From a virus: DNA of 40,344 nucleotides. Location: positions 1 through 40,344 of IMG/VR virus record IMGVR_UViG_3300003885_000050; one strand, 5' to 3'. How positions within the stretch are numbered: the stretch's first letter is position 1; each line of letters begins with the position of its first letter. The notes below the pieces were generated by a model. The model did no database searches. It was not told the DNA's origin and was given only the letters and a program-made list of their open reading frames with translations. Below, piece by piece: positions 1 through 40,344 of the stretch. A program made the translations under genes and the position numbers.

Positions 1-441
1 ATTCATAAAATGTGGCCCGGAATAGAACTGGCAGGGATGGATATAAATAGACAGGCGATTGAGGCGGCTAGAGAGATATTCCCCAGGAGCGTTATGCTTG
101 AAGTTGCCCCGGCCCACGATACCTTTGTCAGTGACAAGTGCACTGATATTGTATTAAGTGATTTATGCCTGATTTATTATGGGCCAGTACAGATTAAGAA
201 GGCCATAAGAGAAATTAAGAGAATCGCCAGAAAACATATAGTATTTTTTGAATTCCACTCCGAGAGCCTAGTCAAGAGAACCGGCCTGTGGTTAGCCTCT
301 GGCTACCATGCCCATAACTACATTAAGCTCTTGGAAGAAGCAGGGTTCTACGATGTTAGAATAGTTAGAATGCCACCCGAAGCGTGGGACAATGGAGAGC
401 CTCAAAAGAGCTTCGCTTATTACATAACTGCAAATTGCTAG
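1..441 (+). CDS. SAM-dependent methyltransferase, C-terminal part (5' end outside or at the other window end)
   Basis: The frame is open from the first base, so the gene starts before the window. The visible 146 residues begin just before the post-motif-I strand of a class I methyltransferase (ELAGMDINRQAIEAA, acidic Asp typical for SAM ribose contact), followed by IVLSDLCLIYYG (motif IV-like strand) and a C-terminal strand with a bulky aromatic end. The missing N-terminus fits the frame opening at 40197, which ends in motif-I-like PGLIIAG; joined with a 4-base overlap the two give one 194-aa protein. The gene would be the last of the sugar island and is followed by a terminator. It probably methylates a sugar or a glycan, which is inference from neighbours only. 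Confidence 0.7.
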   Translation: MHKMWPGIELAGMDINRQAIEAAREIFPRSVMLEVAPAHDTFVSDKCTDIVLSDLCLIYYGPVQIKKAIREIKRIARKHIVFFEFHSESLVKRTGLWLASGYHAHNYIKLLEEAGFYDVRIVRMPPEAWDNGEPQKSFAYYITANC

Positions 442-510
442 ATGACTGGACTCGGGCACCTAATACAGGTATATTAAAAGCAGTTCATTCAAAGTGGATT
501 TGTACTAAAG

Positions 511-535
511 CACCGCTCCCCCTGCGGTGTTTTTT
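511..535 (+). terminator. Rho-independent terminator after the methyltransferase
   Basis: CACCGC (511-516), loop TCCCCCT, GCGGTG (524-529), then six T (530-535). The stem is perfect and GC-rich. It ends the transcription unit that contains the methyltransferase frame. Confidence 0.88.
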
Positions 536-544
536 AATTTCATG

Positions 545-590
545 TTGATAAATACACTTGCACTATATACCATGATATGATATATTGCAA
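545..590 (+). promoter_or_regulatory. Promoter/operator region with an inverted repeat, upstream of the early gene run
   Basis: TTGCACTATA (558-567) and TATATTGCAA (581-590) form an inverted repeat matching at 9 of 10 positions around a 13-nt centre, as for a dimeric repressor site. Overlapping it are weak promoter elements: TTGATA (545-550) with TACCAT 17 nt downstream, or TTGCAC (558-563) with TATATT (581-586), also 17 nt apart. It lies between a terminator and the first small gene at 613, so it is the natural control point of the early run. No cognate repressor is identified. Confidence 0.5.
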
Positions 591-612
591 GTATTATTAT
601 TAACTAATTCAT

Positions 613-750
613 ATGAGAATGAATGAACTATATATGAGCCAGGATGACGCTGAAGCAGAGCGCATGATGGCCATAAGGGAGATAGAAGCAGAGGGGTTGT
701 TATTAACTAATCAGGAGCAGGCGGATAGGAAGGAGGAATATGCAAGTTGA
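613..750 (+). CDS. Small hypothetical protein, 45 aa
   Basis: The frame runs from ATG 613 to TGA 748-750 and encodes a short acidic, helix-prone peptide rich in Glu, Ala and Met (for example DDAEAERMMAIREIEAEG). No Shine-Dalgarno site precedes it; later in-frame ATG codons at 619 and 634 are alternative starts. The stop overlaps the start of the next gene at 740, whose AAGGAGG lies inside this gene. That tight packing is the main reason to accept it as coding. No family is recognised. Confidence 0.5.
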   Translation: MRMNELYMSQDDAEAERMMAIREIEAEGLLLTNQEQADRKEEYAS

Positions 751-967
751 TGAATCAGTGCTTCTCTTAAATATCATTAGTGAATTTGAGAAGTACACAT
801 CCGACAAGCAGTCCAAGAACCTGCCGGTAAGCATGGATAGCTTCACTGACCACCTGCAGGGGGAATTAAATGGTAAAAGATTAAGCGATGAGTTTTCTGC
901 CCAAGAGAAAGAAAAGAAAGCTCCGCCAGTTGGCGGAAAGAAAAGAATTGCCCCCACTGTGTGCTGA
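740..967 (+). CDS. Hypothetical early protein, 75 aa
   Basis: An excellent ribosome site (AAGGAGG, 729-735) lies 4 nt before ATG 740. The protein has an amphipathic N-terminal half (ESVLLLNIISEFEKYTSDK) and a Lys-rich tail (KEKKAPPVGGKKR). It overlaps the upstream gene by 11 nt and a second small frame at 888-1019 in its last third. No domain is recognised. The strong ribosome site makes expression likely. Confidence 0.6.
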   Translation: MQVDESVLLLNIISEFEKYTSDKQSKNLPVSMDSFTDHLQGELNGKRLSDEFSAQEKEKKAPPVGGKKRIAPTVC

Positions 968-1019
968 ATGCGTGGAGGAGAAGAATAAGTGTAAATGTAA
1001 ATTATATAAACCATTATGA
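888..1019 (+). CDS. Putative zinc-binding microprotein, 43 aa
   Basis: The frame encodes a very basic N-terminus (LPKRKKRKLRQLAERKE) followed by CAEC and CKC, so four cysteines are spaced C25-x2-C28-x6-C35-x-C37, compatible with a small zinc knuckle. It overlaps the 740-967 gene in another frame, and its stop overlaps the start at 1016 as ATGA, which suggests translational coupling to the next gene. The start has no clear ribosome site. It may be a real overlapping gene or a chance frame; the Cys pairs and the ATGA link favour real. Confidence 0.4.
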   Translation: MSFLPKRKKRKLRQLAERKELPPLCAECVEEKNKCKCKLYKPL

Positions 1020-1393
1020 ATGAACAAATAAGGAAATACGCCGAGCTGACGGCCCATATAAAGCAAATGGAACAGCACCTCAAAGAGGAAATAGAGCAAT
1101 ATAAGCTGGTTAATGACTACAATGACGTTAAAGACCAGGTGCTTGAGGCCATGCTGGCCGACAGGCAAAAGACCATCCCCACCGGTTACGGGAACGTCAC
1201 GGTTAGAGAAACCAGGACTTACGAGTATCCGGACAGCTTCACGCAGGAGCAGGATGAGTTCAAGATAAGCAAGCAGAATATAGAAAAAGAGTTATTGAGA
1301 GACGGCAAGTATTCAGTGAACGCTGTGCTAATGCTGGCCGGGAAGCCAAAACAAACAGAGGAACCTAAATTAACCCCTAATACTATTCACTAA
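1016..1393 (+). CDS. Hypothetical early phage protein, 125 aa, coiled-coil N-terminus
   Basis: The first 50 residues are a charged helix (HIKQMEQHLKEEIEQYK), followed by a compact region with GYGNVTVRETRTYEYPDSF and a C-terminal part ending in a Pro/Thr-rich tail. The helix plus small beta unit, and the position immediately before a probable ssDNA-binding protein, resemble recombination or nuclease-inhibitor accessory proteins of phages, but no motif decides this. The start overlaps the previous stop as ATGA; the gap to the next gene is 9 nt. Confidence 0.7.
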   Translation: MNEQIRKYAELTAHIKQMEQHLKEEIEQYKLVNDYNDVKDQVLEAMLADRQKTIPTGYGNVTVRETRTYEYPDSFTQEQDEFKISKQNIEKELLRDGKYSVNAVLMLAGKPKQTEEPKLTPNTIH

Positions 1394-1402
1394 ATAAATA
1401 AT

Positions 1403-1921
1403 ATGTTTTTAGAAAAAGGTTACGAGCCGGCGGCCGCCGGAGGAAATTACTTAAATAAGTTCGCCGAGGGCGATACTAAAATCCGTATCCTGTCTGACGC
1501 AGTAGTCGGCTGGGTGTACTGGGTAAAAAGTGAAAATAGCGATAATAATGAACCTGTAAGATTAAGAGAAGCCCCCGAAGTAGTCCCCGCCGAAGCCGTG
1601 CAAGATAAGTTCGGAGGACTCATCAAAGAGTTCTGGGCCTTTGTGGTGTGGAATTATGAAGAGAATAGAATTCAACTGTGCGAAATCGTCCAGGCCACCA
1701 TCAAGAATCCCATCTTTGACCTGCACAACAACAAAGAATGGGGAAATCCGCAAAATTATGACATAACCATCAACAAAAAAAAGGAGAATGACCGGACTTC
1801 TTACGCCATAATTCCCTCTCCGCCAACTGATGTCCCCCTGGAAGTCGCTGAAGAGTTTGCCAAGACCCCGATAACCCTTGAAGCGTTATTCACGAATGAT
1901 GACCCCTTCAAAGTGGAGTAG
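1403..1921 (+). CDS. Probable single-stranded DNA-binding protein, 172 aa
   Basis: The sequence has the layout of phage ssDNA-binding proteins with a gp32/gp2.5-like OB core: an early GDTKIRILSDAVVGWVYW segment (residues about 23-40, the usual 'G..kiRiL...G..yW' pattern), a central beta-rich part (EFWAFVVWNYEENRIQLCEI), and an acidic C-terminal end (FTNDDPFKVE) like the protein-recruiting tails of SSBs. It sits in the early run with HTH proteins. No Shine-Dalgarno precedes ATG 1403. The family call rests on this pattern, not on a computed match. Confidence 0.5.
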   Translation: MFLEKGYEPAAAGGNYLNKFAEGDTKIRILSDAVVGWVYWVKSENSDNNEPVRLREAPEVVPAEAVQDKFGGLIKEFWAFVVWNYEENRIQLCEIVQATIKNPIFDLHNNKEWGNPQNYDITINKKKENDRTSYAIIPSPPTDVPLEVAEEFAKTPITLEALFTNDDPFKVE

Positions 1922-1927
1922 TAAAGT

Positions 1928-2143
1928 ATGTTGAAAAAAGCTCCTGAATTTTACATGACCCTACGGCAGGCGGCCGACTATCTGGGCTATACCAACACCT
2001 ACGGCACCAGGGTTATAAAGAACCTGATAGCCGCCAGGGAGATAGAAGCCACGGTAGTCACCAGAGGCAAATCAAGCACCCGTAACGACTGGAAAGTATC
2101 ATTCAATAGTATAGAGAAGTGGAGATTAAATAATTTAACTTAA
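1928..2143 (+). CDS. Small helix-turn-helix DNA-binding protein (excisionase/MerR-like), 71 aa
   Basis: The N-terminal MTLRQAADYLGY is the usual first helix-turn of excisionase-type winged HTH proteins, followed by a basic second unit (TRVIKNLIAAREIEATVV) and a wing-like strand with WKVS and a final helix SIEKWRLNN. Length fits Xis/AlpA-like regulators. No integrase is present, so a regulatory or architectural role is more likely than excision. It follows the putative SSB by 6 nt and precedes the next gene by 4 nt, so it is in the same operon. Confidence 0.6.
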   Translation: MLKKAPEFYMTLRQAADYLGYTNTYGTRVIKNLIAAREIEATVVTRGKSSTRNDWKVSFNSIEKWRLNNLT

Positions 2144-2147
2144 ACCC

Positions 2148-2504
2148 ATGAAAAACTTAAACAAAGGCGACATAATTGAAAATGAGTACGAAGAACGTAA
2201 AGCGCTGTCCGTTCTGGAGGAGGGGGAGCTGTACGCAATGAGTGACAAGGATAATTTTGACAAGTCTTTTGGAATATATACCCATAAAGAGCTGGAAGAA
2301 AAAGACTGCAAACTCCCCGCTGAAAAATGGGTGCCGAATGAAAATGAAGATTACTGGACGATTGATTGTCAATTTACGCATGGATTTGAATGGTGCAATG
2401 ATGAAGTTGATAACTTAAGACTCAAAAACAACGTCGTCTTCCAAACCGAAACAGAAGCAGAAGAAGCCCTGGATAAAGTTAAGCAGTTACTTAAAGAATT
2501 ATGA
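2148..2504 (+). CDS. Hypothetical early protein, 118 aa
   Basis: The protein is acidic, with a beta-rich middle (EDYWTIDCQFTHGFEWCND) and a C-terminal NNVVFQTETEAEEALDKVKQ segment. The last pattern ('N.FqTe.eAe.a..') is common near the C-terminus of small phage proteins of unknown function. The stop overlaps ATG 2501 as ATGA. No catalytic motif is seen. Confidence 0.7.
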   Translation: MKNLNKGDIIENEYEERKALSVLEEGELYAMSDKDNFDKSFGIYTHKELEEKDCKLPAEKWVPNENEDYWTIDCQFTHGFEWCNDEVDNLRLKNNVVFQTETEAEEALDKVKQLLKEL

Positions 2505-2761
2505 CCCCATCTAAAAATACGCCTAACGGCAAAACCCATTATGTCGGTGATAATTGCCCCGAAGAACATGGCAAACAAAAATATAACAAATTAGAAGCAA
2601 TTAGAAGCAAGCCAGAAGCCAACTGGATAGCCGATAGAATAAGGACTGAATACGACAAACACGCTAAGACCGGCCTGGACTGGGCGTTGATAGCCGCCAT
2701 TCACATAGAGTCGGAGCTGAATATAAGATTGATGAAAGTGTTGGGAGGGGAAGATGACTGA
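2501..2761 (+). CDS. Hypothetical early protein, 86 aa
   Basis: A short polar N-terminus (THYVGDNCPEEHGKQKY) is followed by helical segments (NWIADRIRTEYDKHA, DWALIAAIHIESELNIRLMKV). A small internal repeat (KLEAIRSKPEA, from AATTAGAAGCA repeated in the DNA at about 2589-2609) is visible. It is coupled to the previous gene (ATGA) and ends in GAT GAC TGA. That end forms the first of the repeated stop/start junctions with the next gene. Confidence 0.65.
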   Translation: MTPSKNTPNGKTHYVGDNCPEEHGKQKYNKLEAIRSKPEANWIADRIRTEYDKHAKTGLDWALIAAIHIESELNIRLMKVLGGEDD

Positions 2762-2945
2762 TATAGAGTACATGAAGTCTATCTGGCAGAAAGAAGCAAA
2801 AATAGCTGAACGGAATAGGTGTGCGGAGATAGCAAAGTCTATCCTCACTACTGCCGCAATGGCTGACCCAAGCATCACTCAAGACCCTGTAAAGTTAGGT
2901 GAAGCCATCTCCGAAGCTATCCTCAACCAACCAGATGATGACTGA
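2754..2945 (+). CDS. Small hypothetical protein of a local paralogous family, 63 aa (cassette 1)
   Basis: The gene opens with ATGACTGATAT, whose internal TGA is the stop of the previous gene (8-nt overlap), and has a good GGAGGGG site upstream, the only one in the array. The protein reads MTDI, then AERNRCAEIAKSI and a C-terminal GEAISEAILNQ, a pattern shared with the genes at 3244 and 3666. The 'AER.R..EIa' helix is often found in small phage proteins of unknown role. Confidence 0.7.
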   Translation: MTDIEYMKSIWQKEAKIAERNRCAEIAKSILTTAAMADPSITQDPVKLGEAISEAILNQPDDD

Positions 2946-3108
2946 TATCAGGAGAACAATAAAACAAATATTCTGTAAACATCGTTTCAGGGATATAACC
3001 ACCAAACCTAACAGAAGAGCTGGTTTCCAGTACTGGAAATGTAGAAAGTGCGAACACGTTGTCACGTGTTGGGATAAAAAGGGAACATTAACTTATACCA
3101 GCTTATGA
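2938..3108 (+). CDS. Zinc-ribbon microprotein, 56 aa (cassette 2)
   Basis: I chose ATG 2938 over earlier in-frame starts because it is part of the repeated ATGACTGATAT junction. The protein has CKH (13-15), then YWKCRKCEH and a final C, so C13/H15 and C34-x2-C37 with H39 and C44 can make a zinc ribbon. The N-terminus is strongly basic (RRTIKQIF), fitting nucleic-acid binding. The start overlaps the previous stop by 8 nt, and the stop overlaps the next start as ATGA. Confidence 0.65.
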   Translation: MTDIRRTIKQIFCKHRFRDITTKPNRRAGFQYWKCRKCEHVVTCWDKKGTLTYTSL

Positions 3109-3251
3109 CTGATATCAAGAAAGAAGAAATAAACTGGGCTACTGCACTTGTTGATATTGTAATTATTATAGTAGCGTCGCAAACATCATGGTTGTTACTT
3201 ATTCTAGTTTTTCTTACAGGTAGTTATAAGCTAAATAAGTCCCATGACTGA
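3105..3251 (+). CDS. Small membrane protein, 48 aa (cassette 3)
   Basis: After the shared start MTDIKKEEINW the protein is almost entirely hydrophobic: ALVDIVIIIVASQTSWLLLILVFLTGSY covers one long or two short membrane segments, with a Lys-containing tail (KLNKSHD). It begins in the previous stop (ATGA) and ends in GAC TGA inside the next ATGACTGATAT. No ribosome site is seen. The function is unknown; a membrane-acting early protein such as an exclusion or host-modifying peptide is possible. Confidence 0.6.
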   Translation: MTDIKKEEINWATALVDIVIIIVASQTSWLLLILVFLTGSYKLNKSHD

Positions 3252-3504
3252 TATTAAGACAGAGGTGAGGGAGAGAATAGCTACACAGCTAAGTTTTATT
3301 GAAGATGTAGAGAACATTAAACTTATTACAAAGGCAATATATTCGATTGTAGATGTTACTATCGACAAAGCAGTATTAGCTGAAAGAGAACGGACAATGA
3401 ATATAATCCGTGATGCTATATGGAAATTCTGTGAAGAAAATACAGATGGTTGGGACACCGATGATTTAATAATATCTATACATAAAGCTATCAACCATGA
3501 CTGA
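3244..3504 (+). CDS. Small hypothetical protein of the MTDI paralogous family, 86 aa (cassette 4)
   Basis: The gene begins with the repeated start (MTDIKTEV), then RERIATQLSFIEDVENIKLI, LAERERTMNIIRDAI and a C-terminal DLIISIHKAINHD. The LAERER helix and the final (S)I.KAIN segment are shared with cassettes 1 and 6, so these are paralogues with variable middle parts. It overlaps both neighbours by 8 nt. There is no ribosome site, so translation probably depends on coupling. Confidence 0.7.
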   Translation: MTDIKTEVRERIATQLSFIEDVENIKLITKAIYSIVDVTIDKAVLAERERTMNIIRDAIWKFCEENTDGWDTDDLIISIHKAINHD

Positions 3505-3673
3505 TATTAAGAAAGATGAAAAATGTGATTGTGCCCATGAAGTAGCTTGGGTGGTCACTATAGGTGATGGATGCATGCACGTTACTCCGCACCCTAGTAA
3601 AAAAGACTGGAATGGAGATATAAAGCCATCCTTAAAAGAACTAATTGCCAAACTTGATAAAGTATATGACTGA
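3497..3673 (+). CDS. Small hypothetical protein, 58 aa (cassette 5)
   Basis: MTDIKKDEK is followed by CDCAHEVAWVVTIGDGCMHVTPHP, in which three Cys and three His could bind a metal, and a C-terminal helix LKELIAKLDKVYD. The start lies in the stop of cassette 4 and its own stop lies in the start of cassette 6, both as ATGACTGATAT. No known family is recognised. Confidence 0.6.
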   Translation: MTDIKKDEKCDCAHEVAWVVTIGDGCMHVTPHPSKKDWNGDIKPSLKELIAKLDKVYD

Positions 3674-3890
3674 TATAAAGAAAGAAAACTTTCACTCAAC
3701 CTGTCAGACTTGCAATAAGCTAATCCCTAACCAGCATTTTGACTGCGAGAGAGAGTTGAAGAAATTAGCAGCTTTAGCTGAACGGGAAAGATGCATAATA
3801 ATTATGGAAAGTATGAAAGAACAAAGTGGAGGCGAACACTGCACTTGTATTGATTACTCTATTAAAGCTATCAACCAACAAGATGACTAA
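3666..3890 (+). CDS. MTDI paralogue with a Cys-rich insert, 74 aa (cassette 6)
   Basis: The gene begins with MTDIKKENF. The protein has CQTC (15-18) and further Cys/His residues in the first half (a possible zinc site), LAALAERERCIIIMESM in the middle, and a C-terminal IDYSIKAINQQDD matching cassette 4. Its end (GAT GAC TAA) overlaps the next start ATGACTAA by 8 nt, a variant of the same junction. The start at 3666 is preferred to the in-frame ATG at 3645 because of the repeat. Confidence 0.65.
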   Translation: MTDIKKENFHSTCQTCNKLIPNQHFDCERELKKLAALAERERCIIIMESMKEQSGGEHCTCIDYSIKAINQQDD

Positions 3891-4074
3891 AGAATGTCCA
3901 ATGAAAGGAAGAATGAGCCAGTGTCCAGTAGGTCAGTGTGAGCATTGCGAGCATGACTGGGATTTCTTCTCAAAAGTAAAACCTGCCGGCTACTACTGTT
4001 TGAAATGTGGAGCGAAGGAAGATTTGCCAGATGCTAAAATGATGGAGGTAGAAGAAAATTATGGAGATAGATAA
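3883..4074 (+). CDS. Zinc-ribbon protein with HDWDFFS motif, 63 aa
   Basis: Cys residues lie in CPMKGRMSQC, CEHC and YCLKCG, enough for two zinc sites. The segment CEHDWDFFSKVKPAGYYCLKCG is closely shared with the protein at 31581-31775 (CSHDWDFFSSVIPASHYCLKCG), so these two distant genes have a common ribbon module. The start overlaps the previous stop by 8 nt (ATGACTAA). A zinc-dependent nucleic-acid or protein contact is likely; the target is unknown. Confidence 0.65.
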   Translation: MTKECPMKGRMSQCPVGQCEHCEHDWDFFSKVKPAGYYCLKCGAKEDLPDAKMMEVEENYGDR

Positions 4075-4090
4075 CCCTTAACCAAGTAAG

Positions 4091-4282
4091 ATGACTAAAA
4101 AACTAAAACCAGACCTGGTATCTATCAAACGGAAGAAAGATACTAAACCGACATCCAGTGAAAACTTCTATGCCATGCTTAAGAATGAACCAGAAGAGAT
4201 TATAAAATGGGCGAGAGGGGAAATTAAAGCCTATGAGGGCCTGATTAAACTAATTGAAGATGGCCAACGGGATGACGAATAA
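4091..4282 (+). CDS. Small hypothetical protein, 63 aa
   Basis: The protein starts with a very basic stretch (MTKKLKPDLVSIKRKKDTK) and continues with a helical half (IIKWARGEIKAYEGLIKLIEDG). The start ATGACTAAAA resembles the cassette starts, but here there is a 16-nt gap after the previous stop. The stop overlaps the next start at 4272. No family is recognised. Confidence 0.6.
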   Translation: MTKKLKPDLVSIKRKKDTKPTSSENFYAMLKNEPEEIIKWARGEIKAYEGLIKLIEDGQRDDE

Positions 4283-4430
4283 ATATACAAAAGAACAAAT
4301 CAAAGCAATGTATGATTTATGTGATGAATTTAGGGATATTGCTTACACGACAGGGGAGGTAAATCGTTTGGAAGAAGCTAAGGCCAACCTCTTAAATCGC
4401 CATTCTTTGGCTGGAAGATTAGATGGGTGA
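4272..4430 (+). CDS. Small helical hypothetical protein, 52 aa
   Basis: The frame from ATG 4272 overlaps the previous stop by 11 nt and ends in TGA 4428-4430, inside the next start. The product is helical and polar (KEQIKAMYDLCDEF, VNRLEEAKANLLNRHSL). Packing with both neighbours supports it; function is unknown. Confidence 0.5.
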   Translation: MTNKYTKEQIKAMYDLCDEFRDIAYTTGEVNRLEEAKANLLNRHSLAGRLDG

Positions 4431-4572
4431 AGAAATACAATTTGATAGGCCGCTAAATCCAGGGGAGGATGGTTATTACCAGTGTACGAAATGCAAGGCT
4501 TACCTACACCCTGATATTATAATGCAGCACAAATGTCCTGGTTTTATGTTAGCTCTTAGCCAACGGGACTAA
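4423..4572 (+). CDS. Zinc-ribbon microprotein, 49 aa
   Basis: MGEEIQFDRPLNPGEDGYYQ is followed by CTKC (21-24), H31 and HKC (36-38), giving a C-x2-C / H / H-x-C zinc finger. The start overlaps the previous stop with the same 8-nt geometry as the cassette genes (ATGGGTGA). It is the last gene before a long structured untranslated stretch. Confidence 0.55.
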   Translation: MGEEIQFDRPLNPGEDGYYQCTKCKAYLHPDIIMQHKCPGFMLALSQRD

Positions 4573-4781
4573 CCCCTCCTCACGGTCACTCATATCATTG
4601 ACTCCGCTATGAGTGACGATGAGGGTGGGATAGCAATCGTTTAATGAAAAGACCCAACCTTTATAAGTTGGGAATGGGTGAATGAAAGGTAGCCCTTGCT
4701 ATCCGCCCTAACCCGCCAGTGATTCGTGTCCACCTACTGCGGACAGGAATTGACCAGCTCTTCGGTGAGCGTGGCGGGGCT
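4573..4781 (+). promoter_or_regulatory. Structured untranslated leader upstream of the 4782 gene
   Basis: This 209-nt stretch without a convincing gene is full of inverted repeats. A long imperfect hairpin has the arms 4573-4594 and 4608-4629, including a perfect GTCACTCATA/TATGAGTGAC. A perfect 9-bp pair GGATAGCAA (4628-4636) / TTGCTATCC (4696-4704) closes over CCCAAC (4653-4658) / GTTGGG (4667-4672). Two small hairpins follow: TGTCC/GGACA (4727-4745) and GCTC/GAGC (4757-4770). The first two stems share bases 4628-4629 at their edge. No U-tract terminator is present. A regulatory leader or a processed RNA is likely. Confidence 0.5.
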
Positions 4782-5012
4782 ATGAGAAAACCAGAAATAT
4801 ACTTTACTTTCATAAACCAGTATCAGCAGATATTCGGCGAGTACAACTGGTATGACATCACCATAATAGAGTTGTCTTTTGAGTATGACATGGAGATGAC
4901 CGGAGGATATGAGTTCACTTTCATACTGCTGGGGATAGGCTTTCTTTTCAGGCACACTGTTGACCTTGAAAATTCAGTAGTAGGCAAGAGATTGAAAGAT
5001 ATTAGGGGATGA
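4782..5012 (+). CDS. Small hypothetical phage protein, 76 aa
   Basis: I chose ATG 4782 because GGCGGGG lies just upstream; a GTG start at 4719 would run through the structured leader. MRKPEIYFTFINQYQQIFGEYNWYD is followed by beta-rich YEFTFILLGIGFLFRHTVD. This pattern of a short aromatic protein ending in a 'LLGiGf' strand is common in small phage proteins of unknown function. The stop overlaps the next start as ATGA. Confidence 0.55.
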   Translation: MRKPEIYFTFINQYQQIFGEYNWYDITIIELSFEYDMEMTGGYEFTFILLGIGFLFRHTVDLENSVVGKRLKDIRG

Positions 5013-5185
5013 CCACTAAACAGGAAATACTATTCTGGCAGAAAGCCAAGAAGCTGGCTAGAGATGGTTATGTCAAAGGATACTGCAGTGAGATAAACCT
5101 GGACTGCAAGAGTTGCCAGGCCAGGCTAACGATAAGCTGGATAGATAATCATATAGCCCTTTTGAAGTGGTCGTTGAAGGAATAA
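5009..5185 (+). CDS. Small hypothetical protein with Cys pairs, 58 aa
   Basis: MTTKQEILFWQKAKKLARDGY is followed by CSEINLDCKSC (C26, C33, C36) and a C-terminal amphipathic helix (IDNHIALLKWSLKE). It is coupled by ATGA to the gene before. The N-terminus is similar in style to the gene at 2754 (IWQKEAKIAER), but no family can be named. Its stop lies 5 nt before the promoter of the structured RNA. Confidence 0.5.
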   Translation: MTTKQEILFWQKAKKLARDGYVKGYCSEINLDCKSCQARLTISWIDNHIALLKWSLKE

Positions 5186-5187
5186 GT

Positions 5188-5196
5188 TGCTATAAT
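5188..5196 (+). promoter_or_regulatory. Extended -10 promoter of the structured RNA
   Basis: TGCTATAAT is a perfect extended -10 element (TGnTATAAT). No good -35 is found 16-18 nt upstream, as usual for extended -10 promoters. The expected start is near 5203, only 7 nt before the closing stem of the RNA begins at 5210. Confidence 0.7.
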
Positions 5197-5202
5197 ACAA
5201 CC

Positions 5203-5533
5203 GTTCCTTGTAAGAAGTTAAGAAGAGTGAATGACGGAACAACAGTTTTAACGCTGTAACGTCAAGCGGTGCGTCCCTATGCACGGGAAGCCGCTCGGTT
5301 GACCTAATACATGAATAATCTAGTTAATAGGTCATTGCGGGTAATAAGTGGAAGTTATAACCATTTAAGATAATCCCGCTCACTCTTCTTAGTTCCTTAC
5401 ATAACCCCTAACCCCTAACTCCTTAAAATTCGTAGAAATTTCCCCAGGAAATCTCAAAATACGAATTCCCGGTGAGAGAGAAGCAGAAAACCATACCCTA
5501 GCCCCTTAAAGCTACTTCTTTCTCACCTTTTTT
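5203..5533 (+). ncRNA. Putative stand-alone structured noncoding RNA, about 330 nt
   Basis: The stretch has no credible reading frame but a dense set of nested stems. P1: 5210-5230 pairs with 5380-5400, 21 bp with 18 Watson-Crick pairs, two G-U and one mismatch. Inside it, in order: TGACG/CGTCA (5232-5236/5260-5264) with ACAG/CTGT; AGCGG/CCGCT (5265-5269/5291-5295) with TCCC/GGGA; TGACCTA/TAGGTCA (5300-5306/5328-5334); GCGGG/CCCGC (5337-5341/5375-5379) with TAAGTGG/CCATTTA. The first helix starts one base after P1 and the last ends one base before P1 resumes. Downstream are AATTCGTA/TACGAATT (5427-5434/5460-5467) around ATTTCC/GGAAAT, and a terminator. No known class is recognised. Confidence 0.72.
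5471..5533 (+). terminator. Rho-independent terminator of the structured RNA
   Basis: GGTGAGAGAGAAGCAG (5471-5486) pairs with CTACTTCTTTCTCACC (5512-5527), 16 positions with one G-U and one mismatch, followed by six T (5528-5533). The long loop (5487-5511) has no clear fold. It separates the RNA from the gene at 5552. Confidence 0.85.
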
Positions 5534-5536
5534 ATA

Positions 5537-5545
5537 TGATATAAT
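5537..5545 (+). promoter_or_regulatory. Extended -10 promoter placing the start of transcription at the 5552 start codon
   Basis: TGATATAAT is a perfect extended -10 element directly after the terminator. Seven bases separate its end from ATG 5552, so the transcript would begin at or beside the start codon (leaderless). No ribosome site lies between. Confidence 0.6.
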
Positions 5546-5551
5546 TAACGC

Positions 5552-5866
5552 ATGGAAAGAACTGAACATTTTGAAAGCTGTTCCGCCGCACTTTGTAAAG
5601 ACATGACGGACAAAGAGAAAGGAGAGGCTATCTGGTATCCTGGTGAAGAGATTTGTTCCGGCAAGCCACCGAATGACTTTATAAAAGAACAGCAAAGGAT
5701 GAACCGAAGACTTAAAAAAGGCACTGCCAGCTACGGCAATAAAAGTTATACGGCAAAAATGCTGGAAACTACAAAGAGAGATAGAAAACCTATTGGTAAA
5801 CCATTCACTAAGGGCCACACCATTGGGTCGTCTCACAGATTTAAGGCCACTACGGGGCCGACTTAA
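5552..5866 (+). CDS. Hypothetical protein with Cys motif, 104 aa
   Basis: The protein has three Cys in the first 35 residues (FESCSAALCKD, then WYPGEEICSGK) and a long basic C-terminal half (MNRRLKKG, TTKRDRKPIGKPFTKGH). The 'W.PGE.IC' turn with upstream Cys is a pattern of small phage proteins that probably bind zinc; no activity is known to me. The gene has its own promoter and appears leaderless. The basic tail suggests nucleic-acid binding, perhaps of the neighbouring RNA, which is only a guess from position. Confidence 0.65.
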   Translation: MERTEHFESCSAALCKDMTDKEKGEAIWYPGEEICSGKPPNDFIKEQQRMNRRLKKGTASYGNKSYTAKMLETTKRDRKPIGKPFTKGHTIGSSHRFKATTGPT

Positions 5867-5894
5867 TACTCTAACCCCCCGAAGTAGTAGTTTT

Positions 5895-6224
5895 ATGAGT
5901 CCCACACAGAGAACTCTTAAACTGTATAGAGATAATGGTTATTATGCCGAGGTGGTTGAGCGTTGGAACCAGTATGCTCATATACGGCAGGACTTCATGG
6001 GAATATGCGACTTAATATGCCTGAAAGGTAAAGATACTGTCTGCGTCCAGGCCACAAGCAATTCAAACGTGTCAGCCAGAGTAAATAAACTTAATGCCTC
6101 TCCTAATACTAAAATATTAAAAGAAGCCGGATGGAGGATTGTAGTAATAGGCTGGGGAAAATATAAATATAAGCGTGGCGGTAAACTAATGCTCTGGAAG
6201 CATAAAATTATAGACCTGACTTAG
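5895..6224 (+). CDS. Putative PD-(D/E)XK-type nuclease (Holliday-resolvase-like), 109 aa
   Basis: I chose ATG 5895; an earlier in-frame ATG would overlap the previous gene by 74 nt. The protein reads SPTQRTLKLYRDNGYYAEVVERW, then QDFMGICDLICLKGKDTVCVQATS and NVSARVNKL, then GWRIVVIGWGK. The acidic residue in the first helix, the D in 'GicDLicl' and the following V-Q-A-T strand match the E...D...x-Q layout of small phage PD-(D/E)XK nucleases. It would cut or resolve DNA during replication. There is no Shine-Dalgarno site. It is the last plus-strand early gene before the convergent lysis genes. Confidence 0.55.
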   Translation: MSPTQRTLKLYRDNGYYAEVVERWNQYAHIRQDFMGICDLICLKGKDTVCVQATSNSNVSARVNKLNASPNTKILKEAGWRIVVIGWGKYKYKRGGKLMLWKHKIIDLT

Positions 6225-6233
6225 CCTAAAAAC

Positions 6234-6401
6234 TTATTTAGTTTTAGAGATTGCGTGTCTCGTGGTTGCGAACCCAGCTCCAATCAGGATAGTGATCAGT
6301 GATACAAAGGTATCATTACCTATCATGTTAAGGCTGTAGAATAACCCCAGCAGTCCTATAACAACAGCTACTGCGTAAGTTTTGGACCCATCTATTTTCA
6401 T
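6234..6401 (-). CDS. Holin-like small membrane protein, 55 aa
   Basis: Two hydrophobic segments (YAVAVVIGLLGLFYSL, residues about 9-24; FVSLITILIGAGFA, about 32-45) are joined by a short polar turn, with a basic C-terminus (TRHAISKTK). Size and topology fit a class II holin. Position fits too: last gene of the lysis cassette after the endolysin and another membrane protein, overlapping the latter by 4 nt. An A/T-rich hairpin (CTAAAAAC/GTTTTAG) covers its 3' end at the convergence with the plus-strand genes. Confidence 0.6.
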   Translation of the reverse strand: MKIDGSKTYAVAVVIGLLGLFYSLNMIGNDTFVSLITILIGAGFATTRHAISKTK

Positions 6402-6634
6402 TGCTTTTGGTTTAATAAATAAGATTCTATATTACCAATTTTTATATCTATCCGATTAAGGGTGCTGGTTAGATTTATATCCACCTCATTACCCCTGGCT
6501 ATTGCCAACTCTAATGCCCTAAGACGCAGGTTGATATTAGTCATCCATGTCAAAATGCCCATTATTAAAATCGGAATAAGTATTTTCAGGAATACATGCT
6601 GAAACCACCAGTCTATTGAATATTGGTCAGACAT
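6398..6634 (-). CDS. Small membrane protein with coiled coil, lysis cassette, 78 aa
   Basis: An N-terminal hydrophobic segment (VFLKILIPILIMGILTWM, residues about 14-31) is followed by a charged helix (LRLRALELAIARGNEVDINLTSTLNRIDIKI) that can form a coiled coil. The gene overlaps the endolysin end by 22 nt and the next holin-like gene by 4 nt. One membrane span and a periplasm-long helix suggest a holin partner or i-spanin-like role; neither can be decided from sequence. Confidence 0.6.
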   Translation of the reverse strand: MSDQYSIDWWFQHVFLKILIPILIMGILTWMTNINLRLRALELAIARGNEVDINLTSTLNRIDIKIGNIESYLLNQKQ

Positions 6635-6783
6635 ACTCTGATTGACTCTCTAGTCTTCCTTAGCTCTTCTTCTGCTTTATGAGTGGCCTCTATTTGCTCC
6701 TGCCAACGCTGGTAATTAAGCTCCTTCTCTTTTATTGACTCTTTATGGTCAGCTACTTCCTGCTTATATTTCTCTTCGTACAT
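6613..6783 (-). CDS. Putative internal in-frame product: coiled-coil protein, 56 aa
   Basis: Inside the endolysin gene the minus strand has AAGGAGG (complement of 6794-6800) about 10 nt before an in-frame ATG (6781-6783). This is the best ribosome site in the lysis region. Translation from it gives a 56-aa helical, highly charged protein (MYEEKYKQEVADHKESIKEK...). The endolysin's own start lacks such a site. The segment may be a separate gene whose upstream frame happens to stay open, or a true dual-start arrangement. Confidence 0.45.
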   Translation of the reverse strand: MYEEKYKQEVADHKESIKEKELNYQRWQEQIEATHKAEEELRKTRESIRVCLTNIQ

Positions 6784-7152
6784 GCTGTCTTCACCTCCTT
6801 CGTGTTTATTTATATCTAGTTGGAAGTGAGCTAAATCCCATCTCCAATCTAAATCAATGTAGGGCCAAATTATATAATCTAACTGCCTGGAAATCATATA
6901 TAGTTTCTCATACAGTTTAGTGGAATAAGATAGCTTGCCTTCGACTATGAAAGCCAAGTCAACGGCCTCCCCTATTAAGTGCTTGGACTTCATGGTTTTG
7001 CTGTATCCCCTACTAACCAACTCTCGTTGTTCCTCTTTTGTCCTAGTAGTAGAAGTAACTATGATAGGCAGTCCCTTAGCCTTGGCCTGCTTAATAAGCT
7101 CTTTGACTTGGGTTCTGAACGGCTCTACTAATTTATTGATATCTCGGCTCAT
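6613..7152 (-). CDS. Endolysin: M15 (VanY/L-Ala-D-Glu type) peptidase with coiled-coil tail, 179 aa
   Basis: Residues 1-118 are an M15 zinc peptidase that should cleave peptidoglycan stem peptides: TSTTRTKEEQ, then the metal motif S56-x-H58-x2-G61-x-A63-x-D65 (SKHLIGEAVD) and the third ligand H109 in WDLAHF. The rest (about 124-179) is a charged coiled coil not usual for this family. An AAGGAGG site and ATG (residue 124) sit exactly at the domain border, so this tail may also be made alone. The main start has no ribosome site. Holin-type genes follow downstream. Confidence 0.85.
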   Translation of the reverse strand: MSRDINKLVEPFRTQVKELIKQAKAKGLPIIVTSTTRTKEEQRELVSRGYSKTMKSKHLIGEAVDLAFIVEGKLSYSTKLYEKLYMISRQLDYIIWPYIDLDWRWDLAHFQLDINKHEGGEDSMYEEKYKQEVADHKESIKEKELNYQRWQEQIEATHKAEEELRKTRESIRVCLTNIQ

Positions 7153-7158
7153 GTGATG

Positions 7159-7187
7159 TTGACAGTATACCTAAATCTTGATAATAT
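7159..7187 (+). promoter_or_regulatory. Sigma70-like promoter of the 7259-8211 island
   Basis: A perfect -35 (TTGACA, 7159-7164) is followed after 17 nt by TAATAT (7182-7187), or after 15 nt by GATAAT (7180-7185). The expected start near 7193-7194 coincides with the first base of the structured leader. It overlaps the region just upstream of the oppositely oriented endolysin gene. Confidence 0.6.
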
Positions 7188-7192
7188 TATAC

Positions 7193-7258
7193 AGCGATTG
7201 CGTAGCCGGTAGTACATAGTCGCTAATACCTTTCTTCTACCGGAGAAAGGTATTTTTT
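7193..7258 (+). promoter_or_regulatory. Kissing-loop / attenuator leader upstream of the 7259 gene
   Basis: Hairpin I is AGCGA (7193-7197) / TCGCT (7220-7224), with CCGGTAG (7206-7212) in its loop. Hairpin II is a perfect 10-bp stem, AATACCTTTC (7225-7234) / GAAAGGTATT (7245-7254), whose 10-nt loop contains CTACCGG (7237-7243). That loop is the exact complement of the first loop, so a 7-bp kissing interaction is possible. Hairpin II is followed by a T run (7253-7258) and then directly ATG 7259, and it buries the purine-rich GGAGAAAGG. The leader could attenuate transcription, block translation, or both. Confidence 0.6.
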
Positions 7259-7636
7259 ATGAATAATAAGAAAATAGCAGAAGAGCTGGCGGCAAGAATG
7301 CTCAATAAAGAGCTGATAAAGTTTAATCCAGTAGTCTTGGAGTTTTTACATCCTGGCAGTGAAGCTGAAAAGTATAAGGCTGAACAGAAGATGCTTAGGA
7401 TAATTCAACAAGCTAGAAAGATTGTTGAACATAAGAAAGAGTACGCATGTTCAGTAGCCCCCAGAACGTGGGGAATACCTAAAAATAAACAGGAAGTAAA
7501 GGAGGCTATGAACTATGCTGAAAACCAAATCAAAGGTCGTGTGATACAGTTATATAAAATTCATAGCTGGGCCAACAGGAAAAAGATTAAGCCACCTACA
7601 AAAACTATTAAATTAACTATGCCTGAAATAAGATGA
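7259..7636 (+). CDS. Hypothetical protein, 125 aa, island gene 1
   Basis: A basic, mostly helical protein (EKYKAEQKMLRIIQQARKIVEHKKEY, QEVKEAMNYAENQIKGRVIQLYK) with a Lys-rich tail. No domain is recognised. Its ATG directly follows the T-run of the leader hairpin, so ribosome access would depend on that fold. It overlaps the next gene by 4 nt (ATGA). The pair stands alone on the plus strand within otherwise minus-strand late genes. Confidence 0.7.
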   Translation: MNNKKIAEELAARMLNKELIKFNPVVLEFLHPGSEAEKYKAEQKMLRIIQQARKIVEHKKEYACSVAPRTWGIPKNKQEVKEAMNYAENQIKGRVIQLYKIHSWANRKKIKPPTKTIKLTMPEIR

Positions 7637-8211
7637 AAGAATTACTGGAGATAGATAGCCCCGACAAACCTGAAATCCCAAAGTCATGGGAGTACGACAA
7701 GTCTGTAAAAGTGGTTCAACAGGCTGTATATAGTTGGAAGAATATAACTACCTCTGTACTTATAGAGTTATATGTGGCTAGAGAGAAGTTGAGTGAAGTT
7801 GGTAACCCTAATTGGAATAAAAGTTCCAATAGTAAAACCTGGTCAAAATACTGCGAAGACATAGGCGCAAGCAGACAAGTGGTCAATCGCTGGTTAGCTT
7901 GGCATTTTGGAGCATCTGATAAAATTACACCCAGCCCTGACAGTCCTAAGCCGGAAAACAAAGAACTGGTTAAGCTAGGTGAGATTTATAAAAATATAGA
8001 TGATAAAACTTTTGATAAGGAGATGCATAAAGAAATGTCATTAGGCACAACTATACTAAAAACTGGACATAAGTTGATATCCGGTCTCAATTCATACAAA
8101 ATCAGTAGATTCTATGACCAGAACGGAGCCACTATGGTAAGAGCTTCGTTATTTGAACTTAGACAGTCAATAGATGAGTTCTTAGAAGTCATAGAGCCTC
8201 GTCAAGTCTAA
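7633..8211 (+). CDS. HTH protein resembling DUF3102-type regulators, 192 aa, island gene 2
   Basis: Residues 37-90 (TTSVLIELYVAREKLSEVGN... WSKYCEDIGASRQVVNRWLAWHF) follow the DUF3102-like plan: a helix 'LieLy.AREkL', a W, and a helix-turn-helix 'iGaSrqvvNRWL'. The second half (KLGEIYKNIDDKTF..., SLFELRQSIDEFLEVIEP) is helical. DNA binding is likely; it may control the late genes that face it or its own promoter. It is translationally coupled to 7259-7636 by ATGA. Confidence 0.6.
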   Translation: MKELLEIDSPDKPEIPKSWEYDKSVKVVQQAVYSWKNITTSVLIELYVAREKLSEVGNPNWNKSSNSKTWSKYCEDIGASRQVVNRWLAWHFGASDKITPSPDSPKPENKELVKLGEIYKNIDDKTFDKEMHKEMSLGTTILKTGHKLISGLNSYKISRFYDQNGATMVRASLFELRQSIDEFLEVIEPRQV

Positions 8212-8282
8212 ATGGGTCATTTGACATAATCTATTGCTTGATATACACATCTAATAGCAGAAACATATGAACAAGTATATAT

Positions 8283-11087
8283 CTAACGGTTTAATCCCTC
8301 TACTCTTCTTCGTTTTGGTGTGGTTGGCGTGGTCCGGCGGGGCGTACTGCGGGGATAGTTGGCCGTGCTAAGGTCTAATGCCTCTCTCAATTTTTCCAAT
8401 ATTCTATCACCATCTTCCTTGGCTCGCAGGTAAGCCTCTGCTTGGTCATTTGTGGTAACTCCTCTTCTAAAATCTTTTCTCACTGCCTCTGTCTTTCTTT
8501 CTACCCTATCCTGGTGTATCTGAAAGAATGTTAAGTTCGGGTTGGACGAATTTTTAACCTGTGCGGTCTGCTTCTCTGATAATGCTGATAATCCTTCCTC
8601 GTAATAAACCCTGGCCACGTCTGTTGAGGCTGTACCAATAAGTATAGTCTTTAGGTTTAACTCCACCGGGTATCTAGCTCTACCTGTAGCAGTAGGAGCA
8701 AACCCAAGTTCTGATTGTATCAATCCATCCACCAGCCTATTTACTTGAGCTGCGCCACCTACTCCAGATAGTCCTAACCCCCAGAAAACTAGAGATTTTC
8801 TAAGTTGCTGAATATCCCCATCCTTCCCATAACTTGTTACATACCTTGCTGCTGGCATCATGGCCCTAGCTAATTGGTCTACATCTTCTAGGGGGGCGAT
8901 TGGTTGTCTCCCCCTGGTAAAACTCCTCTCTAAACCTAATGCTTTCTTACCCGCCGTCTCCAGTGGTTCTCCTATAACTGGCAAAAAGGAACCAGGTGTA
9001 AATGCTGGACGACCCCTAACCTGATTAGAATATAGATTAGCCATATACATGCCAACTATTAAATTCATTCCCATAAATATACGCTGTTTAGTCTTTTGAG
9101 GGATTCCTCCAACCCCTAATATTTCCCTGGCATGGCTGTTCATTTCCATAAAAAATGTCTGAAACGGTGCTGCTGTTTTGAATATGTCACTATTTAATAT
9201 CATTGGTTTACTGCCTCGGTTATACATGGATTGAGTCCTTTCAGCGACTATATTGGCAAACCTAAGATTGTCTTCACCCTCAAATCCTAACTTCTTACCA
9301 GCATCTAATCCTGCCGCAAAAGACATGCCAGTCAGATGTTTCTCTTCCCAGTTAGCTATAGCTCCCAGCACGTCATTCACCTTGTCCACGTTGCCAGACC
9401 AGACCCTACGAGGAGCACCAGATATAATCTTTTCTGTAATCAAACCTTTTTGACCCGTCTTGAGCCTTAAAGCCGTAGACTCTCCAGCTAATCTACGCAC
9501 TTCTTTGCTAAAGAACCATTTGGTACCACCTTTTAATGTATTGATAAGCCCTGCTTCTTTAGGCGTTAAGGCAACAAAGGAAGTGGGTTGTAAAGCTACC
9601 ATCCATGATAGGTTCCCAACTAATCCCCCCTTGTATCTAGCCTCCTGTATTTTCTGTAAGATAGCTTCACTTTTACCACCCCTTTCCACCTGGAATATGG
9701 TATCTAGTTTATGTTTCTTGCCCACTAGTTGTATCCTGATATATTCATCCCAGAAAGACGCAGCTTTATTAAAACCTCTGCTCTTGATAACGCTGTTATG
9801 GACTTTAATGTTCTCTATGGCTGGAGAAATGAAGATGTCTTTACTGCTGCTATCTATGTATGAGTCCATCAGTTTGAAGAAGTTGGTCTCTCTTTCATTT
9901 TCCGCCATTTGCCCTATACGTCTTAGCGCCCTACGATTTGTTTTTTCATTTGGGATTATAAAGTCAAAAGCCTCGGAGATTGTAGACTCAGATTCACCGA
10001 GTAGTTTATTCCAGAAACCTGTCCGTTGCATGTGAGGAACATATGAATCAATCTCTCCCATAGACTTCTTGCCTAGCCCCTCGCGAACTGCGTTGGTAGT
10101 GTTTCTCCATCCATCAAATAACTCCCTGACCTCTTTAGCTACTCGGTAATGTTTCAAGTTTGCTCCCTTAGTAGGGAAGGACTCCATCAACTCAACAGCC
10201 GAAAGGGACTTCAACTTTATGTTGGGGATACTTTCAGTTACTTTAGTTAGTAATCGCCCTTGCCTGGCGTTAATAGATACCCCATTGGCATTAAGTAGAT
10301 TACGGACTTTAACTGCCTGTTCATTTCCCCAGTTAGCTGCACCCGCTAATGCTTTTTGGGTTGGCTCGTGTATACGCCGATAAATAGGACCAAATTCAAG
10401 ACTAGTACGGTAAGGGATGTCATCTTGGATTAGAGCCATGTCTCTAGGTGACGTGAACTGCCCTGTCACATTTTTGATTAGACTTGTTTCAATATCTTTA
10501 TAGGCGAAGAACCCTGACTTTTGCCTAATTGCTGCTGCTAAAACTCGTTTACCTCCTCTAGCCCGAAACACGGAAGCTATGTCTGGCTGTATGGACTTAA
10601 TTAATGTAGAAATCTTTTTTAGTGGAACTATATTATCAAAAGAAGAAATTACCTTCCCGGACTTGGCGCTTGAACCAGTAATGCGAGGGTCTATAGAACT
10701 AATAACCAATCCTGCTCCAACAATCGAGCTGGTGAACTTAGCTAATTCTTCTGGCGCTCCTCTTTTTCTCAGGAAACTTTCAGTACCAGCCACTAAGGGC
10801 TGTCTGCTTAAAGGCTCGATTGGTTTAATCCCGATAGTTGCCTGTAAGAACTTATTTTTAACTGGGAGCCTGCCATAATCATCAGTAAATCGCTTCATTT
10901 CCTGCGTCCCTGCCAGTGCCCCTCCAATTAGTCTAATTGGTTCTTCTATGAATATCTCTCTGGCCGCTTGTGGTAATTCCTGAATGACATCCCATGCGCT
11001 TACTTTGGCATCAGGAGTAAAAAACCTATTAATCCTACCTATCAGATTAGGCTTGATAGTGGATGAACCTGGGAATAAGCGACCCAT
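8283..11087 (-). CDS. Very large virion protein, probable internal/ejection protein (LPD38-like), 934 aa
   Basis: This is one of two giant proteins at the end of the virion block, the usual place for podovirus ejection proteins. It contains long helical regions, Gly/Ala-rich patches (VGAGLVISSI, LGLSGVGGAA) and a central-to-C-terminal stretch with FANIVAERTQSMYNRGSKP and TAAPFQTFFMEMNSHAREI, a pattern I associate with the large polyvalent protein domain LPD38. The C-terminus is short and basic (TTPKRRRVEGLNR). I see no lysozyme or transglycosylase motif. A polymerising or DNA-ejection role inside the capsid is inferred from size, place and domain style. It starts 1 nt after the previous gene stops. 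Confidence 0.6.
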   Translation of the reverse strand: MGRLFPGSSTIKPNLIGRINRFFTPDAKVSAWDVIQELPQAAREIFIEEPIRLIGGALAGTQEMKRFTDDYGRLPVKNKFLQATIGIKPIEPLSRQPLVAGTESFLRKRGAPEELAKFTSSIVGAGLVISSIDPRITGSSAKSGKVISSFDNIVPLKKISTLIKSIQPDIASVFRARGGKRVLAAAIRQKSGFFAYKDIETSLIKNVTGQFTSPRDMALIQDDIPYRTSLEFGPIYRRIHEPTQKALAGAANWGNEQAVKVRNLLNANGVSINARQGRLLTKVTESIPNIKLKSLSAVELMESFPTKGANLKHYRVAKEVRELFDGWRNTTNAVREGLGKKSMGEIDSYVPHMQRTGFWNKLLGESESTISEAFDFIIPNEKTNRRALRRIGQMAENERETNFFKLMDSYIDSSSKDIFISPAIENIKVHNSVIKSRGFNKAASFWDEYIRIQLVGKKHKLDTIFQVERGGKSEAILQKIQEARYKGGLVGNLSWMVALQPTSFVALTPKEAGLINTLKGGTKWFFSKEVRRLAGESTALRLKTGQKGLITEKIISGAPRRVWSGNVDKVNDVLGAIANWEEKHLTGMSFAAGLDAGKKLGFEGEDNLRFANIVAERTQSMYNRGSKPMILNSDIFKTAAPFQTFFMEMNSHAREILGVGGIPQKTKQRIFMGMNLIVGMYMANLYSNQVRGRPAFTPGSFLPVIGEPLETAGKKALGLERSFTRGRQPIAPLEDVDQLARAMMPAARYVTSYGKDGDIQQLRKSLVFWGLGLSGVGGAAQVNRLVDGLIQSELGFAPTATGRARYPVELNLKTILIGTASTDVARVYYEEGLSALSEKQTAQVKNSSNPNLTFFQIHQDRVERKTEAVRKDFRRGVTTNDQAEAYLRAKEDGDRILEKLREALDLSTANYPRSTPRRTTPTTPKRRRVEGLNR

Positions 11088-11088
11088 A

Positions 11089-13563
11089 TTAAAATAATCC
11101 AGCTATAAAACTTTTAACATCAGCCCATAATGAAGTCTGGTCTGACTGGTTAGGAAAGTCTATATATATCTGATCTACTGCTGCTTGTAATGTCTGCTTG
11201 TCAATCTCTGGATAAGCCTCAACCACTTGTCGTAAGGCATCCTGTTTATTGGTCCCCTGACTTGCCATAGTCTGTATGTCGTCATTAGCTAAATAGGTTG
11301 CGTAAGCCACCGCTAGAGTTGCCACGTCTCCTCTTTGAGAAACTGGGACCCTTTTCAAGTCTAAAGTTCCATTAGCTACCCGCGCCGCAAGTGCATTTAT
11401 ACCTTGCGAACTAGCCACAACTTTCGTTTTCCCTGTCCCTCCACCTCTCCTTTTAGATATATCAATCCTCTGTTGGGCTTGTTCCGTGCTTACATTAAAC
11501 TGTCTCTGATTCTCATCAAAATTATCTTGAAACTGTGCCGCATTCTGGTCTAACTGCGCCTGGTTAAGCTCCAGATTAGCCTGTTGTATCTTCCTGTTAA
11601 AGGCTTCATCCTCACGCTCATAAGCAAGTTGCAGCTTACTGAAGTCCATCTGCTCCTTAAACTGGCTCTGCTGGATAGTGGTATTCACTATGAACTTGGC
11701 ATCCTCACGAGCCGCTGTCTCTAACGCTGAAAATATAGCTAGTCGGTTGGTCTGTAGTTCTCTCTTGCGTTCATATTTAGAAACCAGCTCTTTCAACTTT
11801 CTATTCCTGACATTAGTTCCCAGCCATGGGTCTCCGTTAAGGGCCGCCTCATCATCAGCAAACTTATCATCCAGGGCTTTGAGTTCACCATTTATATAGT
11901 CAATCTGTGACTTAATATCCCTCATGCCTAGGGCATCCAGGGTGTCATTATACATCTCGGTTGCTGTCTTAACGGGCTGACTGCCCAGGTTAGACGTGTC
12001 ATATTCTACGGTTGTTTCATTGCCCACCGCATCAGTCAGCGCTTGGGTAGTTTTTTCTGATGTTACCGGCTCTGTTCTCTCTCTCCCCGTAGCTCCCGTA
12101 GCCAACGGGATTAGTTCTTGCCTGCGCTGCAGTACCGTGCCATCAGGCGCTCTGAAGAATGCCATTCCTTTATCAGCCTTAATAACTTTACCTTGCTCCT
12201 TGGACTGGAATGTTAAGCCTAAGAACTCTAAATCAGATGTTGGAGTTAGTCCTGCTTCCTTAATGGCAGCCTCGGCCTCTTCAGCCGTTCCACCAGTTTC
12301 AAGTATCTGCTCGACTGTCTTGGTAGTCTCCTCAAGAGGTGGTAATCCTTGCTCCTCCCTTAACTCATCTACTGATTTACCAGCTTGGCTAGTCGGCTTG
12401 GTTTCTCCTGGCTTGTTGGGATCGGTTCTCTTCCTCACCTCAAACGTACCATCCGTGTATTCAATCAATACCTCATCCTCGCCAACGGTAAAGTCAGCGC
12501 CTGTCTCAGAGTTGAATGTTGAATTTCCGATTCTTGAAATCTCCTTGCCCTCGGCTGGAGTAAGCGCGAGCTGGTCCTGGGTGAAGCCTTCTACGGGTGT
12601 CTTATCATCTGGAGAACCTGTAAAGCCTTGGGTGAATAGGCTTGAAGCGGGAGCGCCAGTGCTCCCTTCAGGTAGAGGACCCTCTACGAGTTTAACTCCT
12701 CCACCTTCAAACAGCTCGAAGTGACTACCGGTAGGCGCGAATACTTCCACCCCAGATGATTCATCAAAAAACGTATTATTGGTTCCTACCAACACATCTT
12801 GCGGTAATCCTGACCTTAAATTAAAAGCCTGGGTTTCTCTGCTCCCGACAGAACCAACCTCATTAGTGACAACTCCTCGGTTCTGTTCTCTGCGGGCAGA
12901 TACGATAGTGCCTTGCCCCACGTTGAACTTTCTCGCTAGAACATCTAAATCACCTGACTGGGGAACTTGTGATATATCAAGGCCAACATTCTCTACACCT
13001 GTGTCTATTCCAGCGTCAAGATTGGCTTGAGCTATAGCTCTCTCAAAGGGGTCAGTGATGTTAGTGAAGGTCCCTTCCCTCACCGACTTTCTAAAAGCAT
13101 CAGGAAGATGTATTTTCTTACCACCAATATTTACGGTTCTTCGCTTAGAAGTTGAACCAGGGTCTAAAAGTTCCCGCTCTTCAGCGCTCCCAGTCAATGC
13201 TCCATATTTAACCGATAAATCTCTTTGGCTAACCGGGTTAGTTATGGTAAATTCTTGTGATTTAGATAAATCGATAGCGGCTCGCCCCTTAGACAAATCG
13301 GCTAGTGATGTTTTTGGCTCTCCAGCGGCTAATGCTTGGTCTGACGCAACTTTCCGGGCTGCATCTTCCTCGGTAAATTCCCCCGTTTCAAATACCTCGG
13401 TCACTCGCCCCTCTTCATTTTTTTTGGTGGTAATTTTTCCAAATTGTTCAGGTCTATCACGGTTGTTTCTCGCTTCCTGTCCTTGAAAATTTGTCTGCGT
13501 TCCTTTTGCCTTAACTGCCTGACCTCGCAAAGCCTTTAATTTCTTCTGATTAATGTGAGCCAT
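11089..13563 (-). CDS. Large virion-associated protein, probable internal virion protein, 824 aa
   Basis: The protein is polar throughout. The N-terminus is basic (NQKKLKALRGQAVKAKG). A part near residue 210 (DLDVLARKFNVGQGTIVSARR) resembles LysM or HTH folds. Beta-rich repeats with ENTFFDESS-like and GKVIKADKGMAFF segments follow. Residues 630-720 are a Gln/Asn-rich coiled coil (KIQQANLELNQAQLDQNAAQ). Long Q/N-rich helices and large size are typical of podovirus internal proteins that help DNA ejection. It directly precedes the 934-aa gene. The exact role cannot be read from the sequence. Confidence 0.55.
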   Translation of the reverse strand: MAHINQKKLKALRGQAVKAKGTQTNFQGQEARNNRDRPEQFGKITTKKNEEGRVTEVFETGEFTEEDAARKVASDQALAAGEPKTSLADLSKGRAAIDLSKSQEFTITNPVSQRDLSVKYGALTGSAEERELLDPGSTSKRRTVNIGGKKIHLPDAFRKSVREGTFTNITDPFERAIAQANLDAGIDTGVENVGLDISQVPQSGDLDVLARKFNVGQGTIVSARREQNRGVVTNEVGSVGSRETQAFNLRSGLPQDVLVGTNNTFFDESSGVEVFAPTGSHFELFEGGGVKLVEGPLPEGSTGAPASSLFTQGFTGSPDDKTPVEGFTQDQLALTPAEGKEISRIGNSTFNSETGADFTVGEDEVLIEYTDGTFEVRKRTDPNKPGETKPTSQAGKSVDELREEQGLPPLEETTKTVEQILETGGTAEEAEAAIKEAGLTPTSDLEFLGLTFQSKEQGKVIKADKGMAFFRAPDGTVLQRRQELIPLATGATGRERTEPVTSEKTTQALTDAVGNETTVEYDTSNLGSQPVKTATEMYNDTLDALGMRDIKSQIDYINGELKALDDKFADDEAALNGDPWLGTNVRNRKLKELVSKYERKRELQTNRLAIFSALETAAREDAKFIVNTTIQQSQFKEQMDFSKLQLAYEREDEAFNRKIQQANLELNQAQLDQNAAQFQDNFDENQRQFNVSTEQAQQRIDISKRRGGGTGKTKVVASSQGINALAARVANGTLDLKRVPVSQRGDVATLAVAYATYLANDDIQTMASQGTNKQDALRQVVEAYPEIDKQTLQAAVDQIYIDFPNQSDQTSLWADVKSFIAGLF

Positions 13564-13573
13564 AATCTATATC

Positions 13574-14299
13574 TTAAAAAAATGAATCCTCTCTAAATGT
13601 GTTTCCCCTATCTCTAGCGCCAGTGACTACCGGAAAGTGCCTAAACATATTCCGCTTGGTGTGGTAGCCGAATCCTTCAGCTTTAATGTCATTCCAAAGT
13701 TCTTCCAGGATTGATTTAGCTCTATTGCTATGCGCTTCTGATTCAGATAGTTTCTTCTCTCTAGTCTTTGCGTAAGATAGAACTCTCTCCACGATAGCTT
13801 CATTGCCTTCCTCGGTTGAGCTGAATATGGTAGGCGAGGCTGGGTCCGTCTTATCGAGGTCTAAGGGGGTGTATTGGCCCCACAAACTGACCGTACCCCC
13901 CAAATCTATGTTTGGATGCACGAAGTATGCCCTTCCGTAATCAGTAAAGACACGAGATGACTCACCCGTGTTGCTGGGTAAGTCCTCAAGGTACCTGTAG
14001 AAGTCCAGCATGTTTAGCTTCTCTAGCTGTTTCCCCTCTATTCTCATAAGTCTGATAGAGTCACTCTTCCATCCTTCTGGATATTCCCCTCTAAGGTTTG
14101 AATCTTCGTCTGTCACTAAAGAAGCAAAAGTAGTAGATATCCGACCTTCGGTAAACGGCCACTTCTTATATCCGGCTGCCCAGATATGAGCTTCATTTAT
14201 CCAATCGTCTATAATCGTATCCGTGTAATAGGCAACAGTAGTGGAGACTCCGAGCTTCACTAGTACGTCATTCTTTAATTCTGATAGTGTGTTGGGCAT
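13574..14299 (-). CDS. Head-tail adaptor/connector protein, 241 aa
   Basis: The N-terminal LSELKNDVLVKLGVS...TIIDDWINEAHIWAAGYKKWPF follows the usual start of podovirus adaptor proteins ('l...v...LG....w....i..wiN.a...i'), and the middle contains YPEGWKSDSIRLMRIEG and YGRAYFVHPNIDLGGTVSLWGQYTP. The last helix (EAIVERVLSYAKTREKKLSESEAHSNRAK) is a long helical hairpin as in adaptor subunits that bind below the portal. Position between the beta-helix spike gene and the internal proteins fits. A stopper role is the main alternative. Confidence 0.6.
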   Translation of the reverse strand: MPNTLSELKNDVLVKLGVSTTVAYYTDTIIDDWINEAHIWAAGYKKWPFTEGRISTTFASLVTDEDSNLRGEYPEGWKSDSIRLMRIEGKQLEKLNMLDFYRYLEDLPSNTGESSRVFTDYGRAYFVHPNIDLGGTVSLWGQYTPLDLDKTDPASPTIFSSTEEGNEAIVERVLSYAKTREKKLSESEAHSNRAKSILEELWNDIKAEGFGYHTKRNMFRHFPVVTGARDRGNTFREDSFF

Positions 14300-14318
14300 A
14301 TATAGATATTATAACACG

Positions 14319-15383
14319 TTAAGCAGTCTTACGAAGTTGGATGTGCTGTAAGTTTCCTCGATAGTTGGAACTTGATCCATTCTTAGTAGCCATCTTGAAA
14401 CGCAAAGTATGAGAACCTGTTTGCGCCACGTCAATGCCCGTCACTGTATCCGTAAAATTAACTGAATCTGAAGCATTATACATATCAATCGTACCCTGCT
14501 CCACGCTATCAAGCTGTACCGAGGCAATCCCATGACTAGCAGCTTTTTTAAATAAAATTTCCACCGTCCAAGTTCCAGCTGGCCAAAGAATCTTATAATC
14601 GACCAAGGCGTTCTGTGATGAATTGCTAAATAATCCGCCATTGTAAATAGAGTCAGTGGATACGGTTACACTATTCCAATTGGTATTCGCGGTAAAAAAA
14701 ACTGGTGAAATATCAATTAATTGCAGAGCATCGGTTTCATTAGTTGCCCCCCTATTATTTGCAATAAGTGTCCTGGTTCCTGAATCCGAAATAGGGCCAG
14801 CTCCATTGTTGTCAAATATATTATTGCTAATAATAGTATCTTCAACTGTACTAAGATTTAAGTTTATTGCGTTACTTAAATTGTCTTTGATTAAGCAATT
14901 TCTGATAATAGTCTGAACATTATTACGAAGCAATAATATAGCTGACTGTGTTCCATCTTTTACCTCAAGTCTATCAATCAATAGGTTAGTAGAGCCATCA
15001 CAATAAACATTGACAGCCGAACTCCCCTTAATAGTGAAATTCGTTAATGTTATATCAGAATTATTACACTGGAGAGAATTATTGCTGCTCAATTCAAGAA
15101 TAGTCCCACCTCTTCCCGCTCCTTCTAATATTGTATTCTCTGGCGTGAAGATTTCTTCACTAACTATATGGGTACCCTTAGCTAATTTAATAATCCCACC
15201 ACCTGCTGATTCAATAGCCTTCATAGCTTGAATGAGGTCATCTTGAACACCAACAGTGATAAGTTGTTGTCCTGATATAGTGTTTGTCCTGAATTGAGGC
15301 ACGGTTGCCATTGCCTTGCTGATAGGCGCACTAGGTCTCTCCGGCAAAATCATCTCTGTTACTTCATTAGTTAGTTCAGCCAT
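14319..15383 (-). CDS. Tail spike/fibre with right-handed beta-helix (pectin-lyase fold), 354 aa
   Basis: After an N-terminal virion-binding part (1-50), residues 55-220 follow the rung pattern of a single-stranded right-handed beta-helix: GGGIIKLAKGTHIVSEEIF, NTILEGAGRGGTILELSSN, ITLTNFTIKGSSAVNVYCD, LLIDRLEVKDGTQSAILL, QTIIRNCLIKDNLSNAIN, DTIISNNIFDNNGAG. The C-terminal 110 residues look like a beta-sandwich. Such spikes bind and often cleave surface polysaccharide, and the phage also carries a sugar island. Catalytic acids cannot be assigned. Confidence 0.75.
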   Translation of the reverse strand: MAELTNEVTEMILPERPSAPISKAMATVPQFRTNTISGQQLITVGVQDDLIQAMKAIESAGGGIIKLAKGTHIVSEEIFTPENTILEGAGRGGTILELSSNNSLQCNNSDITLTNFTIKGSSAVNVYCDGSTNLLIDRLEVKDGTQSAILLLRNNVQTIIRNCLIKDNLSNAINLNLSTVEDTIISNNIFDNNGAGPISDSGTRTLIANNRGATNETDALQLIDISPVFFTANTNWNSVTVSTDSIYNGGLFSNSSQNALVDYKILWPAGTWTVEILFKKAASHGIASVQLDSVEQGTIDMYNASDSVNFTDTVTGIDVAQTGSHTLRFKMATKNGSSSNYRGNLQHIQLRKTA

Positions 15384-15385
15384 AA

Positions 15386-16846
15386 CTAATCGTGTTCATA
15401 CCTTATCTTTTCTATCAGCGTCACTATGTCAGATACTTCAGGGGTGTCATTGGAATTGGGGTTCAGTTCAAGCCCCACCTCAAACGACTTCCCCTTATTA
15501 CCGCAAGTAAATTCAGCTTTAGTTGAACTATGACCAGATGATACAGCATGGGTAGTAGAACCATCTCCCAGCACTGCGTACCTCCAATTATCCTCATCAT
15601 CCAGCTTAAATTTAGCCGATACGGATGTTTGCGATGGCAGAGGTTTCATCATTACCGTAATCATCCTGTGCCAGCGATTCAGGTGGGGTTCTCCGGCATC
15701 AAACTCCAGCCCTTCGTATAAGGCGGCAGCCTTAGTCGTAGTACTTATCTGGTCTATACCATATTCAGTCGTAGACCCGTCTACCGTCTCCCATGACGCA
15801 AGTAAGGTCCCATTGTGCATCTCTACACTGCCAATCTCCGTAACGGTAGACCCACTTACCGTAGGGCTTAATCTATAATCATAATTTAAGGCAAAAGGAT
15901 GGTTGCTTCTCTTCCTGCCAAGGCTCCATAGCCCATCAGTCCCATCAGTGGTTCCGTATATGCCGAATAACGCCACGTCATCTTTAATAGTCACGCCATC
16001 AGGTCTTACTTGCCCGCCGCCTGGAACTCCATTCAGAGGCGTAGTAGTCACGAAGTCAGAGGTGAAGAACTCGCCATCAGTCCCACCCTGAATTATAGGG
16101 AACTCGGTAGTAACCATGGAATTTATGCCCTTAACGGGGATCAGCTTCTTCTGCACCCAGTCAAGAGTGGTAATCACCCACGACCAGATGTGCCCCTGCT
16201 CCGCAAGACTGCCTCTACCGCTACCCATGATAGCGTAGTCATCTCTTTCGTCTAAAGCCTTAATAACATTACCTTCTCTAATGTTAGCCGCCACGGGGTC
16301 CCAGTTATCCAGCCTGTCCAGTGCCGCTAGAGAGTCCTTGTTAGCTATCATAAGGGAACCTGAGGCCGTCTTCATGGTGTGATGGTCTACTGATGCCAAA
16401 TCAGTCTTAAAGTCCTGCGTGGCCACTCCAGCGGCCCAAGGAGTGTCAGGAGAACCATCTATAGCCGCTCTAGCCAGTGAAGTTTCAGTAGCCCATATCA
16501 AGTAACGGCTGCCATCTTTTATAGTCCACTCATCGGCTCCTTTAATCTCTCCATTCTCATCGCTATATAGAAAAGTCCACTCTCCATCGCCACTTCTCGC
16601 CCAGATACTGCCGCTGGCATCAAAGGCGTACATACTGCCATCTGACCCGGACACCATGTGCCTAATCATCCCGCTTAAAGCGGCGGGGGTAACGTCATTC
16701 ATGGCCTGGTGGCAAGAATAGGTGTCATTACGCTTCCGTATGTTTCCAGCATAGCCAGCCTTAAACGACCCCGTAGGGCCTTTATCATTTTCCGAGCTGA
16801 TACCTCCCCGGAAAGTCTTAATAGTGTATGAGTCAAAATCAGGCAT
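15386..16846 (-). CDS. Tail nozzle-like beta-propeller protein, 486 aa
   Basis: I chose the ATG at 16846 (MPDFDSYTIKTFRGGISS), 1 nt after the upstream stop, over a start 17 codons earlier that overlaps the upstream gene. Successive short beta segments (GSDGSMYAFDASGSIWARSGDG, DGSRYLIWATETSLARAAID, DDYAIMGSGRGSLAEQGHIWSW, DGTDGLWSLGRKRSN, WHRMITVMMKPLP) resemble blades of a propeller, as in tail nozzle proteins of podoviruses (gp12 of T7, gp10 of P22). The family is inferred from fold style and place. Confidence 0.55.
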   Translation of the reverse strand: MPDFDSYTIKTFRGGISSENDKGPTGSFKAGYAGNIRKRNDTYSCHQAMNDVTPAALSGMIRHMVSGSDGSMYAFDASGSIWARSGDGEWTFLYSDENGEIKGADEWTIKDGSRYLIWATETSLARAAIDGSPDTPWAAGVATQDFKTDLASVDHHTMKTASGSLMIANKDSLAALDRLDNWDPVAANIREGNVIKALDERDDYAIMGSGRGSLAEQGHIWSWVITTLDWVQKKLIPVKGINSMVTTEFPIIQGGTDGEFFTSDFVTTTPLNGVPGGGQVRPDGVTIKDDVALFGIYGTTDGTDGLWSLGRKRSNHPFALNYDYRLSPTVSGSTVTEIGSVEMHNGTLLASWETVDGSTTEYGIDQISTTTKAAALYEGLEFDAGEPHLNRWHRMITVMMKPLPSQTSVSAKFKLDDEDNWRYAVLGDGSTTHAVSSGHSSTKAEFTCGNKGKSFEVGLELNPNSNDTPEVSDIVTLIEKIRYEHD

Positions 16847-16847
16847 A

Positions 16848-17405
16848 TCAATAAGAATACTTATCGTAATCAACCTTCCAGTATTTTCCCCTGGCATAAT
16901 ACTTGTCGGCCTTGCTTAACTTAACTTTCTTTCTATTTATTTCAGAGAAAAAATACTGCGCTCTAAATCTATAAGCGTCATCTTCATTAAGGAAAAATAT
17001 CAAAACTCTCTTTATCATCCTTAATCTGCCTTTCATGTCATCCACTATCTCCATCTCTATCATTTTATCGAATACTCTGGCCATCTCCCTAACGGCAGGA
17101 ACGCACTTCTCATCAGGCAACATGTCGTATTTCATGTCATTAGCCATATCCTCTAACTCTCCAAAGACTTTATTGAAGATTGCGTTTTTCACTTTCTTTT
17201 TCATTTTAGCCAAAGGACCAAGTAAAACTGGTCCTCTTGGAAACCCTGGGTATTTATATTTCTCTCCTTTAATCTCCATCTCCAGATGGCCCTCTTTTGC
17301 GTGGCCTACCTTGGCTCTGGCAGGCGCTCCATTCTTCCAGTATTGGACTGATTCAGGAGGACGTATTTTATACCATTGGTCAAAAAATAGTCTTTTTATG
17401 TTCAT
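16848..17405 (-). CDS. Hypothetical structural-region protein, 185 aa
   Basis: The start at 17405 has AAAGGAG 5 nt upstream (minus strand) and is preferred to one 16 codons earlier. The protein is basic and aromatic: MNIKRLFFDQWYKIRPPESVQYWKNGAPARAKVG, several Lys-rich helices (AKMKKKVKNAIFNKVFGELED) and an unusual C-terminus rich in Tyr and Lys. It follows the coat gene, from which it is separated by a strong hairpin whose loop can pair with its ribosome site. It may be a connector or head completion protein; no family is recognised. Confidence 0.65.
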   Translation of the reverse strand: MNIKRLFFDQWYKIRPPESVQYWKNGAPARAKVGHAKEGHLEMEIKGEKYKYPGFPRGPVLLGPLAKMKKKVKNAIFNKVFGELEDMANDMKYDMLPDEKCVPAVREMARVFDKMIEMEIVDDMKGRLRMIKRVLIFFLNEDDAYRFRAQYFFSEINRKKVKLSKADKYYARGKYWKVDYDKYSY

Positions 17406-17453
17406 ATTGTCTCCTTTCAATTTGGGGCGTGGTTTGAAAGGTACACGCCCCAA
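17406..17453 (-). promoter_or_regulatory. H-type pseudoknot candidate covering the ribosome site of the gene after the coat gene
   Basis: On the minus strand TTGGGGCGTG pairs perfectly with CACGCCCCAA (10 bp; plus coordinates 17444-17453 and 17422-17431). The loop holds CCTTTCAA, the exact complement of TTGAAAGG just downstream (17413-17420), which is the 5' part of the Shine-Dalgarno of the 17405 gene. Stem plus loop pairing makes a compact pseudoknot that hides the ribosome site. There is no T run, so this is not a normal terminator. Confidence 0.6.
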
Positions 17454-17465
17454 GACAATTAAAGA

Positions 17466-18776
17466 TTAAACCTTGCCGAACAATACGGCACCAGAACGTC
17501 TCCTCATGGCGGGTACCTTTACGCCATACAGGTGAAGCCCCTGATATTTCCTGGCAAACTGATTCTCCGCATCAACTACACGACTCTCTGCCCATTTGTA
17601 GGCGAAGGTCATATAAGAGATGTGATTAGCAAGAATTACATGGGTTTGTGAACCATCGGTCTGCACGGTGTCAACTGTCTCAGTGGATTTCTCCAGTCGA
17701 GTAGATACACGTGTGCCAGCCGCCGAGTGAACTTCAAATCCAGCCATTCTACCAACATTACCGTTCAGGATTACGCCTTCATACGCTTGCGCGATAGCAG
17801 GCTGTAGTTCTGAAACCCGTCTCAAAATCATTACGATCTTAGGAGACACGGTGATGTGTCTGTCAGTGTCAGGAATCTCGTTTTTATCGAGCTTATGCGC
17901 CACTTCCGTGAATTGGTCATAGAGGGTTGTCTTGGTTATGGACGTTGCCCGTCCAGCCTGGAACTCCCATCCCCATCCAACCGTAGCACTTCGTGACTCA
18001 GTAGTTACCTTTCCATCAGTGTTCAGGGCACCTCCCAGGAACTCTGGAGCGCCTCCCAATCCACGGAGAATGTCTCCGTTAGGAATGTCTGAACCAGATG
18101 TAGCATCATCCCAGTTCGTGATGGTGGCAGTGTTTGTGTCAGTAACAGCAGTAATCTTATACCACTCGGTAGCGTGGGTTGTACCAGAAGTCAGTCGGAC
18201 AGGCTTGCCGATGTCCTGCGGGTCTTCAAACCCAGCAGCAACCAGCGTGCCATCTCCAATTTCAACTGGTCCAATCGTAGCAGCAGCTTTGTCTGCCATG
18301 ATTTCCAAGGTTCCACCGGCAGCAGTAGTCGTGACAGAAGCGGCGGTTTGCGTACCACCAGCTATCCTTAAGTCAATCCCTACCCAGTTACCAGCCTTGG
18401 CTTCTCCAGCCTTTTCCAGCGTATAAGTATCAATACCTCTTTCAATAGTTTTGTTTGCGTTTTCAACCAGCGTGTCACTAATATCACCAGAATAGGTGAA
18501 GAGTTCCTCGGTGCGGTCAATAGGGAAGCTGTAATACTTCCGCTTCTCAACCACGAGTTCATCTTCAGAGTCAACGATTGACTCTACGCCCATATCTGTA
18601 CCTGCTATATAATCAGTCAGCGTGATGTCAGACAAGAAGGAAAGAATCCTTACTCGGTCACCAGCACTTTTGATTTCACCCTCGTAATCACGATTAGCGA
18701 TTGATGGGGTTACGGCAGTTTGATAGAACCGTCTTAGGGTCTTAGTGGCAAACTGTATTCCAAATTTACTTAACAT
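17466..18776 (-). CDS. Major capsid protein (HK97 fold, P22 gp5-like), 436 aa
   Basis: The protein follows the scaffold gene and has an AGAAGGTG ribosome site. The N-terminus (KFGIQFATKTLRRFYQTAVTPSIANRDYEGEIKSAGDRVRILSF) matches the start of P22-type coat proteins, followed by a KRKYYSFPIDRTEEL segment and a long helix region. An inserted beta-rich domain runs from about residue 140 to 255 (Gly/Thr-rich), and the C-terminal P-domain-like part has YEGVILNGNVGRMAGFEVHSAAG and FARKYQGLHLYGVKVPAMRRR. Length (436 aa) is close to P22 coat. It forms the icosahedral shell. Confidence 0.85.
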   Translation of the reverse strand: MLSKFGIQFATKTLRRFYQTAVTPSIANRDYEGEIKSAGDRVRILSFLSDITLTDYIAGTDMGVESIVDSEDELVVEKRKYYSFPIDRTEELFTYSGDISDTLVENANKTIERGIDTYTLEKAGEAKAGNWVGIDLRIAGGTQTAASVTTTAAGGTLEIMADKAAATIGPVEIGDGTLVAAGFEDPQDIGKPVRLTSGTTHATEWYKITAVTDTNTATITNWDDATSGSDIPNGDILRGLGGAPEFLGGALNTDGKVTTESRSATVGWGWEFQAGRATSITKTTLYDQFTEVAHKLDKNEIPDTDRHITVSPKIVMILRRVSELQPAIAQAYEGVILNGNVGRMAGFEVHSAAGTRVSTRLEKSTETVDTVQTDGSQTHVILANHISYMTFAYKWAESRVVDAENQFARKYQGLHLYGVKVPAMRRRSGAVLFGKV

Positions 18777-18794
18777 TTTTATTTCACCTTCTTT

Positions 18795-19454
18795 CTATCC
18801 TCCAAAACTTCCCGTTCCTTTCGTCCACTTTACGTTGTCGAACTTACCACCTTCGAGCATCCTCTCGTATCTACGAGGCTCCTCCTTAGATATTCTTTCG
18901 ACATCCTCCTCTGTATATCCAGTGGGGGCGGGTTCCTTAGGCCCAGGGGTTGGCTTTTCCAAACCTTTAGGTTTAGGAGCTATGCCCTGTTCGTTAAGGA
19001 ATAGAACTGAAGCCTGCTCGCTTGTTAAGTTAGGATTTGCATCCATGTACTCTTCAAACTCGCTCATCTTCTGGTTAATGACTGGATTTTCAGCTATTAC
19101 CTTGTTTAAGTCTCTCTCACGTTCAAGGTCTTTAATCCTAGCCTCCATCTTATCGTCACTAGGTTCTTGGGAAGTCGTAGTTTCTGATAAAGTTTTGAGC
19201 TTTCGCTCGGCCTCTTTCCGTCTTTCCCTTTCTTGAACCAGAGCTTTGCTTAGGTTCTCGTCAGGAGTGGAACTGGGCTTCTCCTTTTCCCGTGAAACTA
19301 CAGGTTCAGGATCAGGAGATATTGCTTGAGGTTTAGTAGGCTCCTTTACAGGCTCCTTTTTAACGCCCTCCTCTGGGGCGGGGGACTCTTTAGGAGGGTC
19401 CTTCTCCTCCAAACCCTCGGGGCTTGGTAATTCTGATTCTTTTAGTTCAGGCAT
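18795..19454 (-). CDS. Scaffolding protein, 219 aa
   Basis: It is acidic and proline-rich in the first third (EEGVKKEPVKEPTKPQ, repeated EP/KEP units), then a charged coiled coil (LVQERERRKEAERKLKTLSE, MEARIKDLERERDLNKVI), and ends near WTKGTG. Small acidic coiled-coil proteins directly upstream of the coat gene are the assembly scaffolds of tailed phages. No protease is visible, so the scaffold may exit intact as in P22. No Shine-Dalgarno precedes ATG at 19454. Confidence 0.75.
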   Translation of the reverse strand: MPELKESELPSPEGLEEKDPPKESPAPEEGVKKEPVKEPTKPQAISPDPEPVVSREKEKPSSTPDENLSKALVQERERRKEAERKLKTLSETTTSQEPSDDKMEARIKDLERERDLNKVIAENPVINQKMSEFEEYMDANPNLTSEQASVLFLNEQGIAPKPKGLEKPTPGPKEPAPTGYTEEDVERISKEEPRRYERMLEGGKFDNVKWTKGTGSFGG

Positions 19455-19487
19455 ACTTTTTACGTCCGTAGACGAGTTAAGATTTAA

Positions 19488-19503
19488 CGCCCCTTAAAGG
19501 GCG
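19488..19503 (-). terminator. Hairpin upstream of the scaffold/coat pair
   Basis: CGCCC (19488-19492) and GGGCG (19499-19503) form a short perfect stem with loop CTTAAA. On the minus strand it is followed by GTTAAATCTT, which is only weakly T-rich. It may be a partial terminator or an RNA processing/stability element before the scaffold and coat genes. Confidence 0.3.
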
Positions 19504-19543
19504 GGATAGGTGTTTAGGGACCTGAACCTACAAGGTCAATTAG

Positions 19544-19825
19544 TTACTTAAATGTTCTAACGGGCATGGGCACGAACTTCTTTGCGCTGACCATGACTGA
19601 CTGGTCCAGTACCGGCATTGCCATATTAGGTTGTTTGCGATTCTGCAGAGATGCTGATGTCCCGCTTACCTGTCCGGTTAGAGATGTGTCCTGATTCTTC
19701 ATCTCCATCACTGGCTTAACTGCCTTATAGTCACCTGACAGTGAGTCAGCTACTACTGGGGGCTTTTTAGGTTGTGACACTCCGCCCATCTTAGGGCTGG
19801 TGCTTAACATTGGAGCTTTAGGCAT
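19544..19825 (-). CDS. Hypothetical low-complexity structural-region protein, 93 aa
   Basis: The protein is rich in Pro, Ser, Lys and Met (MPKAPMLSTSPKMGGVSQPKKPP, KQPNMAMPVLDQSVMVSAKK) with no predicted regular domain. It lies between a basic micro-gene and the scaffold gene in the virion operon. A minor head protein is possible. No family is recognised. Confidence 0.6.
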   Translation of the reverse strand: MPKAPMLSTSPKMGGVSQPKKPPVVADSLSGDYKAVKPVMEMKNQDTSLTGQVSGTSASLQNRKQPNMAMPVLDQSVMVSAKKFVPMPVRTFK

Positions 19826-19826
19826 A

Positions 19827-19952
19827 TTATTTATTAAAATTAGTTCTTCTTAATTTACGCTTATACATTTTAGGTGTCTTCGACTCCATGAACACCTTGG
19901 CCTGCTTGCTCGTGGCCGATACTATTCTTTTTAGTTTTGTTTTAATAGGCAT
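19827..19952 (-). CDS. Small basic protein, 41 aa
   Basis: The frame encodes MPIKTKLKRIVSATSKQAKVF, then MESKTPKMYKRKLRRTNFNK, about one third Lys/Arg. It starts 5 nt after the upstream gene's stop and ends just before the next start. The strong charge suggests DNA contact, for example within the head, but nothing more can be said. Confidence 0.5.
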   Translation of the reverse strand: MPIKTKLKRIVSATSKQAKVFMESKTPKMYKRKLRRTNFNK

Positions 19953-19957
19953 ATTTT

Positions 19958-20422
19958 TTAAGTTAATAATCCAACTGCGATGTAATAAGCTCCTGATGAC
20001 ATTCTGCCCTCGGCTGATGACACGACATTAACCCTTAACCATCCCTTACTGGTGAAAGTGGTGGCATCTCCGCCCCCAACTAAAGTTTGAGTCATTATAT
20101 CCCCATTGGGGTCACCCTCGAATCTTATAAACTCCTCTGACTTGTCGTCCTGGTCTAAATATAGAACAGGGACAGCTCCCGTAACTGAATCCTGGTCAAT
20201 GTGAACCACTCCTTGTGGTGATCTCGTCCTAACGCCTACTCGGTCATTAACATCATCATAATATAAGTTATCTCCTTCGGCTTTTAGCGCTCCATTAGCG
20301 TCTGTGTAAAGCACGGACCCGGAAGCAACCGTGGTCCCCTGTGCTCCAGTTAAGGCTGTTCCAATTTGGAACACCTTAGAGTTGATTAAGTCTTGTAATT
20401 GATTAGGTGTGGGTTGTGACAT
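19958..20422 (-). CDS. Fibre/decoration-type structural protein, 154 aa
   Basis: The segment GSVLYTDANGALKAEGDNLYYDDVNDRVGVRTRSPQG matches the common fibre/neck-appendage module 'vly.d.nG.l.....ny.wd..nnrlgiGt.sP', also present in the gene at 23989. An N-terminal helical part (PNQLQDLINSKVFQIG) may trimerise. The C-terminal part (FIRFEGDPNGDIMTQTLVG, SSGAYYIAVGLLT) is beta-rich. It sits immediately downstream of a terminator-like hairpin. A virion surface or tail-fibre role is likely. Confidence 0.55.
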   Translation of the reverse strand: MSQPTPNQLQDLINSKVFQIGTALTGAQGTTVASGSVLYTDANGALKAEGDNLYYDDVNDRVGVRTRSPQGVVHIDQDSVTGAVPVLYLDQDDKSEEFIRFEGDPNGDIMTQTLVGGGDATTFTSKGWLRVNVVSSAEGRMSSGAYYIAVGLLT

Positions 20423-20431
20423 AATTTTATA

Positions 20432-20460
20432 TAAAAATTGGACAGCTATTTAGGCTGCCC
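20432..20460 (-). terminator. Terminator within the virion operon, minus strand
   Basis: Minus-strand GGGCAGC (20454-20460) pairs with GCTGTCC (20440-20446) over a 7-nt loop, one G-U pair, followed by AATTTTTATAT. It lies between the 108-aa gene at 20525 and the fibre-like gene at 20422, so it would lower read-through from the tail-fibre genes into the scaffold/coat part unless antitermination acts. Confidence 0.6.
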
Positions 20461-20524
20461 GTTTCTTTTATGAAGTTAAGGCTATTTATTGATAATATAA
20501 GATACAACGTCCCTTTACGCAAGT

Positions 20525-20851
20525 TTATTGTTTTGCGTGAAGGAGGCTAACCAGATATGCTTCCATACTTTTTCGCTCTGAGTCCCTAGACTTAGTCATC
20601 TTCAGAATAGTTTTGTAGACAGTGTGCATAACTACTAGACGCTCATTCTGATGTTCATTCTTATTTAAGTCTGCCCATCTGCCCTCAATCATTCTAATTT
20701 GTGTCCTGCACAACTTCTTAACGTCATTTATGGTAGTGTCCCCACTCGTCATAACAGAGTTCCAGTGGTCGTAATCACGCCTCTCGTCATTACTCAGGTC
20801 TTCCAGTTTTATCCCCCGCTTCTTTAATAGGTCACTTAGTATTTTGTGCAT
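20525..20851 (-). CDS. Hypothetical helical protein, 108 aa
   Basis: The protein is charged and helical, starting MHKILSDLLKKRGIKLEDLSNDERRDYDHW and continuing through TINDVKKLCRTQIRMIEGRW to LKMTKSRDSERKSMEAYL. A GGAG site lies 9 nt before the start (minus strand). The upstream small gene stops 3 nt earlier. It could be a chaperone or tail-assembly factor by position, but no family is recognised. Confidence 0.65.
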   Translation of the reverse strand: MHKILSDLLKKRGIKLEDLSNDERRDYDHWNSVMTSGDTTINDVKKLCRTQIRMIEGRWADLNKNEHQNERLVVMHTVYKTILKMTKSRDSERKSMEAYLVSLLHAKQ

Positions 20852-20854
20852 ATA

Positions 20855-21001
20855 TTAGTTCTCCTTATTCCGATTCACTATCTCCTGTAAAATAGCGTTA
20901 TATTCCTGCTCCGCTTGCTTTATCTGTTGCATCTTATCAAAGGCCATGGCTTTCAGGTCCTTTATCGTCAAAGACTTAGTGGTTTCCTCTGTCTCGGTCA
21001 T
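20855..21001 (-). CDS. Small helical protein, 48 aa
   Basis: The frame starts at ATG 21001 and stops at 20855-20857, just before the next start, with the ribosome site of the next gene (GGAG) at its end. The product is a single amphipathic helix (LTIKDLKAMAFDKMQQIKQAEQEYNAILQEIV). It fits a coiled-coil partner of the next gene product. No family is recognised. Confidence 0.5.
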   Translation of the reverse strand: MTETEETTKSLTIKDLKAMAFDKMQQIKQAEQEYNAILQEIVNRNKEN

Positions 21002-21024
21002 ATATAAATTTTAGCACATTAACA

Positions 21025-21387
21025 TCAAAAAGCATTTTGATTAACATTGCCATTCACGTCTATATCTCCGTTTGATTTGAACCTGGCTACTTCTATGCCT
21101 CCAACAAATATATTCATCGTAGTCCCATCGTAAGTAATATATGTCCGGCCGGTAGATATAGATACAGTCGGCGCCAATAAAGCAGAAGTTAAAGCCAACG
21201 TGCTGGGCGTAACAGTCGGGTTCTGGTCTGCGACTATAGTTGGGGCCAGGAGTGACAATGTTAATGCTAGAGTAGCTGGAGAATACGAGTCATTAGTGGA
21301 GAATGATGGCGCTAATAAGGCCGAAGTTAAGGCTTGAGCGGCTGGCGTGATAGTTGGGTTCTGGTCTGCGACTATCGTTGGGGCCAA
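21025..21387 (-). CDS. C-terminal part of the repeat-bearing tail fibre, in the shifted frame, 120 aa
   Basis: This frame continues the 23-aa repeats of the upstream frame (APTIVADQNPTITPAAQ, SYSPATLALTLSLLAP) and ends in GRTYITYDGTTMNIFVGGIEVARFKSNGDIDVNGNV, a typical fibre tip module. The listed ATG is only the first Met in this frame and lies inside a repeat. The repeats continue upstream without interruption to the C-tract at 21415-21420, where the frame must change by one base to join the 402-aa frame. It is therefore probably not an independent gene. Confidence 0.65.
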   Translation of the reverse strand: MAPTIVADQNPTITPAAQALTSALLAPSFSTNDSYSPATLALTLSLLAPTIVADQNPTVTPSTLALTSALLAPTVSISTGRTYITYDGTTMNIFVGGIEVARFKSNGDIDVNGNVNQNAF

Positions 21388-21740
21388 GAGAGCTGAAACT
21401 AAAGTTAAAGTGGCGGGGGGTTAAGGCCAAGGCTAGAGCGGCAGGTGAATATGAGTCATCAGTAGAAAATGATGGTGACTGCAGAGTCAAGGCCAGGGGT
21501 AGAGTAGCCGGTGAATATGAGTCATCAATGCTTATTGTTGGAGCTTGTAATGTCAGGGCCAGGGCTAGAGTAGCTGGAGAATACGAGTCATTAGTGGAGA
21601 ATGATGGTGACTGCAGGGTTGAGGTTAAGGCTAACGTGGCTGGCGTGATAGTGGGGTTCTGGTCTGCGACTATCGTTGGGGCCAAGAGAGCTGAAACTAA
21701 AGTTAAAGTGGCGGGGGTGACGGTTACAGCCCCCACCGGC
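21150..21740 (-). repeat. Tandem fibre repeats and a 64-nt perfect direct repeat
   Basis: About eight protein repeats of 22-24 residues ('TPATLALTSALLAPTIVADQNPT' and 'SPATLALALTLQSPSFSTDDSY' versions alternate), 66-72 nt each. A 64-nt stretch is identical at 21356-21419 and 21654-21717. The spacing of 298 nt is not a multiple of three, and the end of the first copy is exactly the frame break (GGGGGG at 21415-21420). Confidence 0.8.
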
Positions 21741-22501
21741 ACAAACAGCTTCCGATTAGGTCTATATAGCAGTAATCCTTTCTGATGTACTAAAGAACGA
21801 AAATATAAATCTTGACTTTCAACAGGTGATAATAATCTTTTGTAAACTCGTACATCATCTATAAAACCTTTAGTAAAATTGGGAGTATTTTCTTTTCCAA
21901 TTAAAAAATTATCAGCTATAACCGGTGTTAAAGTGGGCAGAGTTCCGAAATTGGTTATCGTTGTTTCAACGCCATTTATATATCCCTTGACTCTATCAGC
22001 CGCAACAGATTCATCTCCATCAAAAGTAAAAATTATATGTTGCCAAACAGTATTATTTAACGTAAAATATCCAGCGTTAAAACTTCCATCTCCAATCCAA
22101 AAATAAACATTCCCATCAGCATCCTGCGTCAAAAATAACATGTCAGCGTTAGCGGGGTCATAAGTGCCGAAACTCACATAATCACCAGAGGCATTTCTTT
22201 TCATCCACGCGGAGAACGTAACCCTCGGGATAAACTCCAGTTCTGGTATATTTCCAGCGTCTACAAAATCATTAGTGCCATCAAAATCCAGTGCCCCCCA
22301 ACCTTTATGCCTATTTACTTTACCTACCCAATCATCTTGGGCCATGTTGGTTAATGCCCCATGATAATTATTCCCTGATAGGTCATACCAAGTGAAAGAA
22401 CCCCTATTGTGAGGGGTTACCAGCCACCAACCGACCAGTCCATCGTTAAGAGGGTGTTTCGAAAGAGGGTTACTCCAGTCTATTTTGGTATAATCGTCCA
22501 T
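21293..22501 (-). CDS. Tail fibre: LamG/concanavalin-like domain plus tandem repeats, frame-interrupted
   Basis: Residues 15-220 form a LamG-like jelly roll (LVGWWLVTPHNRGSFTWYDL, WGALDFDGTNDFVDAG, VTFSAWMKRNASGDYVSF, WQHIIFTFDGDE, GFIDDVRVYKRLLSPVE), the glycan-binding module found in many phage fibres. From about residue 258 there are tandem repeats of about 22-24 residues of the type SYSPATLALALTLQSPSFSTD. After ALALTP (near 21417) the frame leaves the repeat pattern and becomes unrelated sequence. The true continuation lies one base away in the frame ending at 21025. With correction the fibre would be about 490 aa. Confidence 0.65.
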   Translation of the reverse strand: MDDYTKIDWSNPLSKHPLNDGLVGWWLVTPHNRGSFTWYDLSGNNYHGALTNMAQDDWVGKVNRHKGWGALDFDGTNDFVDAGNIPELEFIPRVTFSAWMKRNASGDYVSFGTYDPANADMLFLTQDADGNVYFWIGDGSFNAGYFTLNNTVWQHIIFTFDGDESVAADRVKGYINGVETTITNFGTLPTLTPVIADNFLIGKENTPNFTKGFIDDVRVYKRLLSPVESQDLYFRSLVHQKGLLLYRPNRKLFVPVGAVTVTPATLTLVSALLAPTIVADQNPTITPATLALTSTLQSPSFSTNDSYSPATLALALTLQAPTISIDDSYSPATLPLALTLQSPSFSTDDSYSPAALALALTPRHFNFSFSSLGPNDSRRPEPNYHASRSSLNFGLISAIILH

Positions 22502-22504
22502 CCA

Positions 22505-23068
22505 TTATGTCGTAGCCTGTACTTCGGTAATTATTGGACTTAGCCTGATACTTATTTCCACGGCATCAGCTATAAAATTTTGGTCACTACTATTTTTAAC
22601 TACTATGATTCCCCACCTCTGTTTAGGCAGGAAAAGACCCAAGTGACCTATATGCGTATCAATATCATTTGATACCGGCATAGAGCCTACAAAGTCCAAA
22701 TCATTTATAGCTTCATTGGCATCAGCGGCCGCCGCTCCATAACCATTATAGGCCGCATCCGCACCGCTCAAGTTTCCAGGGTTGCCGGTAGCGGCCGTAG
22801 TTGAATTACTAAATCCTATCCACACTTCTATATTTTTACCCGCTGTTGGGGCTACTGAAAATTCAAAAGCTCCGGTAACTGCCCATACATCAGCTCTGGT
22901 AACTCCTAAATCAAACTTGGCACTCTGTCTATATAATCCAGCCGCTAAAGAAGTTAAGTCAATCTGGTCAGTTCTAGTTCCTAGATTATTAGCGGCAGCC
23001 GGAGAGTGGTCGGTGGTATCCGCCAGTATTATGTCGGTTCCCTGTTTAAGTAATACGGTATTAGGCAC
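22505..23068 (-). CDS. Structural-region protein, probable tail or decoration subunit, 187 aa
   Basis: The protein is Ala/Thr/Asp-rich and mostly beta (DIILADTTDHSPAAANNLG, GAFEFSVAPTAGKNIEVWIGFS, QRWGIIVVKNSSDQNFI, VEISIRLSPIITEVQ), with a Gly/Ala loop region (GYGAAAADANEA). This composition is common in virion decoration and tail proteins. It overlaps no neighbour and stops 3 nt before the LamG fibre start, so it is in the same unit. No named family is recognised. Confidence 0.55.
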   Translation of the reverse strand: MPNTVLLKQGTDIILADTTDHSPAAANNLGTRTDQIDLTSLAAGLYRQSAKFDLGVTRADVWAVTGAFEFSVAPTAGKNIEVWIGFSNSTTAATGNPGNLSGADAAYNGYGAAAADANEAINDLDFVGSMPVSNDIDTHIGHLGLFLPKQRWGIIVVKNSSDQNFIADAVEISIRLSPIITEVQATT

Positions 23069-23081
23069 AGCTAGGTATTTA

Positions 23082-23384
23082 TTACACTACCCCACCACCA
23101 ACCAAAGCGTCTACGGCCTTGTCTACGTTAGTCTGAATGGATGAATCAGTGGCTCCGATGATAGTAGTCTTTGTAGATGTGTTGTTAGCCGCCAAGAGAT
23201 AGTTTATCAGCTTATCAGCCTCACCTACTGGGCTTCTTAACGTGTTATTAGCCCAGTTAAGTTCATCAGCAGTAGGCGTAGCCCCATCAATAAACTTCTG
23301 GGCCTTGATAACTGCCGCTACCGCTATTTTGTTTCTTAATACGCTGTCTGTCTTTAAGTCGTATATTTCGGTGTAAGTGCTCAT
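23082..23384 (-). CDS. Structural-region protein, 100 aa
   Basis: MSTYTEIYDLKTDSVLRNKIAVAAVIKAQKFIDGATPTADELNWANNTLRSP is a helical pattern seen in small phage head/tail proteins of unknown role, followed by NYLLAANNTSTKTTIIGATDSSIQTNVDKAVDALVGG. The position is between two other virion candidates. No catalytic features are visible. Confidence 0.55.
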   Translation of the reverse strand: MSTYTEIYDLKTDSVLRNKIAVAAVIKAQKFIDGATPTADELNWANNTLRSPVGEADKLINYLLAANNTSTKTTIIGATDSSIQTNVDKAVDALVGGGVV

Positions 23385-23409
23385 AATTATAACCTTACTT
23401 AGCCACTTA

Positions 23410-23814
23410 TCAGGCTAGCGTGATAATTCCGCTTGCATTCCACTGAATAGTAAACGTACCCGATGATACCGTCTGCACGCCACCGAAGTCGATATTAGCA
23501 ATCAAGTCATTTCCGGCTAAAGTGCTGTCATAAATAACTGCGTGATAGGCCGAGAACGTAGCGCTCGTCCACGCTGTGTCATCAGCATCCCACTTGGTGG
23601 TGGCCGCTTCCGTCACAGCCTTAGTTGTTAATGCCGCCCCAGTCTGCGTATACCCACCAGCCGTTGCCAGTTCATTAGTTGAGGTATAGGCAGTATCAGT
23701 GGCCGTAAACACATGGGTATTGTCATACAATGCCACGTTAATTGTGTCTGCCTCCAAGTCGACAACCTTATTCATCAAATTAGCCTTCATTCTATTATAG
23801 ATACCACTCGCCAT
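23410..23814 (-). CDS. Probable virion structural (decoration/tail) protein, 134 aa
   Basis: The N-terminus SGIYNRMKANLMNKVVDLEADTINVALYDNTHVF and later YHAVIYDSTLAGNDLIANIDFGGVQTVSSGTFTIQWNASGIITLA are typical of a widespread small phage structural family with a beta-sandwich fold. An AAGGA site precedes it. Exact position in the particle is unknown; it may decorate the capsid. Confidence 0.6.
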   Translation of the reverse strand: MASGIYNRMKANLMNKVVDLEADTINVALYDNTHVFTATDTAYTSTNELATAGGYTQTGAALTTKAVTEAATTKWDADDTAWTSATFSAYHAVIYDSTLAGNDLIANIDFGGVQTVSSGTFTIQWNASGIITLA

Positions 23815-23818
23815 AGTA

Positions 23819-23971
23819 TTAGTTCCTTTCTTTGTTATTTATAAATTTATTATATTTATCCTGCGCCGCCTTTAATTCTAAAAGCGGAGCTTCGCAGACC
23901 ACGTCCACCGTGCCATCTTCATTCTTTATCTGCTTGCACTTGGCCTTGATTACCGGCGGTTCATAATTCAT
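23819..23971 (-). CDS. Small hypothetical protein, 50 aa
   Basis: The frame from ATG 23971 gives MNYEPPVIKAKCKQIKNEDG, then TVDVVCEAPLLELKAAQDKYNKFINN. A short beta part with two Cys is followed by a helix. Its last codons contain the ribosome site of the next gene. It fills the gap between the fibre-like 81-aa gene and the 134-aa gene. Confidence 0.5.
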   Translation of the reverse strand: MNYEPPVIKAKCKQIKNEDGTVDVVCEAPLLELKAAQDKYNKFINNKERN

Positions 23972-23988
23972 ATGTTTAGTATACAAAC

Positions 23989-24234
23989 TTATCCATCTAA
24001 ATAAAACTTATTTCCCTGCTTCAAAGTTATATCGCCAACCACGTCCAGTTCAGTGGCCGGAGTTGCTATGCCAATTCCCAGTCGGTTGTTGGTATCATCC
24101 CACTGAAAATTGGTGTTGTCTTCGCCCAGCTTGCCGTTAGCGTCTATGAATAGTACGGAGCCGGTGGTGCCGCCTACTACGACTTTACCTATAGCGGTCT
24201 TACTTGGACCTGTTGTGATTATTGGACCTGGCAT
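23989..24234 (-). CDS. Fibre-type structural module, 81 aa
   Basis: TGSVLFIDANGKLGEDNTNFQWDDTNNRLGIGIATPATELDVVGDITLKQGNKFYLDG is a very clear fibre/appendage repeat module, closely similar to the one in the 19958 gene. The protein is short and contains little else, so it may attach to a larger fibre or cap one. Start and previous stop overlap as TAATG. Confidence 0.6.
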   Translation of the reverse strand: MPGPIITTGPSKTAIGKVVVGGTTGSVLFIDANGKLGEDNTNFQWDDTNNRLGIGIATPATELDVVGDITLKQGNKFYLDG

Positions 24235-25043
24235 TATACATCGTGATAACGGACAGAAATGGTAGAGCTGGCTGCCCCACTAGATATGACTGCGTATATT
24301 TTCCCAGTGTAATCACCAAACCCATATACCTGATTAGCCACCACGGGGAACCCATTGGCAGTCGTGACCGTATCATCAAACCCAAAATACACAGGGTCAT
24401 CACTCTCTTGAGTGACCGTAATAGCTTTACGCTCTAATATCTCCGGTACCACCTGTGTAGCAGTAGTAGCCACGTTCACTGCTCCATGCGCCCCAGTGGT
24501 ACTGCGCTCGTAGTCTTGTGGCCTAGAACCGCCTCCACCACTCATAATCTGCTTTACAGGTTTGCCACTGGCATCTACCTGAATGACAGGTACAGGCTTA
24601 GAGAAACTTACATCTTCAAATATATCTCTAGCTGGCTCAAACATCCCTTGGGCTTCAACAGCTTTCTTGATGGCCCTCATCTCATTAGTTAAAGCCTTGG
24701 TAGCAATATTGACTTTAGCGGCAGGTATCTTTGGCATTTTAACCATTACTTTAGCCTCCGGTACCTTAATGGGTGGAATAACAATGGGGTCAGGCTTATC
24801 TACATTCACTACCACTTTGGGGCGGGGCATCTCCGGCATCTTAACCTCTGGTACATTAACTTCGTTCACTATCTTTATGTTTTTTATCTCCGCAACTATA
24901 GTGCCTAGTATCTTGCCTAACTGGGTCTCCAATAGGCCAGCCAAGGTTTTGCTTATTCTATGATTGAATCTATCAGCCAGTCTTATATCACGTTTCTCTT
25001 GTTGAATAGCATCATCTATTTCCTTTTTAAGTTTATCTGACAT
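24234..25043 (-). CDS. Virion protein with Pro-rich beta shaft, 269 aa
   Basis: A charged N-terminal coiled coil (residues 1-55) is followed by a periodic Val/Pro/Lys stretch (VNVPEVKMPEMPRPKVVVNV, KPDPIVIPPIKVPEAKVMVK), probably an extended trimeric shaft. Then come a helix (TNEMRAIKKAVEAQGMF), a Gly-rich hinge (SGGGGSRP) and a C-terminal beta domain (ERKAITVTQESDDPVYFGFDD, GKIYAVISSGAASSTISVRYHDV). The gene overlaps the portal end by 11 nt. A neck fibre or head appendage is the best guess. Confidence 0.5.
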   Translation of the reverse strand: MSDKLKKEIDDAIQQEKRDIRLADRFNHRISKTLAGLLETQLGKILGTIVAEIKNIKIVNEVNVPEVKMPEMPRPKVVVNVDKPDPIVIPPIKVPEAKVMVKMPKIPAAKVNIATKALTNEMRAIKKAVEAQGMFEPARDIFEDVSFSKPVPVIQVDASGKPVKQIMSGGGGSRPQDYERSTTGAHGAVNVATTATQVVPEILERKAITVTQESDDPVYFGFDDTVTTANGFPVVANQVYGFGDYTGKIYAVISSGAASSTISVRYHDV

Positions 25044-26778
25044 TTTGTAAGGAGCTTAACTCATTAAGACTCTGATTAACTGTTTGAGCCTGTGGTTCCT
25101 CTCCCTCTCCCTGCTGGGCCGCTACTTGTCTATTCTGATCGGCTACCTTATCAGCTCTCTCCTGGTCAGCTTTTATCATCCGCAACTCCTCGGGAGTCAA
25201 GTCAAGCATTTCCAGCGACCTGCTTTGGGCAATCTGATTAAGAGCTGGGTTGTTGGGGAACTGGGACCGCACAAACATTAGCTTCTGTATTTCTTGCGCC
25301 TCTTCCTCTTCTCGCAAAGAGTTGCTTTTCACCTCTGGTATATACCCCTCTTCACTCTTCCAGTCCTTAGGAGACACTTCACGAGGCCACAGGGCGCCAT
25401 CTTTAGACCTCTTATATAGATTTCTCATTCCAGTCTCGTTAGCTGTAACTAACGCATAGTATTTAACTGCCAGTTCATACCATGACCTATCATAAAACTT
25501 AGCCATGGACACAGTTCTCTCCATAGACTTGCCAACCAGGGTTTCAACCTCTCCCAGAGTTATTTGTTTCTTCTCACTGACACCCTTATCTATGCTAGTA
25601 GCCGCTGTTCCTCTCTCCACTAGCCTGATGATAAAGTCGATAGAAGTCATGGTTTCATCCAGCCCGTTAATCTGAACAGGCATGATGGTGTCCTTAGGGT
25701 TGCCCGGAGCTGGCAACATTCTTCCCGCACCTGGTTGATATGTTTGAGGTTCGTAGTTCTCGCTAGTAGCATCGAACCAGTGCATCTGAAAGTTAGTCAA
25801 GGTTCTATTCTCCACTAACTGGCTGAACCATACATTGATTACGGAGTTAGGCACTCGCACCAAATCAGCAGGTCCATCGCTCCAAAAGTCGTTAGTCTCC
25901 ACGTCATCCCCCCAAGTCACGTATGGGTAGAAGTCCACGCCCAGCAAATCCATTAGAGGTTCATCCATCAATTCAACCGAGTCATTAACATAAACAGAAA
26001 CTCTCTTCTCCCACTTATCCTTAGCCTCATTCCACTCCTTAGAGATATGTTCCGTTAGGTTAACTATTACTTCTCCAGCGGATATGTCGGTTAAGAAGTC
26101 AAAACCAGCCTCCCCGTCATTTATCTCTCTCAACCTGCGGGTCTTACGCTCATACTCATCCCTAGCCCTATCCTGCATGATAACTCCATCTTCGGAGTTC
26201 ATGTATATCTTCAACTTATTGCGCCCGCTTACGGTGTATCTATCATCATCCAATACCTCGCTCAACGGCTTAAATATGTTTTCGTGAATAATGAATCGAG
26301 CTGTTTCAATATCTACAGGGTCTACCTGTGGGTCTACTAACACATCATAAATATCCAGAGCTTTTATTTCCAGTCCATCCTCTCCCCAATCTAGTTTCTT
26401 AAAAGCTCTACCATAGAGCATGACAGTTTTCTTGTCCTGAATATCTACAGCCTCCATGTTAAGGCGGTCATAGTCTGCGTTCCACATCTCCTGGAATATC
26501 ATCTCCTTACTCTCATCTCCTCCCATGTCTTTCCAATTTACTGTGGGCGGGGCGTCAATCTTACTCAAAAGGGTTTTAACCGTCTCTTTCATCAGGGGGA
26601 TATTCACGTCCTGACGTTGGGTGAGTCGGTTTATCTTTACTTCATTCCTATAAAGCTGGTAATTATCGTCCCAATCACCATGTCTACGCCTACGGTAAAA
26701 TCGGGCAGAGTCTTTCTGGCTGACTCTCTGAACTACTTTCTTATCTACCGTGGGCGTTGGTATTGTTAACTCTGGCAT
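25033..26778 (-). CDS. Portal protein, 581 aa
   Basis: Place directly downstream of the terminase, size, and sequence support a podovirus portal: DDNYQLYRNEVKINRLTQRQDVNIPLMKETVKTLLSKI (clip/stem start), GRAFKKLDWGEDGLEIKALDIYDVLVDPQVDP (wing), a long middle with DLVRVPNSVINVWFSQLVENRTLTNFQ (stem/crown helices), and a Gln/Glu-rich C-terminus. Twelve copies should form the DNA channel and dock TerL. Its ATG follows a T-run (TTTTTTT) instead of a Shine-Dalgarno site, with a weak hairpin in the 48-nt gap upstream. Confidence 0.8.
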   Translation of the reverse strand: MPELTIPTPTVDKKVVQRVSQKDSARFYRRRRHGDWDDNYQLYRNEVKINRLTQRQDVNIPLMKETVKTLLSKIDAPPTVNWKDMGGDESKEMIFQEMWNADYDRLNMEAVDIQDKKTVMLYGRAFKKLDWGEDGLEIKALDIYDVLVDPQVDPVDIETARFIIHENIFKPLSEVLDDDRYTVSGRNKLKIYMNSEDGVIMQDRARDEYERKTRRLREINDGEAGFDFLTDISAGEVIVNLTEHISKEWNEAKDKWEKRVSVYVNDSVELMDEPLMDLLGVDFYPYVTWGDDVETNDFWSDGPADLVRVPNSVINVWFSQLVENRTLTNFQMHWFDATSENYEPQTYQPGAGRMLPAPGNPKDTIMPVQINGLDETMTSIDFIIRLVERGTAATSIDKGVSEKKQITLGEVETLVGKSMERTVSMAKFYDRSWYELAVKYYALVTANETGMRNLYKRSKDGALWPREVSPKDWKSEEGYIPEVKSNSLREEEEAQEIQKLMFVRSQFPNNPALNQIAQSRSLEMLDLTPEELRMIKADQERADKVADQNRQVAAQQGEGEEPQAQTVNQSLNELSSLQNVR

Positions 26779-26826
26779 AAAAAAACAGATAATGGTTAGT
26801 TACCCGCTCTAGTTCGAGAGTTAAGG

Positions 26827-27093
26827 CTATTTCACACTTACTTTAACATTATCTACCAATTTAGCAATATTTCCCCCCATTCCTTTCTTCATCCACACAT
26901 GTTCGTTCTTATCTATAGCCGCTAAAGTACCTTCAGCATCAAAGTGCAGAGTGACTGTTCCTCTCCTGACATTAAATACTCCACCCAGGAATAAAGCCTC
27001 GATGGTCTCACGCACATGGTCTAACTGCCCCTGACTAGCATCCTCGAGGTTCAAGTAAACACTAGTTATTGATTTGGTCTGGACGTAACTCAT
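26827..27093 (-). CDS. Hypothetical protein between terminase and portal, 88 aa
   Basis: The protein begins MSYVQTKSITSVYLNLEDASQGQLDHVRETIEALFLGGVFNVRRG and is followed by TVTLHFDAEGTLAAIDKNEHVW. It looks like a small alpha/beta protein. It overlaps the terminase by 4 nt (ATGA), so it is co-translated. No family is recognised. Confidence 0.6.
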   Translation of the reverse strand: MSYVQTKSITSVYLNLEDASQGQLDHVRETIEALFLGGVFNVRRGTVTLHFDAEGTLAAIDKNEHVWMKKGMGGNIAKLVDNVKVSVK

Positions 27094-28382
27094 TTCAAGG
27101 GACTAGCTGGTGCGTATTTTCTACCCTGTGGCCCCCCTGTCTTGCCTTCTACAATATCGTCCCACAATGATGGCGTTGATGGTTTCATATATACTCCCGT
27201 GCTTAAAGGCGATGCTCCAGTCATGCGTTTTGGTTTGCGGAGGATAGAAGTCATGGCATACCTAGCAGCATCGGCAGAATGGCTGAACTCATGCTCCGGC
27301 TTATTAAGTATAATGCCCTGCTTGTCCGTCTCCCATAGATAATTGCGATATTCCTTAATCACATTCGTGCTTCGTTTAGTCATGGCCATGCGTTGGTCCT
27401 GAACCATCTGTATCCCCTGACATACTGAATCCTTGCCTTTCTCGGCTGCTACTATATTCACTCCATAAGATTTAATCTCATCTATAGACTTAGGCTCGGC
27501 GCTATCAGCCACTACGATAACCTGTGGCTCTGGTTGGTCCAGTATGAAATCAGCTATACGCTTATTAGCCATCTCTTTTACGAATAACAATTCATCAATA
27601 ATATATTCTCCATTGAGATAATAGATAGCGACCAGGGCCGTGGGGTCATTCGTGTAGCCAAAATCCAGTCCATATCTCTCTAGCCTTGCCCCTCTTGGAA
27701 TCTCATCTTCATCCAACACTCTCCAGTTTTTATAAATCTTGCCCTCCACCTCTCCTAACTCCCCTAGCCCATACACCTTCCACCAGCCTGTGCGGTGCCT
27801 GCGTGACTCAATGGAGTCTACGATTGATTGGGGTAGGGCTTCATTGTCTTTATAAGTTAGAGTCAGCTCTTCGTAATCTTTTCTGACATCTTTGATCTGG
27901 TCATAATACCAAAATTCCGCAACAGGATTCCAATCTAACATTATAAATTCACTAGTCCTAACTTCTAACTGCTCGAATGTAACAAACGGCACGTTATTAA
28001 CCTCGTTAATAAACAATCTCTGCCTACGTGGTCCTCTTACTTTATCTGGCTGATCCGCTGAGAAAAACTCAATCTTACTGCCACTCTCAAACGTGTACAA
28101 GAAATCGGTACGATTCCATCTCTTATCGTCATAATACTCATGCGCCTCCATGATGTTTAAGAAATCACGCATAGACCCACGCTTCAAATGGGGAAATGAC
28201 TCACTAACTATAGAAGTAAGAGTGGGAGTGACATCTGTCTGGGCTTGGTCTATCAAGTCCATCAATACAGCAATTGTCTTTCCGGCCGAAGTTCCGCCAG
28301 GTATAGCCCTAATCCTCTTAGTCAGGTTTCTTATTTTTTGTAATGCTGTCGTCTTTTGAAACATCTGATAACAGTGAATCAC
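27090..28382 (-). CDS. terL: Terminase large subunit, 430 aa
   Basis: The N-terminal ATPase has Walker A GGTSAGKT (29-36) and Walker B RLFINE (122-127) with the catalytic Glu. The nuclease part has D240 (GLDFGYTNDPTAL), D293 (VVADSAEPKSIDEI) and a final Asp in HSADAARYA, the three acids of the RNase-H-like headful or cos nuclease. It pumps and cuts DNA at the portal. The style resembles Terminase_3 members. The start overlaps the small-subunit candidate by 65 nt in another frame; an internal start (MFQKTTALQKIRN) would shorten the overlap. Confidence 0.92.
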   Translation of the reverse strand: MIHCYQMFQKTTALQKIRNLTKRIRAIPGGTSAGKTIAVLMDLIDQAQTDVTPTLTSIVSESFPHLKRGSMRDFLNIMEAHEYYDDKRWNRTDFLYTFESGSKIEFFSADQPDKVRGPRRQRLFINEVNNVPFVTFEQLEVRTSEFIMLDWNPVAEFWYYDQIKDVRKDYEELTLTYKDNEALPQSIVDSIESRRHRTGWWKVYGLGELGEVEGKIYKNWRVLDEDEIPRGARLERYGLDFGYTNDPTALVAIYYLNGEYIIDELLFVKEMANKRIADFILDQPEPQVIVVADSAEPKSIDEIKSYGVNIVAAEKGKDSVCQGIQMVQDQRMAMTKRSTNVIKEYRNYLWETDKQGIILNKPEHEFSHSADAARYAMTSILRKPKRMTGASPLSTGVYMKPSTPSLWDDIVEGKTGGPQGRKYAPASPLK

Positions 28383-28617
28383 TTATCGGTTTACCCTTGA
28401 TAGTGACATTCGTCTTGTTCTCCGGATTCCCTTCAGCCATGCGCCATACTAGCCCTGAATCCAGTCCTTTTAGCCATTTCTTCTTAGCTTCATCACTCTT
28501 CATCATTAAAAACTCACGAGCAAACTCTTTCATAGTCTTCCCCTTAGGACGGCCCTTAGGGTTATGTATCTCCCCTACCTTAAATCTATTCTCTGGTGAT
28601 GGGTTTGGATTACTCAT
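28318..28617 (-). CDS. Small terminase subunit candidate (DUF5681-like N-terminus), 99 aa
   Basis: The N-terminal FKVGEIHNPKGRPKGKTMKEFAREFL contains the 'G..hnPkGRPKG' signature found in DUF5681-like and small-terminase-like proteins directly upstream of terL. A helical middle (EAKKKWLKGLDSGLVWRMAEGNPENKTNVTIKG) follows. It should recognise viral DNA and hand it to TerL. The long overlap with terL is in another frame. Confidence 0.65.
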   Translation of the reverse strand: MSNPNPSPENRFKVGEIHNPKGRPKGKTMKEFAREFLMMKSDEAKKKWLKGLDSGLVWRMAEGNPENKTNVTIKGKPISDSLLSDVSKDDSITKNKKPD

Positions 28618-28650
28618 ATTCCATGTTTATTCCGTATCATTTGGATTATT

Positions 28651-29547
28651 TTATTCAAAAATCTCCTTAGTGCTCTGCTTGAACATTTCTTTAATCCCCT
28701 GATCAAACGTATACTGCGGCTCCCAATTTAACATTTTCTTCGCTTTACTTACATCATATACAAATCGTTGTGGGTCTACAGTCCTACCTTCCTTAACATC
28801 TATCTTGCCATCATAATCCATGGTCTCACATACTATTTTACCCGCTTCTTCGGCGGTGAGTTCTTGGCCCGTGCCGATATTGTAAGCGTTATTCCATGCG
28901 TCCCACGGTGCTTTAAGAGCGTGCCAATTAGATCGAGCGACATCTGTAATGTAGGTAAAATCATTGCTTTGCTTTCCACCGTACAATGTAGGCTCCAACC
29001 CTCTTTGGATTCTTTCAATGAAACCTCCGACAAGACCATGCCCTCTTTTTTTATTACTTTCGATTGAGTCATAAATGTGTGCATATCTAAGAATTATCCA
29101 CGGGGTTCTCATTCTCTTCACGTATTCTTCTCCCAGAGCCTTAGTGCACCCGTAGACACTATTGCCCGTGATTGGAAAGTCCTCGGTAATGGGCGGTTCT
29201 TTGCTGATTGGCATATAGACTGAACCAGTTGAGGCATAGACCAATGGTATCTTCATCTCCTCACACACTCTCACCACGTTCATTGTCCCCAATGCATTAG
29301 TCTCAAAAGCTCTTATAGGGTTTGCGTCCGCCTCACTAAATCTAGCGATGGCTGCCAAGTGAAGAATAGCATCAAACCTATTATTACCACCCTGACTTAT
29401 TACAGATACCTTTCTCCTCAACTGCTCATAATCTCTAATATCTTCCCCTCCCATTAAATCATACTGGTATATCAAAGCATTCTTGGGAGCTTCATTTCTA
29501 GTCGCTTCGCCTACAAATCCTCCACTTCCTGTAATTAGACAACGCAT
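28651..29547 (-). CDS. NAD-dependent nucleotide-sugar epimerase/dehydratase (extended SDR), 298 aa
   Basis: The Rossmann motif GSGGFVG is at residues 7-13, the SDR Thr/Ser is in YASTGSVY (104-111), and the Y132-x3-K136 pair is in VYGCTK. The C-terminal substrate part has NDFTYITDVARSNWHAL and VDPQRFVYDVSKAKKMLNWEP, typical of GalE/RmlB/WcaG-like enzymes acting on UDP-, GDP- or dTDP-sugars. Substrate cannot be named. It is on the late strand, just upstream of the terminase genes in the transcript, so sugar modification may be timed with particle assembly. Confidence 0.85.
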   Translation of the reverse strand: MRCLITGSGGFVGEATRNEAPKNALIYQYDLMGGEDIRDYEQLRRKVSVISQGGNNRFDAILHLAAIARFSEADANPIRAFETNALGTMNVVRVCEEMKIPLVYASTGSVYMPISKEPPITEDFPITGNSVYGCTKALGEEYVKRMRTPWIILRYAHIYDSIESNKKRGHGLVGGFIERIQRGLEPTLYGGKQSNDFTYITDVARSNWHALKAPWDAWNNAYNIGTGQELTAEEAGKIVCETMDYDGKIDVKEGRTVDPQRFVYDVSKAKKMLNWEPQYTFDQGIKEMFKQSTKEIFE

Positions 29548-29636
29548 TACTTAGTGCTTAAATATAATACAACAACTATTCCAACAAGCATCAATGCTAT
29601 CTTAACATACTGCAATTTAGTTTCATGCGGGGTCAT
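29547..29636 (-). CDS. Single-span membrane peptide, 29 aa
   Basis: The frame gives MTPHETKLQYVKIALMLVGIVVVLYLSTK: a short polar head and a membrane segment (VKIALMLVGIVVVLYL). It starts in the stop of the coiled-coil gene (ATGA) and ends in the start of the epimerase gene (TAATG), so it is fully packed into the operon. Function is unknown. Confidence 0.5.
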   Translation of the reverse strand: MTPHETKLQYVKIALMLVGIVVVLYLSTK

Positions 29637-30028
29637 ATATCTTTTATATACTGCTTAGTCATCTCAAGCACGGACCTTAATGATTCAAGCCCGAATCTTA
29701 GCGACCTGTCCTGCTGCGAGGGATCATCCGGCTCAATCATGGGGCCATCAATCCATACGTCCAGGGACTTCATCCTTTCCTCCAGTTGAGAGTAATCCTG
29801 CTTTAGACTGGTAAGTAACTTATTCAGCTTCTTCTTGGCTTTCTCCTCCTTTAGAGAATCACGCTTCTCCTCCGCCTGCTCTATCCTCTCTCTTATTCTG
29901 TCATACTCCATTCTAAAATTCTCTCGCTCATTCCTAGCCTTAGCGATAACAAACTCTGTGTCCCAAATCTTTTCTTGGGCCATCTTCACCTTCCCCTGGA
30001 AGTGTTCTCTCTTTAACTTTTGATTCAT
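29633..30028 (-). CDS. Coiled-coil protein, 131 aa
   Basis: Residues 1-90 are almost entirely a charged coiled coil (RERIEQAEEKRDSLKEEKAKKKLNKLLTSLKQDYSQLEERMKSL). The last 40 residues (DVWIDGPMIEPDDPSQQDRSLRFGLESLRSVLEMTK) form a short helical end. It is coupled to both neighbours by 4-nt overlaps. A virion or assembly role is possible; no family is recognised. Confidence 0.6.
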   Translation of the reverse strand: MNQKLKREHFQGKVKMAQEKIWDTEFVIAKARNERENFRMEYDRIRERIEQAEEKRDSLKEEKAKKKLNKLLTSLKQDYSQLEERMKSLDVWIDGPMIEPDDPSQQDRSLRFGLESLRSVLEMTKQYIKDI

Positions 30029-30954
30029 AATCGTTTTAAATTATTTGGTAAGTAATTATAGATAGTTCTAATTCTCTCATTATATGGAATTTTATTAAAT
30101 ATCAATCGCAGAACATATCTCCAGCTCTTCCTGATAACAATGGGATCAGAGTCGTAGATATTAAAAGCATACAACAAGTTCTCTTTCTCGTCACCCTTTA
30201 TCATCTTCCCCTGATAACAATGATTAAATGTGGTAGAAATGTTGGCTCCATGCGTCCCCACACAGAACCCCCTGCCATCAATCACTTCATACTCCATAAA
30301 TTTACCTATGTCCTCGTGGCTGATATATGGTCCTGTCCATTTAAAATGTCTTAGGGGGTCTACAAATGCCTCTCTTTTGAAGCAAACAGTGAAAAATGGG
30401 GGGATTGTCTCTGTCACGTATTCAGCAAGCTCCCTAGTATTATAATTCATTATGTATCCATCCTTCCATCCGATAGCTTTCTTCTTGGGGTTTTTAAAGT
30501 ATGCATCCTGCACCTGCTCAACCGCCGTATCAATGTACATATCATCACTAGGCTGAATAGTCATTAAAACCTTATCTGAATAAGGCAGGTAGTTCATATA
30601 TTTTGCTATCGTGGGGAGTGTCCTCTCTAGCCTCTCCAATAAATTGTCATTCTCATACTTGTCATCCCAAAAACAACAGCCCCCATATGTGAAAATAGTT
30701 TGTAGGTCCCTCATCCCCTCTAGCGTATTAGCCAGTTCTTCTACTAGGGGATTATTAACGTCTTCCGGTCTCCAGCTTATCCATAAGATAAAATTCTTAT
30801 TAGTCTGGTTCATTATGGATGGCAATGTGTATTGCTTGAATATTCTAATTCTATCCCTCAACCACTTATCCCCTCGGTATCCCTTATGAAGACCCAAGCC
30901 AGTAAAAACACAATATAAAAAATGTATCACTTCATGTTGTTTTGGTTCACCCAT
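30025..30954 (-). CDS. Glycosyltransferase, putative rhamnosyltransferase family, 309 aa
   Basis: The pattern R...IFKQYTLPSIMNQTNKNFILWISW (35-61) and the metal-binding-like QPSDDMYID (134-142, DDM as the DxD equivalent) match GT-A fold 'putative rhamnosyltransferase' proteins (Rhamno_transf family). Downstream FTVCFKREAFVDPLRHFKWTGPYISHEDIGKFM is typical acceptor-region sequence. It should transfer a sugar to a glycan or protein. Together with the epimerase it forms a glycan unit at the head of the late operon. Confidence 0.65.
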   Translation of the reverse strand: MGEPKQHEVIHFLYCVFTGLGLHKGYRGDKWLRDRIRIFKQYTLPSIMNQTNKNFILWISWRPEDVNNPLVEELANTLEGMRDLQTIFTYGGCCFWDDKYENDNLLERLERTLPTIAKYMNYLPYSDKVLMTIQPSDDMYIDTAVEQVQDAYFKNPKKKAIGWKDGYIMNYNTRELAEYVTETIPPFFTVCFKREAFVDPLRHFKWTGPYISHEDIGKFMEYEVIDGRGFCVGTHGANISTTFNHCYQGKMIKGDEKENLLYAFNIYDSDPIVIRKSWRYVLRLIFNKIPYNERIRTIYNYLPNNLKRL

Positions 30955-31004
30955 GCCGATATATCTCTAATTGATATTCTTATTAACCACGCTTAGGAAT
31001 ATCT

Positions 31005-31265
31005 TCATGCCTTTACTGAATGTATAAGTTTTCTGCTCTCCTTCTTAGCCTGAACTGCCTTCATTGACTTCTTTGCTCTATCTACCCTCACTTTAAACTC
31101 TCCAGGACCGCTATACCTCTTCTCAGGGAAACAATAATCCCAAAATCTATAGTGAACTACCGTTTCTTCATTATCCTGCACAATTTTTACAACCTTCACC
31201 TTCTTTGACTTGTCTCCCATAAAATACCAATATTTTTTTCCTACTTCTATTTGCATGAGCCACAT
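31005..31265 (-). CDS. Hypothetical basic protein, first gene of the minus-strand unit, 86 aa
   Basis: MQIEVGKKYWYFMGDKSKKVKVVKIVQDNEETVVHYRFWDY is a small beta-barrel-like (KOW/SH3-like) start, followed by a Lys-rich helix (RVDRAKKSMKAVQAKKESRK). An internal start three codons in (ATG 31256) is an alternative. No clear promoter is visible upstream; an inverted repeat GGGTTCT (31288-31294) / AGAACCC (31320-31326) brackets an A/T-rich stretch where one could lie. Confidence 0.6.
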   Translation of the reverse strand: MWLMQIEVGKKYWYFMGDKSKKVKVVKIVQDNEETVVHYRFWDYCFPEKRYSGPGEFKVRVDRAKKSMKAVQAKKESRKLIHSVKA

Positions 31266-31580
31266 TGACCTGTGATGGTCTGGAGCGGGTTCTTATATAA
31301 ATACCTATGAGAAAAATATTCAGAACCCCTCATGTGGCGAGATTAACGGAAAGGTAATCGAACGTAAACCCGGCCATGACACTGTTGGGTTCATCCCCGC
31401 ATTATTGCGGTCCCCAGCTAATCTTAATTAAATAATATCATATTACCTTAATAGGTACAATAGTTTTTATATTATAAAGGTTATCCACAATCTTTTATAT
31501 TGCATCTCTCCATTAACAGTGTTATTATTGTTTCAGATGTTAATAGAGAACTAATCACAGAAGGAGGTGTTTAAAGCTAT
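31266..31580. promoter_or_regulatory. Divergent control region with candidate replication origin
   Basis: This 315-nt stretch has no gene. It holds: the inverted repeat GGGTTCT/AGAACCC (31288-31294/31320-31326); ATGAG/CTCAT nearby; a small CCGC/GCGG hairpin; an A/T-rich tract (about 31424-31500); a perfect DnaA box TTATCCACA (31481-31489); a possible promoter TTGCAT with TATTAT 17 nt downstream (about 31500-31528); and an AAGGAGGTG ribosome site before ATG 31581. The primase-helicase gene lies 0.5 kb away. Confidence 0.5.
31481..31489 (+). other. Perfect DnaA box
   Basis: TTATCCACA matches the strongest DnaA-binding 9-mer exactly and lies at the edge of a long A/T-rich tract, between divergent gene sets and upstream of the replication gene. 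A single box can occur by chance, so an origin is only proposed. Confidence 0.45.
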
Positions 31581-31775
31581 ATGAGTAACATGTCAGAAGC
31601 CGACTTGTATCAACAAGAAGAGGCCCAGAGAGAAGAGTGGTTTTCCGTTGGTCAGATTATAGAGGAGAGGTTTAATCTTAAAAAAGAGTGCTCACACGAC
31701 TGGGATTTCTTTTCTAGTGTAATTCCAGCCAGTCATTATTGCCTTAAATGTGGTTATGGGTCAGAGAATAACTAA
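31581..31775 (+). CDS. Zinc-ribbon protein with HDWDFFS motif, 64 aa
   Basis: An ideal AAGGAGGTG site precedes it. The N-terminal half is an acidic helix (MSEADLYQQEEAQREEWFSVG), and the C-terminal half CSHDWDFFSSVIPASHYCLKCG is a zinc ribbon shared with the gene at 3883-4074. It is the first plus-strand gene after the control region, so it is probably expressed early and strongly. Function is unknown. Confidence 0.7.
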   Translation: MSNMSEADLYQQEEAQREEWFSVGQIIEERFNLKKECSHDWDFFSSVIPASHYCLKCGYGSENN

Positions 31776-31789
31776 CTAATAAAATAATT

Positions 31790-31936
31790 ATGAAAGATGA
31801 AAATGAAATATTCAGCATCACCTTAGGGGACCTTACAGATAAACTAATAGAGTTGCAGGCTCTATGTAAGGATATGAATACAAACCTATTTACAAGAAAT
31901 TTAGGTGATTTCGTAGACATCATAAAAGGAGAATAG
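31790..31936 (+). CDS. Small hypothetical acidic protein, 48 aa
   Basis: The frame gives MKDENEIFSITLGDLTDKLI, then ELQALCKDMNTNLFTRNLGDFVDIIKGE, a helical acidic protein. The gap to the previous gene is 14 nt with no ribosome site. Coding is plausible from composition and place only. Confidence 0.5.
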   Translation: MKDENEIFSITLGDLTDKLIELQALCKDMNTNLFTRNLGDFVDIIKGE

Positions 31937-31987
31937 TAATATTAAAAAAATGGTTAAATATTCGGGCAATAAATTATCTATAACAAG

Positions 31988-32022
31988 CAGGACATCGCCA
32001 CTCGCCCGAGTACGGTGTCCTG
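31988..32022 (+). promoter_or_regulatory. Two-tier hairpin before the primase-helicase ribosome site
   Basis: CAGGACATCG (31988-31997) pairs with CGGTGTCCTG (32013-32022), 10 bp with one G-U, and the loop forms ACTC/GAGT around GCCC. It is followed by TTTATTGGAGG, so it stands directly before the ribosome site of the 32040 gene. It could reduce read-through or be a protein-binding site. Confidence 0.5.
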
Positions 32023-32039
32023 TTTATTGGAGGTAAATT

Positions 32040-34661
32040 ATGGAAACATTAGAAACAGCAAAGAGTAAACTGTTTGGTGTCAAGAAACGAGGAGATAATT
32101 ACATGGCTAACTGCCCTTGTCACGCCGATGGGACGCAATCATTGTCATTGAAAGAAGTAGATGGGAAGTTATTAGCCTACTGTCACGCCGGATGTAAGTT
32201 TGAGGATATTATAGAGGCGTTAAAAACAAATAATATCCCTCAACCACCACCTGCGAGACACCATAAGAAGTCATCAGGTAGTTCAAGCAATGGTTCAAAA
32301 TCTAAAGTAACAGACACCTATTATTATCACGATGAGGATGGACAAGTGGTTTATAAAGTGCTTCGCCAGGATAGTAAAGACTTTCCACAGCTAAAACCAG
32401 ATGGATCACCAATTGGAGATACCAGGAAGGTGTTATACAACCTGCCTAAAGTATTGAAGTCTGATTTCGTCTTTATTACAGAAGGAGAGAAAGATGCTAA
32501 TACGCTAATAGAGTTAGGATTCGTAGCGACTACTGTGTCGGGGGGAGCTACCGCTAAAAATTGGAAGCCACACTTTAATGATTGGATGAAAGAAAAAGGG
32601 GTGATATTGATTCCAGATAATGATGAACCTGGTAAAAAGTTTATGTTCCACATAGAAAATGAGCTATCAGATGTGGCAAAAGTAAAGATTATCACCCTAC
32701 CAGGGCTTGAAAATAAGGAAGACATAACAGATTGGATTAGTCAAGGGCATACTTCAGAAGAATTGCTAGAAATCATCAAAAATACCCCAAAATCACATAC
32801 TACACAACATATTGATGAAAATGTCACTACTTTACAGACTTTACAGCATACTTTCCCTGAAGGCGGTAGGATTAAATTTGGAACAATATTACCATTTTAT
32901 AATGACAATCTGCCTGATTTTCCACTAGATTCTCTACCTGATGTCCTGAAAGAGTACGTGGAACAATATTCAGTATCATCACAAACTCCTATAGATATGA
33001 GTGCGCTACCAATACTGTCAGTGATTGCCACTTCAGTGCAGGGTAAGTTCTTATTAGAGATAAATAGTGACTACAAGGAAGAGCTGGCAGCGTGGACTAT
33101 CATCTCTCTCAAGTCCGGCAAGAGAAAAACATCAACACATGAAGCTGTAACTGCCCCAATTAGACAATATCAATTATCTAAGGAATTAGAGATGTTTGAT
33201 GATGTCAGTAAATCACAAGCTACTTATGATTCCCTAAAATCAGAATATGAGTCAGCTAAGCATAAAAGAGGCACTAAATCTGTCCCTTACTCTAGTGACG
33301 AAAGAAGAGATGATATGATTAAGATAAAGATAAAAATGGGCAAGCACGTCCATATAAACAATCCTAGATATATAGTCTCTGATATTACCCAAGAGAAGCT
33401 GGCAGCCCTATTAAAGAAGCATGATGAATCATTAGGAGTGTTCTCTGATGAAGGTGAGGCGTTAGCAATTATGGCTGGGAGGTACACCAATAAGGCGAAT
33501 ATAGAGCTATATCTAAAATCATGGTCAGGATCACCACACGACCATGACCGAGTTAATAAGACTATTCGCTTAGTAAGGCCATTAGTTTCATTCTGCCTAT
33601 TCACTCAACCGTCAGTCCTTAGTGAAATGGGTTCAGAACAGCAGTTTATTGGAAAGGGATTATTAGCAAGATTCTGGTACTCCACGCCAAAGACATATGG
33701 CATTAGAAATACTAATCCACCAACAATGGATGAAAGAGTTAAAAATAACTATAAACAGTTAATAACCAACTTGTTGGAGATTGAACCATTAAAAGATGAA
33801 TATAATAGAATAAACCCATATAAAATAAAGCTATCAGATGAAGCATTTGAGGCTTATCAGGAATATGCGAAGAAGATAGAACCTATGCTCCAACCATATA
33901 CAGAGCTTGATGGTATGTGCGACTGGGGAGATAAATTAGTAGGCTCTATGTTACGAATTTCGGCATTACTAGACCTAGCAGAGCATAATAATAATATTAT
34001 TACTACCCCCCCAGCACATTTTTTAAGCATTGAATGGCTTAACAAAGCCATAAATATAGCTAATTATCTTAAAGAGCATGCACTATATACTTTAACTACG
34101 ATGCGTCAAGACCCAGAAATAGATAGAGCAGAATATTTAAAGTGTTCACTATTAAGGCTTGGTAAGGAAAAAATTAGTGTTAATGATCTATTCCAGTCCT
34201 CTAGGGGAAAAAGTCTATTTAATGGCTTAGTAGAGAGTATGCAACCAGCTTTATTACTATTAGAGAGACATAATTATATCCACCTAGAAGCCCAAGAATC
34301 ATCTGGAGGAAGGAAGAAATCACCCATTATTCACGTAAATCCTGAATTATTTAAGAAATTTAATCCTACGCACTCCCCTGAAAGTATGCTTAAAAGTCTT
34401 AAAAGTAGTGACATAAATGACAAAACGTGTCGCAATATAGTAAAAAAGCGTAAATTACCACATTCTGACACTACTGACAACCCCTGTGGACATACTGAAT
34501 GGGGTAATGATGGTATTTGTCAAGTATGTGGCGCTACATGGAATAATCCAGATATTAAAACCACTAAACCTCATGTTGAGCAAGAAGCACCATCTATCGG
34601 AGATGATGATGCTCCAACGGAGGAGATATTAGAGGCTGAAGAACAATTATTAACAAACTGA
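32040..34661 (+). CDS. Primase-helicase type protein: CHC2-like zinc finger, Toprim, DUF3987, zinc-ribbon tail, 873 aa
   Basis: The zinc finger is formed by CPCH (25-28) and CHAGC (48-52), as in DnaG/T7-gp4-type primases. The Toprim part has the acid E148 (ITEGEKDA) and D193-x-D195 (PDNDEPG). From about 300 the sequence follows DUF3987 (FPLDSLPDVLKEYVEQYSVSSQTPIDMSALPILSVIATSVQGKF...), whose nucleotide loop is the degenerate LKSGKRKTSTHEAV. Near the end, CGHTEWGNDGICQVCGATW adds a zinc ribbon. It probably primes and unwinds DNA at the nearby origin. A GGAGG site lies 5 nt before ATG. Confidence 0.8.
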   Translation: METLETAKSKLFGVKKRGDNYMANCPCHADGTQSLSLKEVDGKLLAYCHAGCKFEDIIEALKTNNIPQPPPARHHKKSSGSSSNGSKSKVTDTYYYHDEDGQVVYKVLRQDSKDFPQLKPDGSPIGDTRKVLYNLPKVLKSDFVFITEGEKDANTLIELGFVATTVSGGATAKNWKPHFNDWMKEKGVILIPDNDEPGKKFMFHIENELSDVAKVKIITLPGLENKEDITDWISQGHTSEELLEIIKNTPKSHTTQHIDENVTTLQTLQHTFPEGGRIKFGTILPFYNDNLPDFPLDSLPDVLKEYVEQYSVSSQTPIDMSALPILSVIATSVQGKFLLEINSDYKEELAAWTIISLKSGKRKTSTHEAVTAPIRQYQLSKELEMFDDVSKSQATYDSLKSEYESAKHKRGTKSVPYSSDERRDDMIKIKIKMGKHVHINNPRYIVSDITQEKLAALLKKHDESLGVFSDEGEALAIMAGRYTNKANIELYLKSWSGSPHDHDRVNKTIRLVRPLVSFCLFTQPSVLSEMGSEQQFIGKGLLARFWYSTPKTYGIRNTNPPTMDERVKNNYKQLITNLLEIEPLKDEYNRINPYKIKLSDEAFEAYQEYAKKIEPMLQPYTELDGMCDWGDKLVGSMLRISALLDLAEHNNNIITTPPAHFLSIEWLNKAINIANYLKEHALYTLTTMRQDPEIDRAEYLKCSLLRLGKEKISVNDLFQSSRGKSLFNGLVESMQPALLLLERHNYIHLEAQESSGGRKKSPIIHVNPELFKKFNPTHSPESMLKSLKSSDINDKTCRNIVKKRKLPHSDTTDNPCGHTEWGNDGICQVCGATWNNPDIKTTKPHVEQEAPSIGDDDAPTEEILEAEEQLLTN

Positions 34662-34975
34662 TGCTTTACGCCCTTAAAAAAAGAATAGCCTTCCCTAAAA
34701 GTATGGATTTATGCCCAAGTTGCCTTGAGCCAGTCAGGGCTAAGTGCGGTTCAATAAACATCTGGCACTGGTCTCATCTGGCCGATAACAACTGCGATAG
34801 CTGGTGGGAGCCAGAGAGTGAGTGGCGGCTCAGATGGAAGAGCAGGCATAACCCAGAGGATTGTGAGGTTCCAGTTGGCAACCATATAGCTGACGTATTG
34901 GAAAACAACGTAGTCACATTGTTCCAGCACAGTAGTATCTCAAGAGATAAGATAATTGAACGTACTGATTTCTAG
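34661..34975 (+). CDS. CoiA-like protein, short or truncated, 104 aa
   Basis: CPSCLEPVRAKCGSINIWHWSHLADNNCD matches the zinc-binding start of CoiA-like proteins, and NHIADVLENNVVTLFQHSSISRDKIIERTDF matches the following nuclease strand ('hiADv....viefQhS.is...i.eRt.fY'). The protein stops right after ERTDF, where the family continues. The catalytic Glu before 'FQ' is T (VVTLFQ). It may be an inactive or minimal form. ATG overlaps the primase stop by one base. Confidence 0.55.
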   Translation: MLYALKKRIAFPKSMDLCPSCLEPVRAKCGSINIWHWSHLADNNCDSWWEPESEWRLRWKSRHNPEDCEVPVGNHIADVLENNVVTLFQHSSISRDKIIERTDF

Positions 34976-35001
34976 GGGTGTATTTGTAGGAGAAAACAAT
35001 A

Positions 35002-35030
35002 GTGACAAAGTAAAAACTAACTGTTAAACT
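35002..35030 (+). promoter_or_regulatory. Promoter of the sugar island, with transcription start at the first start codon
   Basis: GTGACA (35002-35007), 17 nt, TAAACT (35025-35030), 6 nt, then ATG 35037. Both boxes match consensus at four or five positions. As at 5552, the predicted start falls on the start codon and no Shine-Dalgarno is present. Confidence 0.45.
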
Positions 35031-35036
35031 TGTAAT

Positions 35037-35249
35037 ATGCCTAAACAATATAAGGGAAAGGAATATTTAACGAGAGCTGATGTGGCTAAATTACTTGGAA
35101 TGAGTGGAGTTAGTGTCCACAAGTACGCAGTTGACGGGAAACTCTCATTTATCACTGATATGTTCCAGAGGCTCTTCCTGGAAGAAGATGTCCTGGCCTT
35201 TGAAAAGGACCGTAAGGAAGCTCTGGCGACTAAGCTAAATGGAGACTAA
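35037..35249 (+). CDS. Helix-turn-helix regulator (MerR/excisionase-like), 70 aa
   Basis: YLTRADVAKLLGMSGVSVHKYAVDGKLSFI is a classic HTH_17/MerR-like unit: helix, turn at GMS, recognition helix, then a wing. The rest (FLEEDVLAFEKDRKEALATK) is the closing helix. It may control the sugar island it heads. The stop overlaps the next gene by 11 nt. Confidence 0.65.
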   Translation: MPKQYKGKEYLTRADVAKLLGMSGVSVHKYAVDGKLSFITDMFQRLFLEEDVLAFEKDRKEALATKLNGD

Positions 35250-35607
35250 ATTCACGAATGTTACCGGCCTTATCGGAAAAGGCACTAAGATTCACGAATT
35301 TGCCTCAGTCCACGATAATGCCGTAGTAGGAGAAAATTGTAAGATTCAGTCATACTCCTATATCTGCGATGGCGTAACTCTAAAAAATAATGTCTTCGTG
35401 GGGCCTCATGTATGCTTCAGTAATGACCGAGACTTCAGTGAACCATTCACTATCACCCCAACCTTAGTCAAAACTGGTGCTAAAATAGGAGCTAACTCAA
35501 CAATTTTGGCAGGAGTCATTATCGGCAAAAACGCCATCATCGGCATGGGATCAGTTATCTTGCGTGACGTAAAGGATGGCGAGAAGGTTTATGGTGTTGT
35601 AAAATGA
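35239..35607 (+). CDS. Left-handed beta-helix acyltransferase (sugar N-acetyltransferase type), 122 aa
   Basis: Hexapeptide rungs run through the whole protein: TGLIGKGTKIHEFASVHDNA, VVGENCKIQSYSYICDGVTL, NNVFVGPHVCFSND, KIGANSTILAGVIIGKNAIIGMGSVILRDV. The pattern with 'GPHVCFsND' and 'vk.Ga.IGanatIl.GvtIG' matches FdtC/WbpD-like enzymes that acetylate amino groups on nucleotide sugars. The aminotransferase downstream at 38088 would supply the amino group. Trimeric, soluble, acetyl-CoA dependent by family. Confidence 0.8.
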   Translation: METKFTNVTGLIGKGTKIHEFASVHDNAVVGENCKIQSYSYICDGVTLKNNVFVGPHVCFSNDRDFSEPFTITPTLVKTGAKIGANSTILAGVIIGKNAIIGMGSVILRDVKDGEKVYGVVK

Positions 35608-36110
35608 GTTTGATTTATCGCAGTATAAGAATTGGCCAATATGAAAAACCATTCACGCTACTTAAGATCAGAACAATGGTTGAGGGAGCTGATAGAAAAG
35701 GAGGACCAAGCACATCGGCTGACGATCCAAGGATTACCAGAATTGGATGGTGGCTACGAAAGTATAAGATTGATGAACTCCCACAAATTTGGAATATTAT
35801 TAAGGGAGACCTTAGTTTTGTTGGACCAAGGCCTGAAGTTAAAGAAGTAATAGACTTACTAACTATTAAAGAACGTGATATAATATTAAGCGTTAAGCCT
35901 GGACTCGTGGACTTAGCCACCTTAGCCAACATGAACGAGGAGGAGAGGCTTAGGGGAGAATCAGACCCACATCAAGCTTACCTAAAAAAAATATGGCCGG
36001 AGAAGAAAAAATTGCAAATTGAATACGTTCAGACTAAATCATTAAGATTAGACCTCAAAATAATATGGGAAGTTACCAAGAGACTGCTAAGACAATTCGT
36101 GAAAAGGTAG
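35604..36110 (+). CDS. Polyprenol-phosphate sugar-1-phosphate transferase (bacterial sugar transferase), catalytic domain only, 168 aa
   Basis: RIGQYEKPFTLLKIRTM, YKIDELPQIWNIIKGDLSFVGPRPE and KPGLVDLATL are the hallmark segments of PglC/WcaJ/RfbP-type enzymes, with the catalytic D57-E58 pair. These enzymes put the first sugar on undecaprenyl phosphate. The N-terminal re-entrant membrane helix, normally about 30 residues before this point, is missing here; the start ATG overlaps the acyltransferase stop. It could be soluble, associate with a host partner, or be a remnant. Confidence 0.8.
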   Translation: MSLIYRSIRIGQYEKPFTLLKIRTMVEGADRKGGPSTSADDPRITRIGWWLRKYKIDELPQIWNIIKGDLSFVGPRPEVKEVIDLLTIKERDIILSVKPGLVDLATLANMNEEERLRGESDPHQAYLKKIWPEKKKLQIEYVQTKSLRLDLKIIWEVTKRLLRQFVKR

Positions 36111-36832
36111 TAAGGCTGATTTACAAGGCCCAAACCTGCCATATCGGAAGTTGCATGTCATGCGTAGACATAGCAGTTGTCCTATACGCCAACCTAAAGC
36201 CAGAAGACAAAGTAGTATGGAGTAAGGGGTGGGCCAGCGCTCTCCAGTACATCATAGAGGACACGGACACCACCAACTTCCCTAAGGACCCACCCTCACT
36301 AACCGAGTTTGGCAGCGCAGGGCATGGATTACCAGTAGCCGTAGGTATGGCCATAGCCAAGAAGCGAGCTAAAGAGCCAGGGAACGTCTACTGCATCATG
36401 TCTGATGGAGAAATGGACATTGGCACTACTTGGGAATCAGCCAAAATAGCATCAGAAGAGGGTTTGAACAACTTGGTAGTCTTAATAGACGCTAACGGCT
36501 GGCAGGCTATGAGGAAAACAAACCTTAAAGGTCTAGCAGAGAAATGGCAGGCGTTTGGGTGGCGGGTCATAGAAGGAGATGGGCATAATTACGAGAGTAT
36601 AGAAGCTATTTGGGAAGAGGACTTCACGGGCATTAGTTTCGGTTGTTTAGGTGGAGACCACATGCCATGGGCCACTACTGGAGATGAGAGCTTGAAATAT
36701 AGTCCATTGGTTTATATTGGGCACACTATCAAGGGCAAGGGCGTAGACTTCATGGAAAATAAAATGAAATTTCACTATCTTAATTTAACTGAAAATGAAT
36801 ACCAGAAAGCAATTCTTCAACTCACTAATTAA
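36065..36832 (+). CDS. Transketolase-like protein, N-terminal TPP-binding half, 255 aa
   Basis: CHIGSCMSCVDIAVVLY (25-41) corresponds to the transketolase 'GHpGs.lS..di...LY' segment, SAGHGLPVAVGMAIAKK (84-100) to the second TPP motif, and CIMSDGEMDIGTTWESA...LVVLIDANGWQ (110-147) to the Mg/pyrophosphate motif. It should pair with the gene at 36795 to make a two-subunit transketolase. In sugar islands such pairs may extend or branch a sugar by two carbons; the reaction here is unknown. It overlaps both neighbours. Confidence 0.8.
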   Translation: MGSYQETAKTIREKVVRLIYKAQTCHIGSCMSCVDIAVVLYANLKPEDKVVWSKGWASALQYIIEDTDTTNFPKDPPSLTEFGSAGHGLPVAVGMAIAKKRAKEPGNVYCIMSDGEMDIGTTWESAKIASEEGLNNLVVLIDANGWQAMRKTNLKGLAEKWQAFGWRVIEGDGHNYESIEAIWEEDFTGISFGCLGGDHMPWATTGDESLKYSPLVYIGHTIKGKGVDFMENKMKFHYLNLTENEYQKAILQLTN

Positions 36833-37190
36833 GCAGGCTAAGACCAACAACCGACTCATACTCATTGTAGGTGACGTTGGCTTTTCGTATGTCGAAGAAT
36901 TTAGAGACAAGTTCCCCAATCAATTCATTAACGTAGGCATAATGGAGCAGACCATGATAGGCGTGGCGGCAGGTATGCATGACATGGGCTGGAAGCCTTA
37001 CGTCTATACCGCTGAACCATTTTACTTTAGATGCTTTGAGCAGATACGAAATGAGCTGGTCCACATGAAGCGTGATGTCAATTTAATAGGCGTAGCCAGT
37101 GAGTCCTATAAATTTTTGGGGTTTACTCATAGCCTAACTAAGGATGAGCAGAAGATAATGGATGCCATCCCCCAATACACCAGGTTATGA
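36795..37190 (+). CDS. Transketolase-like protein, C-terminal half, pyrimidine-binding domain only, 131 aa
   Basis: INVGIMEQTMIGVAAGMHDMGWKPYVYTAEPFYFRCFEQIRNEL (45-88) is the pyrimidine-binding domain with the catalytic E51 in 'IMEQ'. LIGVASESYKFLGFTHSLTKDEQ fits the following loop. Normal C-terminal subunits are about 300 aa and have a third domain; this one stops after 131 residues, at TGA overlapping the next start. The third domain is not needed for TPP chemistry in some relatives, so activity is possible. Confidence 0.75.
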   Translation: MNTRKQFFNSLIKQAKTNNRLILIVGDVGFSYVEEFRDKFPNQFINVGIMEQTMIGVAAGMHDMGWKPYVYTAEPFYFRCFEQIRNELVHMKRDVNLIGVASESYKFLGFTHSLTKDEQKIMDAIPQYTRL

Positions 37191-37285
37191 AACTCCTCAT
37201 CCTGGCGCTGGAAGCATTCATTTTATTAGTAATGCCATTGGTGCTCATATCAGCCATAGTCTTTTTTATATATAATTCAGTATGA
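37187..37285 (+). CDS. Single-span membrane peptide, 32 aa
   Basis: MKLLILALEAFILLVMPLVLISAIVFFIYNSV is almost wholly hydrophobic. It starts in the stop of the transketolase part (ATGA) and ends in the start of the dehydratase gene (ATGA), so the operon leaves exactly its space. Function is unknown; it could anchor the truncated sugar transferase, which is speculation. Confidence 0.5.
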   Translation: MKLLILALEAFILLVMPLVLISAIVFFIYNSV

Positions 37286-38091
37286 AAAAAATATTAATCA
37301 CCGGAATCTGTGGGTCGATTGGATCGGAACTGGCGAAGCAGTTGTATAAAAAGAATACACTTTATGGGTTAGACCAAAACGAAACAGGCATTAATGATTT
37401 ATATGTTGATTATAAAGTGGTGGGACGTGTAGGTGATATTCGTGACTACGATACGGTGAATGATGTATTTTCAGATTTTAAGCCTGATATCGTGTATCAT
37501 GTTGCCGCTCTAAAACACGTAGAACCGATGGAAGTAACGCCTATGGAAGCAATAAATACTAATTGCATAGGAACTTATAACATTCTTCATTGTGCTAAAA
37601 GATATGAAGTCAAGAAGCTAGTCTTTATATCAAGTGACAAGTCTGTAAATTCTTATTCAGTTATGGGAGCGACTAAAAGGCTAGGTGAAATAATGACAAT
37701 TAATCAAGGCTATACGGTGGTGAGGTTCGGAAATGTTCTAAACAGTCGTGGGTCTTTGTATCCTATATGGGAACGGGCGGCCGAAGCAAATAAAAATATA
37801 CTAGTTACGGATGAACGAATGGAACGATATTTTATTAGTTTGCCAGAGGCGGTAGAACTCGTTATACAGGCTGGCAATAAGAAAGAAAAAGGAGCGATAT
37901 ATATATTAGACATGGGTGAAAGAAAAAAGATTATAGATTTAGCGTATGATTTTATTAAAGAAACTGGAAAAGACCTGGTGGTAGAAATTATAGGGATAAG
38001 AAGGGGAGAAACCTTAATAGAAGAGTTAATGACTATCGAGGAACAGAAAAAAGCAAAGAAAGAAGATAACTTTTTTATTATCAGAAGATGA
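37282..38091 (+). CDS. CapD/PseB-type nucleotide-sugar 4,6-dehydratase or epimerase, 269 aa
   Basis: Rossmann motif GICGSIG (8-14), AALKHVEPMEVTPMEAINTN (75-94), ISSDKSVNSYSVMGATKRLGE (116-136, with M-x3-K of MGATK replacing the usual Y-x3-K) and RFGNVLNSRGSLYPIW are diagnostic of the polysaccharide-biosynthesis CapD/FlaA1/PseB branch, which removes water from UDP-GlcNAc. The product would be a 4-keto-6-deoxy amino sugar for the aminotransferase next door. Codon use appears more A/T-rich than in its neighbours. Confidence 0.85.
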   Translation: MKKILITGICGSIGSELAKQLYKKNTLYGLDQNETGINDLYVDYKVVGRVGDIRDYDTVNDVFSDFKPDIVYHVAALKHVEPMEVTPMEAINTNCIGTYNILHCAKRYEVKKLVFISSDKSVNSYSVMGATKRLGEIMTINQGYTVVRFGNVLNSRGSLYPIWERAAEANKNILVTDERMERYFISLPEAVELVIQAGNKKEKGAIYILDMGERKKIIDLAYDFIKETGKDLVVEIIGIRRGETLIEELMTIEEQKKAKKEDNFFIIRR

Positions 38092-39173
38092 AAATCCCAT
38101 TCTTAGACTACGGCAAACTGTATACAGAGCATTCTGGAGAGATAGACACAGCTATTAAACGATGCTTAGTGACAGGAAAGTTAATCCTCCAGGAGGACGT
38201 AGAAGAGTTTGAGAGGCGGTTTGCCGAGTTATTAAAGGTAAGACATGTCATCGCCCTCGCCAGTGGCACTGACGCTCTCCTGATGGCTCTCAAAGCCTCT
38301 GGCGTGGGGCCAGGAGATGAAGTTATAAGCGTTTCCAACACTTTTATAGCCACCATTCAAGTCATCCACCATCTAGGGGCTAAGCCGGTGTTAGTAGATG
38401 TGAATGAAAATGGGCTTATGAATATGCATGAAGTGGAGAAGGAAATAAATAATGATACCAAGGCCATCATTCCCGTCCATTTATCAGGTGACGTATGCGA
38501 CATGGATAAACTGGAATATATCCGTAGTAACCATCCCCAAATACACATCATCGAAGATGCGGCGCAGGCGGTTTCCGCCACGTGGAGGCGAAGGAAGGCT
38601 GGCACGTTTGGGACAGCCGGATGCTTTAGTTTCTATCCAGCCAAGATACTTGGCACATTCGGGGACGCTGGAGCCTTGGCTACCAATGATAAAGATATAG
38701 CTGACAGGGTCAGAAGCCTAAGAAATCATGGCGGAGTGCAGAAGTACGACCAACCAAAGTACGAGTATGGCTGGAACTCACGCATGGATAATATCTGGGC
38801 GGCGGCGCTTAATATAAAATTGAAATATCTGGATAGGAACATAGCTCGAAGAAAGCAGATAGCAGAAGTATATGACAGTGAACTGAAAGGACTGCCAATC
38901 AAACTTCCCAAGGTCAGAAATGTTTATCAGGATTATATCATCAGACTTCCACTTCCCAACAGCGGCCTGGCTGAACATCTAACTAGCAAAGGGATAGAAA
39001 CGCTGGGCAGTAATCTTTTGCCGAATCACCTGCATAAAGGCTTAAAGCTAGACATCTATCATCTTCCCGTGACCGAAGATATAGTGAAGAACTCTATACG
39101 GATTTCGTGTAATCAATTTTTAACTGACAAAGAACAATCTTATGTCATTGAATCAATCAAAGAATACTTCTAG
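38088..39173 (+). CDS. PLP-dependent sugar aminotransferase, DegT/DnrJ/EryC1/StrS family, 361 aa
   Basis: LASGTDALLMALKASGVGPGDEVISVSNTF (58-86), IIEDAAQAV (154-162, D157 contacts PLP nitrogen), CFSFYPAKILGTFGDAGALATN (179-200, K186 forms the Schiff base) and RNHGG... KYEYGWNSRMDNIWAAAL are diagnostic. It should transaminate a keto group of a nucleotide sugar made by the dehydratase, and the acyltransferase at 35239 may acetylate the product. FdtB/WlaRG-type 3-amino enzymes and PseC-type enzymes are both possible. Confidence 0.9.
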   Translation: MKIPFLDYGKLYTEHSGEIDTAIKRCLVTGKLILQEDVEEFERRFAELLKVRHVIALASGTDALLMALKASGVGPGDEVISVSNTFIATIQVIHHLGAKPVLVDVNENGLMNMHEVEKEINNDTKAIIPVHLSGDVCDMDKLEYIRSNHPQIHIIEDAAQAVSATWRRRKAGTFGTAGCFSFYPAKILGTFGDAGALATNDKDIADRVRSLRNHGGVQKYDQPKYEYGWNSRMDNIWAAALNIKLKYLDRNIARRKQIAEVYDSELKGLPIKLPKVRNVYQDYIIRLPLPNSGLAEHLTSKGIETLGSNLLPNHLHKGLKLDIYHLPVTEDIVKNSIRISCNQFLTDKEQSYVIESIKEYF

Positions 39174-40239
39174 GCAGTGCGCTTTTTGCGTTATGCGGAG
39201 TTCCGGTGATCCAGACATTACTTTTAACGAGCATGGTCTTTGTAGTTACTGTTGCTTCTTTTATACCGACTACCACAACCGTAAGGCCGAAGAAACCAGA
39301 AGGCCCTGGATACTGGAAAACATCAGGAAGCTGGGCAGGGGCAAAGGCTATAACGTACTGATCGGTTTGTCAGGTGGGGTGGACTCATCTTACGCCTTAC
39401 ACCGCTTAGTAGAGGAAGGATTAAGGCCCATGACCTTTAGTGTTGATAACGGTTGGCAAACAGACATTGCCCAGGAGAATGTGATGCGGATGGTGGAGGG
39501 ATTAAAAGTTCCTTTCTATAGATATAATATTGATATAGAGAAATTCCATGAGCTTCAAAAAGCCTTCATCGAGTCCGGCACCAAAAACATAGAAATCCCA
39601 AGTGACCACATCCTCATGGCTGCCACCTATAAAATGGCTAGAAGGTATAAAGTTAAGACCATCATATCAGGAGGCAACTGGCAGACAGAGAGTATCATGC
39701 CAAAGAGTTACGGGTATGAACCCAAAGACCTTAGATTTATTAAGGCTATTGGTGATACTAAGGGCCTGCCCACCATCTCTCTCCCCCAGTATCTCCGCTA
39801 CCGATTCATTAAAAGAATAAACGTGGTCAACCTTCTCGATTATTATAACTATGATAGAAACGAAGCCATTAAGATTCTGGAGAAGAAGTTTGGCTACCAG
39901 GCATATGGCGAAAAACACGAGGAGAATGAGTTTACCAAATGGTTCCAGTCGTGGTATCTGCCAATAATGCACGACATAGACAAGAGACGGCCTCATTACT
40001 CCTCAATGATTCAGTCCGGGCAGATGACTAGAGATGAAGCGCTGAATAAATTAAAGAGAGACTGGACTACGGACAAAGTGCCGGATACAGTCCTAAAAAA
40101 ACTTGGTATTAGTGGAGAGGAGATGGCTAGAATCACTCCCAGCTCCTACACCGAATACCCCAACAATGAAAAACTTTATCAGGCACTAGATAAAATATGG
40201 AGATATTTCAAACAAAAGAAGACTTCACCACCTCGCTAG
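39142..40239 (+). CDS. N-acetyl sugar amidotransferase (WbpG/PseA-like), 365 aa
   Basis: The zinc site C13-x2-C16 ... C34-x2-C37 lies within CAFCVMRSSGDPDITFNEHGLCSYC, followed by the PP-loop SGGVDSS (77-83) of an ATP pyrophosphatase, then FSVDNGWQTDIAQENV and IISGGNWQTESIMP. This family changes an N-acetyl group of a sugar to an acetamidino group, usually with ammonia from a HisH-like glutaminase, which is absent here and may come from the host. ATG overlaps the aminotransferase by 32 nt. Confidence 0.85.
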   Translation: MSLNQSKNTSRQCAFCVMRSSGDPDITFNEHGLCSYCCFFYTDYHNRKAEETRRPWILENIRKLGRGKGYNVLIGLSGGVDSSYALHRLVEEGLRPMTFSVDNGWQTDIAQENVMRMVEGLKVPFYRYNIDIEKFHELQKAFIESGTKNIEIPSDHILMAATYKMARRYKVKTIISGGNWQTESIMPKSYGYEPKDLRFIKAIGDTKGLPTISLPQYLRYRFIKRINVVNLLDYYNYDRNEAIKILEKKFGYQAYGEKHEENEFTKWFQSWYLPIMHDIDKRRPHYSSMIQSGQMTRDEALNKLKRDWTTDKVPDTVLKKLGISGEEMARITPSSYTEYPNNEKLYQALDKIWRYFKQKKTSPPR

Positions 40240-40344
40240 TAAAATCTCTTGATGAGGCTAATTCTAAATGGGAGGAATACCCCGGGCTTATTATCGCTGG
40301 GACTCATGCGCCTTTTCTAATAGCCGATAAGATAGATAAGATTC
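40197..40344 (+). CDS. Methyltransferase, N-terminal part, continues past the window end
   Basis: The frame from ATG 40197 (overlapping the amidotransferase end by 43 nt) gives MEIFQTKEDFTTSLVKSLDE, then ANSKWEEYPGLIIAGTHAPF and LIADKIDKI, open to the last base. PGLIIAGTHAPFLIADK matches the position of SAM-binding motif I, though without the usual G-x-G-x-G. It should join the frame at 1-441: if the terminal ATTC is the same as the initial ATTC, the product is 194 aa. Confidence 0.55.
   Translation, partial: MEIFQTKEDFTTSLVKSLDEANSKWEEYPGLIIAGTHAPFLIADKIDKI

Follow-up and report, generated by a model that had tools for sequence, protein, structure and literature searches.

A candidate stand-alone RNA gene with a predicted five-way junction in a tailed phage genome

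Described RNAs that resemble the locus

ROOL and GOLLD are ornate RNAs of phages and prophages which are backed by covariation and whose cellular function is unknown (PMC12286853). GOLLD is often longer than 800 nt, ROOL has multiple pseudoknots, and both are often found near tRNA islands (PMC12286853). The Racr RNA anti-CRISPRs are described as solitary phage-encoded non-coding RNAs which mimic CRISPR repeats (PMC10651486).

The locus considered here lies at positions 5188–5533 of a 40.3 kb virus record from IMG/VR (IMGVR_UViG_3300003885_000050), the whole of which is called the window in the following. Like ROOL and GOLLD, its product is predicted to be phage-encoded, highly structured and non-coding. 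Unlike them, it is only about 200–330 nt long and sits in a window where ARAGORN detects neither tRNA nor tmRNA; membership of either family was rejected on the basis of this size and of the lack of a covariance-model match. The resemblance to Racr is that of a predicted solitary phage non-coding RNA, and a role in counter-defence would suit an RNA that changes fast; the window RNA would differ in its predicted five-way junction.

Two further comparisons concern the architecture of the RNA. The lysine riboswitch (RF00168) is also a five-way junction closed by a P1 helix, and is of similar size, but the window RNA gives no Rfam match even at E values up to 10 and has neither an expression platform nor an alternative fold. 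In the msr-msd RNA of retrons, a closing inverted repeat encloses several hairpins, as is the case here. A retron RNA was rejected: no reverse transcriptase is adjacent to the locus or was recognised among the large ORFs scanned. The scan of the window with Rfam 15 returned 0 matches at or above the gathering score, and the four sub-threshold matches obtained at E up to 10 are all outside the RNA, in agreement with the earlier note on this DNA, whose author recognised no known class.

The window belongs to a tailed phage. The minus strand (about 8.3–31.3 kb) carries the terminase, capsid-type and SU10-type adaptor genes, while the plus strand (32.0–40.3 kb and 0–8.2 kb) carries replication and sugar-metabolism genes and many tiny genes; to judge from gene order in relatives, this plus block probably continues across the contig ends. 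ORF 17466–18776 is the probable major capsid gene and ORF 25033–26778 the probable portal gene, as judged from position and conservation in relatives, without a family match. Isolated phages are distant: the top terminase match is 44% (Flavobacterium phages), the capsid gives only partial matches and the portal none. The sugar-metabolism cluster (35.2–40.2 kb and 28.7–31.0 kb), which is kept across the phage group, includes transketolase-like, aminotransferase, epimerase, QueC/NAD-synthetase-like and rhamnosyltransferase-like members. Several repeats were also seen: a 59-nt inverted repeat (81%) at 32821–32879/34356–34414, within the primase/helicase ORF 32040–34661; imperfect direct repeats (77–90% identical) at 21170–21717, which overlap the 3' end of ORF 21293–22501; and short repeats of 20–25 nt (92–95%) at 3105–3129, 3497–3521 and 3666–3685, in the small-gene region.

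Organization and folding of the 5188–5533 unit

The locus is flanked by small ORFs (58, 104 and about 110 aa). The features are the following, with the basis of each in brackets.

5009–5185, plus strand: upstream small ORF of 58 aa with a C-rich CSEINLDCKSC motif (sequence read directly)
5188–5196, plus strand: perfect extended −10, TG-C-TATAAT, TGCTATAAT (sequence and motif count)
5209–5230, plus strand: 5' strand of P1, the closing stem (fold, pair probabilities, inverted repeat)
5232–5264, plus strand: P2, hairpin with an internal loop and a TGACG/CGTCA base (fold, pair probabilities)
5265–5295, plus strand: P3, hairpin AGCGGT...GCCGCT with CCC/GGG (fold, pair probabilities)
5300–5334, plus strand: P4, hairpin TGACCTA/TAGGTCA (fold, pair probabilities)
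5337–5379, plus strand: P5, hairpin GCGGG/CCCGC, inner TAAGTGG/CCATTTA, 9-nt loop AAGTTATAA (fold, pair probabilities)
5380–5401, plus strand: 3' strand of P1 (fold, pair probabilities, inverted repeat)
5402–5426, plus strand: C-rich linker CCCTAACCCCTAACTCCTTAA, unpaired at 5406–5426 (unpaired-stretch analysis)
5427–5467, plus strand: two-tier hairpin (fold)
5471–5533, plus strand: intrinsic-terminator-like hairpin with a 13-bp stem (5471–5483/5515–5527) and a 31-nt loop that contains an inner 4-bp hairpin (fold)
5537–5545, plus strand: separate extended −10, TGATATAAT, 6 nt 5' of the ATG of the next gene (motif search)
5552–5866, plus strand: downstream ORF of 104 aa, no family (ORF annotation and homologue search)

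The described unit is present in the sequence and its fold is well beyond chance. The extended −10, the closing stem, the four inner helices, the two-tier hairpin and the terminator that the earlier note had listed are each found at the position it gave.

The upstream ORF overlaps the stop of ORF 4782–5012 and its own stop lies 3 nt before the promoter. Transcription is predicted to start at about 5203, and the first stem begins about 6 nt past this site. No −35 element is recognisable upstream of 5188–5196, a site which is absent from the list of a generic promoter scan, and TGNTATAAT occurs 6 times in 40 kb (both strands), compared to 2.8 expected. At the other end, TTTTTT (5528–5533) directly follows the terminator-like stem; this hairpin is absent from the list of a generic terminator scan (loops of 3–8) because its loop is too long for that scan. 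The promoter and terminator of the RNA are thus putative signals, present in the sequence but listed by neither generic scan.

P1 consists of 21 pairs and one A·C mismatch (5215/5395), with arms 5209–5214/5396–5401 and 5216–5230/5380–5394; at the DNA level it is a 22-nt inverted repeat (86%). It closes P2 to P5, which occupy 5232–5379, so as to form a five-way junction. The minimum free energy (MFE) of 5203–5405 is −69.4 kcal/mol, whereas dinucleotide shuffles give −43.2 ± 4.2 kcal/mol (z = −6.3), with none of 200 reaching the native value; a second set of shuffles gives z = −5.9 (0 of 1000 as low). The z score is −7.1 for the full 331 nt (5203–5533) and −8.5 for the 3' part alone (5421–5533, plus strand). 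The folding test against dinucleotide shuffles that the earlier note had called for therefore comes out in favor of a structured RNA, with z of about −6 to −7. The minus strand folds equally well (z = −6.5; in another comparison, −6.6 and −6.8 for the two strands), and the direction of transcription therefore rests on the promoter and the T-run.

A single fold dominates the ensemble. The MFE and centroid structures are identical, both for 5203–5405 and for 5203–5533, and the pair probabilities of P1–P5 are mostly 0.7–1.0. It had been proposed that the CGTCA, TTGAC and TGACC segments pair in mutually exclusive ways, which would allow the RNA to switch fold. Forcing GTCA 5261–5264 to pair with TGAC 5300–5303, or TGAC 5232–5235 with GTCA 5331–5334, costs 6.8 to 6.9 kcal/mol; the two competing folds of similar energy that a riboswitch or switching RNA would have are absent, and this idea was abandoned. 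There is no credible reading frame within the unit, the longest frames being 19–23 codons.

A second intergenic region with a strong fold (z of about −5) is found nearby, at 4576–4781; it is associated with a 26-nt inverted repeat (4569–4594/4608–4633) and ends at the ATG of ORF 4782–5012, and is possibly a leader RNA.

Counterparts and stable folds in related phages

Searches with blastn against phage and plasmid records gave no match to the RNA beyond chance, and the protein of the neighbouring ORF 5552–5866 led to no counterpart either. Similarly, the RNA was not found in the related IMG/VR phages examined with blastn and a single-sequence covariance model; the reach of this model is limited, and many of these records are fragments. 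Scans of IMG/VR and GTDB genomes with exact patterns (a 16-mer of P3, the arms of P1 and the junction of P1 with P2) returned nothing or chance matches. The viral matches were attributed to chance from their context and from the covariance model; there were 31 matches in genomes, nine of which were checked with this model. With no homologue found, and hence no covariation to draw on, the case for an RNA gene is built from the fold and the signals of a single sequence.

A terminase scan recovered one fragment with an identical terminase, the RNA region being outside that fragment. Terminase and capsid alignment scans define a phage group with 36–70% capsid identity, the closest capsid relative being at 70%. 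Several candidates from this group were rejected: the 82% matches to P2 in G081 and G082 are inside the portal gene and were judged to be chance, as was a 16-nt match in G083, where the surrounding stretch has no similar fold; a supposed counterpart at 1305 of G002, with TGTTATAAT, folds differently; and 6270–6510 of G050, which has a similar shape at first look, folds only moderately. The record G049 carries a 117-bp stretch near both of its ends (37700–37816, L224, and 207–323, L223), with 78% identity.

The relatives do have stable intergenic folds of their own, the strongest of which have z scores of about −5 to −8:

G002, 3548–3696 (L092), nearest relative: strong fold, z = −7.5
G052, 16807–17006 (L229): strong fold, intergenic, long stems
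G086, 34469–34908 (L312): strong fold, intergenic, long stems
G082, 33633–33832 (L308): strong fold, intergenic, long stems
G092, 1442–1641: strong fold, intergenic
G092, 39.4–41.7 kb (L314/L315): strong folds, intergenic, long stems

Rfam gave no match for these elements where they were scanned, and no clear sequence relation exists among them except for the G081/G082 pair. The element of G002 has a four-branched core and a long, interrupted closing helix of 34 pairs, with TGTTATTAT upstream, and its sequence is unrelated to that of the window RNA. Shuffles of the window RNA adopt a four-branch shape closed by a long helix in 2.4% of cases, and those of the G002 element in 0.6%, so that finding the shape again in G002 gives weak support. 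Across the group, intergenic segments at least 18 kcal/mol below shuffles amount to 3.1% in 22 capsid-group records, compared to 0.8% in 21 terminase-only relatives; this enrichment is only suggestive because the segments overlap and the elements are non-homologous, and two of the records share near-identical sequence.

Possible roles of the RNA

We favor, with a probability of about 0.5, a stand-alone phage non-coding RNA gene of about 330 nt whose product would work in trans through its rigid structure and be subject to fast turnover. Transcription would proceed rightward in the early block and yield an RNA of roughly 330 nt, which may bind a host or phage protein, or a ribonucleoprotein such as the ribosome, as a decoy, inhibitor or scaffold; such RNAs would be replaced quickly within this phage group. 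A structural role in trans is preferred since the domain is mostly locked in helices and has no alternative state, and fast turnover is suggested by the fact that the intergenic folds of the relatives are stable but unrelated. The initial proposal, a structured RNA that stands alone between a promoter and a terminator of its own, is thus supported by the sequence anatomy, the folding statistics and the absence of both a credible ORF and an Rfam match, but not in the part that concerned the switch of fold. Regulatory and decoy functions, which were also suggested, are conceivable, while packaging has no support.

Next in the order of preference, although unlikely, is a small RNA that acts by base pairing. 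The junction would then be a stabilising scaffold, and the linker CCCTAACCCCTAACTCCTTAA and the C-rich terminator loop would bind mRNAs of the phage or its host at translation starts rich in G. Indeed, these are the longest unpaired stretches, the linker contains CUCCUUA, which resembles an anti-Shine-Dalgarno sequence, and the best predicted duplex of both is at a single site, the start of ORF 22505–23068 (nominal p of 0.001 and 0.003). However, as about 48 start regions were tested, the corrected p is about 0.05, which is borderline; moreover this start is simply G-rich, and the phage has few Shine-Dalgarno sequences. Less probable still is a cis element which, as a folded 3' end, a leader or an insulator, would end upstream transcription and control ORF 5552–5866. 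The position of the unit, directly 5' of this ORF and with a terminator-like hairpin at its end, would suit such a role, but the unit begins with a −10 of its own, another −10 lies immediately 5' of the ATG of the next gene, and the single fold that spans all 331 nt leaves no antiterminator state.

The equal folding of both strands and the inverted repeat formed by P1 could also indicate an element that works as DNA (a replication or recombination site, or a miniature transposable element), the RNA fold being incidental to the inverted repeats. This is improbable: there is no second copy in the genome, the sequence outside the arms reveals no target-site duplication, the enclosed space is occupied by four inner hairpins, and the promoter and T-run share one direction. 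A functionless fold, due to chance or to decay, would be consistent with the lack of detected conservation in the relatives searched. We consider it the least credible of these explanations, and very improbable, given how far the energy lies below that of the shuffles and its coincidence with promoter and terminator signals. Besides, about 330 non-coding bases without use are rarely kept in phage genomes.

The preferred structural RNA acting in trans may have equivalents elsewhere in the group. It is conceivable, if rather doubtful, that the capsid-group phages each carry at least one stand-alone, multi-branched RNA with long stems in the small-gene region, with a common architecture and role but a different sequence; these would be a class of fast-evolving RNA effectors, for example decoys against host defence or against an RNA-binding protein of the host. 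If the window RNA is expressed, it would be a new phage RNA, with a five-way junction outside every Rfam family, in a lineage that has no isolates. The enrichment of unrelated stable folds in these relatives is a hint that phages of this kind may often carry RNA effectors that homology-based searches miss.
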